From contig NZ_SMGI01000003.1 of assembly GCF_004346845.1 (NCBI RefSeq), positions 62,001-126,000 of the forward strand: a stretch of DNA of 64,000 bases. Direction: 5' to 3'. Position 1 is the first letter of the stretch, and each line of letters starts with the position of its first letter. The translations under genes and the position numbers were made by a program. The notes below the pieces were generated by a model. The model made no database searches, was not told the DNA's origin, and saw only the letters and a list, made by a program, of their open reading frames with translations. This DNA is from Winogradskyella wandonensis. Lineage in GTDB: Bacteria; Bacteroidota; Bacteroidia; Flavobacteriales; Flavobacteriaceae. This document shows positions 1-64,000 of this stretch, piece by piece.

Positions 1-83
1 CCGATAATACCAATTTTAGAGCGTTTTGGTATGGTACTAATCGTCTATTAATGAATGCGATTTTCTTTAGGGAAGACCTTTAG
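1..83 (+). CDS. C-terminal end of a probable M14 zinc carboxypeptidase (partial)
   Basis: The window opens inside a reading frame (third frame) that runs 26 codons to a TAG at 81-83. The end reads FRAFWYGTNRLLMNAIFF followed by a short charged tail. This resembles, from memory, the C-terminus of large flavobacterial M14-type zinc carboxypeptidases. No catalytic residues are inside the window, so the family call is weak. The other plus-strand frame with a short open stretch (ending near position 51) looks less protein-like. The gene is on the opposite strand to the next one (csaA) and converges with it. Confidence 0.45.
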   Translation, partial: DNTNFRAFWYGTNRLLMNAIFFREDL

Positions 84-149
84 CTTAGTAAGCAGTCTCA
101 GTTTTTAGCTCTCAGTCTAGATGATAATTGTGACTACAAACCGAGACTG

Positions 150-485
150 TTAACTCACTTGAGCTCCATTTTTTACTTTGGTTTCAGGTCTGAGTAAGTA
201 AACATCATCTTTATTTACTGCACCCATAACAAGACACTCGCTCATAAACTTAGCGATTTGCTTTTTAGGAAAATTGACCACAGCAACAATCTGTCTATTC
301 AATAAATCTTCTTTTGAATAGCGTGTTGTTATCTGTGCTGAAGATTTCATGATGCCCAATTCTCCAAAATCAATGATTAACTGATATGAAGGATTGTGCG
401 CTTCGGGAAAATCATTTACTTCTAAAATCGTACCTACGCGTAAATCTACTTTGGTGAAGTCTTCGAATGTTATTATCTTATCCAT
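150..485 (-). CDS. csaA: CsaA, tRNA-binding-domain chaperone
   Basis: A 111-residue protein, the normal full length of CsaA, consisting of a single OB-fold of the EMAP/tRNA-binding type. Signature segments are VDLRVG at 13-18, SAQIT at 49-53, NFPKKQIAKF at 71-80 and MSECLVMGA at 81-89. CsaA family proteins are cytosolic homodimers described as export-related chaperones that bind unfolded proteins; the OB-fold is shared with the C-terminus of methionyl-tRNA synthetase. The gene is divergent from the thioredoxin-like gene with only 22 bp between the two start codons, so promoter elements must overlap each other or lie within the opposite gene's 5' end. Confidence 0.9.
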   Translation of the reverse strand: MDKIITFEDFTKVDLRVGTILEVNDFPEAHNPSYQLIIDFGELGIMKSSAQITTRYSKEDLLNRQIVAVVNFPKKQIAKFMSECLVMGAVNKDDVYLLRPETKVKNGAQVS

Positions 486-507
486 AAATTAAAACTACAA
501 AAAAATT

Positions 508-1065
508 ATGGCACTAACGCCTTCTAATATGTTACCTCTAGGTACAAGAGCCCCTAATTTTAGATTAGTAGATACTATAGACAACAACTTTAAGTCGCTA
601 GATGAATTAAAAGGAAGCAAAGGCACCTTAATTATGTTTATATGCAACCACTGCCCTTTTGTGATTCATGTTAACGAAGAACTTGTAAATCTAGCTAACG
701 ATTACAAAGCCAAAGGCATTAATTGTATCGCTATTTCTAGTAACGATGTAGAGAATTATCCGCAAGATGGTCCGGACTTAATGAAAATTCATGCCAAAAA
801 AAACAAGTATACGTTCCCTTATTTGTACGACGATACGCAAGAAATTGCTAAGGCTTACGATGCGGCTTGCACACCAGATTTCTTTCTATTTAATGATAAC
901 ATGACACTTGTCTATACTGGTCAGTTAGACGACTCTAGACCTGGAAATAAAATTCCCGTTACAGGAAAAGATTTAAGAAATGCTATGAATGCACTGGTTA
1001 AAGGAGAAAGTATAGACCAAAACCAGAAACCTAGTATGGGTTGCAATATTAAATGGAGAAATTAG
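508..1065 (+). CDS. thioredoxin-like / redoxin family protein
   Basis: A 185-residue cytosolic protein (no signal peptide) with a thioredoxin fold of the AhpC/TSA-redoxin type. The active-site motif is CNHC at residues 46-49, following a hydrophobic strand (LIMFI) and followed by PFV, and corresponds to the CxxC of thioredoxin-like peroxiredoxin-related proteins. A further Cys lies close to the C-terminus (PSMGCNIKW). The family is widespread in bacteria as a thioredoxin-family protein of unproven substrate. The start ATG at 508 is 22 bp from the divergent csaA start. No terminator is obvious downstream; the next gene (TonB) faces it. Confidence 0.85.
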   Translation: MALTPSNMLPLGTRAPNFRLVDTIDNNFKSLDELKGSKGTLIMFICNHCPFVIHVNEELVNLANDYKAKGINCIAISSNDVENYPQDGPDLMKIHAKKNKYTFPYLYDDTQEIAKAYDAACTPDFFLFNDNMTLVYTGQLDDSRPGNKIPVTGKDLRNAMNALVKGESIDQNQKPSMGCNIKWRN

Positions 1066-1217
1066 TTACTTTCTTAATCCATTAAAAAAGCCTCGATAAT
1101 CTTAAACGTTCTCCTTTTGGGAGTCAGGTCGTAACCTGTTTATGGAAGTAAAATACAACCTTTTAGTTTAAGATTACCAAGACTTTTGTAGTAACCAACC
1201 TTTAATTTATTTCTTAT

Positions 1218-1943
1218 CTAATTACCTCTTAGCTGAAAGTTAATAGGGATACTGTATGGGACACCTACATTTCTATCGCGCTGTTTACCTGGTATCATTT
1301 TAGGTAATATTTTAATGATACGCTCTGCTTCTGTTTCTAAGTGTCTATCCGGACCTCTACTTTTTACTTTAGTTATGTTTCCGTTTTTATCTATTAAGAA
1401 GAATACATATACTTTACCTGTTATTCCTAACTCTTCAGCAACCTCCGGGTATCTAAAGTTTTTCTGTAAATGCTCGGTAATTTTTCTTTGGAAACAAGCT
1501 CTAAGCTCGTCGTTATTACCTGAACATCCTGGGAATGTTGGAACTCTTTCTATTACTGCAAAAGGCACTTCGATGTCTTCTTCAACTTCCTCGACCTCTA
1601 CATCGTCTACAGCAACTACTTCTTGTATTACATCGTCTTGACCAATCTCTGTACTTTCTAAAACAGTTTCTTCAATTTCTGCAACATCTTCTACAACTTG
1701 GATAGCTTCTGTAACTACTGTTTTAGGTGGTGGTGGTGGCGGTGTAATTTCTATATTAGTAATAGGAATATCCTCTTCTAACTGCTCGCTAAGCATTAAA
1801 ATATCTGACTCTGATAACGTTTTATCATAGGTTTTGTACTCGAAACCAAAATACGTTAACAATAACATGATGTTTAGGCCTACAGCAAAGTATAAGCTGC
1901 TATTTCTTCCTACATCGGCACTGGGGTTCTTTTTTACTTCCAT
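1218..1943 (-). CDS. tonB: TonB family energy-transducing protein
   Basis: A 241-residue protein with a short cytoplasmic N-terminus, one membrane segment at about 15-34, a run of six prolines at 68-73, an acidic periplasmic spacer rich in Glu and Val, and a C-terminal TonB domain. The domain begins near FAVIERVPTFPGC and contains FRYPEVAEELGITGKVYVFF, typical of Bacteroidota TonB proteins. It should transmit proton-motive force from ExbB/ExbD to outer-membrane receptors. No exbB/exbD genes are in this window. A TonB-dependent receptor lies just upstream on the same strand (91 bp gap), a plausible but not exclusive partner. Confidence 0.9.
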   Translation of the reverse strand: MEVKKNPSADVGRNSSLYFAVGLNIMLLLTYFGFEYKTYDKTLSESDILMLSEQLEEDIPITNIEITPPPPPPKTVVTEAIQVVEDVAEIEETVLESTEIGQDDVIQEVVAVDDVEVEEVEEDIEVPFAVIERVPTFPGCSGNNDELRACFQRKITEHLQKNFRYPEVAEELGITGKVYVFFLIDKNGNITKVKSRGPDRHLETEAERIIKILPKMIPGKQRDRNVGVPYSIPINFQLRGN

Positions 1944-2034
1944 GATTTCTAAAATTTTATAGTATAAAGTTACCCATTAGAAGATGGAATAGACATGACA
2001 TTTGTCATGCTTAGATGTAAAACATTATTGTATT

Positions 2035-4185
2035 TTAAAGATTGTCTAACTGATTATCAGTTCCTTTTTCACTAATCGTCCAGAAGAATCCCACAAAAAA
2101 GAACTGGTCTGCGGCTGGCCTTAAAGCTCGCCTGTTAAACGTTCCGTTGGAATTTGGCATGTCCGCGTATTGATAGCCATTAATATTGTTAAAACCAAAA
2201 ATATTATTAATAGAAAAATATAAAATCTTTTGCTGACTGATTAAATACGCCCAATTAAAACTAATATTATTAAAGCTTTTAGTACGTTCTCCTAAAAATT
2301 GACTCGTATTTGGATTAGTATAAGGACGACCAGAAGCATGCACATAATCTAAACCTATTTGACTTTTTAAACTTTCTACCCAATATTTACCTACAATAGA
2401 AAAGTTATGCTTGCTCGCAAAATTAGGCTGTGCCAAAGTTGGGAAATTTCGGTGGTTTCGTTGTGTGTCTAATAACGAATAACTTACCCAGTAATCTAGA
2501 TTTTTGATACTCGTATTATCTCGCCAAAATACATCTAAACCTTGGGCATAGCCGCTTCCGTTAGAATTAAAGGTACTATCAAAACTCTCGAATGGCGTAT
2601 CGAACTTCACTAAATTATCGTAGGTCTTTCTGTAAAGTTCTGCCCTAAAAATTCTTCCGTTATTTACATATTGATAGTTAAAAATATAATGCGATGTCTT
2701 TTGTGATTCTAAATCTTGCGTAAACTTTAGAGTTCCCGCACTTGGATTCTGATAAAAGTCGCCATAGGCCAAAGATACTTGTGCATTATCTGATACTTTA
2801 TAAGCAAGTGCAGCTCGAGGTGCTACCTGTAAATTATCGAAAATCTGACTATAATCGGCACGTACGCCTAATTTTAAAGCTAAATCCTTTGAAAACACTA
2901 AATCGGCTTCTGCAAAACTTGCCGTGATATTGTTATTAAATCCATAGGATGCATCGACAGAGGAATTTGAAAAATCTTCATTAAAATCCGTTAAAAATTG
3001 CTCCACGCCAAAATTGAGTTTAAATCGACTATTAAAGCGTTTTTTTAGTTTCAGTTTTGCATGAAAAGAATTCTCAGTATCATCAATGTTGTTTATTTCA
3101 ACACCGATTCTATTATTAGCATGGGTGTAGCTTAGTCCCGTTACAATACTCCAATTGTTATTTAAAACACCCTTATAAGAGGTGTTAACATAGAAGTTTT
3201 TGTTATTAAGCTTAAATTGCAACCCATCATCTTCATTGATATCTTCTTGCGTTAATTCGAAATTAGTAGTGTCGAAAGCCGCATAAAACTTGAGTGTGCC
3301 GTTGTTAAATTTGCGTCTAAAAACCGCCTCACCTTGGGCAGCTTCAAAAGGTTTTTCCCAGTCGTTACGGTCTTCGTAAACTTCTAAATATGGTGCTAAA
3401 TTAATATAAGTTGCGTTTACACTTAGGGATGATTTCTCCCACTTCTGGGTGTTTCCTAGAGCAGCACCTACGGATAAAATCCCTATATCTGTTTTCTCTT
3501 GGTCTGGCTCGTCAATGGTGTTTAGTACCAAAACACTAGATAAAGCTTGTCCGTATTCGGCAGAATAACCTCCGGTGGAAAATGTAATACCATCAAATAA
3601 AAAGGGAGAATATCGTCCACGCGTTGGTAAATTATTTGTCGTGGGCGTATATGGCGTAAATACACGAATACCATCTATAAAAATTTGAGTTTCGTCTGCG
3701 TTACCACCACGAACAAATAATCGACCATCTTCGGCGTTATTAGACGTTCCTGGTAGTGTTTGCAACGCACCAACAAAATCACCAAGCGCACTTGCTGTAG
3801 TGACCACATCTAAAGGTTTTAAAACTGATACTTTACTATTGTCGTTAGCTTCGAAGGTTCCTGCGGATAATACGACTGCGTCTAATGAGTTTACATCTTC
3901 CCTTAATTTGATTTCTAAATTATTAAGCGCGGAAACATCTTGTTTTACTGATGTTGTTTCGTAAGACAAAAAAGAAACAATTAGTTGTTGAGTTCCTTTT
4001 TCTGATGTTGTAAATAAAAATTCACCTTTGTCATTAGAGGTTGCACCGTCGTAAGTACCTTCTAAATACACATTGGCGCCAGCTATAGGCGTACCTTTAG
4101 TATCTATTACTTTGCCACTTATTGTTGTTTGCCCATGGCTGATTAGGCCAAGACACAAGATTAGAATGAGATTGATGATTTTCAT
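2035..4185 (-). CDS. TonB-dependent outer-membrane receptor
   Basis: A 716-residue protein with a signal peptide (about 1-18), a carboxypeptidase-regulatory-like domain at about 20-95 (TISGKVIDTKGTPIAGANVY), a plug domain at about 115-225 containing RLFVRGGNADETQIFIDG, and a C-terminal 22-strand-type beta barrel rich in alternating aromatic residues. The domain order is the usual one for Bacteroidota TonB-dependent transporters. The substrate cannot be told: no SusD partner gene is next to it, so a SusCD glycan system is unlikely. The barrel ends with a short extra tail (SEKGTDNQLDNL) after the aromatic-rich last strand. The tonB gene follows on the same strand. Confidence 0.9.
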   Translation of the reverse strand: MKIINLILILCLGLISHGQTTISGKVIDTKGTPIAGANVYLEGTYDGATSNDKGEFLFTTSEKGTQQLIVSFLSYETTSVKQDVSALNNLEIKLREDVNSLDAVVLSAGTFEANDNSKVSVLKPLDVVTTASALGDFVGALQTLPGTSNNAEDGRLFVRGGNADETQIFIDGIRVFTPYTPTTNNLPTRGRYSPFLFDGITFSTGGYSAEYGQALSSVLVLNTIDEPDQEKTDIGILSVGAALGNTQKWEKSSLSVNATYINLAPYLEVYEDRNDWEKPFEAAQGEAVFRRKFNNGTLKFYAAFDTTNFELTQEDINEDDGLQFKLNNKNFYVNTSYKGVLNNNWSIVTGLSYTHANNRIGVEINNIDDTENSFHAKLKLKKRFNSRFKLNFGVEQFLTDFNEDFSNSSVDASYGFNNNITASFAEADLVFSKDLALKLGVRADYSQIFDNLQVAPRAALAYKVSDNAQVSLAYGDFYQNPSAGTLKFTQDLESQKTSHYIFNYQYVNNGRIFRAELYRKTYDNLVKFDTPFESFDSTFNSNGSGYAQGLDVFWRDNTSIKNLDYWVSYSLLDTQRNHRNFPTLAQPNFASKHNFSIVGKYWVESLKSQIGLDYVHASGRPYTNPNTSQFLGERTKSFNNISFNWAYLISQQKILYFSINNIFGFNNINGYQYADMPNSNGTFNRRALRPAADQFFFVGFFWTISEKGTDNQLDNL

Positions 4186-4493
4186 GGTTAATTGTTTACT
4201 GTTCGTTTTTTGTTTTGAAATGAATTCAGCTTAAATTGATGAAGTAAACTTCTAATCTTATGTGAAGTTTTAAAATTATTAGTTACCGAACTGTAAATAA
4301 TGAATGATGAATTGCGTTAGTGGTTGCAGTGGCATCCTTTTTGTTGCGCCACAACAAAAAGATATAACGGAAAACACGGTACACCATAGCAATATGCGAC
4401 GGTGTAAACGCCCAAAAAAAAGATTAGCATAACTGTAACATAAGTGTATCTTTATAGACTTACTATTAAAAATCAATCAACCACAACTAACTA
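4186..4493. other. 308-bp divergent intergenic region with a perfect inverted repeat
   Basis: Non-coding stretch between the divergent TonB-dependent receptor and ECF sigma-factor genes. The only clear structure is a perfect 10-bp inverted repeat with a 5-bp spacer at 4337-4361. A 65-codon minus-strand open frame at 4279-4476 shows no protein-like features and is not accepted as a gene. No full promoter pair was recognised. Confidence 0.6.
4337..4361. repeat. perfect inverted repeat
   Basis: CTTTTTGTTG, spacer CGCCA, then CAACAAAAAG. The arms are perfectly complementary. There is no T-run after either arm on either strand, so it is not a convincing intrinsic terminator. It lies 131 bp upstream of the sigma-factor start and 152 bp upstream of the receptor start. 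Confidence 0.65.
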
Positions 4494-4988
4494 TTGAACA
4501 AAGAACTTGAACATAGCTTTGTAGAACAGCTTGAAAAACATCAGAATATTGTACATAAAGTATGTCGGCTTTACACCAATAATCAAGATGCGCACAATGA
4601 CCTTTTTCAGGAAATCACCATACAATTATGGCGTGCCTATCCAAAATTTAGAGGTGATAGTAAGTTTAGCACTTGGATGTATCGTGTTGGTTTAAATACA
4701 GCGATTACGTTGTATAGAAAGTCTAAACGCCGTGTACAAACAGATGATTTTGATGTCCACCAATTTAGGATAAAGGCTGAGGAGTACGATAGCACTGAAG
4801 AAGAGCAACTAAAACTGTTATACAAAGCCGTACATCAGTTAAATGATATAGAAAAAGCGCTTGTTTTCTTATATCTTGAAGATAAGGATTACAGAGAAAT
4901 AAGTGAAACACTTGGTATAACCGAGGTTAATGCACGTGTGAAAATGAATCGTGTGAAAAAGAAATTAAAAGCAATATTAAATCCGTAA
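4494..4988 (+). CDS. ECF-type RNA polymerase sigma factor
   Basis: A 164-residue sigma-70 family protein of ECF size. Region 2 is around residues 30-70 (DLFQEITIQLWRAYPKF, then KFSTWMYRVGLNTAI) and region 4 is at about 110-160 with a helix-turn-helix (YREISETLGITEVNARVKM). The start is a TTG at 4494: an in-frame TAA lies at 4488-4490 and no ATG fits the N-terminus. The next gene follows after 4 bp and encodes a small membrane protein that may act as its membrane partner or anti-sigma factor, although it has no recognisable zinc anti-sigma motif. Confidence 0.9.
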   Translation: MNKELEHSFVEQLEKHQNIVHKVCRLYTNNQDAHNDLFQEITIQLWRAYPKFRGDSKFSTWMYRVGLNTAITLYRKSKRRVQTDDFDVHQFRIKAEEYDSTEEEQLKLLYKAVHQLNDIEKALVFLYLEDKDYREISETLGITEVNARVKMNRVKKKLKAILNP

Positions 4989-4992
4989 CACT

Positions 4993-5634
4993 ATGGATGA
5001 ATTAGAATTATTAAAAAAAGATTGGCAGAAAGGTGCGGATAATTTTCCTCAGGTTTCTCGCGAGGATATTTATAAAATGACACATGCAAAATCGTCGAGC
5101 ATCGTAAAGTGGATATTTTATATTGGACTACTAGAATTTGCCTTTTGGTTTATTGTCTCTATTGGTTTAAAATCTCTTGGATTTGGAGACGAAATAAAAA
5201 AACTTGAGTCTAGTACGGTATTCATAGTCTTTGCGGTTATAAGCTATTTTGTTTTATTATATTTTTTATATAAGTTTTACATAAACTACAAAAATATTTC
5301 TGCTACAGATAGTGCTAGACGCTTAATGAAAAATATTCTTAAAACCCGAAAAACGGTTAAAGCATATGTTATTTTTAATCTGGCGTTTTTAGTTATAGCT
5401 ACATTTTATGGCGTTTATTTTGCACTTCAGAATGATGAAACCTCTAAATCTATGATAGATGCCGCCGCTGCAAATGGTGAGATTTTTAAATTTTATGCTA
5501 GTATTATTGCTCTAACGCTTTTACTGTTAGCATGTGCTATTGCCGTTTTACTGCTGTTCTATTGGTTGATTTACGGATTATTACTGAAACAGCTTAACAG
5601 CAACTACAAGGAGTTGAAAAAATTGGAGATTTAA
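4993..5634 (+). CDS. membrane protein co-transcribed with the sigma factor
   Basis: A 213-residue protein with a charged cytoplasmic N-terminus and about four membrane segments (roughly 38-62, 74-98, 122-145 and 165-198). The N-terminus (ELELLKKDWQK) resembles the cytoplasmic start of proteins found next to ECF sigma factors in Flavobacteriaceae. It starts 4 bp after the sigma-factor stop, so the two are surely one operon. By position it could bind or restrain the sigma factor, but nothing in the sequence proves this. It has no enzymatic motif. Confidence 0.7.
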   Translation: MDELELLKKDWQKGADNFPQVSREDIYKMTHAKSSSIVKWIFYIGLLEFAFWFIVSIGLKSLGFGDEIKKLESSTVFIVFAVISYFVLLYFLYKFYINYKNISATDSARRLMKNILKTRKTVKAYVIFNLAFLVIATFYGVYFALQNDETSKSMIDAAAANGEIFKFYASIIALTLLLLACAIAVLLLFYWLIYGLLLKQLNSNYKELKKLEI

Positions 5635-5719
5635 TCTAGAAGACTAATAATTGAACTTAGATTTGCTTTGTTGACGTGACAATTTAAGGCAGAAACTAGG
5701 CCACTAATTACGGTTTATA

Positions 5720-6529
5720 TTACCAATCACTAATTTCTCTAAGTTCCTTGTTTAAACGTTCTTTTTCTTCGAGTTCTTCTTGAGGAATTACTTTTAAAAA
5801 CGAAGGATGTTGCTCGATAGCGTACTCTATTTTTTCTACAATTTCTGCAATAGTCTCGTTTTCGTAATCAATCTCTAAAGGTTGTTTAATCTCAAACGAC
5901 TGATAAATATTTTTCTTTTTAATTCGTAGTCCTTTTTTATCAAAAGAACGTCTAAATCCATCAATTACTATAGGAACTACTATAGGTTTGTATTGTTTTA
6001 TGATATGAGCTGTACCCTTGCGTATTGGTTTAAAAGGTGTAGTTGTCCCTTGCGGAAATGTTACAACCCAACCATCATCCAGCGCCTTTTTAATAGCACT
6101 AATATCGCTCATTTTTACTTGGCGGTTAACATCTTTACCTTGGGAGCGCCATGTACGCTCTATGCTTATAGAGCCAGTGTAAGCAAAAATCTTTGGGATA
6201 AGACCAGATTTCATTGTCTCTTTTGCCGCTACATAATACATGTTGAGCTTAGGATTCCAGAGGTAACCAACATTTTTAATATTATCTAAACGTCCACTTA
6301 GACTAGCATTAAACACATGAAACATTGCTATAACATCTGCGAAATAAGTCTGATGGTTAGATATAAAAAGTACATTAGTATCTGGTAAGTTTTTTATAAT
6401 TTCAGAGCCTTCTATTTGTAATTCGTTAAAGCCTCTAAAACGGCGATGTGTTAGCAACCCTAATATTCGGATTAACCATTTTTTTACCCAAAGTATATGC
6501 CCAAAAGGATTGGTTTTAAATAAACCCAT
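5720..6529 (-). CDS. 1-acyl-sn-glycerol-3-phosphate acyltransferase-like protein (PlsC family)
   Basis: A 269-residue PlsC-family acyltransferase, normally a membrane-bound enzyme that transfers an acyl chain to lysophosphatidic acid. Block I is NHQTYFAD at 58-65 and block III is FPQGTTTPF near 159-167. Both differ from the textbook motifs: the His-Asp spacing is five residues instead of the canonical four, and the usual FPEGTR is FPQGTT. The acceptor may therefore differ. A hydrophobic, basic N-terminus fits membrane attachment. A TACTTTTG box at 6557-6564 precedes the start. The sigma-factor partner gene converges from the other side. Confidence 0.8.
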   Translation of the reverse strand: MGLFKTNPFGHILWVKKWLIRILGLLTHRRFRGFNELQIEGSEIIKNLPDTNVLFISNHQTYFADVIAMFHVFNASLSGRLDNIKNVGYLWNPKLNMYYVAAKETMKSGLIPKIFAYTGSISIERTWRSQGKDVNRQVKMSDISAIKKALDDGWVVTFPQGTTTPFKPIRKGTAHIIKQYKPIVVPIVIDGFRRSFDKKGLRIKKKNIYQSFEIKQPLEIDYENETIAEIVEKIEYAIEQHPSFLKVIPQEELEEKERLNKELREISDW

Positions 6530-6556
6530 AGTATCAATCTGTCGTTAGTCGGATAG

Positions 6557-6564
6557 CAAAAGTA
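6557..6564 (-). promoter_or_regulatory. putative -7 promoter box for the acyltransferase gene
   Basis: TACTTTTG on the minus strand, matching the Bacteroidota TAnnTTTG box, 27 bp upstream of the ATG at 6529. No convincing TTG at the -33 position was found. Confidence 0.45.
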
Positions 6565-6578
6565 AGAAAATATGCTAC

Positions 6579-7220
6579 TTAGAGTATCTGTTTTAATAAT
6601 ACTTTAATTTCACTTAACATCATAGCTGTTGCACCCCAAACGATGTAATTATTTAAACGAAATGCTGGCACCTCAACATCTACATTATAACTCGTTGGTA
6701 CTTTTGTAGTTATAAGATTTTGGTCTTCAAGAATTTCATTCACTCTAACTTCGATAACAGCCTCGACTTCTTCGTCTTGCTTTGTAAACGTTAAAGGTTG
6801 TTTGGAAACACCTAAAAAAGGATGCACTATAAAATTGCTAGGTGGTATGTAAAGCGGAGACAAGGTTTTTAAGACTTCTATTTGTTTTACTGGCACGCCT
6901 ATCTCCTCTTCTGTTTCTCGCAAAGCTGTTTCCATAAGGTTATTGTCAATGTCCTCTACCTTACCACCAGGGAAACCCACCTGCGCCGAATGTACGCCTT
7001 TATAGGTTTTTCTGAGAATAAACACAACATGTGTCGTTTCTTTTACATCTGGATAAAACAAAGCCATAACTCCAGCTTTGGATGCTGTTTTGCGCTTTTC
7101 TTTGTATTTCTCTGCCAATTCTAGACGATATGGCGGCGAGAGCTTTCTATGCGCCTCTTCGCCTAAAAGCGGAAGATGTTTTATATTTACAACTGAATCT
7201 AAAAACGTATTAAAATTCAT
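6579..7220 (-). CDS. NUDIX hydrolase, CoA pyrophosphatase type
   Basis: A 213-residue cytosolic NUDIX protein. The Nudix box lies at about 85-109, with GG at 85-86, RETEEEIGV at 101-109 and the preceding HSAQVGFPGGK typical of the CoA-pyrophosphatase (UPF0035/NudL) group. These enzymes hydrolyse CoA or its derivatives to 3',5'-ADP and phosphopantetheine. The start ATG at 7220 is two bases from the start of the divergent cyclophilin gene. Its leader must therefore lie inside the neighbour's coding region. Confidence 0.85.
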   Translation of the reverse strand: MNFNTFLDSVVNIKHLPLLGEEAHRKLSPPYRLELAEKYKEKRKTASKAGVMALFYPDVKETTHVVFILRKTYKGVHSAQVGFPGGKVEDIDNNLMETALRETEEEIGVPVKQIEVLKTLSPLYIPPSNFIVHPFLGVSKQPLTFTKQDEEVEAVIEVRVNEILEDQNLITTKVPTSYNVDVEVPAFRLNNYIVWGATAMMLSEIKVLLKQIL

Positions 7221-7222
7221 TT

Positions 7223-7912
7223 ATGAGAGTTATTCTTTTTGTCCTAGTTTGCCTAGTTTTTAGCTGTGAAGATAAAGAAACTTCAAAACAAAACACCACT
7301 GTAAAACAAGATAAAGTAGAGAAAAAAACCGAAGTTAAGACGGAGCAAAAGCGTGAATATCCCAAACTGACGGATGACAATGCCTTACAGTTTTTATCTG
7401 ATTTTGGCGATGAGAATAAAGAAAACAAAGTACGTATTGTTACCGATTTTGGTAACATAGATATCCTGCTCTATGATAAAACAAAATACCATCGTGCTAA
7501 CTTTATCTTTTTAGCAAAACAAAACTATTTCGATTATACACAATTTTACCGTGTTGTCCCAAATTTCGTGATTCAAGGTGGTAGTAGTGATGGAATGAAT
7601 ATTGCCAAGCGGCGCAGAAAAATTGGTCGATATCTCTTACCACCAGATACCAAAAGAGGTTATACCCACAAACGCGGTGCTATTTCTATGCCTAGTAGCG
7701 AAATTGAAAACGCCTACAAGTTGGCGTCTCCATACCAATTCTTTATTGTAAACCGTATCGGTGGCGCGCCTTTTTTAGATGGTGATTATACCGTTTTTGG
7801 AGAGGTCATTAAAGGAATGGATGTGGTAGATAAAATTAACGCTGTAGAAACGGATGATGGCGAATGGCCACTGAAAAATGTATTTATTAAGACCGTTGAA
7901 ATATTAGATTAA
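7223..7912 (+). CDS. peptidyl-prolyl cis-trans isomerase, cyclophilin type, lipoprotein
   Basis: A 229-residue lipoprotein. The N-terminus is a short lipoprotein signal ending LVFSC (Cys15), followed by a charged linker rich in Lys, Glu and Thr. A cyclophilin domain occupies about residues 72-229, including FYRVVPNFVIQGG and a GGAPFLDGDYTVFGEVIKG segment. It should assist protein folding in the periplasm or at the outer membrane. The signal peptide fixes the ATG at 7223, so the 2-bp separation from the divergent NUDIX gene is real. It converges on the TRIC-like gene with one base between the stop codons. Confidence 0.9.
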   Translation: MRVILFVLVCLVFSCEDKETSKQNTTVKQDKVEKKTEVKTEQKREYPKLTDDNALQFLSDFGDENKENKVRIVTDFGNIDILLYDKTKYHRANFIFLAKQNYFDYTQFYRVVPNFVIQGGSSDGMNIAKRRRKIGRYLLPPDTKRGYTHKRGAISMPSSEIENAYKLASPYQFFIVNRIGGAPFLDGDYTVFGEVIKGMDVVDKINAVETDDGEWPLKNVFIKTVEILD

Positions 7913-7913
7913 T

Positions 7914-8525
7914 CTAAACCTCGTCCTTGTAAAGGTTGGGCAATTTTAATTTAAAAATCACAGCCGATAAGCGAATGGCAATTACAACGGCACCTGCAAT
8001 TAAGAAAAGGTAGTTTCTATCCTCTAAAAATTCTAACAATAAAAAATAGGTCAATCCACCAATGATACAGGCAGTTGCATAAATCTCTTTTCTAAATATT
8101 ACAGGTATTTCGTTACATAAAATATCACGAATCACGCCGCCAAAACAGGCAGACATTGTACCTAAAACAATACATATTATAGGATGTAATTCTGCATTTA
8201 GCCCTTTTTCTATGCCAATTACCGTGTAGAGCCCAATGCCAATAGTATCGAACAAAAACAGTGAACGCCTTAAGTGCTTAAGATAATTTCTAAATAAAAC
8301 CGCAAAAAGTGAAGCTATAGAAATAACGATTATAAACGTCATGTCTTTCATCCAAAACACCGGTGTTGCACCAATAAGTGTATCTCTAAGTGTACCGCCA
8401 CCTACTGCCGTAACAAAGGCAATAATAAATACTCCAAAAGCATCCATTCGCTTATTCATGGCAACCAAAACACCAGAAATGGCAAAAGCTATTGTACCTA
8501 AAACATCGATGGTTTGTATAAACAC
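7914..8525 (-). CDS. TRIC/UPF0126-type channel family membrane protein
   Basis: A 203-residue polytopic membrane protein with about seven segments and two homologous halves, each carrying a glycine-rich motif: VGGGTLRDTLIG in the first and FGGVIRDILC in the second. This is the signature of the UPF0126 (YicG/YadS) family, related to trimeric intracellular cation channels. It should be a small cation channel in the inner membrane; physiological role unknown. The start is a GTG at 8525, because the upstream in-frame region gives no better codon. Confidence 0.85.
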   Translation of the reverse strand: MFIQTIDVLGTIAFAISGVLVAMNKRMDAFGVFIIAFVTAVGGGTLRDTLIGATPVFWMKDMTFIIVISIASLFAVLFRNYLKHLRRSLFLFDTIGIGLYTVIGIEKGLNAELHPIICIVLGTMSACFGGVIRDILCNEIPVIFRKEIYATACIIGGLTYFLLLEFLEDRNYLFLIAGAVVIAIRLSAVIFKLKLPNLYKDEV

Positions 8526-8587
8526 TAAAGTTTCATTTTTAATTTATAATTCATCTCTTTTTTTATATAAAAAGAAATACTAACAAT

Positions 8588-8610
8588 CACACTTCGACTT
8601 TGCTCAGCAT
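8588..8610. repeat. dispersed palindromic repeat, CTTCGAC..GCTCAG type
   Basis: CACTTCGACTTTGCTCAGC shares its core with units at 45535-45554 and, in reverse, 52332-52353. It lies in a 211-bp non-coding gap between the TRIC-like and RDD genes. The rest of this gap contains degenerate Ccgaa/ttcgg stem fragments (near 8673-8735) but no gene. Confidence 0.5.
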
Positions 8611-8736
8611 ATGCGATTCATATCCTTTTAGATTAAGAAAAGAAGCTCTCTGCTACATTTCTTACTTTCTCAGATGCCGAAATAAATTCGGTATAAGCGA
8701 TTCGCACAATCCCGACATTCGGAATTAATTCTCTAC

Positions 8737-9462
8737 TTACATATTCTGAGTGTAATAATTATAATCCTTTAATATGGTATCTATAAATTGTAAGTCGTAT
8801 AAGTCTGATTTTATGCCTAAAACGTCACAAATTTTGTTTCGTAACAGATGAAGTGTTTTGTAATCATTATTCTTTTTTGAAACCAAAAAGGCTTCTTTAA
8901 CAATGCGTACATCTTTGTCTGTAAGTTGGGTAACATTGCTAAAAACAGGCTGGTAATCATCTGTTATATCTTCAAGAATAGTACTTGTAATTTTATGTTT
9001 CTTTTTTACACTTATAACCACTGTTCCTGCTGCTGCATCTCCGACGCGTTGTTTTCTTTCAGATAATAAAATACTTAGGACTCCAATAGATGAAAAGAAC
9101 AACCAAATATCAACAATACGTAACATCCACCTGACTAACAAATTATACCATTGTGTCGGCGCCCCATCCAGTCGAACCACCTTTATTTTCATTATCATTT
9201 TACCAATGGTACGACCACCAAAAATAATATGACAAATCAGCGAATAGAAAAATGCAGGTAAATAAAATAGACCCAAAAAACCTCTTCTTGTCCAACCATC
9301 CGCATCGAAAATCTGTGACATATTCACCAAATTTTCCATAATGGTCATATATGTGAGTAAAATAACACCATCTATTAGAAATGCCACCATGCGCTCGCCA
9401 AGACCAATAAGCTTATAATCTAAGTTTACATTTTGTGCAGTGTTAATTGCTAATTTGCCCAT
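8737..9462 (-). CDS. RDD family membrane protein
   Basis: A 241-residue protein with an RDD domain at about 15-150 (two to four membrane segments; ERMVAFLIDGVILLTYM and SLICHIIFGGRTIGKMIMKI) and a soluble C-terminal part of about 90 residues. RDD proteins are inner-membrane proteins of uncertain, sometimes transport-related, function. It is divergent from the SpoIIM-like operon with 36 bp between the starts; RDD genes commonly sit beside SpoIIM/MoxR/DUF58 clusters, so shared regulation is likely. Confidence 0.85.
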   Translation of the reverse strand: MGKLAINTAQNVNLDYKLIGLGERMVAFLIDGVILLTYMTIMENLVNMSQIFDADGWTRRGFLGLFYLPAFFYSLICHIIFGGRTIGKMIMKIKVVRLDGAPTQWYNLLVRWMLRIVDIWLFFSSIGVLSILLSERKQRVGDAAAGTVVISVKKKHKITSTILEDITDDYQPVFSNVTQLTDKDVRIVKEAFLVSKKNNDYKTLHLLRNKICDVLGIKSDLYDLQFIDTILKDYNYYTQNM

Positions 9463-9498
9463 GGAAATGTATATTCGTTTTTAAATTTAAAACAGTTT

Positions 9499-10482
9499 AT
9501 GCGCGAAGCATCTTTCGTTAAGCAAAATAAGGAAAAATGGATTGTATTTGAAAAAGCATTAGATAATAATGTAAAAATAAGTCCAGATGACTTGGCGTCA
9601 TATTACATCCAACTCACCAATGATTTGGCTTACGCTCAAACCTATTATCCTGAAAGTAAAACCTTACTTTATTTAAATTCTCTAGCTTCGCAAGCGCATC
9701 AAAAAATCTATATTACCAAAAAGGAATCCAAAAACAAGATTGTTTCGTTTTGGAGGGATGAGTTTCCTCTTTTTTTTAGACAGTACCATAAAACCCTATT
9801 ACACACATTTTTAATATTTATGGTAGCTGTAGTCATCGGTGCTGTTTCTACGCTTAACGATGACTCTTTTGTAAGACTTATTTTAGGCGATGGTTATGTA
9901 AATATGACTATAGAAAATATTGAAAAAGGTGAGCCTATGGCCGTTTATAAAAGCGGAAGTAATATTGGCTCGTTTCTAGGGATAACTATTAACAACATAC
10001 GCGTGGCTATAATAGCCTTTGCCTTTGGTGTATTTTTTAGTGTTGGTACCATCTATGTGCTTTTTAGCAATGGCATAATGCTTGGTGCCTTTATTACCTT
10101 CTTTTACAATTACGGTATTTTAGAAAAAACCTCTACGGTTTGGTTGCATGGTACAATAGAAATTTCGGTAATTGTTATCGCTGGCTGTGCTGGCTTGGTT
10201 ATGGGAAATAGTTTTTTATTCCCAAAAACCTATTCACGTAGAGTTGCTTTTATGAAAGGCGCCAAAGACGGTTTAAAAATTGTAGTAAGTACCATTCCGT
10301 TTTTTATTATTGCTGGCTTTATAGAAGGTTTTATTACACGTTACGGCGAACAGATGCCTTGGTTTTTGGCTTACGGCATTATCTTTTTATCGCTTTTTAT
10401 CATTGTTTACTACTATATATTTTACCCAATTCTTTTGGAAAAAGCAGCCAAACAACATGCCCCTAAACTGCAATTAACGTGA
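9499..10482 (+). CDS. stage II sporulation protein M (SpoIIM/DUF95) family membrane protein
   Basis: A 327-residue protein with a soluble N-terminal part of about 95 residues and five to six membrane segments. The central part shows the SpoIIM-family pattern (NNIRVAIIAFAFGVFFSVGT, then GILEKTSTVWLHGTIEISVI). In sporulators SpoIIM works in engulfment with SpoIIP/D; in Bacteroidota the family has no sporulation role and is found with MoxR ATPases. First gene of a six-gene operon ending at 15701; the next gene overlaps it by 4 bp (GTGA). Confidence 0.85.
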   Translation: MREASFVKQNKEKWIVFEKALDNNVKISPDDLASYYIQLTNDLAYAQTYYPESKTLLYLNSLASQAHQKIYITKKESKNKIVSFWRDEFPLFFRQYHKTLLHTFLIFMVAVVIGAVSTLNDDSFVRLILGDGYVNMTIENIEKGEPMAVYKSGSNIGSFLGITINNIRVAIIAFAFGVFFSVGTIYVLFSNGIMLGAFITFFYNYGILEKTSTVWLHGTIEISVIVIAGCAGLVMGNSFLFPKTYSRRVAFMKGAKDGLKIVVSTIPFFIIAGFIEGFITRYGEQMPWFLAYGIIFLSLFIIVYYYIFYPILLEKAAKQHAPKLQLT

Positions 10483-11405
10483 AGAAACAATATATAGAAT
10501 TTAGAAATCGTAGCGGTTTCGGCGATATTATTAACAATTACTTTTTGTTTTTAAAATACAATTTTAAAGAATACAGTTCACTATATCTAAGATACAACGC
10601 TGTAAGTATTGTTTTAACCATTATAGCGTCGTATTTGCTTGTTACAGGATTTATGGGATTGGCAAGCCGAGATTTTAGATTTGGAATGGGTACAAATATT
10701 GAAACTGAAGGTTATTTCTTCGGAGGTATGATTATTCTTTTACTTATTATTTTTGTTACTTCCCTTATTAATTATAGTTTTTCTAGTGCATATGTGGTAG
10801 ATTATGTAAATAACAACGGAAAAGTTGAATCTAAATCTATATGGAAGCAAATAAAGCGTAATATAGGAGACATCATTATTTTAGTTATTGTGGGCGCACT
10901 TATGTATTTTGCTTACTTAATTATATCGGTAATGATATCGTTTATTCCTTTTCTAGGCTTTATCGCACAATATGCAATGAGCTTTACACTATCTGCTATA
11001 TTTGGTTTAACATTTATGTCAATGTTTTCTAGGAGTAACGGTTTTAGTCAGGCTATTTCAGAAGGGTTTAATTTTACGTTTAATAGTTTTCTTAAGGTAA
11101 TTGGTTACGGTTTGGTTATTGGCATTCTTAATTTAATGGTAACTGCTTTAATATTAGCAATTCCTGGCTTTTTAATTGGTATCTACACCTATTTCTCAGT
11201 AGAAAATAATATAGAACTTGTAGGTAATACATTTGCAACTTTAGTGTTTACCTTTGGTTTTATTGCCTTTATATTGTCTTTTATATACACCCAAGCCCTA
11301 ACTCAAGTGGCATTTGGTGTTTTGTATTATAATTTGTTCGAGTTAAAACACAATACATACTTACAACAGAAAATTAATCAAATAGGTGTTAATGAACAGT
11401 TGTAA
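10479..11405 (+). CDS. polytopic membrane protein of the MoxR operon
   Basis: A 308-residue protein with about six membrane segments and a basic N-terminus. No enzymatic motif was recognised. The GTG start at 10479 overlaps the stop of the SpoIIM-like gene in a GTGA arrangement, a sign of translational coupling. It resembles uncharacterised proteins that stand second in flavobacterial SpoIIM-MoxR-DUF58 operons. By context it may form a membrane complex with the SpoIIM-like and DUF4129 proteins, but this is inferred only. Confidence 0.7.
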   Translation: MKKQYIEFRNRSGFGDIINNYFLFLKYNFKEYSSLYLRYNAVSIVLTIIASYLLVTGFMGLASRDFRFGMGTNIETEGYFFGGMIILLLIIFVTSLINYSFSSAYVVDYVNNNGKVESKSIWKQIKRNIGDIIILVIVGALMYFAYLIISVMISFIPFLGFIAQYAMSFTLSAIFGLTFMSMFSRSNGFSQAISEGFNFTFNSFLKVIGYGLVIGILNLMVTALILAIPGFLIGIYTYFSVENNIELVGNTFATLVFTFGFIAFILSFIYTQALTQVAFGVLYYNLFELKHNTYLQQKINQIGVNEQL

Positions 11406-12120
11406 AGCAAAATACATCACCTTTTTAAGCTTTTTTGTATATGCGTTTGCAAAAGCTCAGGACACCATAAAACAGGTTGCACAAGACTCTTCGGACATAG
11501 ATGTTATTCCTTTTAAAGAAGGAATAAAAGAGCGCTATTCTGGAGATGAGTTTAATTATAATATTAATGATACTGGCGGTGTAAACCTCATACAACGAAT
11601 TCTAAGAAAATTTTTTGGATGGCTAAGTGATTTGTTTGGTTTTGATATTAGTTATGTTAATTACCAAACCTTAGAATATATTATCTACGGATTATTAGGA
11701 TGTGGTGCATTCTACTTATTACTAAAGTTTCTTTTAGAGAATCCTGTGAGCTCAGTTTTTAAGACTGAAACCAAGACTATAGATGGTTTTAATTATGTTG
11801 AAGAAGATATAGAAACCGTCGATTTTGATAAACTCATCAACTCCGCACTAAAAGAAAATAATTATAGACTTGCCACTCGATTTTTGTATTTAAAATCCCT
11901 TAAATCCCTAAGTTCAAAAGGTATTATAGAGTGGCACTATGACAAAACCAACAATGATTATTTACGAGAAATAAAAAGTAACGATACTAAATCATTGTTT
12001 AAAAGGGCATCTTATATTTACGACTACGTATGGTATGGTGAGTTTCCCATAGACGAGGCTGGCTTTAATAAAAATAAAGACGATTTTAATTCTCTTATAA
12101 AACTAAAATCAAATGGATAA
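11392..12120 (+). CDS. DUF4129 domain-containing membrane protein
   Basis: About 242 residues. The preferred start is the ATG at 11392, which gives a signal-peptide-like N-terminus ending near AKAQ; a GTG two codons earlier is possible. A membrane segment lies at about 101-118 (YIIYGLLGCGAFYLLLKF), followed by a cytoplasmic DUF4129-type C-terminal domain with an YRLATRFLYLKSLKSL helix. DUF4129 is often found as the C-terminal part of transglutaminase-like proteins or alone in MoxR clusters. It overlaps both neighbours by a few bases. Confidence 0.75.
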   Translation: MNSCKAKYITFLSFFVYAFAKAQDTIKQVAQDSSDIDVIPFKEGIKERYSGDEFNYNINDTGGVNLIQRILRKFFGWLSDLFGFDISYVNYQTLEYIIYGLLGCGAFYLLLKFLLENPVSSVFKTETKTIDGFNYVEEDIETVDFDKLINSALKENNYRLATRFLYLKSLKSLSSKGIIEWHYDKTNNDYLREIKSNDTKSLFKRASYIYDYVWYGEFPIDEAGFNKNKDDFNSLIKLKSNG

Positions 12121-13312
12121 ACGCTCTAAAATTGCATTATATGCCATTGGGGCGGTCATTCTATTATTGATGATTGCAGAAGTCGCCAAACCCAAACCGT
12201 TAAATTGGCGCGACTCCTACTCTGCGGCAGACAAAATCCCTTTAGGTTGCTATGTGCTTTACAATGAACTTGAGACATTTAGTGATGGAGACGTATTAGA
12301 AAATACGGAATCTCTCTATTTATACTTAAAGACTATTGATTCTTTAGAAGCCAAAAAATCGCTTTTCATCATTAATGGTTATGTAAGTTTAACCGAACAA
12401 GACGCCAACGCCATTATCGATTTTGTAGACCATGGTAATACTGTATTTTTAAGCAGTAAAGGACTATATGGCATTTTGCGAGATACACTAAATCTTAATA
12501 TTACGCTAGATTACACCAATTTTTACAAGAAACCATCTTACAACTCATTTACAAGTCCTAACCAAAGTGAAAACAAAACCCTATACAAAGATGTAATAGA
12601 AAATGCATACATCACTTCACTAGACACATTAAATACGACGGTTTTAGGTACAATGATGGACGAAGACGAGAGTGAAAGCTTCCCGAACTTTATTAAAACA
12701 AAATTTGGTGAGAAAGGTGGCTCGTTTTACATTCATACCAATCCATATGCGTTTACCAATTATCACCTACTAAATGAAAACGAAAATTATGCCGCTACAG
12801 TTTTGTCTTACTTACCAAAACAACAGATTATATGGGACAACTATAATAAAAGCGGCAAAAAAGTAATCACAAGCCCGTTGCGCTATATTTTAACTAATCC
12901 TGCGTTAAAATGGGCTTTTTACATTAGTCTTTTTAGCTTGATTCTCTTTGTAATTTTCAAAGGTAAACGGACACAACGTATCATCCCAGTTGTAGAGAAA
13001 TTAGAAAACTCAACCGTAGAATTTACCCAAACTATTGGCGAACTCTACTATCAACATGGCGACTACTCTAATATTATTGCTAAGAAAATTCAATATTTTT
13101 TAGAATTTATTAGAACAAAATATTTTTTAAATACCACTAACCTAAACAGTAGTTTTATCGAAAAGCTAGCTTTAAAATCTTCAAACTCAAAAGAAGACGC
13201 AAAAGCAATCGTCGATTATTTATTGTATTTAAAATCTAAAACCGTACATAGCGAAAGTGAGCTGATAGAGCTCAATAAAAAAATTGAAAAATTCACAAAA
13301 AACAATCTCTAA
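12113..13312 (+). CDS. DUF4350 domain-containing protein
   Basis: A 399-residue protein with an N-terminal membrane anchor (about 8-23), an extracytoplasmic DUF4350 region related to GATase1-like folds, a second membrane segment near 263-283 (WAFYISLFSLILFVIFKG), and a cytoplasmic helical C-terminus. DUF4350 proteins accompany MoxR-DUF58 operons in many bacteria and have no proven activity. The gene overlaps the DUF4129 gene by 8 bp and the moxR gene by one base (TAATG). Confidence 0.8.
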   Translation: MDKRSKIALYAIGAVILLLMIAEVAKPKPLNWRDSYSAADKIPLGCYVLYNELETFSDGDVLENTESLYLYLKTIDSLEAKKSLFIINGYVSLTEQDANAIIDFVDHGNTVFLSSKGLYGILRDTLNLNITLDYTNFYKKPSYNSFTSPNQSENKTLYKDVIENAYITSLDTLNTTVLGTMMDEDESESFPNFIKTKFGEKGGSFYIHTNPYAFTNYHLLNENENYAATVLSYLPKQQIIWDNYNKSGKKVITSPLRYILTNPALKWAFYISLFSLILFVIFKGKRTQRIIPVVEKLENSTVEFTQTIGELYYQHGDYSNIIAKKIQYFLEFIRTKYFLNTTNLNSSFIEKLALKSSNSKEDAKAIVDYLLYLKSKTVHSESELIELNKKIEKFTKNNL

Positions 13313-14370
13313 TGGAAGAACAAAATACATCGCCCGAGGCGGAAAATAACCAACCTCTTAACGAGAACATTGCACCCGAAAGTAGCGAGCAAAATGCAGA
13401 CAGTACCTTTGAAAGTCGTATTGATTTAAAACCACTTCAGGATAGTGTAGAACAAATAAAAAATGAAATCGCCAAAATAATTGTGGGTCAGAATGAAATG
13501 ATAGAACTTCTAATCATTTCTATACTTACAAATGGTCATGCTTTAATCGAAGGTGTACCTGGTGTCGCAAAAACAGTTACGGCTAAGTTACTGGCCAAAA
13601 CCATGGCTGTAGATTTTAGTCGTATTCAATTTACGCCAGATTTAATGCCAAGTGACATCTTAGGAACTTCGGTTTTTAATGTTAAAACCAATGAGTTTGA
13701 GTACAAAAAAGGCCCAATCTTCTCTAACATTGTTCTTATAGACGAAATCAACCGTGCTCCAGCAAAAACACAAGCTGCCCTTTTCGAGGTTATGGCAGAA
13801 CGCCAAATAACTATGGATGGTACAGAGTACAAAATGGCACCCCCATTCTTGGTATTTGCGACGCAAAACCCTATAGAGCAAGAAGGCACTTACCGTTTAC
13901 CAGAAGCGCAGTTAGACCGTTTCTTATTTAAAATAAATGTAGATTATCCGTCTTTAGAAAACGAGATTCAGATTCTTACCGACAACCATAATCGACAAGA
14001 TAAAATGGATTTTAATGCCATAGCTTCGGTTCTGTCGGCAGAAAACATTATTAAATATCAAGAATTGATAAAACAAGTAGTTGTAGAGCGCAATCTACTA
14101 AACTACATTGCTGCCATTGTGCATAATACTAGAACCAATGCCAACTTATATCTTGGTGCTTCGCCAAGAGCGTCTTTGGCAATCTTAAACGCGTCGAAAG
14201 CAAACGCAGCCATTAATGGACGTGATTTTGTAACACCAGACGATATAAAACGCTGTACAAAAGCCGTGCTTCAACATCGTTTAGTATTAACTCCAGAGCG
14301 CGAAATGGAGGCATTTACAGTAGATAAGGTTGTTGACCAAATTCTTGAAACTATTGAGATTCCTAGATAG
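13312..14370 (+). CDS. MoxR family AAA+ ATPase
   Basis: A 352-residue AAA+ ATPase of the MoxR class. An acidic, low-complexity N-terminus of about 35 residues precedes the ATPase core. Walker A is GVPGVAKT (near 80-87), Walker B is VLIDEINRAP (near 143-152), and ATQNPIEQEGTYRLPEAQLDRF is followed by the sensor region; the C-terminal lid contains GASPRAS. MoxR ATPases are chaperones that mature or remodel protein complexes, usually together with a von Willebrand A partner. Here the partners are DUF58, DUF4350 and SpoIIM-like proteins; no VWA gene is in the operon. Confidence 0.92.
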   Translation: MEEQNTSPEAENNQPLNENIAPESSEQNADSTFESRIDLKPLQDSVEQIKNEIAKIIVGQNEMIELLIISILTNGHALIEGVPGVAKTVTAKLLAKTMAVDFSRIQFTPDLMPSDILGTSVFNVKTNEFEYKKGPIFSNIVLIDEINRAPAKTQAALFEVMAERQITMDGTEYKMAPPFLVFATQNPIEQEGTYRLPEAQLDRFLFKINVDYPSLENEIQILTDNHNRQDKMDFNAIASVLSAENIIKYQELIKQVVVERNLLNYIAAIVHNTRTNANLYLGASPRASLAILNASKANAAINGRDFVTPDDIKRCTKAVLQHRLVLTPEREMEAFTVDKVVDQILETIEIPR

Positions 14371-15701
14371 TGAAACGCCTTTTTAAACATATCTATTTAA
14401 CCTCTCGCTTTTTTACAATAGCTGGTACTCTGGTAGGGCTAAGCATATTTGCGTATCTATTTCCTGGCTTATTCCCTATTGTAAAACTATTGTTTTATAT
14501 AGCCATAGGTCTTTTTGTTGTGGATGTTATTTTACTTTTTAAACAAAGAGGAATTAATGCCACCAGAATTTTACCAGAAAAGTTAAGTAATGGCGATGAT
14601 AACCCAATTGAAATACATCTAACCAACACTTACAATTATAAGGCTGACCTTCTATTAATTGATGAGCTACCGTTTCAATACCAGAAGCGTGATTTTGAAA
14701 TTAATACCTCGCTAAAACCTCAGGAACAGAAAAAAATAACCTACACGCTAAGACCTTTAGAGCGTGGCGAATATTATTTTGGAAACTTAAACGTTTACGC
14801 CAATTCGCCAATTAATCTTCTAACACGTCGTTATCAGTTTGGTAAAGATGCAATGGTGCCTAATTACCCTTCATTTTTACAGCTGCGTAAATACATGTTA
14901 TTGGCGTTTTCTAATAAGTTGTTTGAATACGGCTTGAAAAAAATAAGACGTATCGGACATACTATGGAATTTGAGCAAATTAAAGACTATGTCATGGGTG
15001 ATGACATTAGAAACATTAATTGGAAAGCCACCGCTAAGCGTAACCAGTTAATGGTTAATCAATTTCAGGATGAACGCTCTCAACCCATTTACAGTGTTAT
15101 TGACAAAGGTCGCGCTATGATGATGCCTTTTGAGGGTTTAAGCCTATTAGATTATGCCATAAACGCAACGCTTGTTATTAGTAATGTGGCTCTAAAGAAG
15201 CAAGATAAAGCCGGTATGTTTACGTTCTCTAAAAAAGTTGAAAATAGAGTAATCGCAGAACGAAGACCGTCGCAGATGAATACGATTCTTGAAACTTTAT
15301 ACAATGTTAATACCAATTTTTCAGAATCTGATTTTGCCAGATTATACGTCGATGTAAAACGAAACATTACGCAGCGTAGCCTATTATTACTTTATACCAA
15401 TTTTGAAACTTTAGATGCCTTACATCGCCAATTGCCCTATTTGCAAGCTATTGCAAAGAACCATTTGTTAGTGGTTATCTTTTTTGAAAATACGGAACTA
15501 CATCAGCTTACAAAAGATAAGGCTGAAAATACCTATGAAATTTTTCAGAAAACGATAGCCGAAAAATTTATCTACGAAAAGAAACTTATCGTTAATGAGT
15601 TACATAAATATGGGATTCAAACCATTTTAACGGCTCCAGAGCATTTAACGGTAAACACCATCAATAAATATTTAGAGATTAAAGCACGTGGTTTGCTCTA
15701 A
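14370..15701 (+). CDS. DUF58 domain-containing protein
   Basis: A 443-residue protein with two N-terminal membrane segments (about 13-31 and 36-54), a beta-rich region and the DUF58 core at about 195-300 (FEQIKDYVMGDDIRNINW, TAKRNQLMVNQF). The C-terminal half has a VWA-like fold in this family. The GTG start at 14370 overlaps the last base of the moxR stop (TAGTG). DUF58 proteins almost always accompany MoxR ATPases and may be their membrane-linked substrate or adaptor. It is the last gene of the operon. Confidence 0.88.
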   Translation: MKRLFKHIYLTSRFFTIAGTLVGLSIFAYLFPGLFPIVKLLFYIAIGLFVVDVILLFKQRGINATRILPEKLSNGDDNPIEIHLTNTYNYKADLLLIDELPFQYQKRDFEINTSLKPQEQKKITYTLRPLERGEYYFGNLNVYANSPINLLTRRYQFGKDAMVPNYPSFLQLRKYMLLAFSNKLFEYGLKKIRRIGHTMEFEQIKDYVMGDDIRNINWKATAKRNQLMVNQFQDERSQPIYSVIDKGRAMMMPFEGLSLLDYAINATLVISNVALKKQDKAGMFTFSKKVENRVIAERRPSQMNTILETLYNVNTNFSESDFARLYVDVKRNITQRSLLLLYTNFETLDALHRQLPYLQAIAKNHLLVVIFFENTELHQLTKDKAENTYEIFQKTIAEKFIYEKKLIVNELHKYGIQTILTAPEHLTVNTINKYLEIKARGLL

Positions 15702-15825
15702 GTCATAGAATAATTACAGTTCGTCATTCTAAAATTACACTTCGGTATTTATAATTATGTAAAATTTAGTATGCAGTGGATATTTGTATCATCAATTACA
15801 AAGAAACCATTAAAACAGTACCATT

Positions 15826-16239
15826 ATGAAGAATTTATTTTTTACCATCGCTTTAGTTTTTACGTCATTTATCGGATTTTCTCAAGAAGGCGCAACCATA
15901 ACCGTGACCATAGACAATGTAGCCAATAATAACGGTACAGTTGGTATGGCATTGCATACAGAAAATACCTTTATGAAAGCCGCACCAATAATGGCAAAAT
16001 CTTCTAAAATTGAAGATAACAAAGTCGTAATTACTTTTGAAAATGTACAACCAGGCGTATATGCTGTTTTGGCAAACCACGATGCAAATGATAACGGCAA
16101 GATGGACTTTAGAGAAAACGGAATGCCGCTTGAAGCTTATGGCGCTTCTAATAATGTAATGAATTTTGGACCACCACAATTCGCAGATGCCAAGTTTACT
16201 GTAACAGATAAAGATATAGAGTTAACCATAAGATTCTAA
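15826..16239 (+). CDS. DUF2141 domain-containing secreted protein
   Basis: A 137-residue protein with a signal peptide (about 1-19, ending GFSQ) and a single DUF2141 domain of beta-sandwich type. The motif AVLANHDANDNGKMDF at about 84-99 resembles a calcium-binding loop and is conserved in the family. Function unknown; expected in the periplasm or outside. It stands alone, with a terminator at 16289-16318. Confidence 0.85.
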   Translation: MKNLFFTIALVFTSFIGFSQEGATITVTIDNVANNNGTVGMALHTENTFMKAAPIMAKSSKIEDNKVVITFENVQPGVYAVLANHDANDNGKMDFRENGMPLEAYGASNNVMNFGPPQFADAKFTVTDKDIELTIRF

Positions 16240-16259
16240 TAACCAATAAAACAAATTTG

Positions 16260-16278
16260 CCCTGAGCCTGCCAAAGGG
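16260..16278. repeat. dispersed palindromic repeat, divergent copy
   Basis: CCCTGAGCCTGCCAAAGGG has complementary ends (CCCT/AGGG). Its CTGAG core resembles, in reverse orientation, the CTTCGAC..CTCAG units at 8588, 45535 and 52332. It lies between the DUF2141 gene and its terminator. Confidence 0.4.
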
Positions 16279-16288
16279 CCAATTAACC

Positions 16289-16318
16289 TTAAAGACCACA
16301 ATTTAGTGGTCTTTTTTC
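16289..16318 (+). terminator. intrinsic terminator after the DUF2141 gene
   Basis: Stem AAAGACCAC / GTGGTCTTT with a 6-nt loop, followed by a run of T. Confidence 0.8.
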
Positions 16319-16389
16319 ATTAAAAATTCAATCGAAATCACTTCAGAAGGAATAGTTTTTAGTAATTTTACAATTCAATTTTATTGAAA

Positions 16390-17328
16390 ATGACAATAAC
16401 TCAACTGAAATATGCTTTGGCTATAGCAGAGCACAAAAACTTTACTAAAGCGGCCGAAAGTTGTTTTGTAACGCAACCTACATTAAGCACACAAATTCAA
16501 AAATTAGAAGACGAACTAGACGTTGTTATTTTCGATAGAGGAAAAAAACCCATTGAATTGACCGAAGTAGGTCGAAAAATTGTTTTTCAAGCACGAAATA
16601 TTGTTAACGAAGCAGATAGAATTCAGGATATTGTAGACCAGCAAAAAGGATTTATTGGTGGCGAATTTAGGTTGGGCATCATACCAACAGTAATGCCTAC
16701 GCTGCTTCCTATGTTTCTTAAGAACTTTATAAAAAAATACCCAAAAGTAAAGCTTAAGATTGAAGAATTAACCACCGAAGAAATTCTGGCGCGTATTAAC
16801 GAAGGTCATCTCGATGCCGCAATAGCAGCAACACCTCTTGAAAATGACAACATAAAAGAGCGTGTTTTGTATTACGAACCCTTTGTAGCTTATATCCCAG
16901 ATAATCACAGATTAAGAGACAAAAAAATCATTGAGATATCGGATTTAGATATCGAAGATATGCTCTTATTAGAAGACGTCCATTGCTTTAGAGATGGCGT
17001 TATTAATCTATGCAAAACACTAAAGAATCAACCAGATGATAATTTTCAATTAGAAAGCGGAAGTATTGAAACGTTGATTAAGCTCAGTGACGAAGGCCTA
17101 GGCATGACCTTGCTTCCTTATCTACACACCTTAGACTTTAGAGAAAAACTAAGTCATAAACTTAGACATTTTGAAGAACCGTCACCAGCGAGAGAAGTGA
17201 GTATAATCTATCATAAAAGTGAATTAAAAATGCAAATTATAGATGCAATGCATTCTGTTATCTCTGGTGTAATAAGAGGTGCTATTGCGTTTCAGAATGT
17301 AAATATTATAAGTCCCTTACCAAAATAA
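16390..17328 (+). CDS. oxyR: OxyR, hydrogen-peroxide-sensing LysR family regulator
   Basis: A 312-residue LysR-type regulator. The N-terminal winged helix is at 1-60 (TQPTLSTQIQKLEDEL). With the ATG at 16390 as start, Cys199 and Cys208 fall in EDVHCFRDGVINLC, exactly the numbering and spacing of the redox cysteines of Escherichia coli OxyR, whose disulfide switches on peroxide-defence genes. A TTG two codons upstream is a less likely start. No catalase or Dps gene is adjacent, so targets must lie elsewhere. A bidirectional terminator follows. Confidence 0.93.
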   Translation: MTITQLKYALAIAEHKNFTKAAESCFVTQPTLSTQIQKLEDELDVVIFDRGKKPIELTEVGRKIVFQARNIVNEADRIQDIVDQQKGFIGGEFRLGIIPTVMPTLLPMFLKNFIKKYPKVKLKIEELTTEEILARINEGHLDAAIAATPLENDNIKERVLYYEPFVAYIPDNHRLRDKKIIEISDLDIEDMLLLEDVHCFRDGVINLCKTLKNQPDDNFQLESGSIETLIKLSDEGLGMTLLPYLHTLDFREKLSHKLRHFEEPSPAREVSIIYHKSELKMQIIDAMHSVISGVIRGAIAFQNVNIISPLPK

Positions 17329-17358
17329 AAAAAGCGACTCCTAAGTCGCTTTTTTTTT
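17329..17358. terminator. bidirectional terminator between oxyR and the 65-aa gene
   Basis: Stem AAAGCGACT / AGTCGCTTT with a CCTA loop. A T-run follows on the plus strand and the plus-strand A-run gives a T-run on the minus strand, so it can end both convergent genes. Confidence 0.85.
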
Positions 17359-17554
17359 ATGCTTTTAAATAAACTAAACATTGATTTAGTTCTGGATTTT
17401 GTAGTATTAAACTTTTTATGAATATTCTAAGCTCTTCTAATTCGTACGGCAAAAGCCTTTTTACAGCTTTCTGAACTTCTTTGCAAAATAACGTGGCATC
17501 AAAACTTACCTTACTAAGAATAGTCTTAGTGTATTCAAACATTGCTCTCGCCAT
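17357..17554 (-). CDS. small conserved-looking hypothetical protein
   Basis: A 65-residue, helical, soluble protein without signal peptide. The C-terminal half (YELEELRIFIKSLILQNPEL) suggests a compact helical bundle. It has an ATG start, good coding character and a terminator placed directly at its stop codon, all of which support a real gene. No family recognised. The name is left open. Confidence 0.6.
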   Translation of the reverse strand: MARAMFEYTKTILSKVSFDATLFCKEVQKAVKRLLPYELEELRIFIKSLILQNPELNQCLVYLKA

Positions 17555-17706
17555 AGTTTTAAGGGGATTTTAGTTAAACGAAAGTAATTTTTTTTCTATA
17601 AGCCAAATTTTAATAAGTCTAAATTTATTGAAAAATCTGTTTTGTTCAACCTTAGATATTGAAAATTTAACAGCTTCTTATGTTAAAAATTACCGATAAA
17701 TGGAAC

Positions 17707-18507
17707 TTAAAACCGATTATCACCATCTAACAAATCTCCTAAACCACCTAAAATACTACCTTCACCTCTACTCTTTCCACCTGATTTTGGAGCTGATGCA
17801 ATAACACGGTCAGCTAATCGGCTAAATGGTAGCGATTGAACATAGACCTTTCCTGGACCTTCAAGCTTAGCAAAAAATAAACCTTCTCCGCCAAAGATGG
17901 AATTTTTAATTCCGCCTACAAACTCAATATCGTAATTAACGTCTTGAGTAAAACCAACGATACAACCCGTATCTACACGCATTGTTTCTCCTACTTCAAG
18001 AGTACGCTCTGCCATTGTACCGCCAGCATGTACAAATGCCATGCCATCACCTTCTAGCTTTTGCATGATAAAGCCTTCGCCTCCAAATAAACCACGTCCT
18101 ATTTTTTTTGAAAACTCAATACCTACACTTACACCCTTGGCGGCACATAAGAAAGCATCTTTCTGACAAATAAATTTACCGCCAAACTCCGTTAAGTCTA
18201 TTGGAATAATTTTACCGGGATATGGTGAAGCGAAAGATACGTTACGTTTACCAACTAAGTCATTATAAAATGCTATCATAAATAAGCTTTCACCCGTTAA
18301 TATTCGTTTTCCAGCACCTAGTATTTTACCTAAAAATCCTTTATCTTTTTGTGAGCCATCACCAAAAATGGTATCCATTTTAATACCTTCATCCATCATC
18401 ATAAAATTACCCGATTCCGCTATAACGCCTTCGTTTGGATCTAGTTCTATTTCTACATATTGCATTTCTTCACCGTAAATACGGTAGTCTATTTCGTGTG
18501 CTGTCAT
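17707..18507 (-). CDS. AIM24 / TIGR00266 family protein
   Basis: A 266-residue, glycine-rich beta protein of the AIM24 (TIGR00266) family: IYGEEMQYVEIELDPNEGV at the start, repeated FGGEG motifs in the middle (GGEGFIMQKLEGDG and GGEGLFFAKLEGPG) and a Gly/Ser-rich C-terminus. The family forms double-stranded beta-helix-like trimers and is named after the yeast mitochondrial protein AIM24. In bacteria its function is unknown. Cytosolic; no signal peptide. Confidence 0.85.
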   Translation of the reverse strand: MTAHEIDYRIYGEEMQYVEIELDPNEGVIAESGNFMMMDEGIKMDTIFGDGSQKDKGFLGKILGAGKRILTGESLFMIAFYNDLVGKRNVSFASPYPGKIIPIDLTEFGGKFICQKDAFLCAAKGVSVGIEFSKKIGRGLFGGEGFIMQKLEGDGMAFVHAGGTMAERTLEVGETMRVDTGCIVGFTQDVNYDIEFVGGIKNSIFGGEGLFFAKLEGPGKVYVQSLPFSRLADRVIASAPKSGGKSRGEGSILGGLGDLLDGDNRF

Positions 18508-18676
18508 TTTTTTTGGTTTTGCTTTATGTTAATTAGTTGTGGAGTTGTTTTACTCAAATTGAAAGATTCAACTCTGACTAATATGTAGAAAAACATTAAT
18601 GTTTGTTACATCAAAACAATCAATTTTAATTGCCATCGACCTAACAACAAACTATTTTACATACATTTTACATCAT

Positions 18677-19141
18677 TTATTGCTTCTTACTTTTCACTTT
18701 CAGAGTCCATTCAAAATTAAAATTTGATACCTCAACACCATCTTCGTTGACTCCTTTAGCATTTAGCCAAACGGTTTGACCTTCTTTTGTATCAATAGCA
18801 TTTTTAATGGCTTGGTCTAATTTTTCGCCTTCGGCACACTCAAATGTAATACGACCAGTAGCCTTTTTGCTAAATGAGGCATTATTATTAGCAACTAACA
18901 TGGATATTTTTTCGCCTGAATTCTGAATTTTCTGCATCACCAAAGCACCAGTTGTTAGCTCTGCTGCCATACCTTGCACTGCCCAAAACATAGAATTAAA
19001 AGGATTTTGATTTATCCATCGGTGCTTCACTTTAACCGTACATTTTGTATCATCGATATACGTAGCTCTTACACCTGTAAAGTAAGCCGCGGGAAGCTTA
19101 AACATACAGTATTTATTGAGTTTTGAGGCTGTTATTTTCAT
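18677..19141 (-). CDS. DUF4442 domain hotdog-fold protein (possible thioesterase)
   Basis: A 154-residue protein with the DUF4442 hotdog fold (RWINQNPFNSMFWAVQGMAAE in the central helix region). The fold is shared with acyl-CoA thioesterases, but the catalytic residues are not obvious, so activity is inferred from the fold only. It is followed on the same strand, after 169 bp, by the AIM24 gene. Confidence 0.75.
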   Translation of the reverse strand: MKITASKLNKYCMFKLPAAYFTGVRATYIDDTKCTVKVKHRWINQNPFNSMFWAVQGMAAELTTGALVMQKIQNSGEKISMLVANNNASFSKKATGRITFECAEGEKLDQAIKNAIDTKEGQTVWLNAKGVNEDGVEVSNFNFEWTLKVKSKKQ

Positions 19142-19274
19142 AATAATAGATTCAAATCCGAATTGTTTATTCTAATTATTTATGACTAAAATAAGTCAAA
19201 TATTCATTCTTAACTAATGTTAATAAAATGTTAATTTTAAGTACTATGCGTAACATAATACCTTCTTTTAGACA

Positions 19275-19282
19275 TATATTTG
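19275..19282 (+). promoter_or_regulatory. putative -7 promoter box for the DUF4870 gene
   Basis: TATATTTG, a full match to the Bacteroidota TAnnTTTG box, 28 bp upstream of the ATG at 19311. No clear -33 element. Confidence 0.5.
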
Positions 19283-19310
19283 TATAAGAAACTATTATAT
19301 ACTTTTTAAA

Positions 19311-19757
19311 ATGACAACTGAGCACCATAAAAACATTGCTACTTTTATACATTTATCAACCTTTTCTAGGTTTTTAATTCCGTTTGGAAATTTTTTAGGT
19401 CCTATAATACTATGGATTGCAAATAAAGATAAATCCGAATTTGTAGATAAGCACGGTAAGCAGGCTATAAATTTTCAGATAAGTATTTTACTGTATGCTT
19501 TAATTATTGGAACGATTAGTATTCCGTTTTTCATTTTTAAAGTTTTTAACGGAATCGATTTTATCAATTTTAATGGTTTCTATGATTTTCATATTAATAT
19601 CGGCAGACCTTCTCCTCTATTATACATTACAGGTGGCATAGGCGTTTTAGCCTTTCTAGGGTTTTTAATAGAGTTAGCTCTAATAGTAAGAGCTAGTCTA
19701 TCAGCTAGAGATGGCAAAGACTATCAATACCCATTAACTATCAATTTTTTAAAATAA
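19311..19757 (+). CDS. DUF4870 domain-containing membrane protein
   Basis: A 148-residue protein with about three membrane segments and the DUF4870 pattern: a hydrophobic first helix (LIPFGNFLGPIILWIANK), then FVDKHGKQAINFQISILLY, typical for the family. The family is of unknown function and is often found beside PspC or PadR genes. It is the first gene of a run leading into PadR, PspC and two head-GIN genes. Confidence 0.88.
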   Translation: MTTEHHKNIATFIHLSTFSRFLIPFGNFLGPIILWIANKDKSEFVDKHGKQAINFQISILLYALIIGTISIPFFIFKVFNGIDFINFNGFYDFHINIGRPSPLLYITGGIGVLAFLGFLIELALIVRASLSARDGKDYQYPLTINFLK

Positions 19758-19770
19758 CATCATCAAATAA

Positions 19771-19829
19771 ATCAATCAATCAATACTCCTACGCTGAAGC
19801 TTCGGAGTACAAATCAAAAAATGAACAGT
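19771..19829. repeat. leader repeat copy 1 with imperfect palindrome
   Basis: Contains CTCCTACGCTGAAGCTTCGG plus AGTACAAATCAAAAAA, preceded by AATCAATCAA. The same arrangement occurs at 22184-22241 upstream of the first head-GIN gene. The core is an imperfect palindrome (ACTCC/GGAGT outer stem). Confidence 0.6.
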
Positions 19830-19856
19830 TTATTAAAATTTAATCACATCTTATGA
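19821..19856 (+). promoter_or_regulatory. possible 11-codon upstream mini-ORF overlapping the padR start
   Basis: An ATG at 19821 opens a frame of 11 codons whose TGA (19854-19856) overlaps the padR ATG (19853-19855) in an ATGA arrangement. This could couple padR translation to the leader, or be chance. No ribosome binding site can be judged. Confidence 0.3.
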
Positions 19857-20194
19857 AGATAGAAAACACAAAAGCACAAATGCGTAAAGGTGTTTTAGAA
19901 TACTGTATCCTCTCCATTTTGAAAGATGAAGATGCCTATGTTGCAGAAATCTTAGCAACACTAAAAGACGCAAAAATGCTTGTTGTAGAAGGTACTATTT
20001 ACCCGCTACTAACAAGGCTAAAGAATGCAGGTCTTCTTAACTATCGTTGGGAAGAATCTACCTCTGGACCACCAAGAAAATATTATGGTCTTACAGAAAC
20101 AGGCAAATTGTTTCTTAATGAATTAAACACCACTTGGAGTGAATTACAAAACGCAGTAAACCTAGTAACAAGTACAAAAACAACAAAGAAATGA
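19853..20194 (+). CDS. PadR family transcriptional regulator
   Basis: A 113-residue winged-helix protein of the short PadR-like subfamily. QMRKGVLEYCILSILKDEDA begins the DNA-binding domain, and ISGPPRKYYGLTETG-like wing residues (here STSGPPRKYYGLTETG) are near 75-90. It likely represses the operon it heads. Its stop overlaps the start of the PspC gene in an ATGA, so the two are translated together. Confidence 0.9.
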   Translation: MKIENTKAQMRKGVLEYCILSILKDEDAYVAEILATLKDAKMLVVEGTIYPLLTRLKNAGLLNYRWEESTSGPPRKYYGLTETGKLFLNELNTTWSELQNAVNLVTSTKTTKK

Positions 20195-22053
20195 ATAAAA
20201 CAGTCAATATAAATTTAGCAGGGATATTCTTCCATATAGACGAAGACGCATATCTTAAGTTATCGCGCTATCTTGAGGCTATAACACGTTCATTTACAGA
20301 CTCCCAAGGGCGTTCTGAAATTATAGCAGACATAGAAGCTCGTATTGCCGAACTTTTTAGTGAGCGTATTCAAAACGATAAACAAGTTGTAGGCATTAAA
20401 CTCGTAGACGAGGTCATTACCATTATGGGACAGCCCGAAGACTATTTAGTCGACGATGAAATTTTTGAAGACGAACCAACTTACGCGAAACAAAGACAAA
20501 CCAAAAGCGGTCCAACCAAAAAATTATATAGAGATACAGACAACTCCTATATCGGTGGTGTTGCAGCAGGCTTAAGTCATTACTTAGGTATTGATATGCT
20601 ATGGGTAAGACTGCTATGGGTAATTTTTGCTTTGGCTTCTGGCGGCTCTTTCATAGTCATTTACATTATCTTCTGGGCTTTAGTACCCGAGGCAACGACC
20701 ACAGCTGAAAAGCTAACAATGACTGGTGAGCCTGTAAATATTAGCAACATCGAAAAAAAAATTAAAGATGGTATTGATATTGTCTCAGAAAAGGTTAAAA
20801 ATGTAGATTTTAAAAAGCATGGCGACACTATTAAAGAAGGTTTTGAAAACGTGGCCGATAACATTTCTGAAACTGTAAAAAGCGTCGATTTTGAAAAACA
20901 GGGTGACCGTCTAAAAAATAAATCACGAAACTTTTTTGAAACTATTGGAGACATCGTCATGTTCTTCTTCAAAGTTTTTGCAAAGTTTTTTGGAGTTATA
21001 ATGATTATTACAGGGATTTCGGCGTTAATAGCATTACTCATCGCCCTTTTTACGGTTGGTATCACTGACGCCATAAATTTTCCTGGTATTGACTTTTTAG
21101 TAATGACCAATGCTACAAACACTCCAATTTGGCTAATGTCGCTATTCTTGTTTCTCGCTGTTGGAATCCCATTTTTCTTCCTATTTTATTTAGGGTTAAA
21201 AATTTTGGTAAATAACCTAAAGTCTATCGGTAATATTGCAAAGTTTACACTTTTAGGTTTATGGATAATTGCAATTTTAGGTTTAATAACGATTGGTGTA
21301 AAACAGGCTGCTGAATACAGCTATAATGCTTTTGATACCAAAGAGGTAGAATTAAATATTACTGCCAACGATACACTAAAAATTTCGATGGCTAATAATG
21401 GAATTTCTCGAAAACGTCTGTACATAAATAATGGTGGATTTGGCGCTTTTATAGATAAAGATGGACGCAAAAATATAACTAATGACAAAGTAAGATTTAT
21501 TGTAAGGTCTACTAAAGATTCTATCGCAAAATTAGAAATTTCAAAGAATGCCTATGGAAGTAGCTACGAGCGTGCTTTTAACCGGGCAGAAAACATCGAC
21601 TACAATTATAATTTTGCCAATAACGAATTAGTTTTAGACAAATACATCACAACCGACACGCGCTATAAATATGGAGACCAAGGCGTCCAAATAATTATTT
21701 ATTTACCAGAAGGCAGTACGCTATATGCAGATGATAACACTTACAGATATCATAGAAATAGAAGAATCTACGATGATATTTTAGATAATGGCATGGAAGA
21801 ACATTATCTAAGGGTTTTAGACAATCAACTAAAATGCTTAGACTGTGATGAAGACACAGCAGAGATTGAAACTGAAGAGGACAACAAGACCACTCTAAAA
21901 ATCAACTCAGAAGAAGGAATTCTTATCAAATCTGGTGACAGCATAAAGCTAAAAATAGATTCGGAGGGCATCAATGCAAATGGCTCCGAAGTACAAGTAA
22001 AAATCGATGAAGAAACAGGCGTAGAAATAAAAACTAAAAACAACGATAATTAA
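20191..22053 (+). CDS. PspC domain-containing membrane protein
   Basis: A 620-residue protein. Residues 1-95 form a cytoplasmic helical region. A PspC domain follows at about 108-170 (IGGVAAGLSHYLGIDMLWVR), then two imperfect repeats around 190-240 (VKNVDFKKHGDTIKEGFENV and VKSVDFEKQGDRLKNKSRNF), three more membrane segments at about 255-385, and a long beta-rich C-terminal region ending in an acidic stretch. In other bacteria PspC is an envelope-stress sensor; the C-terminal part resembles the head-GIN adhesin-like proteins that follow. Coupled to padR. Confidence 0.85.
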   Translation: MNKTVNINLAGIFFHIDEDAYLKLSRYLEAITRSFTDSQGRSEIIADIEARIAELFSERIQNDKQVVGIKLVDEVITIMGQPEDYLVDDEIFEDEPTYAKQRQTKSGPTKKLYRDTDNSYIGGVAAGLSHYLGIDMLWVRLLWVIFALASGGSFIVIYIIFWALVPEATTTAEKLTMTGEPVNISNIEKKIKDGIDIVSEKVKNVDFKKHGDTIKEGFENVADNISETVKSVDFEKQGDRLKNKSRNFFETIGDIVMFFFKVFAKFFGVIMIITGISALIALLIALFTVGITDAINFPGIDFLVMTNATNTPIWLMSLFLFLAVGIPFFFLFYLGLKILVNNLKSIGNIAKFTLLGLWIIAILGLITIGVKQAAEYSYNAFDTKEVELNITANDTLKISMANNGISRKRLYINNGGFGAFIDKDGRKNITNDKVRFIVRSTKDSIAKLEISKNAYGSSYERAFNRAENIDYNYNFANNELVLDKYITTDTRYKYGDQGVQIIIYLPEGSTLYADDNTYRYHRNRRIYDDILDNGMEEHYLRVLDNQLKCLDCDEDTAEIETEEDNKTTLKINSEEGILIKSGDSIKLKIDSEGINANGSEVQVKIDEETGVEIKTKNNDN

Positions 22054-22183
22054 ACTTTTTTATCCATAATAACATTCGGTTCAGACCAATCAATCAAACA
22101 GTCTGGACGACTAGACCGACAGTTCAGGTATTAAAAATTTAATTAACCAACCACTTTTTTAATATTTGAACTGTTATTTAATA

Positions 22184-22241
22184 ATCAATCATCAATGCTC
22201 CTTCGCTAAAGCTTCGGAGCACAAATCAAAAAACAAACAAT
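22184..22241. repeat. leader repeat copy 2 with imperfect palindrome
   Basis: Contains GCTCCTTCGCTAAAGCTTCG and GAGCACAAATCAAAAAA, preceded by AATCAATC, matching the copy at 19771-19829. It ends directly before the ATG at 22243, so it forms the leader of the head-GIN gene. The rest of the 189-bp gap (22054-22183) shows only short inverted stretches. Confidence 0.6.
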
Positions 22242-22242
22242 T

Positions 22243-22977
22243 ATGAGCACATTAGCAAGAATTATCGCAGCAAGTATCCTGGCGCTTCTTATGACGTCAT
22301 GCAATTTTGACATTAATATTGGACCTGGCGTACACGGAGACGGAAATGTTACAACCGAAAAACGAGACTTTGAAAGTGAGATTAACAATCTTAAAGTCAG
22401 TAGAGGAATTGAGGTTATTTTAATTCAAAATAATGTCGAATCTTTAGAAGTCCAAGCAGACGAGAATCTATTAGATGTCATTACTACAGAATTTGATGAA
22501 GACAATAGCACATTAAGAATTTCTGCAAACGAGAATATTAAATCCGCAAGTTCCAAGATGGTGATTCTTAATGTAAAAGATTTATCTTCAATAAGTTGTA
22601 CGAGTGGTGCTATTATTTCAACCGAAGACTTATTCCAAACAGGCCAGTTAACTATTTCTTCAACTAGCGGAAGCCAGATGGATGTGGAGTTCGATACAGA
22701 TAATTTAAAAATTAATTCTACAAGCGGTGCTGGTATAAAAATTAGTGGCACAACAGAATGTTTAAATATTTCGGCAACTAGCGGAAGTTACATTAAGGCG
22801 GAAAATTTAAGAGCAAAAACTACAAGCGTATCGGCAACAAGTGGTGCAAGTATTAGTGTAAACACATCTAAAGAACTTACGGCAAAAGCCACAAGTGGCG
22901 GTAGCATTAAATATTCCGGTAATCCAGAAAAGGTGAATAAAAGTGACGGCGTTTCGGGAAGTATAAGAGAGAATTAG
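22243..22977 (+). CDS. head-GIN domain (DUF2807) lipoprotein
   Basis: A 244-residue protein with a lipoprotein-like signal (LLMTSC, Cys20) and a DUF2807 head-GIN domain at about 42-235. It shows a TSG motif six times, at about 120, 141, 160, 179, 199 and 217, i.e. every 18-21 residues, as expected for turns of a right-handed beta helix. Likely anchored at the outer membrane or facing the periplasm. Part of the PadR-PspC cluster. A terminator lies at 23038-23076. Confidence 0.85.
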   Translation: MSTLARIIAASILALLMTSCNFDINIGPGVHGDGNVTTEKRDFESEINNLKVSRGIEVILIQNNVESLEVQADENLLDVITTEFDEDNSTLRISANENIKSASSKMVILNVKDLSSISCTSGAIISTEDLFQTGQLTISSTSGSQMDVEFDTDNLKINSTSGAGIKISGTTECLNISATSGSYIKAENLRAKTTSVSATSGASISVNTSKELTAKATSGGSIKYSGNPEKVNKSDGVSGSIREN

Positions 22978-23012
22978 TCAATTTATATAAAAACAAACCA
23001 ATCAACCAATTA

Positions 23013-23034
23013 ATACCAAAATAGTATTTGGTAT
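23013..23034. repeat. perfect inverted repeat
   Basis: ATACCAAA, spacer ATAGTA, TTTGGTAT. It sits 36 bp after the first head-GIN stop and just before the terminator, so it may be part of the transcript's 3' structure. Confidence 0.5.
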
Positions 23035-23037
23035 AAC

Positions 23038-23076
23038 AGACCATCCCTAACTAATTACAGTTTGGGATGGTTTTTG
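23038..23076 (+). terminator. intrinsic terminator after the first head-GIN gene
   Basis: Stem CCATCCC / GGGATGG (23041-23047 and 23064-23070) with a 16-nt loop and a following T-run. Confidence 0.65.
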
Positions 23077-23078
23077 TA

Positions 23079-23086
23079 TATATTTG
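23079..23086 (+). promoter_or_regulatory. putative -7 promoter box for the second head-GIN gene
   Basis: TATATTTG, matching TAnnTTTG, directly after the terminator and 84 bp before the ATG at 23171. A TTTG at 23061 is only 14 bp upstream, too close for a standard -33 element. Confidence 0.4.
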
Positions 23087-23170
23087 TTAATGTAACACAA
23101 ATACAATAAACATCTATAATCTCTGTAATTACGTATTTTTAAAAAGAGATTACTAGAAATTAAAACTATT

Positions 23171-24013
23171 ATGAAATTAACTAAACTAATATATACGTTA
23201 CTTTTTTTGTTTTTAGTTGTACAAGTTGGACAATCTCAAAACAAAGAAAAAATAAAAGGAAACCGTGATGTTACTATTAAACAAACCTATTTAGATGAGT
23301 TTAATACCTTAATAATAAAAGACGATTTTGAAGTTAAAATTGCTTACAACAGTAAAGCTTCTGTAGAGATTGAAGCCGATGATAACTTGCATGATGTTAT
23401 TATTGCAGAGGTATCATCAGGCGTCCTTTCCATAAGCTCATCTAAGCGTATCACCTCTAAGAAGAGACTTATGATAACCGTAAATTATAGTAACCAATTA
23501 GAAAATATTCAGCTTTACGACTCTGCCGAATTGCGCTCGTTAACCTCAATGGAATTAGAAAATCTCGATTTAAAAATTCAAAATAACTCAAGAGCTTATC
23601 TTAATATAAAATCAAAACAATTTAAATTTTCTTCAACAGATAGAACAAAAAGCAGACTTAATGTCTCAGCGGATAGTACGTCTATTGTAATGAGTGATAA
23701 TAGCAAACTAGATGCCTTAATTAGCGGAAAATCGGCTTCTTTTGATTTATACCAAAGTGCAGACGCAACGATTGAAGGGAATGCCGAAACGGCGTTATTA
23801 AGATTAGACAACTCTTCAAATTTCGTAGGTAAAAACTATGCTGTGAATAATGCAGAAGTTCTAATAGAATCTAGTAGTGATTTGTCATTACATGTGGTTA
23901 CATCACTAATTTTGAAGGCTTCGGGTAGTACGGAGACTTATATTTATGGCGAACCTAAAATAGATTTGGAAACCTTTACTGGGACTGCTAAACTACAGAA
24001 GAAAGAAAATTAG
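23171..24013 (+). CDS. head-GIN domain (DUF2807) secreted protein
   Basis: A 280-residue protein with a signal peptide (about 1-22, ending GQSQ) and a DUF2807 domain at about 45-270 built from repeated short beta strands. It lacks the regular TSG repeats of the protein encoded upstream. Likely exported and envelope-associated; no molecular function is known. It is separated from the first head-GIN gene by a terminator and its own promoter box. Its stop overlaps the stop of the convergent YceI-like gene by 3 bp. Confidence 0.85.
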   Translation: MKLTKLIYTLLFLFLVVQVGQSQNKEKIKGNRDVTIKQTYLDEFNTLIIKDDFEVKIAYNSKASVEIEADDNLHDVIIAEVSSGVLSISSSKRITSKKRLMITVNYSNQLENIQLYDSAELRSLTSMELENLDLKIQNNSRAYLNIKSKQFKFSSTDRTKSRLNVSADSTSIVMSDNSKLDALISGKSASFDLYQSADATIEGNAETALLRLDNSSNFVGKNYAVNNAEVLIESSSDLSLHVVTSLILKASGSTETYIYGEPKIDLETFTGTAKLQKKEN

Positions 24014-24609
24014 CATTTAAGGATTTTGAGATTAAAGTCTATCTCGATTTTGTTAGAAACTTTAATAATACCCAGTACTTTTGTTGGCGCTTCTAGTTTA
24101 AAATCTTCTATATTAATAGGTAGTAAACCTTGTACTCTAACTTCGTTATTTCCATTTACTTTTATGGGTATATCGTAGGTATTGCTTATTCCACAAATGG
24201 TGATATCTAAACTAACAATCGCTTCATTTTCACTATTATCAAGAGATATAACCCTTAAAAGTGCTATTCTTATTTGCGGAAACTCTTCTGTTTTTAAAAG
24301 TTTATTGAAATCTTTAGTAATACCTCGATGCCCACAATTAAAGTTGATATTTGGTAGAATTAATTCGGTATTTTTAAATTCTATGATATCTAAATTTTCT
24401 AAAAAATTCACCGATAACGAGTCTGAAAATTTACTGATATTGTATTCGCACTTAAACGAATTCACATTAGATGTTCCTTTGATTATTAGCGAACTTTCAG
24501 GGGAAAAATAAATACGATACGATTTAGTTTTAGAAAAACCCTCATCGAAAGTATAATTAAACATTAAAAATCCGACTAAAAAGTAAATTATATTCACTAA
24601 AACTCTCAT
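24010..24609 (-). CDS. divergent YceI-like protein
   Basis: A 199-residue protein with an N-terminal hydrophobic signal or anchor (VLVNIIYFLVGFLMFNYTF) and a YceI-like lipocalin-type beta barrel (SLIIKGTSNVNSFKCEYNIS, later VSLDITICGISNTYDIPIKV). YceI proteins bind amphiphilic or isoprenoid ligands in the periplasm. It is more divergent than the YceI protein at 25987-26571 and is separated from the upstream genes by a terminator. Confidence 0.7.
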   Translation of the reverse strand: MRVLVNIIYFLVGFLMFNYTFDEGFSKTKSYRIYFSPESSLIIKGTSNVNSFKCEYNISKFSDSLSVNFLENLDIIEFKNTELILPNINFNCGHRGITKDFNKLLKTEEFPQIRIALLRVISLDNSENEAIVSLDITICGISNTYDIPIKVNGNNEVRVQGLLPINIEDFKLEAPTKVLGIIKVSNKIEIDFNLKILKC

Positions 24610-24620
24610 ACTTAGTAACG

Positions 24621-24670
24621 TTAAAAGGTCTCTCGCTATTTGCCTTATCTGTGTTTAACGAGAGACCTAA
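24621..24670 (-). terminator. intrinsic terminator after the outer-membrane barrel gene
   Basis: On the minus strand AGGTCTCTCG and CGAGAGACCT (24659-24668 and 24626-24635 in plus coordinates) form a perfect 10-bp stem with a 23-nt loop followed by TTTT. It separates the porin-like gene from the YceI-like gene downstream. Confidence 0.7.
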
Positions 24671-24697
24671 TTGAAAAAATTATTACATAAAACAATC

Positions 24698-25960
24698 TTA
24701 GAAACTAATAACGGTCTCTAGCATTATTCCATCAAACTTTCCATCATTAAATATGCTACTTGCATTATATCCTTCATGCTTTTGACTTACGTATTCAAAT
24801 TTTGCAAGGATATTTTTGGTTAAGAACCAACCAGCAGCTAGATTAAATCTGGTAATCTCTATACTGTCACCGCTAACATCATCGGCATCAACTTTATTGT
24901 ATCGTGTACCTAAGTAAAACTTATCATTTCTACCAAATCTGTAAATAAGCTCTCCTGCAAATTGCGTGGCTGTTCTATCCTCGAGTTCAGAATTAGCTTT
25001 ACCAGTTGCTGTTTCAAAAGTTCCAAAAAACTCTAAGCCCTTGAATTTTACAAAAGGATTTATCATTATTGCAGTAATCTCATTTCTTAAGGCTGGATTG
25101 TAGCGTCCTGATCTAAAATTGCTCTTTGGTGTAGCGTCTTCATCTTCCAAAACTAAGTAGTATCTAGAACCTGCTCTATCTGCTGCGTATAAGTAAGAGT
25201 TTCTTACAGCACCAGTGTTATACATAGATCCTGTTAATCTAAATCTAAAGTCATCATTAATTTGCTTGTCATATCCAACTTTTGCAAGGAACGATGCACC
25301 ACCAGTGTCTGGGTTAGCTACATCTTGATTTAATTTACCATTGGTAAAACCAAGCATACCAATAAATCCATTACGTCGGTAGTAAAGCTCTGCTCCTACT
25401 TCTGTAGTAAAGGCATCCATAATAAGATTCCCAACAAATGGATTATAAATGGCTTGTGAGTTGTCGCTTCGTCTAAAGTGTGCATCGCCATAATTATTTT
25501 CCATATGGCCAATCTTTAGTGTTGCATATTTCATAAAATCACCCATAAATCCTTCACTTACAAAGTCTAATTTATCTATTTGAATGTAACCACCTTTTAC
25601 ATAAGGCTCTGGGTGGTGTCTAGATGACAAATAAGTTCTTAAGTGCACGCGAACACCGTCGTAAAGTGCTACATCTAAATCTAGATTAGCTGTAGCCAAG
25701 TTAAAATTCGTTCCAATTTCTTTTAACGGAACCGCGCCAGAATTCTCGTGAGATAATCCCTGAAGCTGTAAAGTTGAAGAACCACCAATACGCACTTTAA
25801 TACCATTAAAGGTTGATACCGTGTCTTTAGGTGCTTCAAAAACATTTATTCCACGTTGGTCTGGTTGCCTAAAATTGTCTAGGCTTCTTGTCTGTGCATA
25901 AACGCTAACTCCCAATAGCATTGATGCTAAAAGTAAAGTAAACTTTATCGTTGTTTTCAT
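24698..25960 (-). CDS. outer-membrane beta-barrel protein (porin-like)
   Basis: A 420-residue protein with a signal peptide (about 1-22, ending VYAQ) and a long region of amphipathic strands ending in a terminal aromatic residue (MLETVISF), the outer-membrane insertion signal. The pattern resembles short phosphate-selective-porin-like barrels, but no close family was recognised. It lies 26 bp downstream of a YceI gene on the same strand, which suggests one transcript and a shared role in handling a hydrophobic ligand. Confidence 0.75.
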   Translation of the reverse strand: MKTTIKFTLLLASMLLGVSVYAQTRSLDNFRQPDQRGINVFEAPKDTVSTFNGIKVRIGGSSTLQLQGLSHENSGAVPLKEIGTNFNLATANLDLDVALYDGVRVHLRTYLSSRHHPEPYVKGGYIQIDKLDFVSEGFMGDFMKYATLKIGHMENNYGDAHFRRSDNSQAIYNPFVGNLIMDAFTTEVGAELYYRRNGFIGMLGFTNGKLNQDVANPDTGGASFLAKVGYDKQINDDFRFRLTGSMYNTGAVRNSYLYAADRAGSRYYLVLEDEDATPKSNFRSGRYNPALRNEITAIMINPFVKFKGLEFFGTFETATGKANSELEDRTATQFAGELIYRFGRNDKFYLGTRYNKVDADDVSGDSIEITRFNLAAGWFLTKNILAKFEYVSQKHEGYNASSIFNDGKFDGIMLETVISF

Positions 25961-25986
25961 AGTTAATTGGTATTTAAGTTTTGTAG

Positions 25987-26571
25987 TTATTTGAATACAG
26001 TTTTATAAGAAATTACTATCTCGTCTCCAGTTTTAATTGTTCCTAACAATGCTCTTGGTGGTTCAATACCATAATCAGTCATTAATAAAGTGTTTTTACC
26101 AATTATCTGAGCTGATTCATTTTTTATTATAAGCTCGAAATCCATAGGAATAACTTTCGAAACACCACAGATAAGTAGTTTACCCTCTGCTTTGACATTA
26201 TAGTGCCCTTCTGAAAGCTCATTTACGGATATGATCTTTGTTAAACTGAAGTCTATCGTTTTAAATGATTTAGTCTTTAAGGCTTTGTATGTATTCTTAT
26301 CCATTCCAGATTTTCCGCTTTTTAGACTTTCACTCTCAACAGAAAACTTTATGGATTTTATAGCGCCTTCATCAATGTTACTAAATTCTAAAATTCCTGA
26401 CTGACGTTCTGCATCGACATGCCAATCATGAAGTGAAGATGTTCCATTGACTTGTAAAAAAGACGTTTTATTATCTAACTTATAAGATTGAGCACATAAA
26501 ATTGAAAGACTTGCAAATAAAAAAAGTGAGCTGAACAATACTTTTTTTTGGGTAGTTATTAAAGATTTCAT
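25987..26571 (-). CDS. YceI family periplasmic protein
   Basis: About 194 residues from the ATG at 26571, preferred over a TTG seven codons upstream because it gives a clean signal peptide (MKSLITTQKKVLFSSLF, cleavage near LCAQ). The mature part is a YceI-type lipocalin-like barrel (LQVNGTSSLHDWHVDAE, then AEGKLLICGVSKVIPMDFEL). YceI proteins bind polyisoprenoid or amphiphilic molecules in the periplasm. It forms a transcription unit with the porin-like gene. Confidence 0.88.
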   Translation of the reverse strand: MKSLITTQKKVLFSSLFLFASLSILCAQSYKLDNKTSFLQVNGTSSLHDWHVDAERQSGILEFSNIDEGAIKSIKFSVESESLKSGKSGMDKNTYKALKTKSFKTIDFSLTKIISVNELSEGHYNVKAEGKLLICGVSKVIPMDFELIIKNESAQIIGKNTLLMTDYGIEPPRALLGTIKTGDEIVISYKTVFK

Positions 26572-26689
26572 TGTACTTATTTTGTAGTACAAAGATTGTA
26601 ATAAGATTAGCTAAAATTTATGATATTTATCATATACGGAGATTTTATTGAATAAATATCAATAAAAGACGATGATTTTGATAATTCAA

Positions 26690-26722
26690 TAAAAAAAGAC
26701 CGAAGGAAGCCCTCGGTCTTTT
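26690..26722 (-). terminator. intrinsic terminator after trxB
   Basis: Stem AAAGACCGA / TCGGTCTTT with a 9-nt loop; on the minus strand it is followed by a run of seven T. Confidence 0.85.
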
Positions 26723-26743
26723 CTGTAATTTATTATTAATTTC

Positions 26744-27727
26744 TTAGTTGTAGGTGGGTGTACTCACCTCAAAAGAAGAATCTTTTGCAGCGAGATAACG
26801 TTCTGCATCCAAAGCCGCCATACATCCTGTACCAGCTGCAGTAATAGCTTGTCTGTAAACATGATCAGCGGCATCTCCACTCACAAAAACACCTTCTACA
26901 TTTGTTTTACTCGTTCCTGGGACGGCATTAATAATATAGCCCGTCTCGTCTAAGTCTAGATAATCTTTAAAAATGTCCGTATTTGGCTTGTGACCTATAG
27001 CTACGAAGAAACCAGTAGCAGGAATTTCGTGAATATCTCCAGTTACATTGTTTCTCACTTTTACACCAGTAACCACTTGCCCATCACCTAATACCTCTTC
27101 AGTTTCAGTGTTGTATAAAATTTCTATATTCTCTGTATTCTTAACACGTTCAGCCATAATTTTAGAAGCTCTAAACTCATCTCTTCGTACTAGCATAGTT
27201 ACTTTTTTACATAGCTTAGAAAGGTAATGTGCCTCTTCGCAAGCTGAATCTCCTGCACCTACGATTACAGTTTCTTGATTTCTGTAGAAAAACCCATCAC
27301 AAACAGCACAAGCAGAAACGCCTCCGCCCAATTGTAAATATTTCTGCTCCGAAGGCAATCCTAAATATTTAGCAGAAGCACCTGTAGAGATAATAATAGT
27401 ATCTGCATGAATTTCTTTTTCTTCATTAACCCAAACTTTATGTATTGGTCCGGAAAAGTCAACTTTAGTAATCCATCCATGACGTACATCTGTTCCAAAA
27501 CGTTCTGCCTGTTTTTGTAATTGTATCATCATTTCTGGACCTGTTATCCCATCTGGGTATCCTGGAAAATTCTCAACATCGTTGGTAGTTGTTAGTTGTC
27601 CTCCTGGTTGCTCTCCTTGATATAAAACTGGTGCCATATTAGCTCTAGCTGCGTAAATAGCGGCTGTATAACCTGCAGGTCCAGAACCAATAATTAAACA
27701 CTTTACTCTTTCGATTGTATCTGACAT
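26744..27727 (-). CDS. trxB: thioredoxin reductase
   Basis: A 327-residue flavoprotein from the ATG at 27727. FAD motif GSGPAG at 14-19, redox-active CAVC at 140-143, NADPH motif starting VGAGDSACEEA and a C-terminal FAD-contact segment (VSGDAADHVYRQAITAAGTG). It reduces thioredoxin with NADPH in the cytosol. A TTG 7 codons upstream is not needed. A TACTTTTG box at 27751-27758 precedes the gene and an intrinsic terminator follows it. Confidence 0.95.
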   Translation of the reverse strand: MSDTIERVKCLIIGSGPAGYTAAIYAARANMAPVLYQGEQPGGQLTTTNDVENFPGYPDGITGPEMMIQLQKQAERFGTDVRHGWITKVDFSGPIHKVWVNEEKEIHADTIIISTGASAKYLGLPSEQKYLQLGGGVSACAVCDGFFYRNQETVIVGAGDSACEEAHYLSKLCKKVTMLVRRDEFRASKIMAERVKNTENIEILYNTETEEVLGDGQVVTGVKVRNNVTGDIHEIPATGFFVAIGHKPNTDIFKDYLDLDETGYIINAVPGTSKTNVEGVFVSGDAADHVYRQAITAAGTGCMAALDAERYLAAKDSSFEVSTPTYN

Positions 27728-27750
27728 ATGTTGTTCATTTATTCTCAAAA

Positions 27751-27758
27751 CAAAAGTA
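27751..27758 (-). promoter_or_regulatory. putative -7 promoter box for trxB
   Basis: TACTTTTG on the minus strand, 23 bp upstream of the trxB ATG. No clear -33 element. Confidence 0.45.
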
Positions 27759-27891
27759 GTTTTTTTACCTAAAATCTTACTTAGAAGTTATTAACAGTAA
27801 CTGTAGAACTATTGATAAATTCAAGATTTTCAAATTCATATTCATTTTTTTTGTAAATTATTGACTATTAACTTCTTCAAATCAACTACTT

Positions 27892-28365
27892 ATGAAAAAA
27901 GCATCCTACATTTTAATCATTTTATGCATTTTGATATCGTGTAAAAATTCCGAAACAAGCGAAACCGATTTACAAGAGGAAACAACTATAAATACGACTT
28001 ATTATCCTTTAGAGGGCAATTGGGAAATGATAGGGTTTTACAATTACGAAAACAATAAAGTTATTGATTCGTTTAAAACAAATGAAGGCTACAGACAAGT
28101 TAAAATGTTTAATAAAGACAAAGTCATGTGGAGCAAATTGGTGCCTACAGACTCCATTGAATGGTTCGGCTATGGTAGTTATACAGCCACAGACTCAACG
28201 TTAACTGAACTCATGGAGTATGGTTCTAGCGTAATGAATAAGGTCATAGCAGAACAAGAAAAATTTAGTTACAAACTAGTAGTTACCGATAGTACGTTTA
28301 GCCAAATTAGGTTAGACGAAGATGGCAATTTAGTATATTCAGAAAATTACAGACGAATACAATAG
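27892..28365 (+). CDS. hypothetical lipoprotein
   Basis: A 157-residue protein with a lipoprotein signal ending ILISC (Cys17). The mature part (WEMIGFYNYENNKVIDSFKT, YGSYTATDSTLTE) resembles a small lipocalin-like barrel, similar in layout to the proteins at 38308 and 52376, but no family is certain. It is probably attached to the outer membrane. The gene is divergent from trxB. Confidence 0.7.
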   Translation: MKKASYILIILCILISCKNSETSETDLQEETTINTTYYPLEGNWEMIGFYNYENNKVIDSFKTNEGYRQVKMFNKDKVMWSKLVPTDSIEWFGYGSYTATDSTLTELMEYGSSVMNKVIAEQEKFSYKLVVTDSTFSQIRLDEDGNLVYSENYRRIQ

Positions 28366-28440
28366 CCCTTTAAATACTGAACAAATTTGGATTTTTGAAA
28401 TATTTTTCTTACATTATAAATGAATCAAAAAAAAGTAGAT

Positions 28441-28590
28441 ATGAAATTTATAAAAGAAAAAGATGATGAAAGAAGAGATTATATCTTTCAAAAAGACAAA
28501 CTCACTAAAAACACAGCAAAATTTGTGGCGTTTACACTTTTAGTGTTAATAAGCGCTGTAACAATGTCTGGAATATTTTTTGAATATTAG
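28441..28590 (+). CDS. very small membrane protein
   Basis: 49 codons from the ATG at 28441 (56 if an in-frame ATG at 28420 is used). The N-terminal half is highly charged (FIKEKDDERRDYIFQKDK); the C-terminal half is one membrane segment (KFVAFTLLVLISAVTMSGIF). A strong intrinsic terminator follows 18 bp after the stop, which supports a real transcript. No family recognised; likely a small single-pass inner-membrane protein. Confidence 0.6.
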   Translation: MKFIKEKDDERRDYIFQKDKLTKNTAKFVAFTLLVLISAVTMSGIFFEY

Positions 28591-28607
28591 TAAGACATTA
28601 AAATTAT

Positions 28608-28641
28608 AAAAAAAGCCAGAGTTTTCACTCTGGCTTTTTTT
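28608..28641. terminator. bidirectional intrinsic terminator
   Basis: Stem AAAAGCCAGAG / CTCTGGCTTTT with a 6-nt loop; A-run before and T-run after. It can end both the small membrane protein gene (plus) and the tRNA-Pro transcript (minus). Confidence 0.9.
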
Positions 28642-28677
28642 GTCGGGGTGGTCACGCTTTTTGGCGTGACGACCTCC
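28641..28677 (-). repeat. tRNA-Pro 3'-end remnant with hairpin in place of the T-arm
   Basis: In the tRNA sense it reads GGAGGTC, then the hairpin GTCACGC-CAAAAA-GCGTGAC (28651-28670), then CACCCCGACA, the tRNA-Pro acceptor end. It shares TGTCGGGGTGG (plus strand) with the intact tRNA exactly 40 bp away and carries the same hairpin stem as the displaced copy at 29003-29078. Confidence 0.75.
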
Positions 28678-28682
28678 AAATG

Positions 28683-28757
28683 TCGGGGTGGCAGGATTCG
28701 AACCTGCGACCTCCGCGTCCCAAACGCGGCGCGATAACCGGGCTACGCTACACCCCG
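28683..28757 (-). tRNA. tRNA-Pro (anticodon TGG)
   Basis: A complete cloverleaf on the minus strand. The acceptor stem is CGGGGTG / CACCCCG, the anticodon stem-loop has TTTGGGA in the loop with anticodon TGG, and the T-arm is GCAGG-TTCGAAT-CCTGC with discriminator A. The 3' CCA is not encoded (the genome reads ACA). It decodes proline CCN codons. The 5' end overlaps the last 10 nt of the GIY-YIG gene, so RNase P must cut within or right at that coding region. No separate promoter is visible; transcription probably comes from 29104-29134. Confidence 0.95.
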
Positions 28758-28759
28758 AA
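28707..28759 (-). repeat. 53-bp perfect direct repeat, copy in the intact tRNA
   Basis: These 53 bp (tRNA 5' end to the variable region) are identical to 29028-29080, 321 bp away. The repeat pair flanks the GIY-YIG gene. Identity ends sharply at the T-arm on one side and just beyond the tRNA 5' end on the other. Confidence 0.9.
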
Positions 28760-28990
28760 GTAGTTATCTAAATATCGTTTTGCTCCTCTCTTCTTAATTC
28801 TCTTTTCTAAGACCATAGCCTCAGAGCGACCTTCTACCTCTATCTGCAAAACTAATTCCCAAGGTATACCCAACTTTGTTGATGGAACCTTTCCTTGGTT
28901 ATGTCTTTTAAATCTTTTTTCGATATCTGAAGTTTGACCTACATAATATCTAGAACGTGCTTTACTAAAAAGTATATATACTACATACAT
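28748..28990 (-). CDS. GIY-YIG nuclease embedded in the tRNA-Pro locus
   Basis: An 80-residue stand-alone GIY-YIG endonuclease domain of the small UvrC/URI-like type. The VYI at 4-6 and YYVG at 15-18 form the GIY-YIG pair, Arg26 follows in IEKRFKRHN, and Glu62 in LEKRIKK is the metal-binding catalytic residue, so it looks active. The last codons (Phe-Gly-Val-stop) are made from the first nucleotides of tRNA-Pro; the TAG stop is tRNA nucleotides 8-10. The gene lies between two copies of the tRNA 5' region and likely belongs to a mobile unit. RNase P cleavage at the tRNA would remove its stop codon. Confidence 0.9.
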   Translation of the reverse strand: MYVVYILFSKARSRYYVGQTSDIEKRFKRHNQGKVPSTKLGIPWELVLQIEVEGRSEAMVLEKRIKKRGAKRYLDNYFGV

Positions 28991-29002
28991 AACTTATTTT
29001 TA

Positions 29003-29078
29003 GTGGGTGGTCACGCTTTCAGCGTGACGACCTCCGCGTCCCAAACGCGGCGCGATAACCGGGCTACGCTACACCCCG
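29003..29078 (-). pseudogene. displaced tRNA-Pro-like copy with T-arm replaced by a hairpin
   Basis: On the minus strand it has the complete 5' acceptor strand, D-arm, anticodon arm (TGG) and variable region of tRNA-Pro, identical to the intact gene. The T-arm is replaced by GTCACGCT-GAA-AGCGTGAC (29010-29028), and the 3' acceptor strand is altered at two positions (CACCCAC). No TTCGA T-loop exists, so it cannot be a normal tRNA. It stands directly downstream of the only good promoter of the locus and 12 bp upstream of the GIY-YIG ATG. Confidence 0.8.
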
Positions 29079-29080
29079 AA
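29028..29080 (-). repeat. 53-bp perfect direct repeat, displaced copy
   Basis: Partner of 28707-28759; identical over all 53 bp. Confidence 0.9.
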
Positions 29081-29103
29081 TATTGGTTATCATTTTCGGA
29101 CTG

Positions 29104-29134
29104 CAAATATATACAAATTACAAGGTTAACCAAA
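29104..29134 (-). promoter_or_regulatory. promoter of the tRNA-Pro / GIY-YIG locus
   Basis: On the minus strand TTTG (29134-29131), 19-bp spacer, TATATTTG (29111-29104): both Bacteroidota promoter elements at the right spacing, the best promoter in the window. It points into the displaced tRNA-like copy, about 25 bp downstream. Confidence 0.65.
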
Positions 29135-29235
29135 TAACTTTTTCATTCTATTTAACCTTAACAAATAATTTAGAGGACATCATTATATATATCAGTTAAT
29201 TTGTAGATAGAATTACTAATCAAAACCAACAAACC

Positions 29236-31521
29236 ATCAGAAGTAAAATTTCAATTACTGGCTTATTTTTCTTTTTCATTACGTCACTTACGGCCCAAAT
29301 AAAAGGAAAAGTTGCAGACCTTAATTCTGGCGCTCCAATTCCAAACGTTTCTATTACTGCTGAAACTGAAAAAACTACATTTACAGACGAATTCGGATTT
29401 TTTGAAATTGAAAATCTTGGTCTATATACGTTTAAGCGATTGGGTTACGAAACTCAAATTGTAACTATAAATTCAAAAGATTTTATAGTCGTTCAGTTAA
29501 AATTAAAACCTTCAGAATTAAACGAAGTCATCATCGATGCTAGCCACATTCCAAAACCATTAAAATCAGCTGTAGCAACGTCTACAATTATCTCAGAACG
29601 TGACATAGAATTGGGTAACGACCTAAACATTTCGCAAGCTATTAATCGAGCTCCGGGAGTTTTTATGCAAAGTGGTGCACTCAATACCAACCGATTGACC
29701 ATTAGAGGTATTGGTTCTCGCAATTTGTTTGGTACATCAAAAATCAGAGCCTACTTCAAAGACATTCCATTAACAAATGGGAGCGGCGAAACCAACATTG
29801 AAGATTTTGAACTTAATGCTATTTCACAAATCAAAATTACTAAAGGTGCAACCTCAAGTGTTTATGGTGCGGGATTAGGTGGCACTATTCAACTTAACCC
29901 AACAAACGCGTATCTCAATTCTTCATCTGTAAATACTGAGCTAACCATTGGCTCGTTTGACTTATACAAATCGACCATCAATTTTAATCACGGTACATCA
30001 AAAAACGGTTTCAGAGGTATTTACAGCAATACATCTTCAGACAGTTATCGTGATAATAACAACTACAACAGGCAGACGCTAACGTTAACTTCAAATCATT
30101 TTATAAATGAAAAAAACGAGCTTACTTTTCTCGGGAGTTATGTGGATTTAAAAGCATTTATTCCCAGCTCAATTAACCAAGATACATTTGAATCTAATCC
30201 TAGTGCTGCGGCATTTACCTGGAGACAAGCTCAAGGTTTTGAGGATTCACAACGCGGAATTATTGGTCTAACGTGGAATCACACATTTAATCCTAAAATC
30301 AAACAAATAACTAGTATATTTAGCTCTTTTAGGAATGGTTACGAGCCTAGACCATTTAATATTTTAGATGAAAATACTTTTGCCTACGGCATAAGAAGTC
30401 GTCTACTCGGAAACACTCAACTTTTTAGCAAACCACTTACCTATACTTTCGGTGGCGAATTTTTTAAGGACAACTACAAATCGAAAACATTTCAGAATTT
30501 ATACGATGATTTCCCTACAGGTACAGGAAGCGTTCAAGGAAATGAATTATCCAATTTTGAAGAAGACCGACAATACTACAACTTATTTTTTGAAGTTAAT
30601 TATCAACCATCCGAAAAAGCCACTCTGGTCGCTGGATTAAACTACAACCAAACCCAATACGATTTAGAGGATAATTTCCCGGTATCTATAAATAATCCTG
30701 ACCAATCTGGCACTTTTCAGTTTGATGGCATCTTTTCACCAAAACTCGGATTATCGTATTTAGTTTCAGACAACGTAAGTGTGTATTCAAATGCAAGTCA
30801 AGGCTTCTCTCCTATTTCTTTAAACGAAACTCTACTTCCAGACGGACAAATAAACAATGATTTGGAGCCAGAAACAGGCTGGAATTACGAAATAGGTACA
30901 AGAGGTCAAATCTTTAAAAATAAAATACAATTCAACTTAGCAATCTATAGATTAGATGTAAGAAACCTTTTGGTTGCTAGACGGACAGCTGAAGACGAAT
31001 TTGTCGGTGTTAATGCAGGACAAACATTACATGATGGTATTGAATTTAGCCTCAACTCGAATATAGTTAACACAAGAAATCTAAAGCTGAATTCATTCTT
31101 TAACTACAGCCTTAATAATTACAAGTTTGAAGACTTTGTAGATGGTGATGACGATTTTTCAGGAAATGATTTAACGGGTGTTCCTTCAAATATTCTTAAT
31201 GCTGGATTAGATGTTTCAACCAAGATTGGATTTTATGGAAATATTAATTTTCAGCATGTTGGTGAACAACCTATAACAGACAATAATAGTTTATATAGTG
31301 ATAGTTACAATTTAACCAACATAAAAATTGGGTACAAAAACGTATTTTCAGAAAAAATAAGTCTAAATATTTTCTACGGCTTAGATAATATTTTTGACAA
31401 AAAATATGCCTCGCAAATTTTAATTAACGCCAGAGGTTTTGGTGGTAGCCAACCCAGATATTTCTATCCTGGAAACCCAGTGAATTATTATGCGGGCATT
31501 AATTTTAACTACACATTCTAA
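29236..31521 (+). CDS. TonB-dependent outer-membrane receptor, start codon apparently ATC
   Basis: About 761 residues. The frame contains a signal peptide (RSKISITGLFFFFITSLTAQ, directly after codon 29236-29238), a carboxypeptidase-regulatory-like domain to about residue 95, a plug (NRLTIRGIGSRNLFGTSKIR) and a C-terminal barrel ending in FNYTF. Its best start position is an ATC at 29236, where ATG would be expected. No ATG, GTG or TTG lies in frame between the stop at 29197-29199 and a TTG at 29440, which would cut off the signal peptide. Single receptor without SusD; the barrel resembles siderophore/iron-type receptors. The sugar dehydrogenase and cytochrome c genes follow. Confidence 0.85.
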   Translation: MRSKISITGLFFFFITSLTAQIKGKVADLNSGAPIPNVSITAETEKTTFTDEFGFFEIENLGLYTFKRLGYETQIVTINSKDFIVVQLKLKPSELNEVIIDASHIPKPLKSAVATSTIISERDIELGNDLNISQAINRAPGVFMQSGALNTNRLTIRGIGSRNLFGTSKIRAYFKDIPLTNGSGETNIEDFELNAISQIKITKGATSSVYGAGLGGTIQLNPTNAYLNSSSVNTELTIGSFDLYKSTINFNHGTSKNGFRGIYSNTSSDSYRDNNNYNRQTLTLTSNHFINEKNELTFLGSYVDLKAFIPSSINQDTFESNPSAAAFTWRQAQGFEDSQRGIIGLTWNHTFNPKIKQITSIFSSFRNGYEPRPFNILDENTFAYGIRSRLLGNTQLFSKPLTYTFGGEFFKDNYKSKTFQNLYDDFPTGTGSVQGNELSNFEEDRQYYNLFFEVNYQPSEKATLVAGLNYNQTQYDLEDNFPVSINNPDQSGTFQFDGIFSPKLGLSYLVSDNVSVYSNASQGFSPISLNETLLPDGQINNDLEPETGWNYEIGTRGQIFKNKIQFNLAIYRLDVRNLLVARRTAEDEFVGVNAGQTLHDGIEFSLNSNIVNTRNLKLNSFFNYSLNNYKFEDFVDGDDDFSGNDLTGVPSNILNAGLDVSTKIGFYGNINFQHVGEQPITDNNSLYSDSYNLTNIKIGYKNVFSEKISLNIFYGLDNIFDKKYASQILINARGFGGSQPRYFYPGNPVNYYAGINFNYTF

Positions 31522-31559
31522 ACAAAAAACAATACCTTTATAAAGTAAAATCAGAGATA

Positions 31560-32741
31560 ATGAAATCATTTAAATTTTTACTAATTCTAGCCTTAGTAGT
31601 CGCTTCGTGCAAGGAAAAAGAAGAGAAAACTGCAGAAACACCAGAAATTGCTCAAGTAGAACAACAAATAGAAGTAGGTACAGAATCTTCTATTGAAGCT
31701 CAGGCCGCTACAAATGTCAATTACAAAGCAGAAACTGTTGTTCCCGATTTAAGCATTCCATGGGGATTTGTATTTCTTCCTGATGGCGCCATTTTGGTTA
31801 CCGAGAAAACAGGTGAGTTAATTCATTTTAAAGAAGGGAAAAAGACACAAATCGAAGGTTTACCAGAAGTTTACGTCCGTGGTCAAGGTGGTTTACTAGA
31901 TATAGAATTACATCCAGATTATTCATCTAATGGATGGATATATATAACGCATGCCTCAACAGACGGCGAAGGCGATGGCGGAAACACGGCACTAATTAGA
32001 GCCAAACTTGAAGGTAACAAATTAACAAATGTTGAACGCCTTTACAAAGCTGGCCCAAATTCTAAACGTGGCCAACATTTTGGCTCACGCATAGAGTTTG
32101 ATAATGACGGTTATTTATATTTCTCAATAGGCGACCGTGGAAATCGTGACGAAAACCCACAAGATATTACTCGCGATTGCGGAAAAATCTATAGACTTAA
32201 TGATGATGGCAGCATACCCAAAGACAATCCTTTTGTAGATACAGAAAATGCAAAAACCGCTATTTTTAGCTACGGACATCGTAATCCTCAAGGTATGGCA
32301 AAACATCCTACAACAGGAAAAATTTGGGTGAACGAGCACGGTCCAAAAGGTGGAGACGAAATTAATATTGTACAAAAAGGAAAAAACTTTGGCTGGCCAG
32401 TAATTAGTTATGGTGTTAATTATAGCGGTACACGATTTACAGATATTACAGCAAAAGAAGGTATGGAACAACCCTTATTTTATTGGGTACCTTCGATTGC
32501 GCCTAGCGGAATGGCTTTTGTAACTTCAGATAAATACCCAGATTGGAATGGTAACGTTTTAGTAGGCTCTTTAAAATTTGAATATTTAGAGCGTCTTGTT
32601 TTAGAAAATAACAAAGTAGTAAAGCGTGAAAAATTACTGGAAGGTATGGGACGCGTAAGAGATGTTCACGAAGGACCAGATGGTTTTATCTACGTGGCCA
32701 TAGAGAATAAAGGTATCGTAAAAATAGTCCCAAATTCATAA
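31560..32741 (+). CDS. PQQ-dependent sugar dehydrogenase-like lipoprotein
   Basis: A 393-residue lipoprotein (lipobox VVASC, Cys17) with an acidic linker to about residue 55 and a six-bladed beta-propeller of the glucose/sorbosone dehydrogenase (GSDH) family: LSIPWGFVFLPDGAILVTEK, FGSRIEFDNDGYLYFSIGDRG, SYGHRNPQGMA. Members oxidise aldoses using PQQ in the periplasm. The cytochrome c encoded 10 bp downstream could take the electrons. The receptor 38 bp upstream is likely in the same operon and might supply the cofactor or substrate; this is inference. Confidence 0.88.
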   Translation: MKSFKFLLILALVVASCKEKEEKTAETPEIAQVEQQIEVGTESSIEAQAATNVNYKAETVVPDLSIPWGFVFLPDGAILVTEKTGELIHFKEGKKTQIEGLPEVYVRGQGGLLDIELHPDYSSNGWIYITHASTDGEGDGGNTALIRAKLEGNKLTNVERLYKAGPNSKRGQHFGSRIEFDNDGYLYFSIGDRGNRDENPQDITRDCGKIYRLNDDGSIPKDNPFVDTENAKTAIFSYGHRNPQGMAKHPTTGKIWVNEHGPKGGDEINIVQKGKNFGWPVISYGVNYSGTRFTDITAKEGMEQPLFYWVPSIAPSGMAFVTSDKYPDWNGNVLVGSLKFEYLERLVLENNKVVKREKLLEGMGRVRDVHEGPDGFIYVAIENKGIVKIVPNS

Positions 32742-32751
32742 AAGAAAAAAC

Positions 32752-33195
32752 ATGAAATCAGCCAAAATCCTTGTAATAAATATACTCCTATCTTCACTGG
32801 TACTAAGTTGCAAAAATGACACCTCAAAAAATGTGTCTTACGGAAAATCTAACGATAAAAGTAGCCTAGAAAAAAGTATAGAACGCGGCAAATTGGTTTA
32901 TAACGATTTATGCATAACTTGCCATATGGCCAATGGAGAAGGCGTTGCAAAGGTTTTTCCACCTTTAGCAAATTCCGACTATTTAAAAGAAAATCAAACC
33001 GAAAGTATTCGAGGCGTTAAATATGGGCAAAAAGGCGAAATGGTTGTAAACGGTGTAACTTACAATGGTGTTATGGCGCCAATGGGTCTAGAAGATGATG
33101 AAGTTGCAGATGTAATGAACTACATAAACAACAGTTGGGGTAATAATTTTGGCAAAGAAGTCACTGTAGAAGAAGTGACAAAAGTCACTAAATAA
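32752..33195 (+). CDS. class I c-type cytochrome, lipoprotein
   Basis: A 147-residue protein with a lipobox ending VLSC (Cys20) and one haem-c motif, CITCH at 54-58, followed by MANGEGVAKVFPPLANSDYL. The sixth ligand is probably a Met in GVMAPMGLEDDEVADV near 105-111. A periplasm-facing electron carrier tethered to the membrane. Directly downstream of the sugar dehydrogenase, so probably its electron acceptor. Confidence 0.92.
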   Translation: MKSAKILVINILLSSLVLSCKNDTSKNVSYGKSNDKSSLEKSIERGKLVYNDLCITCHMANGEGVAKVFPPLANSDYLKENQTESIRGVKYGQKGEMVVNGVTYNGVMAPMGLEDDEVADVMNYINNSWGNNFGKEVTVEEVTKVTK

Positions 33196-33209
33196 TGAGT
33201 TAGATTAAT

Positions 33210-33217
33210 TAACTTTG
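33210..33217 (+). promoter_or_regulatory. putative -7 promoter box for udk
   Basis: TAACTTTG matches TAnnTTTG, 24 bp upstream of the udk ATG at 33242. Confidence 0.45.
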
Positions 33218-33241
33218 TGGTGTTAAAAAAACTCAAGGTTA

Positions 33242-33847
33242 ATGCTAATTATCGGAATAGCTGGCGGAACTGGCTGTGGAAAAACTACCGTTGTAAATAA
33301 ATTAATCGAACAGCTACCTGAAGGTGAGGTTGTTGTTATATCTCAAGATTCCTATTATCAAGATACGTCACATCTCAGTTATGATGACCGTGTTAAGATT
33401 AACTTTGACCATCCACGTTCTATTGATTTTGATTTATTGGTAAACCACCTCAACCAATTAAAAGAAGGAAAATCAATAGAACAACCTGTCTATTCTTTTG
33501 TAAAGCACAATCGTACGGGTGATACAGTTTTAACCAAACCACGCAAGGTGGTTATTGTTGAAGGTATCTTAATTTTAACTAACCCAGAAATTAGAGAATT
33601 ATTTGATATAAAAATATTTGTCCACGCAGATAGCGACGAGCGATTAATTAGGCGTTTAAAACGCGATATTACAGAACGTGGTAGAGATATAGACGAGGTT
33701 TTAAATAGATATCAAACAACGCTTAAGCCAATGCATCAGCAGTTTATTGAGCCGATGAAAGAATACGCAGATATTATTATACCAAACAATAAATACAATA
33801 CAGTAGCGGTTGATATTGTAAAAACTATTATTAGCGACCGCTTGTAG
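33242..33847 (+). CDS. udk: uridine kinase
   Basis: A 201-residue P-loop kinase with GIAGGTGCGKTTV at 5-17, SQDSYYQD, a substrate region NFDHPRSIDFDLL and the lid segment RRLKRDITERGRD. It phosphorylates uridine and cytidine to the monophosphates in pyrimidine salvage. Length and motif order match the bacterial enzyme. It begins a run of tightly spaced genes (DivIC/FtsB-like, mutA, lipoprotein, mutB). Confidence 0.95.
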   Translation: MLIIGIAGGTGCGKTTVVNKLIEQLPEGEVVVISQDSYYQDTSHLSYDDRVKINFDHPRSIDFDLLVNHLNQLKEGKSIEQPVYSFVKHNRTGDTVLTKPRKVVIVEGILILTNPEIRELFDIKIFVHADSDERLIRRLKRDITERGRDIDEVLNRYQTTLKPMHQQFIEPMKEYADIIIPNNKYNTVAVDIVKTIISDRL

Positions 33848-33854
33848 GTTTATT

Positions 33855-34181
33855 ATGGCAAAATTCAACAAAAAATATATAAAGCCATTTAAGAACTTTT
33901 TTGTTCTAACTGCTTTAGGCTTTGCTATTTGGATGATTTTTTTCGACACCCATTCATGGCTTTTGCATCGCGATTTAAATAAAGATATCGAAGCATTAGA
34001 GAAAGAAAAAGAATATTATCGAAATGAAATGAAGAAGGATAAGAAAGCTATCGAAGCCTTAAGTACCGAAGAAGGTGTTGAAAAAGTAGCAAGAGAGACC
34101 TATTACATGAAAAAGCCAAACGAAGAAATCTATATTATAGAATACGAAGATAGTATCCCTAAAACCAAAGAAGATGAGTAA
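33855..34181 (+). CDS. septum formation initiator family protein (FtsB/DivIC)
   Basis: A 108-residue bitopic protein: short cytoplasmic N-terminus, membrane segment at about 15-32 (FFVLTALGFAIWMIFFDT), then a coiled coil at about 40-72 (DIEALEKEKEYYRNEMKKD) and a short C-terminal region (VEKVARETYYMKKPNEEIY) typical of FtsB/DivIC. These proteins link the divisome with FtsL and FtsQ. It starts 8 bp after udk and overlaps mutA by 8 bp. Confidence 0.88.
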   Translation: MAKFNKKYIKPFKNFFVLTALGFAIWMIFFDTHSWLLHRDLNKDIEALEKEKEYYRNEMKKDKKAIEALSTEEGVEKVARETYYMKKPNEEIYIIEYEDSIPKTKEDE

Positions 34182-35532
34182 ACCACTATTCAAAGATTTT
34201 AACGCGGTTTCATCTAAAGAATGGAAGCAAAAAATACAAGTCGACCTTAAAGGTGCAGACTATAATGATACCTTAATTTGGAAAACTGACGATGGCATCG
34301 ACGTTAAACCATTTTACCATGCAGATGAGTTTAACGATTTACCAGAGCTTTCAAACTCTAAAGCAACAGAATGGGAAGTAGCACAAGCTATCGATGTAAC
34401 AGATGCAAAAGTAGCTAACAAAACGGCAAAAGAAGCTATTAAAAATGGTGCTGAATATATCATATTTAATAGTTTAACTTCAGAAACACTAATTAAAGAT
34501 TTAGTTGCGGATATAGATGTGCCAATACATATCAATCCGAGTAGTTTTTCTGCAAAGGTTATTGGAGATACTTCCAGGGTTGACGCTTCCAAAGTGACTA
34601 TAAATAATGATATTATTGGTCATTTAGGCAAAACAGGAAATTGGTATTCAAATTTAAAAGAGGACCACACTAACTTTGAAAACAGCGTAACTACCTTTAA
34701 TCAGATTTACGTAGATGCAAGTCACTATCAAAATGCTGGAGCAAATAACATTCAACAATTGGCTTATGCAATTGCTCACGTTAACGAGTACTTAAATCAT
34801 CTAGATTCTAAATTAACAGAAGACAAAAAAGAAACACTAACAGTCACTTTTAATGTGGCTGTTGGTAGCAATTATTTTTTCGAGATTGCTAAACTTAGTG
34901 CATTACGTATTTTATGGACTACGCTAGCAGATACCTATGGGTTTAATAAAGATTGTAGAATTCTAGCCACGCCAAGCAAGCGCAACAAAACCATATACGA
35001 TTACAACGTAAACATGTTGCGAACCACTACCGAATGTATGAGTGCTATTTTAGGCGGTGCAAATGTGGTTTGTAATCTACCTTATAACCAATTGTTTCAA
35101 AACCCGACCGCGTTTGGCGAACGTATATCTAGAAATCAACTCCTTGTATTAAAAAAAGAAAGCTATTTCGATGCCGTTAACAATCCGTCGGATGGTGCCT
35201 ATTACATCGAAAAACTCACGGAACAGCTGGCAGAAAAGGCTCTAGGTTTATTTAAAAATATTGAGGCAAATGGTGGCTTTTTATCGCAATTAAAAGACAG
35301 CACTATTCAACGGAAGATAAAAGAAAGTGCTGCCAAAGAACAGGATGCTTTCGATAAAGGCGAAGTGGTGCTTTTAGGCACAAACAAACATCCAAATACA
35401 CTCGATAAAATGAAATCTGTTTTAGAAAAAGAACCTTTTCTTAAAATTGAAAAACGAAAAACACTTATCGAACCAATTATCGAGAGACGACTGGCTGAAA
35501 AACTAGAAATTGAAAGATTAAAAGACGAATAA
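34174..35532 (+). CDS. mutA: methylmalonyl-CoA mutase, small (beta) subunit
   Basis: A 452-residue protein with the mutase TIM-barrel (FKDFNAVSSKEWKQKIQVDL, later LRTTTECMSAILGGANVVCN). The C-terminal cobalamin-binding fold present in longer small subunits is missing, so the protein serves only as a structural partner of MutB. The enzyme interconverts methylmalonyl-CoA and succinyl-CoA. It overlaps the divIC gene and is followed after 3 bp by a lipoprotein gene and then mutB. Confidence 0.9.
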   Translation: MSKPLFKDFNAVSSKEWKQKIQVDLKGADYNDTLIWKTDDGIDVKPFYHADEFNDLPELSNSKATEWEVAQAIDVTDAKVANKTAKEAIKNGAEYIIFNSLTSETLIKDLVADIDVPIHINPSSFSAKVIGDTSRVDASKVTINNDIIGHLGKTGNWYSNLKEDHTNFENSVTTFNQIYVDASHYQNAGANNIQQLAYAIAHVNEYLNHLDSKLTEDKKETLTVTFNVAVGSNYFFEIAKLSALRILWTTLADTYGFNKDCRILATPSKRNKTIYDYNVNMLRTTTECMSAILGGANVVCNLPYNQLFQNPTAFGERISRNQLLVLKKESYFDAVNNPSDGAYYIEKLTEQLAEKALGLFKNIEANGGFLSQLKDSTIQRKIKESAAKEQDAFDKGEVVLLGTNKHPNTLDKMKSVLEKEPFLKIEKRKTLIEPIIERRLAEKLEIERLKDE

Positions 35533-35535
35533 ATA

Positions 35536-36177
35536 ATGAGAATAAATAAATCAATACCCCTAATTTTATGTTGCCTTACCTTACTATTACAATCGTGTAA
35601 AGGTGATATAAAAGTTGATTCTATTTTCGAAAACGAAGCACCAAAAAATACGCTTATCGGCGAAAAACATTTTTTAGAAGAAGATGGTATACAGCTTCAA
35701 CTACCAGAAAACTTCAAGCGTCTATCTATCGCAGAATATTCAGAAATTCTAGAAAAAAAATCAAATAAATCTAAATTTTTATTGGAACGGCAAGAGTTAA
35801 AAAACACACGGAGTTTAAATGGTAATAGTTACATTTTTAGAACGCCCGAAGGAAAATCGTCCTATTTTGTAAATACCATTCCGTATTCTGAAATAAAAAA
35901 AGAAGATGCCCAAAAACTATTAGGCATCATAAGACAAAATCAGGACAACGTTGCAGAGAATTATAAAGTAGAATTTAGTAAAGTTACCGCAAAGTTTAAA
36001 TCAATTACGGGAGCTCAAATATTTAAAGCCGTTTTTAAGGCGAATTTTAAAAGACATAAGCAAACACAATATCAGCATACCTATTTTATAAATTCTAATC
36101 AAAAATCGGTACTGCTCAACTTAATCACAACAGAAGATATTGACTTTGATAAGTACATCCAGAAAATGATTTTCTAA
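35536..36177 (+). CDS. hypothetical lipoprotein between mutA and mutB
   Basis: A 213-residue protein with a lipobox ending LLQSC (Cys21) and a soluble domain of mixed strand and helix. No family recognised. The gene is inserted into the mutase operon: 3 bp after mutA, and its stop overlaps the mutB start (TAATG). Translation is therefore coupled to mutB although the product is exported, which gives no hint of a role in the mutase reaction. Confidence 0.7.
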
Positions 36178-38306
36178 TGAAAAGAAAAGACATTCAACAT
36201 ATTAGCATAAAGCAAACACCATTTCCAAAAGATAAATCTACTGGAAAAGGCAAGATTTTTAACACTGCTGAAGGCATACCTGTAAAATCTCAGTATTCGA
36301 AAGAAGATATTGAAGATTTAGAGCACCTTAATTTTGTTGCAGGCATTGCTCCTAACCTTCGCGGCCCTTATTCTACAATGTATGTGCGAAGACCTTGGAC
36401 AATTAGACAATACGCAGGGTTTTCTACAGCAGAAGAAAGTAATGCATTTTACAGGCGTAATTTGGCTGCAGGACAAAAAGGTCTTTCTGTAGCTTTCGAT
36501 TTGGCCACGCATCGCGGTTACGATAGTGACCACGAACGTGTTGTTGGCGATGTTGGGAAAGCTGGCGTAGCTATAGACTCGGTCGAAGACATGAAAATCT
36601 TGTTCGACCAAATTCCATTAGATAAAATGTCGGTATCCATGACCATGAACGGTGCTGTATTACCAATTATGGCATTTTATATTGTTGCTGCGGAAGAACA
36701 AGGCGTAAAACCAGAGCAGTTGGCAGGTACTATCCAAAATGATATTCTTAAAGAATTCATGGTGCGTAATACTTACATTTATCCGCCAACACCTTCGATG
36801 AAAATTATCTCGGATATTTTTGAATATACGAGTAAAAACATGCCACGTTTTAATAGTATTAGTATTTCGGGATACCACATGCAAGAAGCTGGTGCTACTT
36901 GTGATATTGAGTTGGCTTACACACTTGCAGATGGTTTAGAATACATTAGAAAAGGACTTGAAGCTGGTATGGATATAGACACCTTTGCGCCTCGCCTGTC
37001 ATTCTTCTGGGCCATTGGAATGAATCATTTTATGGAAATTGCCAAAATGCGTGCTGCACGTATGCTTTGGGCAAAATTGGTAAAACAATTCAATCCAAAA
37101 AATCCAAAATCATTAGCGCTTAGAACGCATTGCCAAACCTCTGGTTGGAGTTTAACAGAGCAAGACCCATTTAACAATGTGGCTAGAACTTGTATCGAAG
37201 CCTCTGCAGCTGTATTTGGTGGTACGCAGAGTTTACATACCAACGCACTAGATGAAGCTATTGCTCTGCCAACAGATTTCTCAGCTCGTATTGCGAGAAA
37301 TACTCAGATTTATCTTCAGGAAGAAACACATATTACCAAAACGGTCGACCCATGGGCTGGCAGCTATTATGTTGAAAAGCTCACACACGATATTGCTCAG
37401 AAAGCTTGGGAGCTCATCGAAGAAGTTGAAAATTTAGGCGGAATGACAAAAGCTATTGAAGCTGGCATTCCTAAACTGCGAATTGAAGAAGCTGCTGCTC
37501 GTAAACAAGCGCGAATAGACTCTGGACAAGACGTCATTGTTGGTGTTAACAAGTATAGACTTGCGGAAGAAGACCCATTACATATTTTAGAAGTCGATAA
37601 TCAGACCGTAAGATTGCAACAAATCGAACGTTTGAATCAAATAAAAGCAGACAGAAATTCTAATGATGTATCTATTGCGCTATCAAAATTAACTGCTGCG
37701 GCAAAATCAGGTGAAGAAAATTTACTAGCTTTAGCTGTAGATGCCGCTCGGAAAAGAGCAACTCTAGGCGAAATTAGTGATGCACTTGAAGCAGAGTTTG
37801 GAAGATACAAGGCACAAATAAAATCATTTTCTGGCGTGTATAGTAAAGAAATAAAAGACGATAGTAGTTTTAAGAAAGCACAAGAATTGGCTGATAAGTT
37901 TGCTGAACAAGATGGACGCCGTCCGCGTATTATGATTGCAAAAATGGGGCAAGACGGTCATGACCGCGGTGCTAAAGTGGTCGCAACAGGTTATGCCGAT
38001 GTTGGTTTTGATGTGGATATTGGGCCATTGTTCCAGACACCAAAAGAGGCTGCAAAGCAAGCTGTAGAAAATGATGTGCATATTCTTGGCGTATCTTCCC
38101 TAGCCGCGGGTCATAAAACTTTAGTTCCACAAGTTATTGAAGAGCTTAAAGCTTACGGACGAGATGATATTATGGTTATCGTTGGTGGTGTGATACCTAA
38201 ACAAGACTATCAATACTTGTTTGATGCTGGCGCTGTTGCTGTTTTTGGCCCAGGCACCAAAATTAGTGATGCTGCCATTCAAATTTTAGAGATACTGATT
38301 GATTAG
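36177..38306 (+). CDS. mutB: methylmalonyl-CoA mutase, large (alpha) subunit
   Basis: A 709-residue protein with the N-terminal TIM barrel ([57 protein letters not shown]) and the C-terminal cobalamin-binding domain from about 585, with GQDGHDRG giving the axial His near 595. It is the catalytic, adenosylcobalamin-dependent subunit. No meaB or epimerase gene is in the window. A terminator at 38790-38821 ends the operon after the next small gene. Confidence 0.96.
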
Positions 38307-38307
38307 A

Positions 38308-38763
38308 ATGAAATTCAGGTTTTTAGTTTTTTTATTACTATCTCAATTCAGTTTTAGTCAAAATCAATTGAATAAAACTTTAGTTGGTGACTGGCAATAT
38401 GTTGGAACTTATGATTTAAGTAATAATAAGATTGATGACAAACTATATAATAACCGCAAAATTACCTCAAGGATAATTTCATATAAATCAGACAGTACAT
38501 ATATTTCTGAAACAAAATATGTCAGAAAAAAAAGTAAAAAATATTATGGAAGATGGGAATTCTCTAAAGACTCATTGAAACTATTACAAGCAACGAATTT
38601 AAAAAAGTCAAAATACAGAAACTATCCGTTTAAAAAAATGGTTATCAAAGGAGAAAAATTCACAAGATTTTTTGAATATCATATCATTACATTAACAAAA
38701 TACCGACTTGTACTTTTTGATGACTTTCATAAACACAAGCTGGTATATAATAAAGTAAACTAA
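38308..38763 (+). CDS. hypothetical secreted protein
   Basis: About 151 residues from the ATG at 38308 (a TTG three codons earlier overlaps mutB). Signal peptide ends near FSFSQ. The mature part (LVGDWQYVGTYDLSNNKIDD, YGRWEFSKDSLKLLQ) is lysine-rich and resembles small lipocalin-like proteins, like the ones at 27892 and 52376. Last gene of the mutase transcript. No function known. Confidence 0.7.
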   Translation: MKFRFLVFLLLSQFSFSQNQLNKTLVGDWQYVGTYDLSNNKIDDKLYNNRKITSRIISYKSDSTYISETKYVRKKSKKYYGRWEFSKDSLKLLQATNLKKSKYRNYPFKKMVIKGEKFTRFFEYHIITLTKYRLVLFDDFHKHKLVYNKVN

Positions 38764-38789
38764 CCCAATGCGTCTTTATCAAACTCAAA

Positions 38790-38821
38790 GCAAAGAGCAA
38801 CAAAATTGTTGCTCTTTTTTA
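38790..38821 (+). terminator. intrinsic terminator after the methylmalonyl-CoA mutase operon
   Basis: Stem AAAGAGCAACA / TGTTGCTCTTT with a 4-nt loop and a following T-run. Confidence 0.9.
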
Positions 38822-38898
38822 TTGGAACTGTTAACAACTTCCGTTTTCAAAACCCATAAATAATCGTATTTTTAGCCCTTATTTAACCAAATCAATTA

Positions 38899-39663
38899 AT
38901 GGGTAAAATCATAGCCATAGCAAACCAAAAAGGAGGCGTTGGTAAAACAACAACATCAGTAAACTTAGCCGCTTCACTAGGAGTTTTAGAAAAAAAAGTC
39001 TTACTTATAGACGTGGACCCACAAGCCAATGCAACATCTGGCTTAGGCATAGATGTAGATGCCGTGGAAGTTGGCTCCTACCAAGTGTTGGAGCATACAA
39101 AATCGGCAAAGGAGGCTATTGTATCCTCTAATGCGCCAAACGTAGATGTTATTCCTGCACATATCGACTTAGTTGCAATAGAAATTGAACTCGTCGATAA
39201 GGAAGAGCGCGAGTACATGCTAAAAAAAGCACTACAGGACATTAAAAACGATTACGATTACGTAATCATGGATTGTGCGCCTTCGCTAGGTCTATTAACT
39301 CTAAATGCACTAACAGCAGCAGATTCGGTTATTATTCCTATTCAATGTGAATATTTTGCGCTGGAAGGTCTTGGCAAACTATTGAATACAGTTAAGAGTG
39401 TTCAAAAAATCCATAACGAAAATTTAGATATCGAAGGGATGTTATTAACCATGTTCGATTCGAGATTACGTTTGTCTAACCAAGTTGTAGAAGAAGTTCA
39501 GAAACACTTCAGCGATATGGTTTTTGACACTATTATTCAGCGTAACGTACGTTTAAGTGAAGCGCCAAGTTATGGAGAAAGCATCATCAACTACGACGTA
39601 AGCAGTCGTGGTGCCGCAAATTACCTTAACTTAGCAAAAGAAATTATTAAAAAGAATTTATAA
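38899..39663 (+). CDS. parA: ParA family chromosome-partitioning ATPase
   Basis: A 254-residue Walker-type ATPase with the deviant Walker A motif KGGVGKTT at 11-18 and DVDPQANATSGLG, EYFALEGLGKLL in the core; length matches Soj/ParA. It acts with ParB at centromere-like parS sites. parB follows with a 1-bp overlap. No parS palindrome was found in this window. Confidence 0.95.
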   Translation: MGKIIAIANQKGGVGKTTTSVNLAASLGVLEKKVLLIDVDPQANATSGLGIDVDAVEVGSYQVLEHTKSAKEAIVSSNAPNVDVIPAHIDLVAIEIELVDKEEREYMLKKALQDIKNDYDYVIMDCAPSLGLLTLNALTAADSVIIPIQCEYFALEGLGKLLNTVKSVQKIHNENLDIEGMLLTMFDSRLRLSNQVVEEVQKHFSDMVFDTIIQRNVRLSEAPSYGESIINYDVSSRGAANYLNLAKEIIKKNL

Positions 39664-40565
39664 TGGCGAAGGCAACTAAAAAACAAGCGTTAGGACGTGG
39701 ACTTTCTGCACTGCTTAAAGACCCTGATAATGATATAAATTCTGCATCGGATAAAAATGCTGATAAGGTTGTTGGCAATATTGTAGAACTAGATATCGAT
39801 GACATCGAAATCAATCCATTTCAGCCTAGAACTAACTTTAACGAAGAAACACTTCGCGAATTGGCGTCTTCTATTAGAGAATTGGGCGTTATTCAACCAA
39901 TAACAGTTAGGAAATTAGCCTTTAACAAATATCAGTTAATTTCTGGTGAGCGTCGTTTTAGAGCTTCAAAACTCATTGGTAATACAACTATTCCTGCATA
40001 TATCCGTATTGCAAACGATCAAGAGTCTTTGGAAATGGCTTTGGTAGAGAATATTCAGCGTCACGATTTAGACCCAATCGAAATTGCATTGTCGTACCAA
40101 CGCTTAATCGACGAAATTAATCTTACACAAGAGCAGATGAGCGAGCGCGTTGGAAAAAAACGCTCTACTATTGCTAACTATTTGCGCTTATTAAAGCTCG
40201 ACCCTATTATACAAACAGGAATGAGAGATGGTTTTATTACCATGGGACATGGTCGGGCTATGATAAATATAGAAAACCAAGTGGACCAACTGGAAGTCTA
40301 CGAAAAGATAATTACCAACAAACTATCCGTTAGAGCTACAGAAGCCTTAGTGAAAAACTTAAATTCACCGAAAGACACATCTTCCAAAAATGAAGCAATA
40401 GAAGTTCCTAAACCCATTAAAAAAGGAATCAAAGAATTCTCGGAATACTTTGGGCATAAAATTGACGTTAAATTAGCTAAGAACGGGAGCGGAAAAATTT
40501 CAATTCCTTTTCACTCAGAAGAAGATTTTAACCGCATTATTAAACTGGTAAAAAGTGCTAAATAA
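39663..40565 (+). CDS. parB: ParB family chromosome-partitioning protein
   Basis: A 300-residue protein with the ParB/Spo0J N-terminal CTPase domain (NPFQPRTNFNEETLRELA, SGERRFRASK, ENIQRHDLDPIE) and the central helix-turn-helix (GKKRSTIANYLRLLKL). It loads on parS and is moved by ParA. ATG 39663 overlaps the end of parA. Confidence 0.95.
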   Translation: MAKATKKQALGRGLSALLKDPDNDINSASDKNADKVVGNIVELDIDDIEINPFQPRTNFNEETLRELASSIRELGVIQPITVRKLAFNKYQLISGERRFRASKLIGNTTIPAYIRIANDQESLEMALVENIQRHDLDPIEIALSYQRLIDEINLTQEQMSERVGKKRSTIANYLRLLKLDPIIQTGMRDGFITMGHGRAMINIENQVDQLEVYEKIITNKLSVRATEALVKNLNSPKDTSSKNEAIEVPKPIKKGIKEFSEYFGHKIDVKLAKNGSGKISIPFHSEEDFNRIIKLVKSAK

Positions 40566-41157
40566 GCGAAGTGTTTTTTTATTGTTTTGTCTATCTTTTG
40601 TTGTTCTGGGTTTTTCTCAAACACAAAAGGACAGCACACAAAACACTACTGTAGACGAGTTAAGTATCGATAAAGCATTACTCTCTAAAAAAGAAATAGA
40701 TCCTTTACGCCCATCGAAAGCCGCTTTTTACTCGGCAATATTACCAGGACTAGGGCAAGCATACAATAAGAAGTATTGGAAAATACCTATAGTTCTTGGC
40801 GGACTTACAGGAGGAATCCTTGTCTATGATTTTAACAATAAACAATACAACCGCTACAGAGATGCCTTTAAGAGGCGCCTTGCAGGTTTCACCGATGACG
40901 AATTTTTTGGAACGGGAACAACACCTTTTATTTCTGATGACGCCCTAATTAGAGCGCAACGTCAGTTTAGACGGAATAGAGATATTGCTATGTTGGTTAC
41001 CATTGGTATTTATGCTTTAAACATCATAGATGCTAATGTCGATGCCCATTTATTACAATTTAATGTTGACGAAAATTTAGCAATGCGACCCCATTTTCAA
41101 TACAATCCCATGGAAAACTCTTCCGATTTGGGTGTGACTCTAAACTTTAAATTTTAG
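40555..41157 (+). CDS. DUF5683 domain-containing membrane protein
   Basis: A 200-residue protein starting at GTG 40555, which overlaps the end of parB. Signal peptide ends GFSQ; DUF5683 domain at about 50-190 with PSKAAFYSAILPGLGQAYNK and a membrane segment around 72-90. Found next to parB and dapB in many Bacteroidota; function unknown, envelope location likely. Confidence 0.85.
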   Translation: MLNKRSVFLLFCLSFVVLGFSQTQKDSTQNTTVDELSIDKALLSKKEIDPLRPSKAAFYSAILPGLGQAYNKKYWKIPIVLGGLTGGILVYDFNNKQYNRYRDAFKRRLAGFTDDEFFGTGTTPFISDDALIRAQRQFRRNRDIAMLVTIGIYALNIIDANVDAHLLQFNVDENLAMRPHFQYNPMENSSDLGVTLNFKF

Positions 41158-41167
41158 CCTTAAACAT

Positions 41168-41869
41168 ATGAGAATAGCTTTACTAGGTTATGGCAAAATG
41201 GGAAAGATAATTGAACGTGTTGCGGAAGAACGCGGACATTCTATAGCTTTAAAAGTAGATAGTAAAACGACAACGCTAGATTTTTCCCAGACAGATGTGG
41301 CCATAGATTTTAGCCTACCGACTACCGCCGTAAAAAATATTAAAGCTGCCTTAGACCATAATATCCCTGTTATTTCTGGAACAACAGGTTGGCTATCACA
41401 TTACGACGACATTGTTACGTATTGCAAGTCTAAAAAAGGAGCATTTTTATACGCCTCGAATTTTAGCTTGGGCGTTAATATCTTCTTCGAAGTTAATAGA
41501 GTTTTAGCTTCACTAATTGCTAATTACCCGGATTACGAATTAAATATCGAAGAAATTCACCATACACAAAAGCTGGATGCGCCAAGTGGCACCGCAATTT
41601 CTTTGGCAGAAGATATTATTAAAAATTCTAACTATAAGAATTGGACATTAGACGAGGCTGATTCTAACAACATAAAGATTAAAGCCAAACGCATTGTAGA
41701 TGTTCCTGGAACACATATTATCAACTATAATTCCGATGTTGATTCAATAGAAATAAAACATACAGCACATAATCGAGAAGGTTTTGCATTAGGTGCAGTT
41801 ATTGCGGCAGAATGGATTGCCGACAAAAAAGGCGTCTTCAACATGAAAGACGTATTAAATATTGGTTAA
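41168..41869 (+). CDS. dapB: 4-hydroxy-tetrahydrodipicolinate reductase
   Basis: A 233-residue NAD(P)H-dependent enzyme of lysine/diaminopimelate synthesis. Nucleotide-binding LLGYGKMGK at 4-12 and catalytic EIHHTQKLDAPSGTA in the middle, with GTHIINYNSDVDSIEI near the C-terminal tetramer region. It is shorter than the E. coli enzyme, as usual for Bacteroidota. Reaction: reduction of the dihydrodipicolinate intermediate to tetrahydrodipicolinate. Confidence 0.95.
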   Translation: MRIALLGYGKMGKIIERVAEERGHSIALKVDSKTTTLDFSQTDVAIDFSLPTTAVKNIKAALDHNIPVISGTTGWLSHYDDIVTYCKSKKGAFLYASNFSLGVNIFFEVNRVLASLIANYPDYELNIEEIHHTQKLDAPSGTAISLAEDIIKNSNYKNWTLDEADSNNIKIKAKRIVDVPGTHIINYNSDVDSIEIKHTAHNREGFALGAVIAAEWIADKKGVFNMKDVLNIG

Positions 41870-41935
41870 TTTGTAACTTTTTTAAAACAAAAACTATAAT
41901 TTTCTGCATTTAGTAGACAATTAACATTCAATACT

Positions 41936-43558
41936 ATGAACTGGACAGAGTGGTCAATCTTTTTTATAATTATACAAATAATTCATGGCTTAGGTACATG
42001 GAAACTTTACATTAAAGCAGGTCGCAGTGCATGGGAAGCATTCATCCCAGTGTATAATGCTGTAATTTTAATGAAAATTATTACACGCCCTTGGTGGTGG
42101 GTTATACTTATATTTTTACCAATCGTTAATCTAATTATGATTCCTGCTGTTTGGGTAGAAACAGCAAGAGCCTTTGGTAAAGACAGTAAATTAGATGCGC
42201 TAATTTGTATTCTCTCATTAGGTTTTTACTTGTATTATCTCAATTACATTGAAGACGTAAAATTTATAGAAAACCGTCAATTAAAACCAAAAACAAGTAC
42301 TGGAGAGTGGATTACCTCTATCTTATTTGCCATCGTAGCAGCGACCATAGTGCATACGTACTTTTTTCAACCATTTGTAATTCCGTCTTCATCTTTAGAA
42401 AAATCACTTTTAGTGGGCGATTTCTTAGTGGTTAGTAAAATACATTATGGAGCAAGAGCACCAATGACCACAGTAGCTGCACCAATGGTACATGACACCA
42501 TACCAAAGTTGGGTATAAAATCGTATCTATACGATGATAATTTCGAAAAACGTAATACCTCTTGGAAAAATAAATTACAGCTGCCCTACTTTAGGCTTCC
42601 TGGTTTTGAGTCGGTAGAACGAAATGACTATGTCGTCTTTGGCCAACCTGCGGATACGCTTAGGGACATGAATGAATTTACACCAGACCGAAATTATTAC
42701 AAGCCTATAGACAAAAAAACAAACTTGGTAAAACGTTGCGTTGCAATTCCTGGAGATACCTTGGAGATTAAAGAAGGCTATGTGTATATTAATGGGAAGA
42801 AAAATGTACTACCAGATAGAGCGCAATTACAGTTTTCGTATAATGTAAAATTAAAAAATCCAATAAATTCTCAAGCTGATGTTAACCGCATCTTGAAGAT
42901 TTTAGATCGTGCGGATATAGATGACGGTATTGGTCAATTACCTTCTGGGGAATATAGAATTAATGCCGCATCAGATAAAGCCATTGCAGCGTTTAAAAAT
43001 CACCCTGAAGTCCTTTCTGTAGAACGTAACATACAAGAAAAAGGTCAGTATGGTGGTGTATTCCCTCGAGACCCTAATTACTCTTGGAATATTGATTTTT
43101 TTGGACCACTTTATATTCCAAAAGCTGGGGAGACAGTAGATTTAACAGTGGAGAATTTACCGCTTTATGATAGATTAATCCAAGAATACGAAGGTCACAA
43201 GGTTTTTGCTAGAGGAAACGAAGTGGTTTTAGATGGAAAAGTCGTTAATTCTTACACTTTTGAAAAGGATTACTACTGGATGATGGGTGACAATAGGCAT
43301 AATTCTGTAGATGCCCGTGCTTGGGGTTTTGTACCGTTTGATCATATTATAGGTAAACCTGTATTTATTTGGATGAGTATTGATGGTCTAATGGATGACG
43401 ATAGACCTATTAAATTTCGTTGGGACCGCGTGTTTACAACCGTTAACGGTAAAGGCGAGCGCGTTTCATATTTAATTCCATTTTTAGTAGTTGTCTTTGG
43501 TTTGACGTTCTTTAATCGTTGGAGAAAAAAGAAAAAGCTAGAGAAGAAAAATAAGTAA
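41936..43558 (+). CDS. lepB: signal peptidase I
   Basis: A 540-residue signal peptidase I, longer than the E. coli protein because of extra N-terminal membrane segments (about four) and inserted periplasmic regions. The nucleophile box reads PSSSLEKSLLVGD in place of PSGSMxPTL, and the catalytic Lys is in LVKRCVAIPGD; the GDNRHNSVDARAWGFV box is intact. It removes signal peptides of secreted proteins. A C-terminal membrane helix is followed by a Lys-rich tail. Confidence 0.93.
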   Translation: MNWTEWSIFFIIIQIIHGLGTWKLYIKAGRSAWEAFIPVYNAVILMKIITRPWWWVILIFLPIVNLIMIPAVWVETARAFGKDSKLDALICILSLGFYLYYLNYIEDVKFIENRQLKPKTSTGEWITSILFAIVAATIVHTYFFQPFVIPSSSLEKSLLVGDFLVVSKIHYGARAPMTTVAAPMVHDTIPKLGIKSYLYDDNFEKRNTSWKNKLQLPYFRLPGFESVERNDYVVFGQPADTLRDMNEFTPDRNYYKPIDKKTNLVKRCVAIPGDTLEIKEGYVYINGKKNVLPDRAQLQFSYNVKLKNPINSQADVNRILKILDRADIDDGIGQLPSGEYRINAASDKAIAAFKNHPEVLSVERNIQEKGQYGGVFPRDPNYSWNIDFFGPLYIPKAGETVDLTVENLPLYDRLIQEYEGHKVFARGNEVVLDGKVVNSYTFEKDYYWMMGDNRHNSVDARAWGFVPFDHIIGKPVFIWMSIDGLMDDDRPIKFRWDRVFTTVNGKGERVSYLIPFLVVVFGLTFFNRWRKKKKLEKKNK

Positions 43559-43570
43559 TCTTTTTTAATC

Positions 43571-44200
43571 ATGCTTTTGCATCCTACTTACTTTCCTAAT
43601 ATTGCGCATTTTGCAGCAATGTTACAGAAAGATTATTTTACTTTAGAAATATGTGACAACTACCAAAAGCAAACGTTTAGAAACCGTTGCGAAATCTACG
43701 GTGCTAATGGTAAGCTAACACTAACAGTTCCTGTTTCTTACACGCAAAAACAAAGACAGCAATACAAAGATGTAGCAATCTTTAATAACGAAGATTGGCA
43801 GTCGCAACACCTAAAATCTTTAGATTCGGCATACAGAATGTCACCGTTCTATGAGTTTTACATCGACGATTTAATGCCTGTTTTTCAGAATAAATTCTAC
43901 AGTCTTTTGGACTTAAATCTAAAGAGCTTAGAACTAATTTTGAAGTGTTTAGAGCTTGATTTAAATTATTCAATTTCAAACGTTTTTACGCTTCCAAAAG
44001 ACGCAAAAACTGACTATCGTTGTCTTGTAAATGCAAAAAAGCATAGCGATTTTAACTTTCCGTTTTATACGCAAGTTTTTACCCAGAAACATGGGTTTAT
44101 ATCTAATCTAAGTATTCTGGATATTTTATTTAATGAAGGTCCAAATACTCTAAATTATCTAGAACGTTTAACATTAGATACATCGTGCTTCAATCAATAA
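43571..44200 (+). CDS. WbqC family protein
   Basis: A 209-residue WbqC-like protein (LHPTYFPNIAHFAAM at the start). WbqC proteins are found in O-antigen or surface polysaccharide clusters, and the biochemical role is unclear. No signal peptide or membrane segment, so cytosolic. 12 bp after lepB; its 3' end overlaps the DUF6122 gene by 16 bp. Confidence 0.85.
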   Translation: MLLHPTYFPNIAHFAAMLQKDYFTLEICDNYQKQTFRNRCEIYGANGKLTLTVPVSYTQKQRQQYKDVAIFNNEDWQSQHLKSLDSAYRMSPFYEFYIDDLMPVFQNKFYSLLDLNLKSLELILKCLELDLNYSISNVFTLPKDAKTDYRCLVNAKKHSDFNFPFYTQVFTQKHGFISNLSILDILFNEGPNTLNYLERLTLDTSCFNQ

Positions 44201-44499
44201 CACATTACGGTATTCACTTTTTAGGACCTTTAATTGTAGCACTGCTATTCTTTAAAAATCAATGGAAAACTGCGTTTATAATCATGGTCTTAGGAATTCT
44301 AATTGATGTAGACCATCTTCTAGCAACGCCTATTTTTGATGCTAATCGTTGTAGTATAAATTATCATGTATTACATACCTTTTACGCTATAGCTATTTAT
44401 AGCTTACTTGCGCTACTTAAAAAAACACGTTTAATTGGCCTAGGATTACTTATCCATATTTTAGCAGATATTGCAGATTGCAGTTTTATGCTACTTTAA
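44185..44499 (+). CDS. DUF6122 family small membrane protein
   Basis: A 104-residue protein with about three membrane segments and a conserved His/Asp-rich pattern (GIHFLGPLIVALLFF, DVDHLL, CSINYHVLHTF). GTG start at 44185 overlaps wbqC. The His and Asp residues could bind a metal, but that is speculative. It overlaps the end of the convergent EEP gene by 9 bp. Confidence 0.8.
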   Translation: MLQSITHYGIHFLGPLIVALLFFKNQWKTAFIIMVLGILIDVDHLLATPIFDANRCSINYHVLHTFYAIAIYSLLALLKKTRLIGLGLLIHILADIADCSFMLL

Positions 44500-45504
44500 G
44501 AAAGCCATTACCGGATAATGGTCGGATAACTTAACATCGTAGTTTTTAAAACCATTGACGGTAAAAGCATTATCTGCCAAAATAAAATCAATCCGAAGCG
44601 GAATAAAATTAAAGTCAAAAGTTTTACCAAAGCCATTGCCCGCGACCTTAAAAGCATCCTTGTAATCGCCCTTAATTTTATTATAAACATAAGAATAAGC
44701 CGTATTATTAAAATCTCCGGTAATTACAGTTTTATAAGGACTTTTCGCTTTATGTTTCATAACCAATTCTGCTTGCGTTTGCTGAATTTTAAACACCTCA
44801 CCGATACGTTTAGTTAAACGCTCGGAACCTTCCTTTTGTAAATCCTTTACCTTGGTACTTACTTTAGAAGATTGTAAGTGCAAATTATAAATTCGGATGG
44901 TATCCTTTTCTTTTACAACATCGATAAATATGGCGTTATTAGATGTATTAGGAAATGTGATAGAGCCTGAATTAACAATAGGAAATTTTGAAAAGATAGC
45001 CTGACCACTTTTTACTTTTTCACCAGACACATATTCGAATTTTTCGTAACCTTCTAAAGTAAAATGAACACTCTTTCTATATTCTTGAAAGCTTATTATT
45101 GATGGATTTTCTCTTTTTATAAACGCCAAAATATCAGCCTCGACAGTTTTACTCGGCAGCCATTCAAAAAGATTAAACAACCGAACGTTATAATTCATTA
45201 CTGAGAAATTGGAAGTATCTACAACTGTCTTAGAACCCGTGAATTTATATATAGAGGTTAAATAATTAAACCCAAGCACCAAAACAATGAGCGACAGCAT
45301 CAGTTGCTTTTTTACATTAAAAAGCCAATACAGTAAAAACAATATATTAAAGAAAATAAGTAATGGTACAGCAAGACTTAAAACAGACAACAAAGAAAAT
45401 GTTTTAGGCGGCACATAAGGTAATATGTAAGAAACCAATAATAGAAAAGCCGCCAATGTATTGACAAAAAAAATGACTTTATCTATAAATTTTAGTCCTT
45501 TCAT
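44491..45504 (-). CDS. membrane-anchored endonuclease/exonuclease/phosphatase family protein
   Basis: A 337-residue protein with three N-terminal membrane segments (about 8-30, 36-55, 63-82) and a C-terminal EEP domain at about 100-337 (VMNYNVRLFN, SFQEYR, ITGDFNNTAYSYVY, LSDHYPVMAFL). The catalytic Asp-His pair at the end is present. The substrate may be a phosphoester or phospholipid rather than DNA, but it cannot be told. Confidence 0.85.
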   Translation of the reverse strand: MKGLKFIDKVIFFVNTLAAFLLLVSYILPYVPPKTFSLLSVLSLAVPLLIFFNILFLLYWLFNVKKQLMLSLIVLVLGFNYLTSIYKFTGSKTVVDTSNFSVMNYNVRLFNLFEWLPSKTVEADILAFIKRENPSIISFQEYRKSVHFTLEGYEKFEYVSGEKVKSGQAIFSKFPIVNSGSITFPNTSNNAIFIDVVKEKDTIRIYNLHLQSSKVSTKVKDLQKEGSERLTKRIGEVFKIQQTQAELVMKHKAKSPYKTVITGDFNNTAYSYVYNKIKGDYKDAFKVAGNGFGKTFDFNFIPLRIDFILADNAFTVNGFKNYDVKLSDHYPVMAFLK

Positions 45505-45534
45505 GTATTAATTTTATTATTCTTAAAATGGTCA

Positions 45535-45554
45535 CACTTCGACTACACTCAGTG
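45535..45554. repeat. dispersed palindromic repeat, CTTCGAC..CTCAG type
   Basis: CACTTCGACTACACTCAGTG, ends CACT/AGTG complementary. Same core as 8588-8610 and, in reverse, 52332-52353. It lies between the EEP and rhomboid genes. Confidence 0.55.
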
Positions 45555-45624
45555 CAAGCATGGAACATCCTATATAATTACCTGTAGGTATGACTAAAAT
45601 TTAGTCATGGATATTTCATAAGTA

Positions 45625-46497
45625 TTACTGCTTGCCCTGCCTAAACAGAAACTCCTTTTCTTCGGATGTTAAACTTTCGTAGCCACTCTTACTGATTTTG
45701 TCTAGAATGGCATCTATCTTCTTTTGATTATTTAACGCATCAGACTCTTTTTTGGTCTTTGGAGTTGGCTTGGTCGACCTCTTTTTTCGATGAACGGTTT
45801 TTAAATTAGATTTTGGCTTGAATAAACTAACAAAATGGTCTACCAGTCTTTCAAAGCCCAAACCGATATCTGTACCATCTAAAAGTTTTTTCGCATAATA
45901 ATACCCCAAAATATAACCGCCGATATGTGATACATAACCTCCAGAATTTAGCCCCAAAAGCATCCTAAAAACATCCAATCCAATAAAAATAAGTGCTATA
46001 TATTTCCATTTGATTGTAAATAAATTAAAAGGTCTAATTTCTGAATCAGGCATGTAAGTCGCTACAAATACTAGTAGTGCAGCAACACCTGCCGAAGCAC
46101 CTCTTAACGTACCTCCAGCTCCGAAAAAATCTGTAGGCCATAAATTAGCAATAGCCATAAACAATAAGCCTCCGACAATAATTCCTAAAAAGAAAACATT
46201 GAGAACTAATTTTGGTCTAAACAGATTAATTGCCACTCGTGATAAATAAAATAGCATTAACATATTAATTATGAGATGCCATAAACTAGCATGAATAAAA
46301 CCATAAGTGATTAAAGACCATGGTTGCCAAATAAAGCTATTAAAATCTGCTGGTAAAACTAAGAATGACTGTAAGGCGCTTAACTTAAAAACACGCAATA
46401 GGATTAAAGCAATAAAAATAAGACCATTAATTACAATGATTTTACCGAAAGCATTAAGATTATAATACTTGTATTTAAGCTCGTCTAAAGTTCCCAT
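45625..46497 (-). CDS. rhomboid family intramembrane serine protease (second copy)
   Basis: About 290 residues from the ATG at 46497, 2 bp after the upstream rhomboid gene's stop. Six or seven membrane segments. Active-site Ser in GASAG and catalytic His in VSHIGG; GFIHASLWHLIINM matches the loop-1/N-terminal helix pattern. C-terminal cytoplasmic tail of about 90 residues rich in Lys and Ser. It is a paralog of the neighbouring gene with its own extra C-terminal tail. Confidence 0.88.
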   Translation of the reverse strand: MGTLDELKYKYYNLNAFGKIIVINGLIFIALILLRVFKLSALQSFLVLPADFNSFIWQPWSLITYGFIHASLWHLIINMLMLFYLSRVAINLFRPKLVLNVFFLGIIVGGLLFMAIANLWPTDFFGAGGTLRGASAGVAALLVFVATYMPDSEIRPFNLFTIKWKYIALIFIGLDVFRMLLGLNSGGYVSHIGGYILGYYYAKKLLDGTDIGLGFERLVDHFVSLFKPKSNLKTVHRKKRSTKPTPKTKKESDALNNQKKIDAILDKISKSGYESLTSEEKEFLFRQGKQ

Positions 46498-46499
46498 AA

Positions 46500-47252
46500 C
46501 TAATTCCAACGGTATTTATCCATACTATTTTTCTTCCAGTACCACATGATTAAAAATCCAACAACGGCACCACCTACGTGAGCCATATATGCCGTGTTGC
46601 TTGGGCTAAAAAAGGATTGGCCCGTTATTGCAGAAATTACATCTAATATGATGATTCCTGGAATAAAATATTTGGCTTTAATAGGAATTGGGAAAAATAT
46701 CAACATTAATTCCGCATTAGGATTCATCATACCAAATGCTGCCAATACGCCCATAATACAACCCGAAGCACCAACCATGGAAGCCGCTAAACTTGGCGCT
46801 ATATTGCGTAGTTGTTGTAACTGAACTTCAGTTATACCTGGTAAAATTCGGTTTGTCTCGAACATTTGATTAATCGATTCTGGAGTAACGCCCGAAGCGA
46901 TTAAACTATTATAATCTGGTAAAAAATTGACATAATAATATCCAAGTTGAAAAAGTACTGCTCCTAATCCAGCTGAGAAATAAATAAACAGAAATCGTTT
47001 AGTGCCTATTTGCCGTTCAACAGAAGTCCCAAACATCCAAAGCGCAAACATATTAAAAAACAAATGCGCTCCTCCACCATGCATAAACATATGTGTAATA
47101 ATTTGCCAAGGCTCGAAAGCAGGATTTTTCGGAAAGTATAAAGCAAACCAATCATAAAATGTCTGACCGTTACCGATACTAACGGTACCGATAAACATAA
47201 TTACATTTATAATTAATATATGCTTTACCGCATCTGTTATATTTAATCTCAT
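46500..47252 (-). CDS. rhomboid family intramembrane serine protease (first copy)
   Basis: A 250-residue rhomboid protease with six membrane segments. The catalytic Ser lies in VGASGCIMG and the catalytic His in MAHVGGAVVG; MFMHGGGAHLFFNMFALWMFG matches the oxyanion-hole helix. It cleaves membrane proteins within the bilayer. The paralogous second copy follows 2 bp after its stop, and mutL lies upstream in the same operon. Confidence 0.9.
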   Translation of the reverse strand: MRLNITDAVKHILIINVIMFIGTVSIGNGQTFYDWFALYFPKNPAFEPWQIITHMFMHGGGAHLFFNMFALWMFGTSVERQIGTKRFLFIYFSAGLGAVLFQLGYYYVNFLPDYNSLIASGVTPESINQMFETNRILPGITEVQLQQLRNIAPSLAASMVGASGCIMGVLAAFGMMNPNAELMLIFFPIPIKAKYFIPGIIILDVISAITGQSFFSPSNTAYMAHVGGAVVGFLIMWYWKKNSMDKYRWN

Positions 47253-47258
47253 AATTCT

Positions 47259-49118
47259 TTACATAAATTTCTTTTCGATATCATCCACACCCAAAGTAAT
47301 AAAAGTCGTTTTGTTGGAAGGCGATACCGATGGTTCTTTACACGCAAATAGACTATTAAGAATATGCTCTTGCTCTTCTGCGTTTAAGGTTTGGCCAGTT
47401 TTTATTGCTAAACTTTTTGCCATTGATTTAGCTAATAAATCAGAAGCACTAAAATTCTGGTCTGGCACATCGTTTTGTACATCACTAATCAGTTGCTCAA
47501 AAACGATAGTTACCTCACTTTCTGGAACACCAACAGGCACGCCTGTAATTACAATTTGCTCGTCTTTTACATCAGCAAATTTAAAACCAGCAAACTCTAG
47601 ATCCGCCTGCAATTCTTTAATAATAGCAATATCAGAATTCGAAAAACTGATATTTAGAGGAAATAACAACTGCTGGGTGGTTGCCTCCTTAGATGTTAAT
47701 TGCTTCAACAAATTTTCGTATAAAATACGTTGATGCGCACGATTTTGGTCTATAATTAACATACCAGACTTGATGGTGCTTACAATATACTTTTGCCGTA
47801 ATTGATAGGTTGTTTTCTCTTGAGCAACCTCATTAGACTTAAAAATCGATTCTGTTTTGGCATCACTTTCAAACGTGACTTCTGCAAAATCATTTTTAGA
47901 CGCATTGGACTTAGATTCTAAGCCTACATATAAACTTTCCCAATGGGCCTGCGTTTTAAGTTGCGAACTGCGATGTGAGCCTGCATTAGACTTTGCCGTT
48001 TCAAATTCGTTCTTAAATGGGTTAAACGACCTATCTACAGTAATCGTTGGTGTTTTCCCTGACTTATCTTTGTAATCGTAAGGTGTATCTAGATTAGTAT
48101 CACTATCAAAATCTAAAACTGGTGCAATATTAAATTGTCCGAGACTGTGCTTAACAGATGACCTTAAAATAGCATAAAGCGTGTGCTCATCATCAAACTT
48201 AATCTCTGTTTTTGTAGGATGAATATTAATATCTATAGTCTGCGGATTAACCGACAAATTTAAAAAGTAACTCGGATGATAACCGTCTTTTAGTAAGCCT
48301 TCGAATGCGGCATTGATGGCATGATTTAAATAAGGACTCTTTACAAAGCGGTTATTGACAAAAAAGAATTGCTCTGATTTTGTTTTCTTAGAAAATTCGG
48401 GTTTTCCCACAAAACCTGACACCTTGAGTACTTCAGTTGTCTCTTCCACAGGAACTAACTTCTCATTTGTTTTAGAACCAAAAATATTCACAACACGTTG
48501 ACGGTAGTTACTTTGATTTAAACTAAATAGTTCACTCCCATTATGAAACATCGAGAACCCAATATTTGGATGTGCTAAAGCAACACGATGAAACTCATCT
48601 GTGACATGCCTAAGCTCTACAGTATTAGATTTTAAAAAATTTCGTCTCGCAGGAATATTAAAAAATAGGTTTTTAACCGCAACCGAAGTTCCTTTTGGGG
48701 TTACCACGACCTCTTGTGATTTTACGGCACTTCCCTCAATTACGATTTGTGTACCAAGTTCGTCTTCGTCGCGTTTAGTTTTAAGCTCTACATGAGCAAT
48801 TGCAGCAATACTTGCTAAGGCTTCTCCTCTAAATCCTTTTGTGCTAAGCTGAAACAAGTCTTCTGCAGTTCTAATTTTTGAAGTCGCATGACGCTCAAAA
48901 GATAATCTGGCATCAGTAGTACTCATACCCATACCATTATCTATAACTTGCACTAAGGTTTTTCCTGCTTCTTTTAGGATTAATTTTATATCTGAAGCAC
49001 CAGCATCAATAGCATTTTCTAATAGCTCTTTTACTACGGATGCAGGACGCTGTACGACCTCTCCCGCAGCTATTTGGTTAGCAACATGGTCTGGTAATAG
49101 TTGTATGATGTCGGACAT
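47259..49118 (-). CDS. mutL: DNA mismatch repair protein MutL
   Basis: A 619-residue MutL. GHKL ATPase motifs ENAIDAGASDI, DNGMGM and GFRGEALASIAAI lie at the N-terminus. The dimerisation domain is at the C-terminus. The endonuclease motif DQHA(X)2E(X)4E of active MutL endonucleases reads DQNRAHQRILYE, with His and the first Glu changed, and the CPHGRP-type motif is also altered. It may thus lack endonuclease activity. It overlaps the small membrane gene by one base. Confidence 0.93.
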   Translation of the reverse strand: MSDIIQLLPDHVANQIAAGEVVQRPASVVKELLENAIDAGASDIKLILKEAGKTLVQVIDNGMGMSTTDARLSFERHATSKIRTAEDLFQLSTKGFRGEALASIAAIAHVELKTKRDEDELGTQIVIEGSAVKSQEVVVTPKGTSVAVKNLFFNIPARRNFLKSNTVELRHVTDEFHRVALAHPNIGFSMFHNGSELFSLNQSNYRQRVVNIFGSKTNEKLVPVEETTEVLKVSGFVGKPEFSKKTKSEQFFFVNNRFVKSPYLNHAINAAFEGLLKDGYHPSYFLNLSVNPQTIDINIHPTKTEIKFDDEHTLYAILRSSVKHSLGQFNIAPVLDFDSDTNLDTPYDYKDKSGKTPTITVDRSFNPFKNEFETAKSNAGSHRSSQLKTQAHWESLYVGLESKSNASKNDFAEVTFESDAKTESIFKSNEVAQEKTTYQLRQKYIVSTIKSGMLIIDQNRAHQRILYENLLKQLTSKEATTQQLLFPLNISFSNSDIAIIKELQADLEFAGFKFADVKDEQIVITGVPVGVPESEVTIVFEQLISDVQNDVPDQNFSASDLLAKSMAKSLAIKTGQTLNAEEQEHILNSLFACKEPSVSPSNKTTFITLGVDDIEKKFM

Positions 49119-49423
49119 TAGCTTTTAGAAGAAAATATAGATAAATCGAAATCTAAAATGTAAAGTGAAATAAAAACTAAAATTAAGATTATAATATAAA
49201 TCGTAGTATTGAAACCAGAATTACTTCTATTCCTACTATTTAATCTACTTTCATGCCAATGTCCAGAAAAATCATTTTTGTTTAGTTCTTCAGCATATGC
49301 GTCAAATTTTGATGGATAAGCTGACTCGTCGACACTATCTTTACCTTTATAATATCTCGGTGTGTAATTAAATCTTTTATTTCTCGGCAATCCTTTAAAT
49401 AACTTAAACTTTATCGGCCCCAT
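49118..49423 (-). CDS. small single-pass membrane protein
   Basis: A 101-residue protein with a charged, soluble N-terminal part and a C-terminal membrane segment (TTIYIIILILVFISLYILDF). Such proteins stand between ribH and mutL in many Flavobacteriaceae; no function is known. It overlaps mutL by one base and follows the other small membrane gene by 7 bp. Confidence 0.65.
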   Translation of the reverse strand: MGPIKFKLFKGLPRNKRFNYTPRYYKGKDSVDESAYPSKFDAYAEELNKNDFSGHWHESRLNSRNRSNSGFNTTIYIIILILVFISLYILDFDLSIFSSKS

Positions 49424-49430
49424 AATACAA

Positions 49431-49646
49431 CTAGTTTATATACCCATTTAGAATATAGATTAATACAAATACAAAGACTAAAAAAACAAGAAGCATTGGT
49501 AAGGACGTTAAAAAATTACCTTTGCGCCTGTTATGACCTCTCATCTCTTCCCATTTTGCCTTTAACTCTTCTTTTGATTCAGTCTTTCTTGAATCTGGCA
49601 ATCGAGATTTAATATTGAAGCGTCGAGGTTGTCGCTGATTAAACAT
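49431..49646 (-). CDS. small single-pass membrane protein
   Basis: A 71-residue protein with a basic N-terminus (RFNIKSRLPDSRKTESKEEL) and a C-terminal membrane segment (LPMLLVFLVFVFVLIYILNG). It is the first gene of the mutL-rhomboid operon, with a TATTTTTG box upstream. Similar proteins near ribH are sometimes misnamed as riboflavin synthase beta chain; nothing in the sequence supports that. Confidence 0.65.
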   Translation of the reverse strand: MFNQRQPRRFNIKSRLPDSRKTESKEELKAKWEEMRGHNRRKGNFLTSLPMLLVFLVFVFVLIYILNGYIN

Positions 49647-49672
49647 GGTCTAAGCATTTCTATCGTTCCTTT

Positions 49673-49680
49673 CAAAAATA
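49673..49680 (-). promoter_or_regulatory. putative -7 promoter box for the small-protein/mutL operon
   Basis: TATTTTTG on the minus strand, 26 bp upstream of the ATG at 49646. Confidence 0.4.
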
Positions 49681-49827
49681 CTTAAAATACAAGGAAACCA
49701 TGTATAGCAACTCCTAAAAATTGTTAACAAAAAGCCTGCCAACTGCGAAGTATGACGTTATAAATTTGAAGTAGGAAGTTCCTAGTTAGTTACTTACGGA
49801 GTATAAAACTTATAACTTTGAACTGAG

Positions 49828-50340
49828 TTAGTACCCTATACTAATACCACGTCCGCGAGAATTTTTACGCAATTCTGCCATTTTAATAGCTGCGATTGCC
49901 GCTTCTGTGCCTTTATTACCATGTTTGCCTCCTGAGCGGTCAATAGATTGTTGCATATTGTTATCTGTAAGCACGCAGAAAATTACAGGGGTATCGCTTT
50001 TAACATTAAGGTCCTTTATGCCTTGTGCAACGCCATCACACACAAAATCGAAATGTTTGGTCTCTCCTTGGATTACAGAGCCTATCGCAATAACAACATC
50101 CACATTTTGCTCCTGCATTTTTTTACAACCGTAAATTAACTCATAACTTCCTGGGACATTCCAGCGTGTGATGTTTTTATCAACAGCACCACAATCTTTT
50201 AAAGCTGCAATCGCACCTGTGTACAAACCTTCGGTTATGTTGTCATTCCATTCTGAAACAACAATCCCAAACCGAAAGTCTTTCGCGTTTGGGATTGTAG
50301 CTTTATCGTAGTTAGATAAATTTTTATTTTCGGTAGCCAT
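49828..50340 (-). CDS. ribH: 6,7-dimethyl-8-ribityllumazine synthase
   Basis: A 170-residue lumazine synthase. FGIVVSEWNDNITEGL, WNVPGSYELIYGCKKM and IGSVIQGETKHFDFVCDGV are the substrate-binding and catalytic segments, with the His in GETKHFDF. It forms lumazine from the ribityl uracil and butanone phosphate in riboflavin synthesis, usually as a 60-mer or pentamer shell. It follows the TPR gene by 3 bp. No FMN riboswitch is present. Confidence 0.95.
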   Translation of the reverse strand: MATENKNLSNYDKATIPNAKDFRFGIVVSEWNDNITEGLYTGAIAALKDCGAVDKNITRWNVPGSYELIYGCKKMQEQNVDVVIAIGSVIQGETKHFDFVCDGVAQGIKDLNVKSDTPVIFCVLTDNNMQQSIDRSGGKHGNKGTEAAIAAIKMAELRKNSRGRGISIGY

Positions 50341-50343
50341 AAT

Positions 50344-51108
50344 CTATAAGCTTGCTGATGCTTTACCAATTAAAACATCAATGTCTTTGGCTTCGTCTGA
50401 TTTTGGATAATCCGTTTTTATTCTATTCAAATAATCTAACGCTTTTTGGTTGTTACCCAAATTCATGCTTACAATTGCAGCTTTCTTTAAATAAAGTGGC
50501 GTAGTAAACTCATTAGCGTTTGTTTTAATAGCTTTCTCGTAATAATCTAAACCATCTTGCAATTGGTTTAACTGAACAAACGCATCTCCAATGCCACCTT
50601 TAGAAATTGCAGATAACATTAAGTCATCACTAGAAAAATCGCTTAAATGCTTAATCGCTTCTTGATATTTGTTCATATTAAGATAAGCCATACCAGCATA
50701 ATAGTTAGCAAGGTTGCCAGCTGGTGTACTGCCATATTCTTCAATAATATCTAGCATTCCAAATTTACCATCTGCACCTTCTAAAGACATTGTAAATAGA
50801 GAATCTTTTTCTGTGGCATTAAGCGCTTCATCAAAATAACCCTGAGCTACAGTCATTTCGTTCATAGCCTCAGCCGCATTTGGCTCTGCTATAAAATTAT
50901 CGTAACCCATTTTTGCAAGAATAACTAAAGCTACAACACCAACAATACCAAAAATCCAGTTTTGATTTTTGATAACCCATTCTTCCGTTTTAGAAGCAGA
51001 CTCGTCTAAGGTGTTAAACACCTCTGCCGTTGTTGACTCTTCTTCTATATGCTCTACCTTTTCTTTTTGGGTTTTTGGTTTGTAACCTCTTTTCTTATAT
51101 GTTGCCAT
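50344..51108 (-). CDS. tetratricopeptide repeat membrane protein (YfgM-like)
   Basis: About 254 residues from the ATG at 51108, preferred over an earlier codon. A charged N-terminus (MATYKKRGYKPKTQKEKVE), a membrane segment near 48-68 (WIFGIVGVVALVILAKMGY), and a periplasmic region of TPR repeats (ANYYAGMAYLNMNKYQEAI, GDAFVQLNQLQDGLDYYEK). The layout resembles YfgM-type periplasmic chaperone partners. It precedes ribH in the same operon. Confidence 0.82.
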   Translation of the reverse strand: MATYKKRGYKPKTQKEKVEHIEEESTTAEVFNTLDESASKTEEWVIKNQNWIFGIVGVVALVILAKMGYDNFIAEPNAAEAMNEMTVAQGYFDEALNATEKDSLFTMSLEGADGKFGMLDIIEEYGSTPAGNLANYYAGMAYLNMNKYQEAIKHLSDFSSDDLMLSAISKGGIGDAFVQLNQLQDGLDYYEKAIKTNANEFTTPLYLKKAAIVSMNLGNNQKALDYLNRIKTDYPKSDEAKDIDVLIGKASASL

Positions 51109-51129
51109 AATTTCTAATTTGTGCGTTGG

Positions 51130-51137
51130 CAAAAATA
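51130..51137 (-). promoter_or_regulatory. putative -7 promoter box for the TPR-ribH operon
   Basis: TATTTTTG on the minus strand, 21 bp upstream of the ATG at 51108. Confidence 0.4.
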
Positions 51138-51245
51138 AAATTTTTATTGGTATATAAAAGCCTATTTATTTGTTATTTTTCAATAATTTCGCTCTTAATA
51201 AATTCAGCAAAAAACCTTTAAAACGCTACGGTTAATCAACAATTT

Positions 51246-52325
51246 ATGTTTCTAAACAAACTCTCTTTAGTGAATTACAAGAATTTTGAAAGTTCGACTT
51301 TTGAGTTTGACACTAAAATTAACTGTTTTGTTGGGGCAAACGGCATCGGAAAAACCAATGCGTTAGATGCCATTTATCATCTAGCCTTCGGAAAAAGTTA
51401 CTTTAACCCAGTTGCTTCTCAAAACATTAAACACGGCGAAGAGTTTTTTGTCGTAGACGGACAGTTTGAAAAAAAGGAACGCGACGAAAAAATAATAGTA
51501 TCACTAAAAAAAGGACAAAAGAAAGTTATAAAGCGCAACGGAAAAGTCTATGAAAAATTTAGCGAGCACATTGGCTTTATTCCTCTGGTAATTATTTCTC
51601 CGGCAGATAGAGATTTAATTAGCGAAGGTAGCGACGTACGAAGAAAATTTATTGATAGTGTTATCTCACAGAGTGATAAAACCTACCTTTCGGATTTAAT
51701 AAACTACAATAAAGTACTATCCCAGCGCAATGCGCTATTGAAATATTTTTCTGCTAATAATACATTTAATGCAGACACTTTAGAAGTTTACAATCAGCAG
51801 TTAAACCAGTTTGGACAGCCTGTTTTCGAAAAACGAGATGCCTTTTTACAAACATTTATACCCATTTTTAAGGAGCGTTACGCATCTATAAGTAATAGCA
51901 ACGAGGTGGTTAATCTATCTTACAAAAGCGATTTGTTCGAAACCAATTTAGAGACGCTTCTTAAAGACAACTTAGGCAAAGACCGCGCTATCCAATATAC
52001 CAGTGTTGGTATTCATAAAGATGATTTAGTCTTTAAAATCGACGAATATCCCATTAAAAAATTTGGAAGTCAAGGTCAGCAGAAATCGTTTTTAATTGCT
52101 TTGAAGCTTGCGCAATTCGATTTTATAAAACAACAAAGTGGCGTACCTCCTATTTTACTTCTAGATGATATTTTTGATAAGCTAGACGAAAATCGGGTAG
52201 CACAAATTATTAGTATGGTAGACAATGATAATTTTGGGCAAATATTTATCAGCGACACCCATGCGGAGCGTACGGAAAATGTGGTGAAGCAAATTCATCA
52301 ATCCTATAAAATTTTTAAACTCTAA
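51246..52325 (+). CDS. recF: DNA replication and repair protein RecF
   Basis: A 359-residue SMC-like ATPase. Walker A is [12 protein letters not shown] near 31-42; the signature motif lies around [18 protein letters not shown], and Walker B is [15 protein letters not shown]. It helps load RecA at single-strand gaps. Length and motif order match RecF of Bacteroidota. Divergent from the TPR-ribH genes. Confidence 0.95.
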
Positions 52326-52331
52326 TTTTGT

Positions 52332-52353
52332 CACCTTGAGCGCAGTCGAAAGG
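52332..52353. repeat. dispersed palindromic repeat, reverse copy
   Basis: CACCTTGAGCGCAGTCGAAA, then GG. It is the reverse complement of the CTTCGAC..GCTCAG core seen at 8588 and 45535. It lies between recF and a small lipoprotein gene. Confidence 0.55.
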
Positions 52354-52375
52354 TTTTTGAATAAAAATTATCATT

Positions 52376-52798
52376 ATGAAACGAATTTTAATCTTATTTC
52401 TTTTAGTTATAGTTTGTTCATGTTCTACAAATCCCGAAAGCTACTTAGAACATGTAAATGGTTATTGGGAGATAGACCAAGTACTATTTACAGATGGCGC
52501 AAAAAAACAATACAAAGACAACGAAACTATAGATTACATCTCTATTAATGATAGTTTAAAGGGCTTTCGTAAAAAGTTAAAGCCTGGCTTTAATTCTAAA
52601 TATATTACCTCAAAAGATGCAGAAGGCATAACAGTAAAAATTGAAAATGACAGTTTAAATTTTTATTACAAAACACCTTATGCTAGCTGGAAAGAAACGG
52701 TTTTAAGTGCTAACGAAAACCAAATGAAAGTTGTTAACGATAGAGAAACCGTATATATTTATAAACGCTACAAACCTTTAGAATTGGATTTGGAGTAA
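52376..52798 (+). CDS. hypothetical lipoprotein
   Basis: A 140-residue protein with a lipobox ending VCSCS (Cys16 region). The mature part (HVNGYWEIDQVLFTDGAKKQ, KTPYASWKETVLSANENQ) looks like a small lipocalin-type barrel. Similar in size and N-terminus to the proteins at 27892 and 38308. Function unknown; probably membrane-attached. Confidence 0.75.
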   Translation: MKRILILFLLVIVCSCSTNPESYLEHVNGYWEIDQVLFTDGAKKQYKDNETIDYISINDSLKGFRKKLKPGFNSKYITSKDAEGITVKIENDSLNFYYKTPYASWKETVLSANENQMKVVNDRETVYIYKRYKPLELDLE

Positions 52799-52801
52799 AT
52801 G

Positions 52802-52827
52802 ATGCCGAGGCTCTCGAAGGCATTTTT
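52802..52827 (+). terminator. weak candidate terminator
   Basis: ATGCC-GAG / CTC...GGCAT with a short loop and five T. The stem is partly mismatched and the sequence also resembles the dispersed palindromes. Confidence 0.4.
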
Positions 52828-52876
52828 AGTATAAATTTTAATGTCGCTTCAAGTACCTCAGCACAAGAAGAGTAAA

Positions 52877-53170
52877 ATGAAACGCAATAACGATAATCAA
52901 AGCATTGAAGATATTCTGAAAGAATTTGTCTCTACCAATAATCTACAACATGGGTTAGACAAAGTCAATGTTCGTGATGCGTGGGCAAATCTTATGGGCA
53001 ACGGTGTTAATAACTATACAACAGCTATCGAGCTTAAGCACGAAACACTTTATGTGCAATTAAGCTCTAGCGTTCTGCGTGAAGAATTAAGCTACGGAAC
53101 CGAAAAAATTATAGCTATGCTTAATGAAGCGATAGGAAAAGAGACTATTAAAAAGCTAGTTCTAAGGTAA
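52877..53170 (+). CDS. DUF721 (DciA-like) protein
   Basis: About 97 residues from the ATG at 52877; an ATG at 52841 would add 12 residues not typical of the family. DUF721 domain: SIEDILKEFVSTNNLQHGLD, VRDAWANLMGNGVNNYT and LYVQLSSSVLREEL. The family includes DciA, a loader of the replicative helicase in bacteria without DnaC. It stands close to recF, as seen elsewhere. Confidence 0.82.
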   Translation: MKRNNDNQSIEDILKEFVSTNNLQHGLDKVNVRDAWANLMGNGVNNYTTAIELKHETLYVQLSSSVLREELSYGTEKIIAMLNEAIGKETIKKLVLR

Positions 53171-53233
53171 TTCTAAAGTTATCTTAAATCCCAATCATTA
53201 ATTATAGCTTCGGCTTATCTTTGGCTTTTTAGT

Positions 53234-53770
53234 ATGACGATAATGAAGTACGCTTTATTCTTTTTAATTCTAATTTCTTATCAAACCATGACCATTTTCG
53301 ATTTTAATTCTGAAAGCAATATCCAAAACTGGCGCATCATTGATGATGTAGTTATGGGTGGTCGCTCAAACGGAAATTTTAAAGTTAACACCGATGGTCA
53401 TGGCGAATTTTCTGGTTATGTATCATTAGAAAACAATGGTGGCTTTTCTTCGGTTCGTTATAATTTTAAAACCATCAATTCTTCGGGATACACATCATTT
53501 AAAATTCGTTTAAAAGGTGACGGAAAACCTTATCAATTTAGAGCAAAAAGTAGTGAACGCCAACGTTACTCTTATATTTACGAGTTTCAAACTTCGGGCG
53601 AATGGGAAACAGTCACCATTCCTTTCGACCAAATGGTAGCATCGTTTCGTGGCAATAGACTTAATCTACCAAACTTTAATGGCGAGGAAATGGAGGAAAT
53701 CGCATTCCTTATCGGAAACAAAAAAGAACAAGCTTTTAAACTACTCATCGACAAGATTCAATTAAAGTAA
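53234..53770 (+). CDS. CIA30 family protein
   Basis: A 178-residue protein (start possibly the ATG at 53243) with an N-terminal hydrophobic signal and a CIA30-type galactose-binding-like beta domain: IDDVVMGGRSNGNFKV, GFSSVRYNFKTINSSGYTSF, KPYQFRAKSSERQRYSY. CIA30 was named for mitochondrial complex I assembly; in bacteria the role is unknown. Probably exported. Confidence 0.85.
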   Translation: MTIMKYALFFLILISYQTMTIFDFNSESNIQNWRIIDDVVMGGRSNGNFKVNTDGHGEFSGYVSLENNGGFSSVRYNFKTINSSGYTSFKIRLKGDGKPYQFRAKSSERQRYSYIYEFQTSGEWETVTIPFDQMVASFRGNRLNLPNFNGEEMEEIAFLIGNKKEQAFKLLIDKIQLK

Positions 53771-53823
53771 AATCCCTACACAAAACTATTGTGTATTACA
53801 ATCGGTCTTAGTACTTTAGTTAT

Positions 53824-56031
53824 ATGACTGAAGAAGCTATTGAACAAGAAAATGCAGCGATTGCTAAAGCTTACAAAGAACTATTAAAAGTAAGCTATCA
53901 GACCTTAACTCGTGAGGATAAAAAACTAATTCGTCATGCGTTCGAGGTTGCCGTTGATGCGCATAAAGACCAAAGACGTAAGTCAGGCGAAGCCTATATT
54001 TTTCATCCTATAGCTGTTGCCAAAATCGTTGCTCAAGAAATTGGTCTTGATGCTACGAGTATTGCTGCTGCCCTGCTTCATGATGTAGTAGAAGATAATC
54101 CTAATTATACCATTGCAGACATGGAGCGCCTTTTTGGCGAAACTGTAGCAAGAATTGTAGATGGATTAACAAAAATATCGTCCTTAAAAAAGGACATGGA
54201 TGTGTCTCTACAAGCGGAGAATTTTAGAAAAATGTTGTTAACGCTTAACGAAGACGTCCGTGTAATTATCATAAAAATCGCTGACCGTTTGCACAATATG
54301 CAAACTATGGATTCTATGCGCGACGATAAGCAAGTAAAAATAGCTTCAGAAACGCTTTACATTTATGCGCCACTAGCCCATAGAATTGGTCTTTATAACA
54401 TTAAAACAGAACTTGAAGATTTAGGACTAAAATATACTGAACCCGAAGTCTATAATGATATACTTAGTAAAATTGAAGATAGTAAGGAAGAACAAGATGC
54501 TTACATCCAAGATTTTTCTAAAGTTATAAAAGATTCGCTCGATAAAGAAGGTCTCGAATACGAGATTAAAGGTCGCCCGAAATCTATTTTTAGTATCCGC
54601 CGTAAAATGCTTAAACAAGGCGTTTCTTTCGAAGAGGTATACGACAAGTTTGCGGTTAGAATAATCTATAAATCAGATTTACCGAATGAGAAGTTTTTAG
54701 CATGGAAGATTTATTCCATCGTAACAGACCACTTTACACCTAATCCAGTACGTTTACGAGATTGGATATCGTCTCCTAAATCAACAGGGTACGAAGCATT
54801 ACATATTACTGTTGTTGGTCCAAAAGGGCGTTGGGTCGAAGTACAAATTCGTAGCCAGCGCATGAACGAAATTGCCGAAAAAGGCTATGCTGCCCACTAT
54901 AAATACAAAAATGAAAGCGAAAAAGAAGATAGTCTTGACTTGTGGATAAATCGTCTTCAAGAAGCCTTAGAAAATAACGAAGCTGATGCTGTAGATTTCG
55001 TAGAACAATTTAAACTAAACCTATATTCTAAAGAGATTTTTGTCTTTTCGCCTAAAGGCGATTTAAAATCTTTACCAAAAGGTGCCACACCATTAGATTT
55101 TGCATTTAGTATACATACCGAAGTTGGTATGAAAACTCGTGGCGCTAAAGTAAACGGAAAGCTTGTTCCGTTAAGTCAAGAGCTTACTAGCGGTGACCGT
55201 GTGGAAATTTTAACCTCCGAAAATGCCAAACCTAACAGTAACTGGCTTGACTATGCCACAACAGCAAGAGCTCGAAGCAAAATAAAATCCTATCTCAATG
55301 CCGATAAAAAAGAAATGGCCGAAGAAGGGAAAGAGATTCTTCGAAGAAAACTAAAGCAGTTAAAAATTACACTTAACGAGAAATCCGTAAACGAACTCGT
55401 TAATTATTTTAAGCTAAGTACGTCCTTAGATTTATTCTATCGTGTAGGATTAGGCACAATAGATAACACCATGCTTAAAAATTATGCAGCATCGCGTAGT
55501 AATGCATTTGTTAGCTATATAAAGAGTAAAATTAGACGCCCAGAACCATCAAAGGATATCGATAAAAACGAGATTACCTCTAAATACGATATGCTTGTTT
55601 TTGGTAAAGAGGAAGAAAAGTTAGATTATTCTTTGGCCAAATGTTGTAATCCAATTCCAGGAGACTCTGTATTTGGCTTTCTAACCATAAATGACGGCAT
55701 CAAGGTTCATAAAAAAAATTGCCCAAACGCAGTGAGTTTGCAATCTAATTATGCTTACAGAATCATGCAAGCAAAATGGATTGACTCTACACAGCAAGAA
55801 TATACCTCGCAAATTGTCCTTTCAGGATTAGACGATTTAGGATTGGTTAATGACGTTACAAAAGTTATTTCAGAGAATATGCACGTTAACATGAAAAGTT
55901 TAAATTTCTCTAGTGATGATGGCATATTTACAGGAAAAATTACTGTAGTGGTAAAAAACCAAACCATGTTAAAAAAACTTATGGAGAACCTTAAGAAAAT
56001 AAACGGTATCGATAAGGTTACACGTGTCTAG
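53824..56031 (+). CDS. bifunctional (p)ppGpp synthetase/hydrolase (RelA/SpoT)
   Basis: A 735-residue protein with the full Rel/Spo architecture: HD hydrolase domain at about 40-200 (FHPIAVAKIV, LLHDVVED, KIADRLHNMQTM), synthetase domain at about 230-370 (KGRPKSIFSIRRKM, RDWISSPKSTGYEALH), TGS near 395-455, and a C-terminal ACT domain. Both active sites look intact. It makes and degrades the stringent-response alarmone in the cytosol. Confidence 0.96.
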   Translation: MTEEAIEQENAAIAKAYKELLKVSYQTLTREDKKLIRHAFEVAVDAHKDQRRKSGEAYIFHPIAVAKIVAQEIGLDATSIAAALLHDVVEDNPNYTIADMERLFGETVARIVDGLTKISSLKKDMDVSLQAENFRKMLLTLNEDVRVIIIKIADRLHNMQTMDSMRDDKQVKIASETLYIYAPLAHRIGLYNIKTELEDLGLKYTEPEVYNDILSKIEDSKEEQDAYIQDFSKVIKDSLDKEGLEYEIKGRPKSIFSIRRKMLKQGVSFEEVYDKFAVRIIYKSDLPNEKFLAWKIYSIVTDHFTPNPVRLRDWISSPKSTGYEALHITVVGPKGRWVEVQIRSQRMNEIAEKGYAAHYKYKNESEKEDSLDLWINRLQEALENNEADAVDFVEQFKLNLYSKEIFVFSPKGDLKSLPKGATPLDFAFSIHTEVGMKTRGAKVNGKLVPLSQELTSGDRVEILTSENAKPNSNWLDYATTARARSKIKSYLNADKKEMAEEGKEILRRKLKQLKITLNEKSVNELVNYFKLSTSLDLFYRVGLGTIDNTMLKNYAASRSNAFVSYIKSKIRRPEPSKDIDKNEITSKYDMLVFGKEEEKLDYSLAKCCNPIPGDSVFGFLTINDGIKVHKKNCPNAVSLQSNYAYRIMQAKWIDSTQQEYTSQIVLSGLDDLGLVNDVTKVISENMHVNMKSLNFSSDDGIFTGKITVVVKNQTMLKKLMENLKKINGIDKVTRV

Positions 56032-56121
56032 AAATGCCTTGAAAACTTGTTGATTTCTTTTCTTTTTTAGTAAATAATTATCTCACATTTGCTACAATTT
56101 TGTTTAAATTTACACCTTATT

Positions 56122-56577
56122 ATGAATACAAATACAGAAGAAAGTAATCAAGAAATAGTAAAGCGGGTATTTACTAATTTTTTAGAAGAAAATGGGCATA
56201 GAAAAACGCCTGAGCGTTATGCTATTCTTCAAGAAATTTACGACAGTGAAGAACATTTTGATATTGAATCGTTATATATCAAAATGAAAAATAAAAACTA
56301 TCGTGTTAGTCGTGCTACGTTATACAATACAATCGAGTTACTATTAGACTGTGCATTAGTTCGTAAGCATCAGTTTGGGCAGAACCAAGCACATTACGAA
56401 AAGTCTTATTTCGATAAACAGCACGACCACGTTATACTTACAGATACTGGTGAGGTTATAGAATTCTGTGACCCACGTATTCAATCCATAAAAAAAACCA
56501 TAGAAGAGGTTTTTGATATAGAAATCAATAACCACTCACTTTATTTCTATGGCAATCGCAAAAACAAAACAAACTAA
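56122..56577 (+). CDS. Fur family metal-responsive regulator
   Basis: About 151 residues from the ATG at 56122; an upstream ATG would add a poorly conserved stretch. Winged helix ([35 protein letters not shown]) and metal site [20 protein letters not shown]. The C-terminal CxxC structural zinc motif is missing. Whether it senses iron, zinc or peroxide cannot be read off. Divided from relA by 90 bp. Confidence 0.9.
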
Positions 56578-56583
56578 CATATA

Positions 56584-57858
56584 ATGGCAGTAGATTTACT
56601 ACTAGGTTTACAATGGGGTGACGAAGGCAAAGGAAAAATTGTCGATGTACTAACCTCTAAATACGATATTATTGCACGCTTTCAAGGTGGTCCTAATGCA
56701 GGACACACATTAGTCTTTAATGGCAAAAAACACGTGTTACATACCATACCATCAGGTATTTTTCATGATAACACAGTGAATTTAGTTGGTAATGGCGTTG
56801 TTATAGATCCTGTTATTTTTAAGAAAGAATTAGATAAGCTAGATGAGCAAGATGTCAATTATAAAAAGTCGCTTTTAATCTCTCGTAAAGCGCATATCAT
56901 TTTGCCAACTCACCGCTTATTAGACGCTGCTAGTGAAGCTTCAAAAGGAAAAGCTAAAATTGGCTCTACCCTAAAAGGCATTGGCCCTACTTATATGGAT
57001 AAAACAGGGAGAAACGGTATCCGTGTTGGAGACATTGAATTAGCTGATTGGAAAGAGAAATACAGAGCTTTAGCAGATAAGCATCAAGCAATGATTGATT
57101 TTTACAACGTTGATATTCAATATGATTTAAAAGAATTAGAAACCGAATTTTTTGCTGCTGTAGAAACCCTTAAATCATTAACGTTTATTGATTCTGAAGA
57201 ATATATCCATCAAGCACAAGCCTCTGGAAAATCCATTCTAGCTGAAGGTGCACAAGGTTCGCTTTTAGATATCGATTTTGGTACGTATCCGTATGTCACC
57301 TCATCTAACACAACGGCAGCAGGTGCTTGTACTGGTTTAGGTGTGGCTCCAAACCAAATTGGTAAGGTGTATGGTATTTTTAAAGCGTACACCACGCGTG
57401 TAGGTTCCGGTCCATTCCCTACAGAATTATTTGATGAAGATGGTGAAACTATGGGACGTGTTGGCCATGAGTTTGGCGCAACTACGGGTCGACCAAGACG
57501 TTGTGGATGGTTAGATTTAGTAGCATTACGTTACGCTTGCCAAGTTAATGGCGTTACAGAATTAATTATGATGAAAGGAGATGTACTTTCTGGTTTCAAA
57601 ACCTTAAAAGTTTGTACAGCCTATAAATACAAAGGTGAGACTATTACACACCTTCCTTATAATATCGAAGACCAAAATGTAACACCTATTTATACTGAAA
57701 TTAAAGGTTGGGATGCTGATTTAACAGGTATGACCGAAGCTTCACAATTACCAGAAGCGCTTAATGGTTATGTAGAATTTTTAGAAAAAGAATTGAACAT
57801 TCCAATTACTGTAGTTTCTGTAGGACCAGATAGAAAGCAAACGATTCATAGAACGTAA
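56584..57858 (+). CDS. purA: adenylosuccinate synthetase
   Basis: A 424-residue enzyme with the GTP-binding GLQWGDEGKGK near 8-18, GGPNAGHT, GIGPTYMDK, SVGPDRKQT at the C-terminus. It joins IMP and aspartate in AMP synthesis. Starts 6 bp after the fur-family gene. All sequence hallmarks and the length are normal. Confidence 0.97.
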   Translation: MAVDLLLGLQWGDEGKGKIVDVLTSKYDIIARFQGGPNAGHTLVFNGKKHVLHTIPSGIFHDNTVNLVGNGVVIDPVIFKKELDKLDEQDVNYKKSLLISRKAHIILPTHRLLDAASEASKGKAKIGSTLKGIGPTYMDKTGRNGIRVGDIELADWKEKYRALADKHQAMIDFYNVDIQYDLKELETEFFAAVETLKSLTFIDSEEYIHQAQASGKSILAEGAQGSLLDIDFGTYPYVTSSNTTAAGACTGLGVAPNQIGKVYGIFKAYTTRVGSGPFPTELFDEDGETMGRVGHEFGATTGRPRRCGWLDLVALRYACQVNGVTELIMMKGDVLSGFKTLKVCTAYKYKGETITHLPYNIEDQNVTPIYTEIKGWDADLTGMTEASQLPEALNGYVEFLEKELNIPITVVSVGPDRKQTIHRT

Positions 57859-57948
57859 AAAAAGAACTTTGCTTTATTGCTGTTAAAAAAACTGTTAACT
57901 GATACTAAAGCAAAAGTAAATCGGTTACTAGTCAGTAAATACAAAGTT

Positions 57949-59712
57949 TTGAAAACATTCAAATTTACCATATTACTTTTCTGTTGTCTGTTTACAACAT
58001 TTGGCTTCTCACAAAAAAAAGATAAGCTAGAAATTATCTACAGTGGTAAAAGTTATAAGGACAAAACCACCGAAGAAGGTGCTTTTACCTTTCTAAGAGA
58101 TAATCAGCAGCAGGTACACTTTGTCCACAACGGTGTTAATTTGTACTGCGATAAGGCAGTCTGGTATAAAAATCAAGATTTTATAGAAGCATTTAGCAAT
58201 GTACGCATGGTTCAAGGCGATACCATTACCATGACAGCTAAATATGTAGAGTATAGCGGTAAAACAGAATTGGCTTTTGCTCGTGGTGAGGTTGTTTTAA
58301 AAGAGCCTTCTTCTACGCTAACCACTAACAAATTATATTTCGACCGCACAAAACAACAGGCTTATTACGATACCTCTGGCAAAGTTGTAAGAGATTCATC
58401 TGGTACAATCACTAGTAAAATAGGACGCTACTATATGACGCCAAAAAAATATCAGTTTATCGATAGTGTCGTCCTTGTAAACCCAGAATACACGCTAAAA
58501 ACAAAACGACTCGATTTTTTTAATGATTCTGGTCATGCCTATATCTTTGGGCCTTCGACAATAACAGGAGAAGATAACAACATCTATTGCGAACGCGGGT
58601 TTTACGACACTCAAGAGGACTTTGGCTATTTTGAGCGAAATGCAAAAATCGATTATGATGACCGCGAAATTAAAGGCGATAGTATGTATTTTGATCGTAA
58701 ACTTAATTTTGCATCTGCCACAAACAATATAAAGGTCACAGACACTATTAATAACAGTATTGTAAAAGGTAACTACGCCGAAGTTTGGAAAGCAAAAGAT
58801 TCATTGTTTATTACAGGAAGAGCCTTAGCTATTACTTTACAAGAAAAAGACTCTATTTACATGCACAGTGACACCTTAATGCTAACTGGACCAGAAGAAC
58901 ATAGAATTACACGCGCTTATTATAATGCCAAAATTTATAAAAGTGATTTAGCAGGTAAGGCCGACTCAATCCACGTAGACCATAAAACGGGATTAACAGA
59001 GATGATAAATCTTTCTAGATTTAGCTCTAAAGACCCTTTTGCTACAAAACGTAAACCTGTTTTATGGAATATTGACAACCAAATGTCGGGTGATACCATT
59101 CATCTAATTTCTGATGTAAAAACAGAAAAGTTAGACTCTTTAAAAGTCTTTTATAATGCATTTTTGGTTAGTAAAGACACAATTAGCACTGATGGTTTTA
59201 ACCAAACAAAAGGCAAAGAACTTATTGGTCTCTTTAAGGATAATGAACTTTATAACGTTGATATTATTAAAAATGCTGAAGTTATTTATTACTCCAGAAA
59301 TGAAGAGGGCGAACTGATTGGTATTAATAAATCCAAGTCTGGAAGCATTAATATTAAAATTAGCGATAATAATGTAGATGAGATTCGGCTAATAAATAAA
59401 GTAGATGGCGATTTAAGTCCAGAATCGCTTTTTCCTAAAAATGCAAATAGACTAAGAGGTTTTGATTGGCGCGGAGACGAACGACCAAATAGTATAGAAG
59501 ACCTTTTTAAGGATGACCCACCTTTAAAATTAAAAAGAATTAAAGGCCTAGATGATTACATACCGCCTGAAGATTTCTTTGACGAAGGCATCAGAGAACG
59601 TGTTGAAGCCGCAAAACCAAAAGATAGTACCAAAGAAAATAAAGCTGCCAGAAATATCCCAGAAAAGAAACCCACAGAAAAAAAAGAGGCCAAGAAAGCA
59701 TCAGGTAACTAA
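57949..59712 (+). CDS. OstA-like (LptA family) outer-membrane biogenesis protein
   Basis: About 587 residues. The best start is the TTG at 57949, giving KTFKFTILLFCCLFTTFGFS as a clean signal peptide; an upstream TTG at 57877 would add 24 residues. The body consists of repeated OstA/LptA beta strands (YCDKAVWYKNQDFIEAFSNV, SGKTELAFARGEVVL) and a Pro/Lys-rich C-terminus. LptA-type proteins bridge lipopolysaccharide across the periplasm. 90 bp downstream of purA. Confidence 0.85.
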   Translation: MKTFKFTILLFCCLFTTFGFSQKKDKLEIIYSGKSYKDKTTEEGAFTFLRDNQQQVHFVHNGVNLYCDKAVWYKNQDFIEAFSNVRMVQGDTITMTAKYVEYSGKTELAFARGEVVLKEPSSTLTTNKLYFDRTKQQAYYDTSGKVVRDSSGTITSKIGRYYMTPKKYQFIDSVVLVNPEYTLKTKRLDFFNDSGHAYIFGPSTITGEDNNIYCERGFYDTQEDFGYFERNAKIDYDDREIKGDSMYFDRKLNFASATNNIKVTDTINNSIVKGNYAEVWKAKDSLFITGRALAITLQEKDSIYMHSDTLMLTGPEEHRITRAYYNAKIYKSDLAGKADSIHVDHKTGLTEMINLSRFSSKDPFATKRKPVLWNIDNQMSGDTIHLISDVKTEKLDSLKVFYNAFLVSKDTISTDGFNQTKGKELIGLFKDNELYNVDIIKNAEVIYYSRNEEGELIGINKSKSGSINIKISDNNVDEIRLINKVDGDLSPESLFPKNANRLRGFDWRGDERPNSIEDLFKDDPPLKLKRIKGLDDYIPPEDFFDEGIRERVEAAKPKDSTKENKAARNIPEKKPTEKKEAKKASGN

Positions 59713-59713
59713 T

Positions 59714-60889
59714 ATGCAAGAGGATTTCTTTACATATCAAGCGCAAACAACACCGCATCCTTTAGCTATGGAAATAAGCCATGCTGAAGGAAGCTATATT
59801 TATGACACAAAAGGAAACGCGCATTTAGACTTTGTTGCAGGAGTTTCGGCAACACCTTTAGGTCATCGGCATCCAAAAGTCGTTTCGGCCATTAAAAGCC
59901 AGCTTGATAAGTACTTACACGTTATGGTTTATGGCGAATATATCCAAGAGCCAGCTGTAGAACTCACCAAACTTTTAGCAAAGCACTTACCAGAATCTTT
60001 AAATACCACATATTTGGTTAATTCTGGTACGGAAGCCATTGAAGGTAGTATAAAGCTTGCTCGCCGTTATACAGGTCGTTCCGAAATCATTTCAGCAAAA
60101 AATGCCTATCACGGCAATACTTTAGGTTCGCTTAGTTTAATGGATTATCACGAGCGTAAACGTCCTTTTTTACCTCTGATACCAGACACTAGGCACATCG
60201 CATTTAATTGCGAATGGTGTTTAAATCAAATAACCGAGAAAACCGCTGCTGTAATTTTAGAAACCATACAAGGTGGTGCTGGCTTTATAGAACCAAATGA
60301 TAACTATTTACAAAAGGTGCAGCAAAAATGTAATGTTGTTGGCGCCTTACTTATCTTAGATGAAATTCAGCCTGGGTTTGGACGTACAGGTAAACTCTTC
60401 GGGTTTCAGAATTATAATTGCGTCCCAGATATTTTAGTGACGGGAAAAGGTTTAGGTGGCGGAATGCCAATCGGTGCATTTACAGCCTCTAAAGAAATGA
60501 TGGATAGTTTAAAAGATAATCCAAAATTAGGACACATTACGACTTTTGGCGGCCACCCAGTGATCGCAGCTGCAGCATTAGCAACGCTTAAAGAGATTAC
60601 CGACTCTGACCTTATGTCACAAGCATTAGAAAAAGAAAAACTAATAAGACAGCATCTTCAACATCCAAAAGTTAAAGAAATAAGAGGTCGAGGTTTGATG
60701 CTCGCGGCGCTTACCGAATCTGCAGATATTACAAATGAAGTAATATTAAAAGCTAAAGACAAAGGACTTATACTATTTTGGTTACTTTTTGAGCCTAAAG
60801 CTATTCGGATAACACCTCCGCTTACCATTTCTAAAGACGACATAATAAAAGGGTGCAACATTATCACTTCAATCCTGGACCAGATTTAA
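59714..60889 (+). CDS. class III PLP-dependent aminotransferase
   Basis: A 391-residue fold type I aminotransferase of the acetylornithine/4-aminobutyrate group. GVSATPLGHRHPKV, LVNSGTEAIEGSIKLARRYT and the PLP lysine in LVTGKGLGGGMPIGAF. The ATG at 59714 begins one base after the OstA-like stop. No arginine or other pathway gene is next to it, so the exact substrate stays open. Confidence 0.88.
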   Translation: MQEDFFTYQAQTTPHPLAMEISHAEGSYIYDTKGNAHLDFVAGVSATPLGHRHPKVVSAIKSQLDKYLHVMVYGEYIQEPAVELTKLLAKHLPESLNTTYLVNSGTEAIEGSIKLARRYTGRSEIISAKNAYHGNTLGSLSLMDYHERKRPFLPLIPDTRHIAFNCEWCLNQITEKTAAVILETIQGGAGFIEPNDNYLQKVQQKCNVVGALLILDEIQPGFGRTGKLFGFQNYNCVPDILVTGKGLGGGMPIGAFTASKEMMDSLKDNPKLGHITTFGGHPVIAAAALATLKEITDSDLMSQALEKEKLIRQHLQHPKVKEIRGRGLMLAALTESADITNEVILKAKDKGLILFWLLFEPKAIRITPPLTISKDDIIKGCNIITSILDQI

Positions 60890-61041
60890 ATTGCCTTTTA
60901 TTTCAATAATACAACTTGTGGTATAACTATTGCGCTTACAACAAAATAAATGTTAATTAATTTGTTAAAAACATTGAGTACATAAACCTCAAACTTCAAA
61001 CTAGAACACTAAATTTATTTTGTTGAATATTACATCTGCCT

Positions 61042-62448
61042 ATGGAGTATAGTCAAAACGAAAATTTTAATAATATGTCGCTCACAAAGTTTGAGTCTAT
61101 GCTGAAAACTAACGACGTACTATTTTTTGACTCAAACGAATTTGAAAATATTATCAATCACTATCTCGAAAATGGCAAGATAGGCCTTGCAAAAAAAGCG
61201 ATTAAGTTGGGGCTTCAACAGCATCCTACCTCTATAAATCTTCGTCTCTTTAAAATTGAAATTCTAGTTTTAGAAAATAAGTTTGATGACGCTAATATTC
61301 TACTTGAAGAACTTCATTATTTAGAACCAAATAACGAAGAAATCTTCATTCAAAAAGCAAATGTTTTATCAAAACAAGATGAGCATGAAAAAGCAATAAG
61401 TGCACTACTTATGGCTTTAGATTTATCTAATTCACCTCAAGATGATGGCGACTTATATGGCCTTATCGGCATGGAATATTTGTTTTTAGACCAGTTTGAA
61501 AATGCCCTCATCTATTTTAAAAAATGTTTAGAAGTAGATGAAACAGATTACTCTGCTTTGCATAACGTAATTTATTGCTTTGACTTTCTCGACAAAAACC
61601 AAGAAGCCATTGATTTTTTAAATTCTTATCTAGATGGTAATCCATATTGCGAGGTCGCTTGGCACGAATTAGGCAGACAATATTTTGGATTAAAAGACTA
61701 TAACAAAGCCAGTGCTGCTTTTGACTTTGCAATTATTTCCGACGATACATTTATTGGCGCCTATCTAGAAAAAGGAAAAGTTTTAGAGAAACAAAAAAAA
61801 TATAACGAGGCTATTGAAAATTATAAAATTACCCTTGCCTTAGAAGACCCGACATCTTTCGCGTTGCTTAGAATTGGTTATTGCTATGAAAAATTAGGAG
61901 AAAACGATTTAGCCGTGCAGTTTTTTAATCGCACCGTTGAAGAAGACCCGCTACTAGACAAAGGCTGGATAGCAATTACTAAGTTTTACACAAAACATCA
62001 GAATTATCAAAAAGCATTACATTACATTAGAAAAGCTGTAAATATAGACAACGATAATGTATTGTATTGGAAGCTTTACGCGCAAATTAATCTGCGTCTT
62101 AATTTCTTAGAAGAGGCCGAACATGGTTTTAAACGTACACTAGATTTAGGGAATTATGAGTTAGAAACTTGGATTAACAGAACTGATATTCTTATTAAAC
62201 TTGGCGAATACGAAGGTGCTGTTTATAATTTACTTCAAGCTATAGAATTTTACCCTGAATCAGAAGAAATTGAATATAGACTTGGTGGTTTGTATTTTAA
62301 ATTAATGGAAAATGATAAAGGCCGTTATCACCTTAAAAATGCATTGCGTTTAAATAGTGATTACGATTTTATTTTAGAAGAATTATTTCCAAACATTATA
62401 AATAGGCAATCCGTAAGAGAGGTTATTTCGAGTTCTAAAAAATCTTGA
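61042..62448 (+). CDS. tetratricopeptide repeat protein
   Basis: A 468-residue cytosolic protein made up of about ten to twelve TPR units from about residue 40 on (AKKAIKLGLQQHPTSINLRL, EIFIQKANVLSKQDEHEKAI, YNEAIENYKITLALEDPTSF). No signal peptide or catalytic domain. It probably serves as a protein-protein scaffold. Separated by 152 bp from the aminotransferase gene. Confidence 0.9.
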   Translation: MEYSQNENFNNMSLTKFESMLKTNDVLFFDSNEFENIINHYLENGKIGLAKKAIKLGLQQHPTSINLRLFKIEILVLENKFDDANILLEELHYLEPNNEEIFIQKANVLSKQDEHEKAISALLMALDLSNSPQDDGDLYGLIGMEYLFLDQFENALIYFKKCLEVDETDYSALHNVIYCFDFLDKNQEAIDFLNSYLDGNPYCEVAWHELGRQYFGLKDYNKASAAFDFAIISDDTFIGAYLEKGKVLEKQKKYNEAIENYKITLALEDPTSFALLRIGYCYEKLGENDLAVQFFNRTVEEDPLLDKGWIAITKFYTKHQNYQKALHYIRKAVNIDNDNVLYWKLYAQINLRLNFLEEAEHGFKRTLDLGNYELETWINRTDILIKLGEYEGAVYNLLQAIEFYPESEEIEYRLGGLYFKLMENDKGRYHLKNALRLNSDYDFILEELFPNIINRQSVREVISSSKKS

Positions 62449-62491
62449 ACCTAAAAATCCATACCTTAGCGTTTCATTTTTAAAATAAATT

Positions 62492-63472
62492 ATGCAACGC
62501 AGCTTTTTTAGCTATTTCATTATTACATTAAAAGGCCTTGCTATGGGCGCAGCAGATGTGGTACCTGGTGTCTCTGGTGGCACTATTGCTTTTATTTCTG
62601 GTATTTACGAGGAGCTAATAGAAAGTATAGATAATCTTAATCTGGGCTTCTTTAAAATTTGGAAAAACTCAGGATTTAAAACTGCCTGGACGTCTATAAA
62701 CGGCTCGTTTCTTTTAGCATTATTTTCTGGTGTTGCCATAAGTATTTTGTCACTTGCCAAAGCTATAAAATGGCTTTTAGTAAACGAACCCATTTTACTT
62801 TGGTCTTTCTTTTTTGGATTAGTTTTAGCTAGCGTTTTATATGTTGCTAAACAAATAAAAAAATGGTCATTTTTGGTTGTTGTAGCAATTGTTATAACCT
62901 CTATAATTTCTTACTTTATAACATTGGCAGAACCTTTCGCATCGCCAGATAGTCCTTACTATTTATTGTTTTGCGGATTCATCGCTATTATTGCCATGAT
63001 TTTGCCTGGTGTGTCTGGCGCATTTATCTTATTAATTCTTGGTGCATACCAAACAGCAATTGATACAATTAACAATTTAAGAGATGGTTTGTTTACTGGC
63101 AATATGGATTTATTTAAAGACGCCTTTTTAAACTTTGTTTTACTGGCAATCGGAGCCGTTGTCGGAATAAAAGTATTTAGCAAAGTTTTAAATTGGATGT
63201 TTAAACACAAAAAAAATATTACTCTTGCGGTACTTACAGGATTTATGATTGGTTCATTAAATAAGATATGGCCATGGAAAAAAACAATGACTACAAGACT
63301 AAATTCTGACGGTATAGAAGTACCACTTTTAGAACAAAGCATTCTACCTAACCATTTTGAAGGTGATAATAAATTATTGGTCGCAATAGTATTTATGGCC
63401 GTCGGCTTTTTCACCATTCTTATTCTAGAACGATTAGGAACAAAAAAGCAAATCCTAACCAAACCCGAATAA
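62492..63472 (+). CDS. DUF368 family transporter (undecaprenyl-phosphate translocase family)
   Basis: A 326-residue membrane protein with about eight segments. GLAMGAADVVPGVSGGTIAF near 17-36 and LPGVSGAFILLILGAY further on are the two family repeats. DUF368 members (PopT) have been shown in other bacteria to recycle undecaprenyl phosphate across the inner membrane for cell-wall synthesis. A second DUF368 gene begins one base after its stop. Confidence 0.9.
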   Translation: MQRSFFSYFIITLKGLAMGAADVVPGVSGGTIAFISGIYEELIESIDNLNLGFFKIWKNSGFKTAWTSINGSFLLALFSGVAISILSLAKAIKWLLVNEPILLWSFFFGLVLASVLYVAKQIKKWSFLVVVAIVITSIISYFITLAEPFASPDSPYYLLFCGFIAIIAMILPGVSGAFILLILGAYQTAIDTINNLRDGLFTGNMDLFKDAFLNFVLLAIGAVVGIKVFSKVLNWMFKHKKNITLAVLTGFMIGSLNKIWPWKKTMTTRLNSDGIEVPLLEQSILPNHFEGDNKLLVAIVFMAVGFFTILILERLGTKKQILTKPE

Positions 63473-63473
63473 A

Positions 63474-64000
63474 ATGGAAAGTACTCGCTCATTTAAAGAC
63501 CGTGTATTTTTAGTAATTAAAGGCCTTGCCATGGGCGCGGCTAATAAAGTCCCAGGTGTATCAGGTGGTGTGGTTGCATTTGTTGCAGGTTTCTACGAAG
63601 AATTTATTCACTCCTTACAACGCGTTAATAAAACAGCTTTTAAGCTACTATTTAACGGGCGTTTCAAAAGTTTTTATAATTATGTAAACGGAAAGTTTTT
63701 GTTTCTTTTATTTCTAGGAATAGTTATCAGTTACTTTAGTGTATCTAAATTACTAGACTATCTGATTATTAATTACGAACTTTACGTATGGAGCACTTTT
63801 TTTGGTATGATTCTAGGCTCAATTTATTACATAAATAAAGATTTTAAAGACTGGAATTCTAAAACTATAGTCGCTTTAATTATCGGTGCCATTGTAGGAG
63901 TTAGTATTAGTTTTTTAGACCCAGCTACAGAAAACGACAACCTGTTTTTCGTGTTTTTCTGCGGCATAATTAGTGTCTCTGGCATGACACTTCCAGGGTT
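63474..64000 (+). CDS. second DUF368 family transporter (partial, cut by window end)
   Basis: The ATG at 63474 follows the first DUF368 gene by one base. The first 175 codons are open to the window end with the N-terminal DUF368 motif GLAMGAANKVPGVSGGVVAF and the start of the second repeat (SVSGMTLPG). It is a paralog of the neighbour. The C-terminal part lies outside the window. Confidence 0.9.
   Translation, partial: MESTRSFKDRVFLVIKGLAMGAANKVPGVSGGVVAFVAGFYEEFIHSLQRVNKTAFKLLFNGRFKSFYNYVNGKFLFLLFLGIVISYFSVSKLLDYLIINYELYVWSTFFGMILGSIYYINKDFKDWNSKTIVALIIGAIVGVSISFLDPATENDNLFFVFFCGIISVSGMTLPG

Follow-up and report, generated by a model that had tools for sequence, protein, structure and literature searches.

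The 64,000-nucleotide stretch of the Winogradskyella wandonensis genome analyzed here (hereafter the window, from whose first base the feature coordinates are counted) contains a single tRNA gene, tRNA-Pro(UGG), which is embedded in a compact arrangement of features on the minus strand. Along this strand a promoter-like box is followed by an altered copy of the tRNA (hereafter tRNA*), the gene for a small GIY-YIG nuclease, the intact tRNA-Pro(UGG), a remnant of a tRNA 3' end and a terminator-like inverted repeat (Table 1). The two tRNA copies share a perfect 53-bp direct repeat with a spacing of 321 bp, which consists of two leader bases and tRNA positions 1-51. The anatomy reported in the initial annotation of this DNA, namely an 80-codon GIY-YIG gene, the 53-bp repeat, an intact tRNA-Pro(UGG), two hairpins and a terminator-like repeat, was recovered in its entirety.

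Table 1. Features of the tRNA-Pro(UGG) locus in the order of the minus strand, with the two copies of the direct repeat listed last
Feature	Coordinates	Strand	Remarks
Promoter-like box (TATATTTG / TANNTTTG)	29104-29111	minus	upstream of the altered tRNA copy
tRNA*, altered tRNA-Pro copy	29005-29078	minus	tRNA 1-51 intact, hairpin for T arm, CACCC kept
Hairpin GTCACGC-TGAAA-GCGTGAC	29010-29028	minus	at the T-arm place of tRNA*
GIY-YIG nuclease gene, 80 aa	28748-28990	minus	ORF and PF01541 match
Intact tRNA-Pro(UGG)	28682-28757	minus	ARAGORN
3' tRNA remnant	28642-28677	minus	GGAGGTC, GTCACGC-CAAAAA-GCGTGAC hairpin, CACCCCGAC
Terminator-like inverted repeat	28608-28641	minus	with T run
Proximal 53-bp repeat copy	28707-28759		2 leader bases and tRNA 1-51
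Distal 53-bp repeat copy	29028-29080

The promoter-like box is one that we take to be of the Bacteroidota type. The same loose motif is matched again within the nuclease gene, at 28847-28854, and the intact tRNA may therefore possess a promoter of its own in addition to the upstream one. The upstream tRNA copy had initially been described as a displaced 5' part of the gene, and a tRNA copy is indeed found there; however, rather than a bare 5' part it is an almost complete tRNA in which one arm has been exchanged. As the acceptor stem keeps its 3' strand, CACCC, mainly the T arm was replaced and the copy comprises more than the 5' two-thirds of the tRNA. By minimum energy it folds into a cloverleaf in which an 8-bp stem occupies the place of the T arm, and its score with the Rfam tRNA model (29005-29076, minus strand) is 27.7 bits, just below the cut-off of 29. 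The fold z-score of tRNA* is only -1.5, versus -2.0 for the intact tRNA, and neither the acceptor stem nor the D stem is formed in its centroid fold. The hairpin of the 3' remnant (28651-28670) has the same stem as that of tRNA* and a different loop. A dispersed palindromic repeat was rejected as the source of these hairpins, because the pattern GTCACGC-N3..8-GCGTGAC has just two matches in the 2.96-Mb genome, both at this locus.

The last codons of the nuclease gene (DNYFGV) fall on tRNA leader-like sequence and the 5' end of the intact tRNA, and its stop codon is the TAG at tRNA positions 8-10, which is conserved in the tRNA. The intact tRNA is identical to a second, unoccupied copy in the same genome (G000:C1:714322-714397, where G000 is the window's genome). 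This genome also holds a distant GIY-YIG relative (L058; G000:C5:92001-92225) located 109 bp behind tRNA-His on the same strand, and no copy of the tRNA was detectable at that locus.

The nuclease and its association with tRNA genes

The window protein matches the PF01541 GIY-YIG domain with E=1.3e-15, and residues Y5, Y16, G18, R26 and E62 are invariant among 15 aligned rows. The conserved Tyr, Arg and Glu of the GIY-YIG domain are catalytic, and their presence along with the domain match places the predicted protein in the GIY-YIG nuclease superfamily. It is a bare GIY-YIG domain without a DNA-binding part. An AlphaFold2 model (pLDDT 96, pTM 0.84) is closest in fold to the UPF0213 protein BH0048, the sole match at E<=0.001, followed by Slx1 and, with a weaker resemblance, I-TevI. 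By sequence, too, the nearest solved structures are UPF0213 (1zg2, 1ywl) and Slx1, with 1zg2 also being the nearest by fold. The nuclease is under purifying selection: dN/dS relative to the window copy ranges from 0.12 to 0.30 (18 rows, excluding the misaligned L108 and L109; synonymous sites are near saturation in several). Searches of NCBIfam, PHROG and PADLOC recovered weak motif matches only, with the PHROG homing endonuclease matches falling inside the GIY-YIG domain. A phage or plasmid origin of the unit was rejected, since the protein has no match at E<=1e-3 among 50,697 phage records or among plasmids; three matches on viral contigs span only 30 residues.

GIY-YIG matches at E<=1e-10 are present in 205 of the 397 genomes of the family. 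In the 98 best-ranked loci among the matches listed (down to about E=1.4e-19), a tRNA lies within 200 bp of the nuclease gene in 84, always on the same strand (84/84), and seven of the remaining 14 have a same-strand tRNA at 201-498 bp. A phylum-level survey, which shares two loci with the family set, gave a comparable picture, with a tRNA within 200 bp at 24 of the 29 top loci, all on the same strand. Low-scoring GIY-YIG homologues mostly lack a neighboring tRNA (15/18), although this is not a clean control, as the other 3/18 lie behind tmRNA. The latter (L013, L014, L028) follow a same-strand tmRNA at a distance of 150-161 bp, and perhaps display the same habit at the tmRNA 3' end. An Rfam recheck of 20 loci, most of them without a clear tRNA, revealed weak tRNA-like matches beside the nuclease in L111, L002 and L151. 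At the locus L046 (G011:C1:540500-545500) there are seven GIY-YIG copies in tandem, each about 381 bp long; the units bear a hairpin and a terminator-like repeat, and no tRNA was recognized near this array.

The tRNA-adjacent loci are of two types. In the five-prime type the altered copy lies upstream, and the nuclease gene reaches into the intact tRNA or stops just short of it, whereas in the three-prime type the intact tRNA, often with a terminator, is followed by the nuclease gene and then by a 3' copy. Judged by the nearest tRNA, the family set includes 65 loci of the five-prime and 19 of the three-prime type (two of these 19 being Pro units cut by contig ends beside tRNA-Ser), and the phylum set 7 and 17, respectively. 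The proposal that the unit reverses the 3'-end polarity usual for elements at tRNA genes thus applies to the window and most family loci, but not to the three-prime loci of the two sets. An automatic comparison detected a partial copy of the same tRNA past the nuclease gene at 118 of 139 tRNA-adjacent loci, and in 93 of these 118 a hairpin replaces or interrupts an arm of the copy; at L009, L057, L059 and L060 the copy may be a neighboring Val tRNA, and without them there are 114 partial copies and 91 hairpins. The corresponding figure for tRNA flanks without a nuclease gene, for which longer flanks were used, is 13/145, about half of them chance 7-mer pairs. No partial copy was detected at 21 of the 139 loci, including 6/8 of the His loci.

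The position of the hairpin differs between units. In Pro-UGG units it exactly replaces the T arm; in units of Pro-GGG, Pro-CGG and some Asn, Asp and Val tRNAs it exactly replaces the anticodon arm (28/29-44/45); and in many Arg, Ala and Met units it is inserted between tRNA positions 22 and 23. The tRNAs with partial copies are specific for ten amino acids, namely Ala, Arg, Asn, Asp, His, Leu, Met(CAT), Pro, Ser and Val, with His (two loci, 14 bases only) and Ser (one locus) being the thinnest. A unique accident at a Pro tRNA was rejected, as the arrangement recurs at many tRNA isotypes and in many relatives; what had appeared to be a peculiarity of tRNA-Pro is instead a phylum-wide family. 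With duplicates excluded, 65 of 81 copies of the five-prime type have the nuclease stop codon within the tRNA, 42 of them as TAG at positions 8-10 and 19 as TAG at 21-23. The tRNA-SeC genes called by ARAGORN at L009 (1411-1490) and L057 (1413-1490) look like Val copies with a swapped anticodon arm, and are likely to be an annotation trap. The units may account for spurious tRNA-like calls of this kind beside nuclease genes in Bacteroidota genomes.

The nuclease clades match the tRNA isotypes. On the nuclease tree (160 rows and 77 columns, with many forks unresolved; 21 duplicate or overlapping loci and rows of fewer than 60 residues omitted) the tRNA amino acid requires 25 changes versus a shuffled mean of 79 (minimum 72), the anticodon 40 versus 96 (minimum 89) and the polarity 17 versus 38 (minimum 29; n=135 in each case). 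The nuclease DNA of L038 and L101 is identical, and these might represent a single organism counted twice.

Unoccupied sites, repeated units and the probable mobility of the unit

A search of named genomes yielded 15 loci, with a tRNA nearby in 13 (the exceptions being L043 and L045, the latter from another phylum). At eight of them (L031-L038), from Winogradskyella, uncultured Dokdonia and Croceitalea, Arenibacter and other Flavobacteriaceae, the Pro-UGG unit is organized as in the window, and three of these eight have tandem copies. The initial annotation expected the unit to recur as GIY-YIG genes that end in a tRNA 5' end behind a partial copy bearing the GTCACGC hairpin, and such genes are present in other genomes. 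The 5' tRNA copies listed for Pro-UGG genomes (19 genomes searched) end at tRNA position 51 in 23 of 27 cases, and at 71-72 in the other four (G318, G431). Among 60 relatives, and within the matches listed, an extra tRNA-Pro fragment with the same end point as in the window is confined to the two genomes that have the Pro-UGG unit, G000 and G013, which agrees with the suggested linkage of the nuclease to the tRNA duplication.

Some of the six hairpin places without a strong nuclease match that were inspected count against a stricter form of this linkage. The genomes G182 and G256 have decayed nuclease genes within the unit; in G289 the unit is truncated by a contig end, with the start of the nuclease visible; and G357:C32 has 3' remnants at a contig end. 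The remaining two are G279:C141, with two units lacking the nuclease gene and a nuclease copy on C9, and G386, with the 3' hairpin remnant alone and no nuclease among the matches listed. We read these last two as products of decay, though they speak against strict linkage. Two tandem Pro units without the nuclease gene, with a nuclease copy elsewhere in the genome, are seen in L140 (950-1390) and might be a non-autonomous form.

Unoccupied counterparts of the site, which may be ancestral or may have lost the unit, were also found. In G007 (L075) the orthologous promoter flank runs straight into an intact tRNA-Pro and the unit is absent, providing the relative with a promoter directly before an unoccupied tRNA-Pro gene that had been sought. 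Likewise, in G010 (L077) the trxB-side flank adjoins the tRNA directly, and the 3' hairpin remnant is absent. Next to the occupied site of the window, L075 and L077 provide its unoccupied alleles, as in homing endonuclease genes; a patchy distribution and decayed copies, both traits of such genes, are also seen in the unit. The unoccupied site and the other Pro-UGG units lend support to the earlier proposal that nuclease and tRNA copy form a linked unit by which the 5' part of the tRNA is made anew. At L086, L093 and L075 there are tRNA fragments by intact tRNAs without a nuclease gene, which might be scars of lost elements. In the Pro-UGG clade, where the last codons of the nuclease gene fall on the tRNA leader, a leader motif, GAT[AG][AGC]C, occurs at 18/23 occupied and 20/28 unoccupied sites, and in none of 46 other tRNA leaders at the loci of this clade. 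The motif fits the capture of the leader as the last codons of the nuclease, but could equally be a scar of loss.

Several genomes have more than one tRNA-Pro locus affected. Units are present at both tRNA-Pro loci in G318, G306 and G389, while the second locus is nuclease-free in G279 and broken by contig ends in G235 and G270. The two loci of G318 share 382 bp at 97%, with the shared stretch ending one base past the tRNA 3' end on one side and, upon coordinate conversion, inside tRNA* on the other. The remaining pairs are 76-89% identical (G389, G235, G306), and are older, apart from that of G270 (99% over 271 bp). A tandem arrangement is found at 34 of 162 loci. The tandem arrays, the decayed and nuclease-free copies and the 97%-identical copies at two tRNA-Pro loci all point to mobility, which we consider well supported by these genome comparisons; the most likely route is copying of the homing type. 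The G318 pair, however, could also result from gene conversion between paralogous loci, with no need for homing into an unoccupied site.

The tandem arrays and decayed copies might also be explained without any mobility, if the nuclease gene originated next to a tRNA and ordinary tandem duplication and decay left the tRNA copies behind as a side effect. This is very unlikely, given the involvement of tRNAs for ten amino acids, the unoccupied orthologous sites, the occupation of both tRNA-Pro loci within one genome, the precision of the arm swaps and the patchy presence of the unit: the pattern GTCACGC-N3..8-GCGTGACCAC occurs in only 17 of the 397 family genomes, and the reversed control in none (0/397), which also places its recurrence well above chance. 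Another explanation is a benefit to the host, with the cassette amplifying tRNA genes or defending the cell, e.g. against tRNA-cleaving enzymes. Several arrays contain tRNA-like copies, the GIY-YIG motif weakly and partially matches candidate defence models, and amplification of tRNA-Tyr by SegB is reported to aid the escape of phage T6 from Septu (PMC13096335). However, the amplified copies are arm-swapped and unlikely to be functional tRNAs, and copies of the nuclease are seen decayed, making a host benefit very unlikely.

The exchanged hairpin and a possible mechanism

In Pro-UGG units the stem of the hairpin is exact in 21 of the 25 loci found via the protein, alongside loops of 14 forms. 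Stem identity is 0.99 versus 0.46 for the loop (20 loci), and versus 0.59 for the third codon positions of the adjoining nuclease gene (19 rows). The hairpin class also tracks the nuclease tree, with 22 changes versus 52 on shuffling (minimum 46; n=89), the classes being our own loose patterns with 13/89 assigned to 'other', and one class is common to Arg, Ala and Met units. The conservation of the stem, together with this tracking, favors a role of the hairpin in cis over mere decay, although palindromes common in the host are a possible confounder of the class signal. Tandem arrays of about 40 bp, made up of the hairpin-bearing tRNA-Pro 3' remnant, are seen in L032 (3310-3450), L034 (3305-3400) and L142 (1000-1094); those of L032 and L034 lie behind the tRNA.

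Taking these features together, we consider it probable that the unit is a minimal single-gene mobile cassette that inserts copies of itself, by a homing-type process, into tRNA genes of the kind it occupies, restoring the tRNA as it does so. The unit consists of the altered tRNA copy, in which one arm has become a hairpin, the GIY-YIG gene, and the leader and 5' part of the tRNA; as it sits in a tRNA gene of its own isotype, a complete tRNA remains alongside. The nuclease would break an unoccupied tRNA gene, or a single-stranded or cruciform form of it, at or close to the arm exchanged in the altered copy, and repair of the break would copy the unit in, with leader and tRNA sequence providing the homology. 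The same breaks might give rise to the tandem arrays. The swapped hairpin would be a cis element of the nuclease, either a protected or erased site or a binding site, and would leave the altered copy foldable yet useless as a tRNA. The mirror-image three-prime type would act likewise at the other end of the tRNA, often bringing a terminator. We count against this homing cassette the absence of a DNA-binding part in the nuclease, and the loci without a nearby tRNA (14/98) or without a partial copy (21/139).

The main difficulty is posed by five genomes (G000, G160, G431, G137 and G270), each of which carries an open, intact-looking nuclease gene along with an identical intact tRNA-Pro that, among the matches listed, has no adjoining nuclease or tRNA fragment. 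Free double-strand cutting would be self-harming in such genomes, and, as the rebuilt tRNA of the window is also not recoded, cutting must be rare, regulated or limited to a special form of DNA. For this reason we retain an alternative, unlikely as it is, in which mobility is driven by the hairpin: the nuclease would recognize its cognate hairpin in single-stranded DNA, such as the lagging strand or incoming DNA, and single strands of the element would anneal to tRNA sequence, the target tRNA arm being a mere look-alike of the hairpin. The exact stems of the Pro-UGG units despite their varied loops are consistent with such recognition, as are the tracking of the nuclease tree by the hairpin class, even across Arg, Ala and Met units, and the proximity of the protein to UPF0213 and to the branched-DNA nuclease Slx1; single-strand-specific GIY-YIG nucleases of the Ssn family offer a biochemical precedent. 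On the other hand, the hairpin is absent from the intact target tRNAs, the unit encodes no joining enzyme, and the loosely defined hairpin classes, with their 13/89 'other', could mirror palindromes common in the host.

The recurrence of the unit at many tRNA genes across Bacteroidota suggests, on the genomic evidence, that it is a selfish element of minimal size, entering essential tRNA genes but leaving a working tRNA. In its broadest form this becomes a tentative, though quite possible, proposal: a phylum-wide and previously undescribed class of Bacteroidota selfish elements of about 300-490 bp, with clades bound to one or a few tRNA isotypes, that enter the bodies of essential tRNA genes, rebuild the tRNA from either end, often end their own gene on the conserved UAG of the tRNA and mark the displaced copy by exchanging a whole arm for a clade-specific hairpin, in effect a natural home-and-rescue drive on tRNA genes. 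If this is true, the unit would be an unusually small selfish element residing inside essential tRNA genes without breaking them, and a natural counterpart to engineered home-and-rescue drives. It also offers a directly testable system for target finding by a bare 80-residue GIY-YIG domain.

Comparison with known systems

No description of bacterial tRNA-linked GIY-YIG units was found in the literature searched, which consisted largely of freely accessible papers; the portion of a GIY-YIG survey that was available does not mention such units (PMC1564403). Among solved structures UPF0213 (1zg2, 1ywl) is the closest to the window protein. The low-scoring GIY-YIG homologues in the relatives, which may include UPF0213 members, differ from the unit in lying mostly away from tRNAs (15/18). 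The Ssn family comprises small GIY-YIG single-strand nucleases with cognate short hairpin-bearing repeats, and in this combination of a small enzyme and hairpin-bearing repeats it resembles the unit; to our knowledge, tRNA units are not part of its description.

Integrative elements with tyrosine integrases use tRNA 3' ends and restore the tRNA gene. The unit is similar in that a tRNA gene is its site and is restored, but it differs in being about 320 bp long, in having no second gene, in occurring as both five-prime and three-prime types and in acting within the tRNA body. An integrase element was rejected for the window, since no ORF other than the GIY-YIG gene lies between the two tRNA copies on the minus strand, and the repeat corresponds to tRNA 1-51 rather than to an att site at the 3' end.

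A closer parallel in design is seen in mobile ORFs of fungal mitochondria, described in PMC3630166 as comprising an endonuclease and a substitute gene end, with the displaced native end lying beyond the ORF, at atp6 of Allomyces and at atp6, atp9, cox2 and nad3 of Glomus. The combination of nuclease, replacement end and displaced end (118/139 loci) is shared with the unit, as a likeness of design and not of common descent. The fungal ORFs, as far as that text describes them, occupy protein genes, affect 3' ends only, are mostly LAGLIDADG enzymes and supply an end differing in DNA sequence (PMC3630166), whereas the unit occupies tRNA genes, is found at both ends and places a hairpin on the displaced copy. 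A sequence-divergent supplied end of the fungal type was not found in the window, where the supplied tRNA is identical to the second genomic copy and not recoded.

The phage T4/T6 protein SegB, a free-standing GIY-YIG homing endonuclease, resembles the unit in being tied to tRNAs and in its tandem amplification. T6 SegB is reported to cut within tRNA genes with the preferred motif RAWTSGAAC, and the tandem amplification of tRNA and segB depends on the nuclease; segB occurs near tRNAs of many isotypes in phages (PMC13096335); and T4 segB lies between tRNA-Arg and tRNA-Ile, with the tRNA intergenic region as its target (PMC2988022). In our reading the SegB motif resembles the T-loop complement. 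SegB differs in being phage-borne, and the portion available describes neither a cassette with a partial tRNA copy nor an arm-swap hairpin (PMC13096335). We regard its cutting of tRNA genes and the accompanying tandem amplification as a precedent for the homing cassette, which, if true, would tie SegB-type tRNA amplification in phages to bacterial chromosomes.
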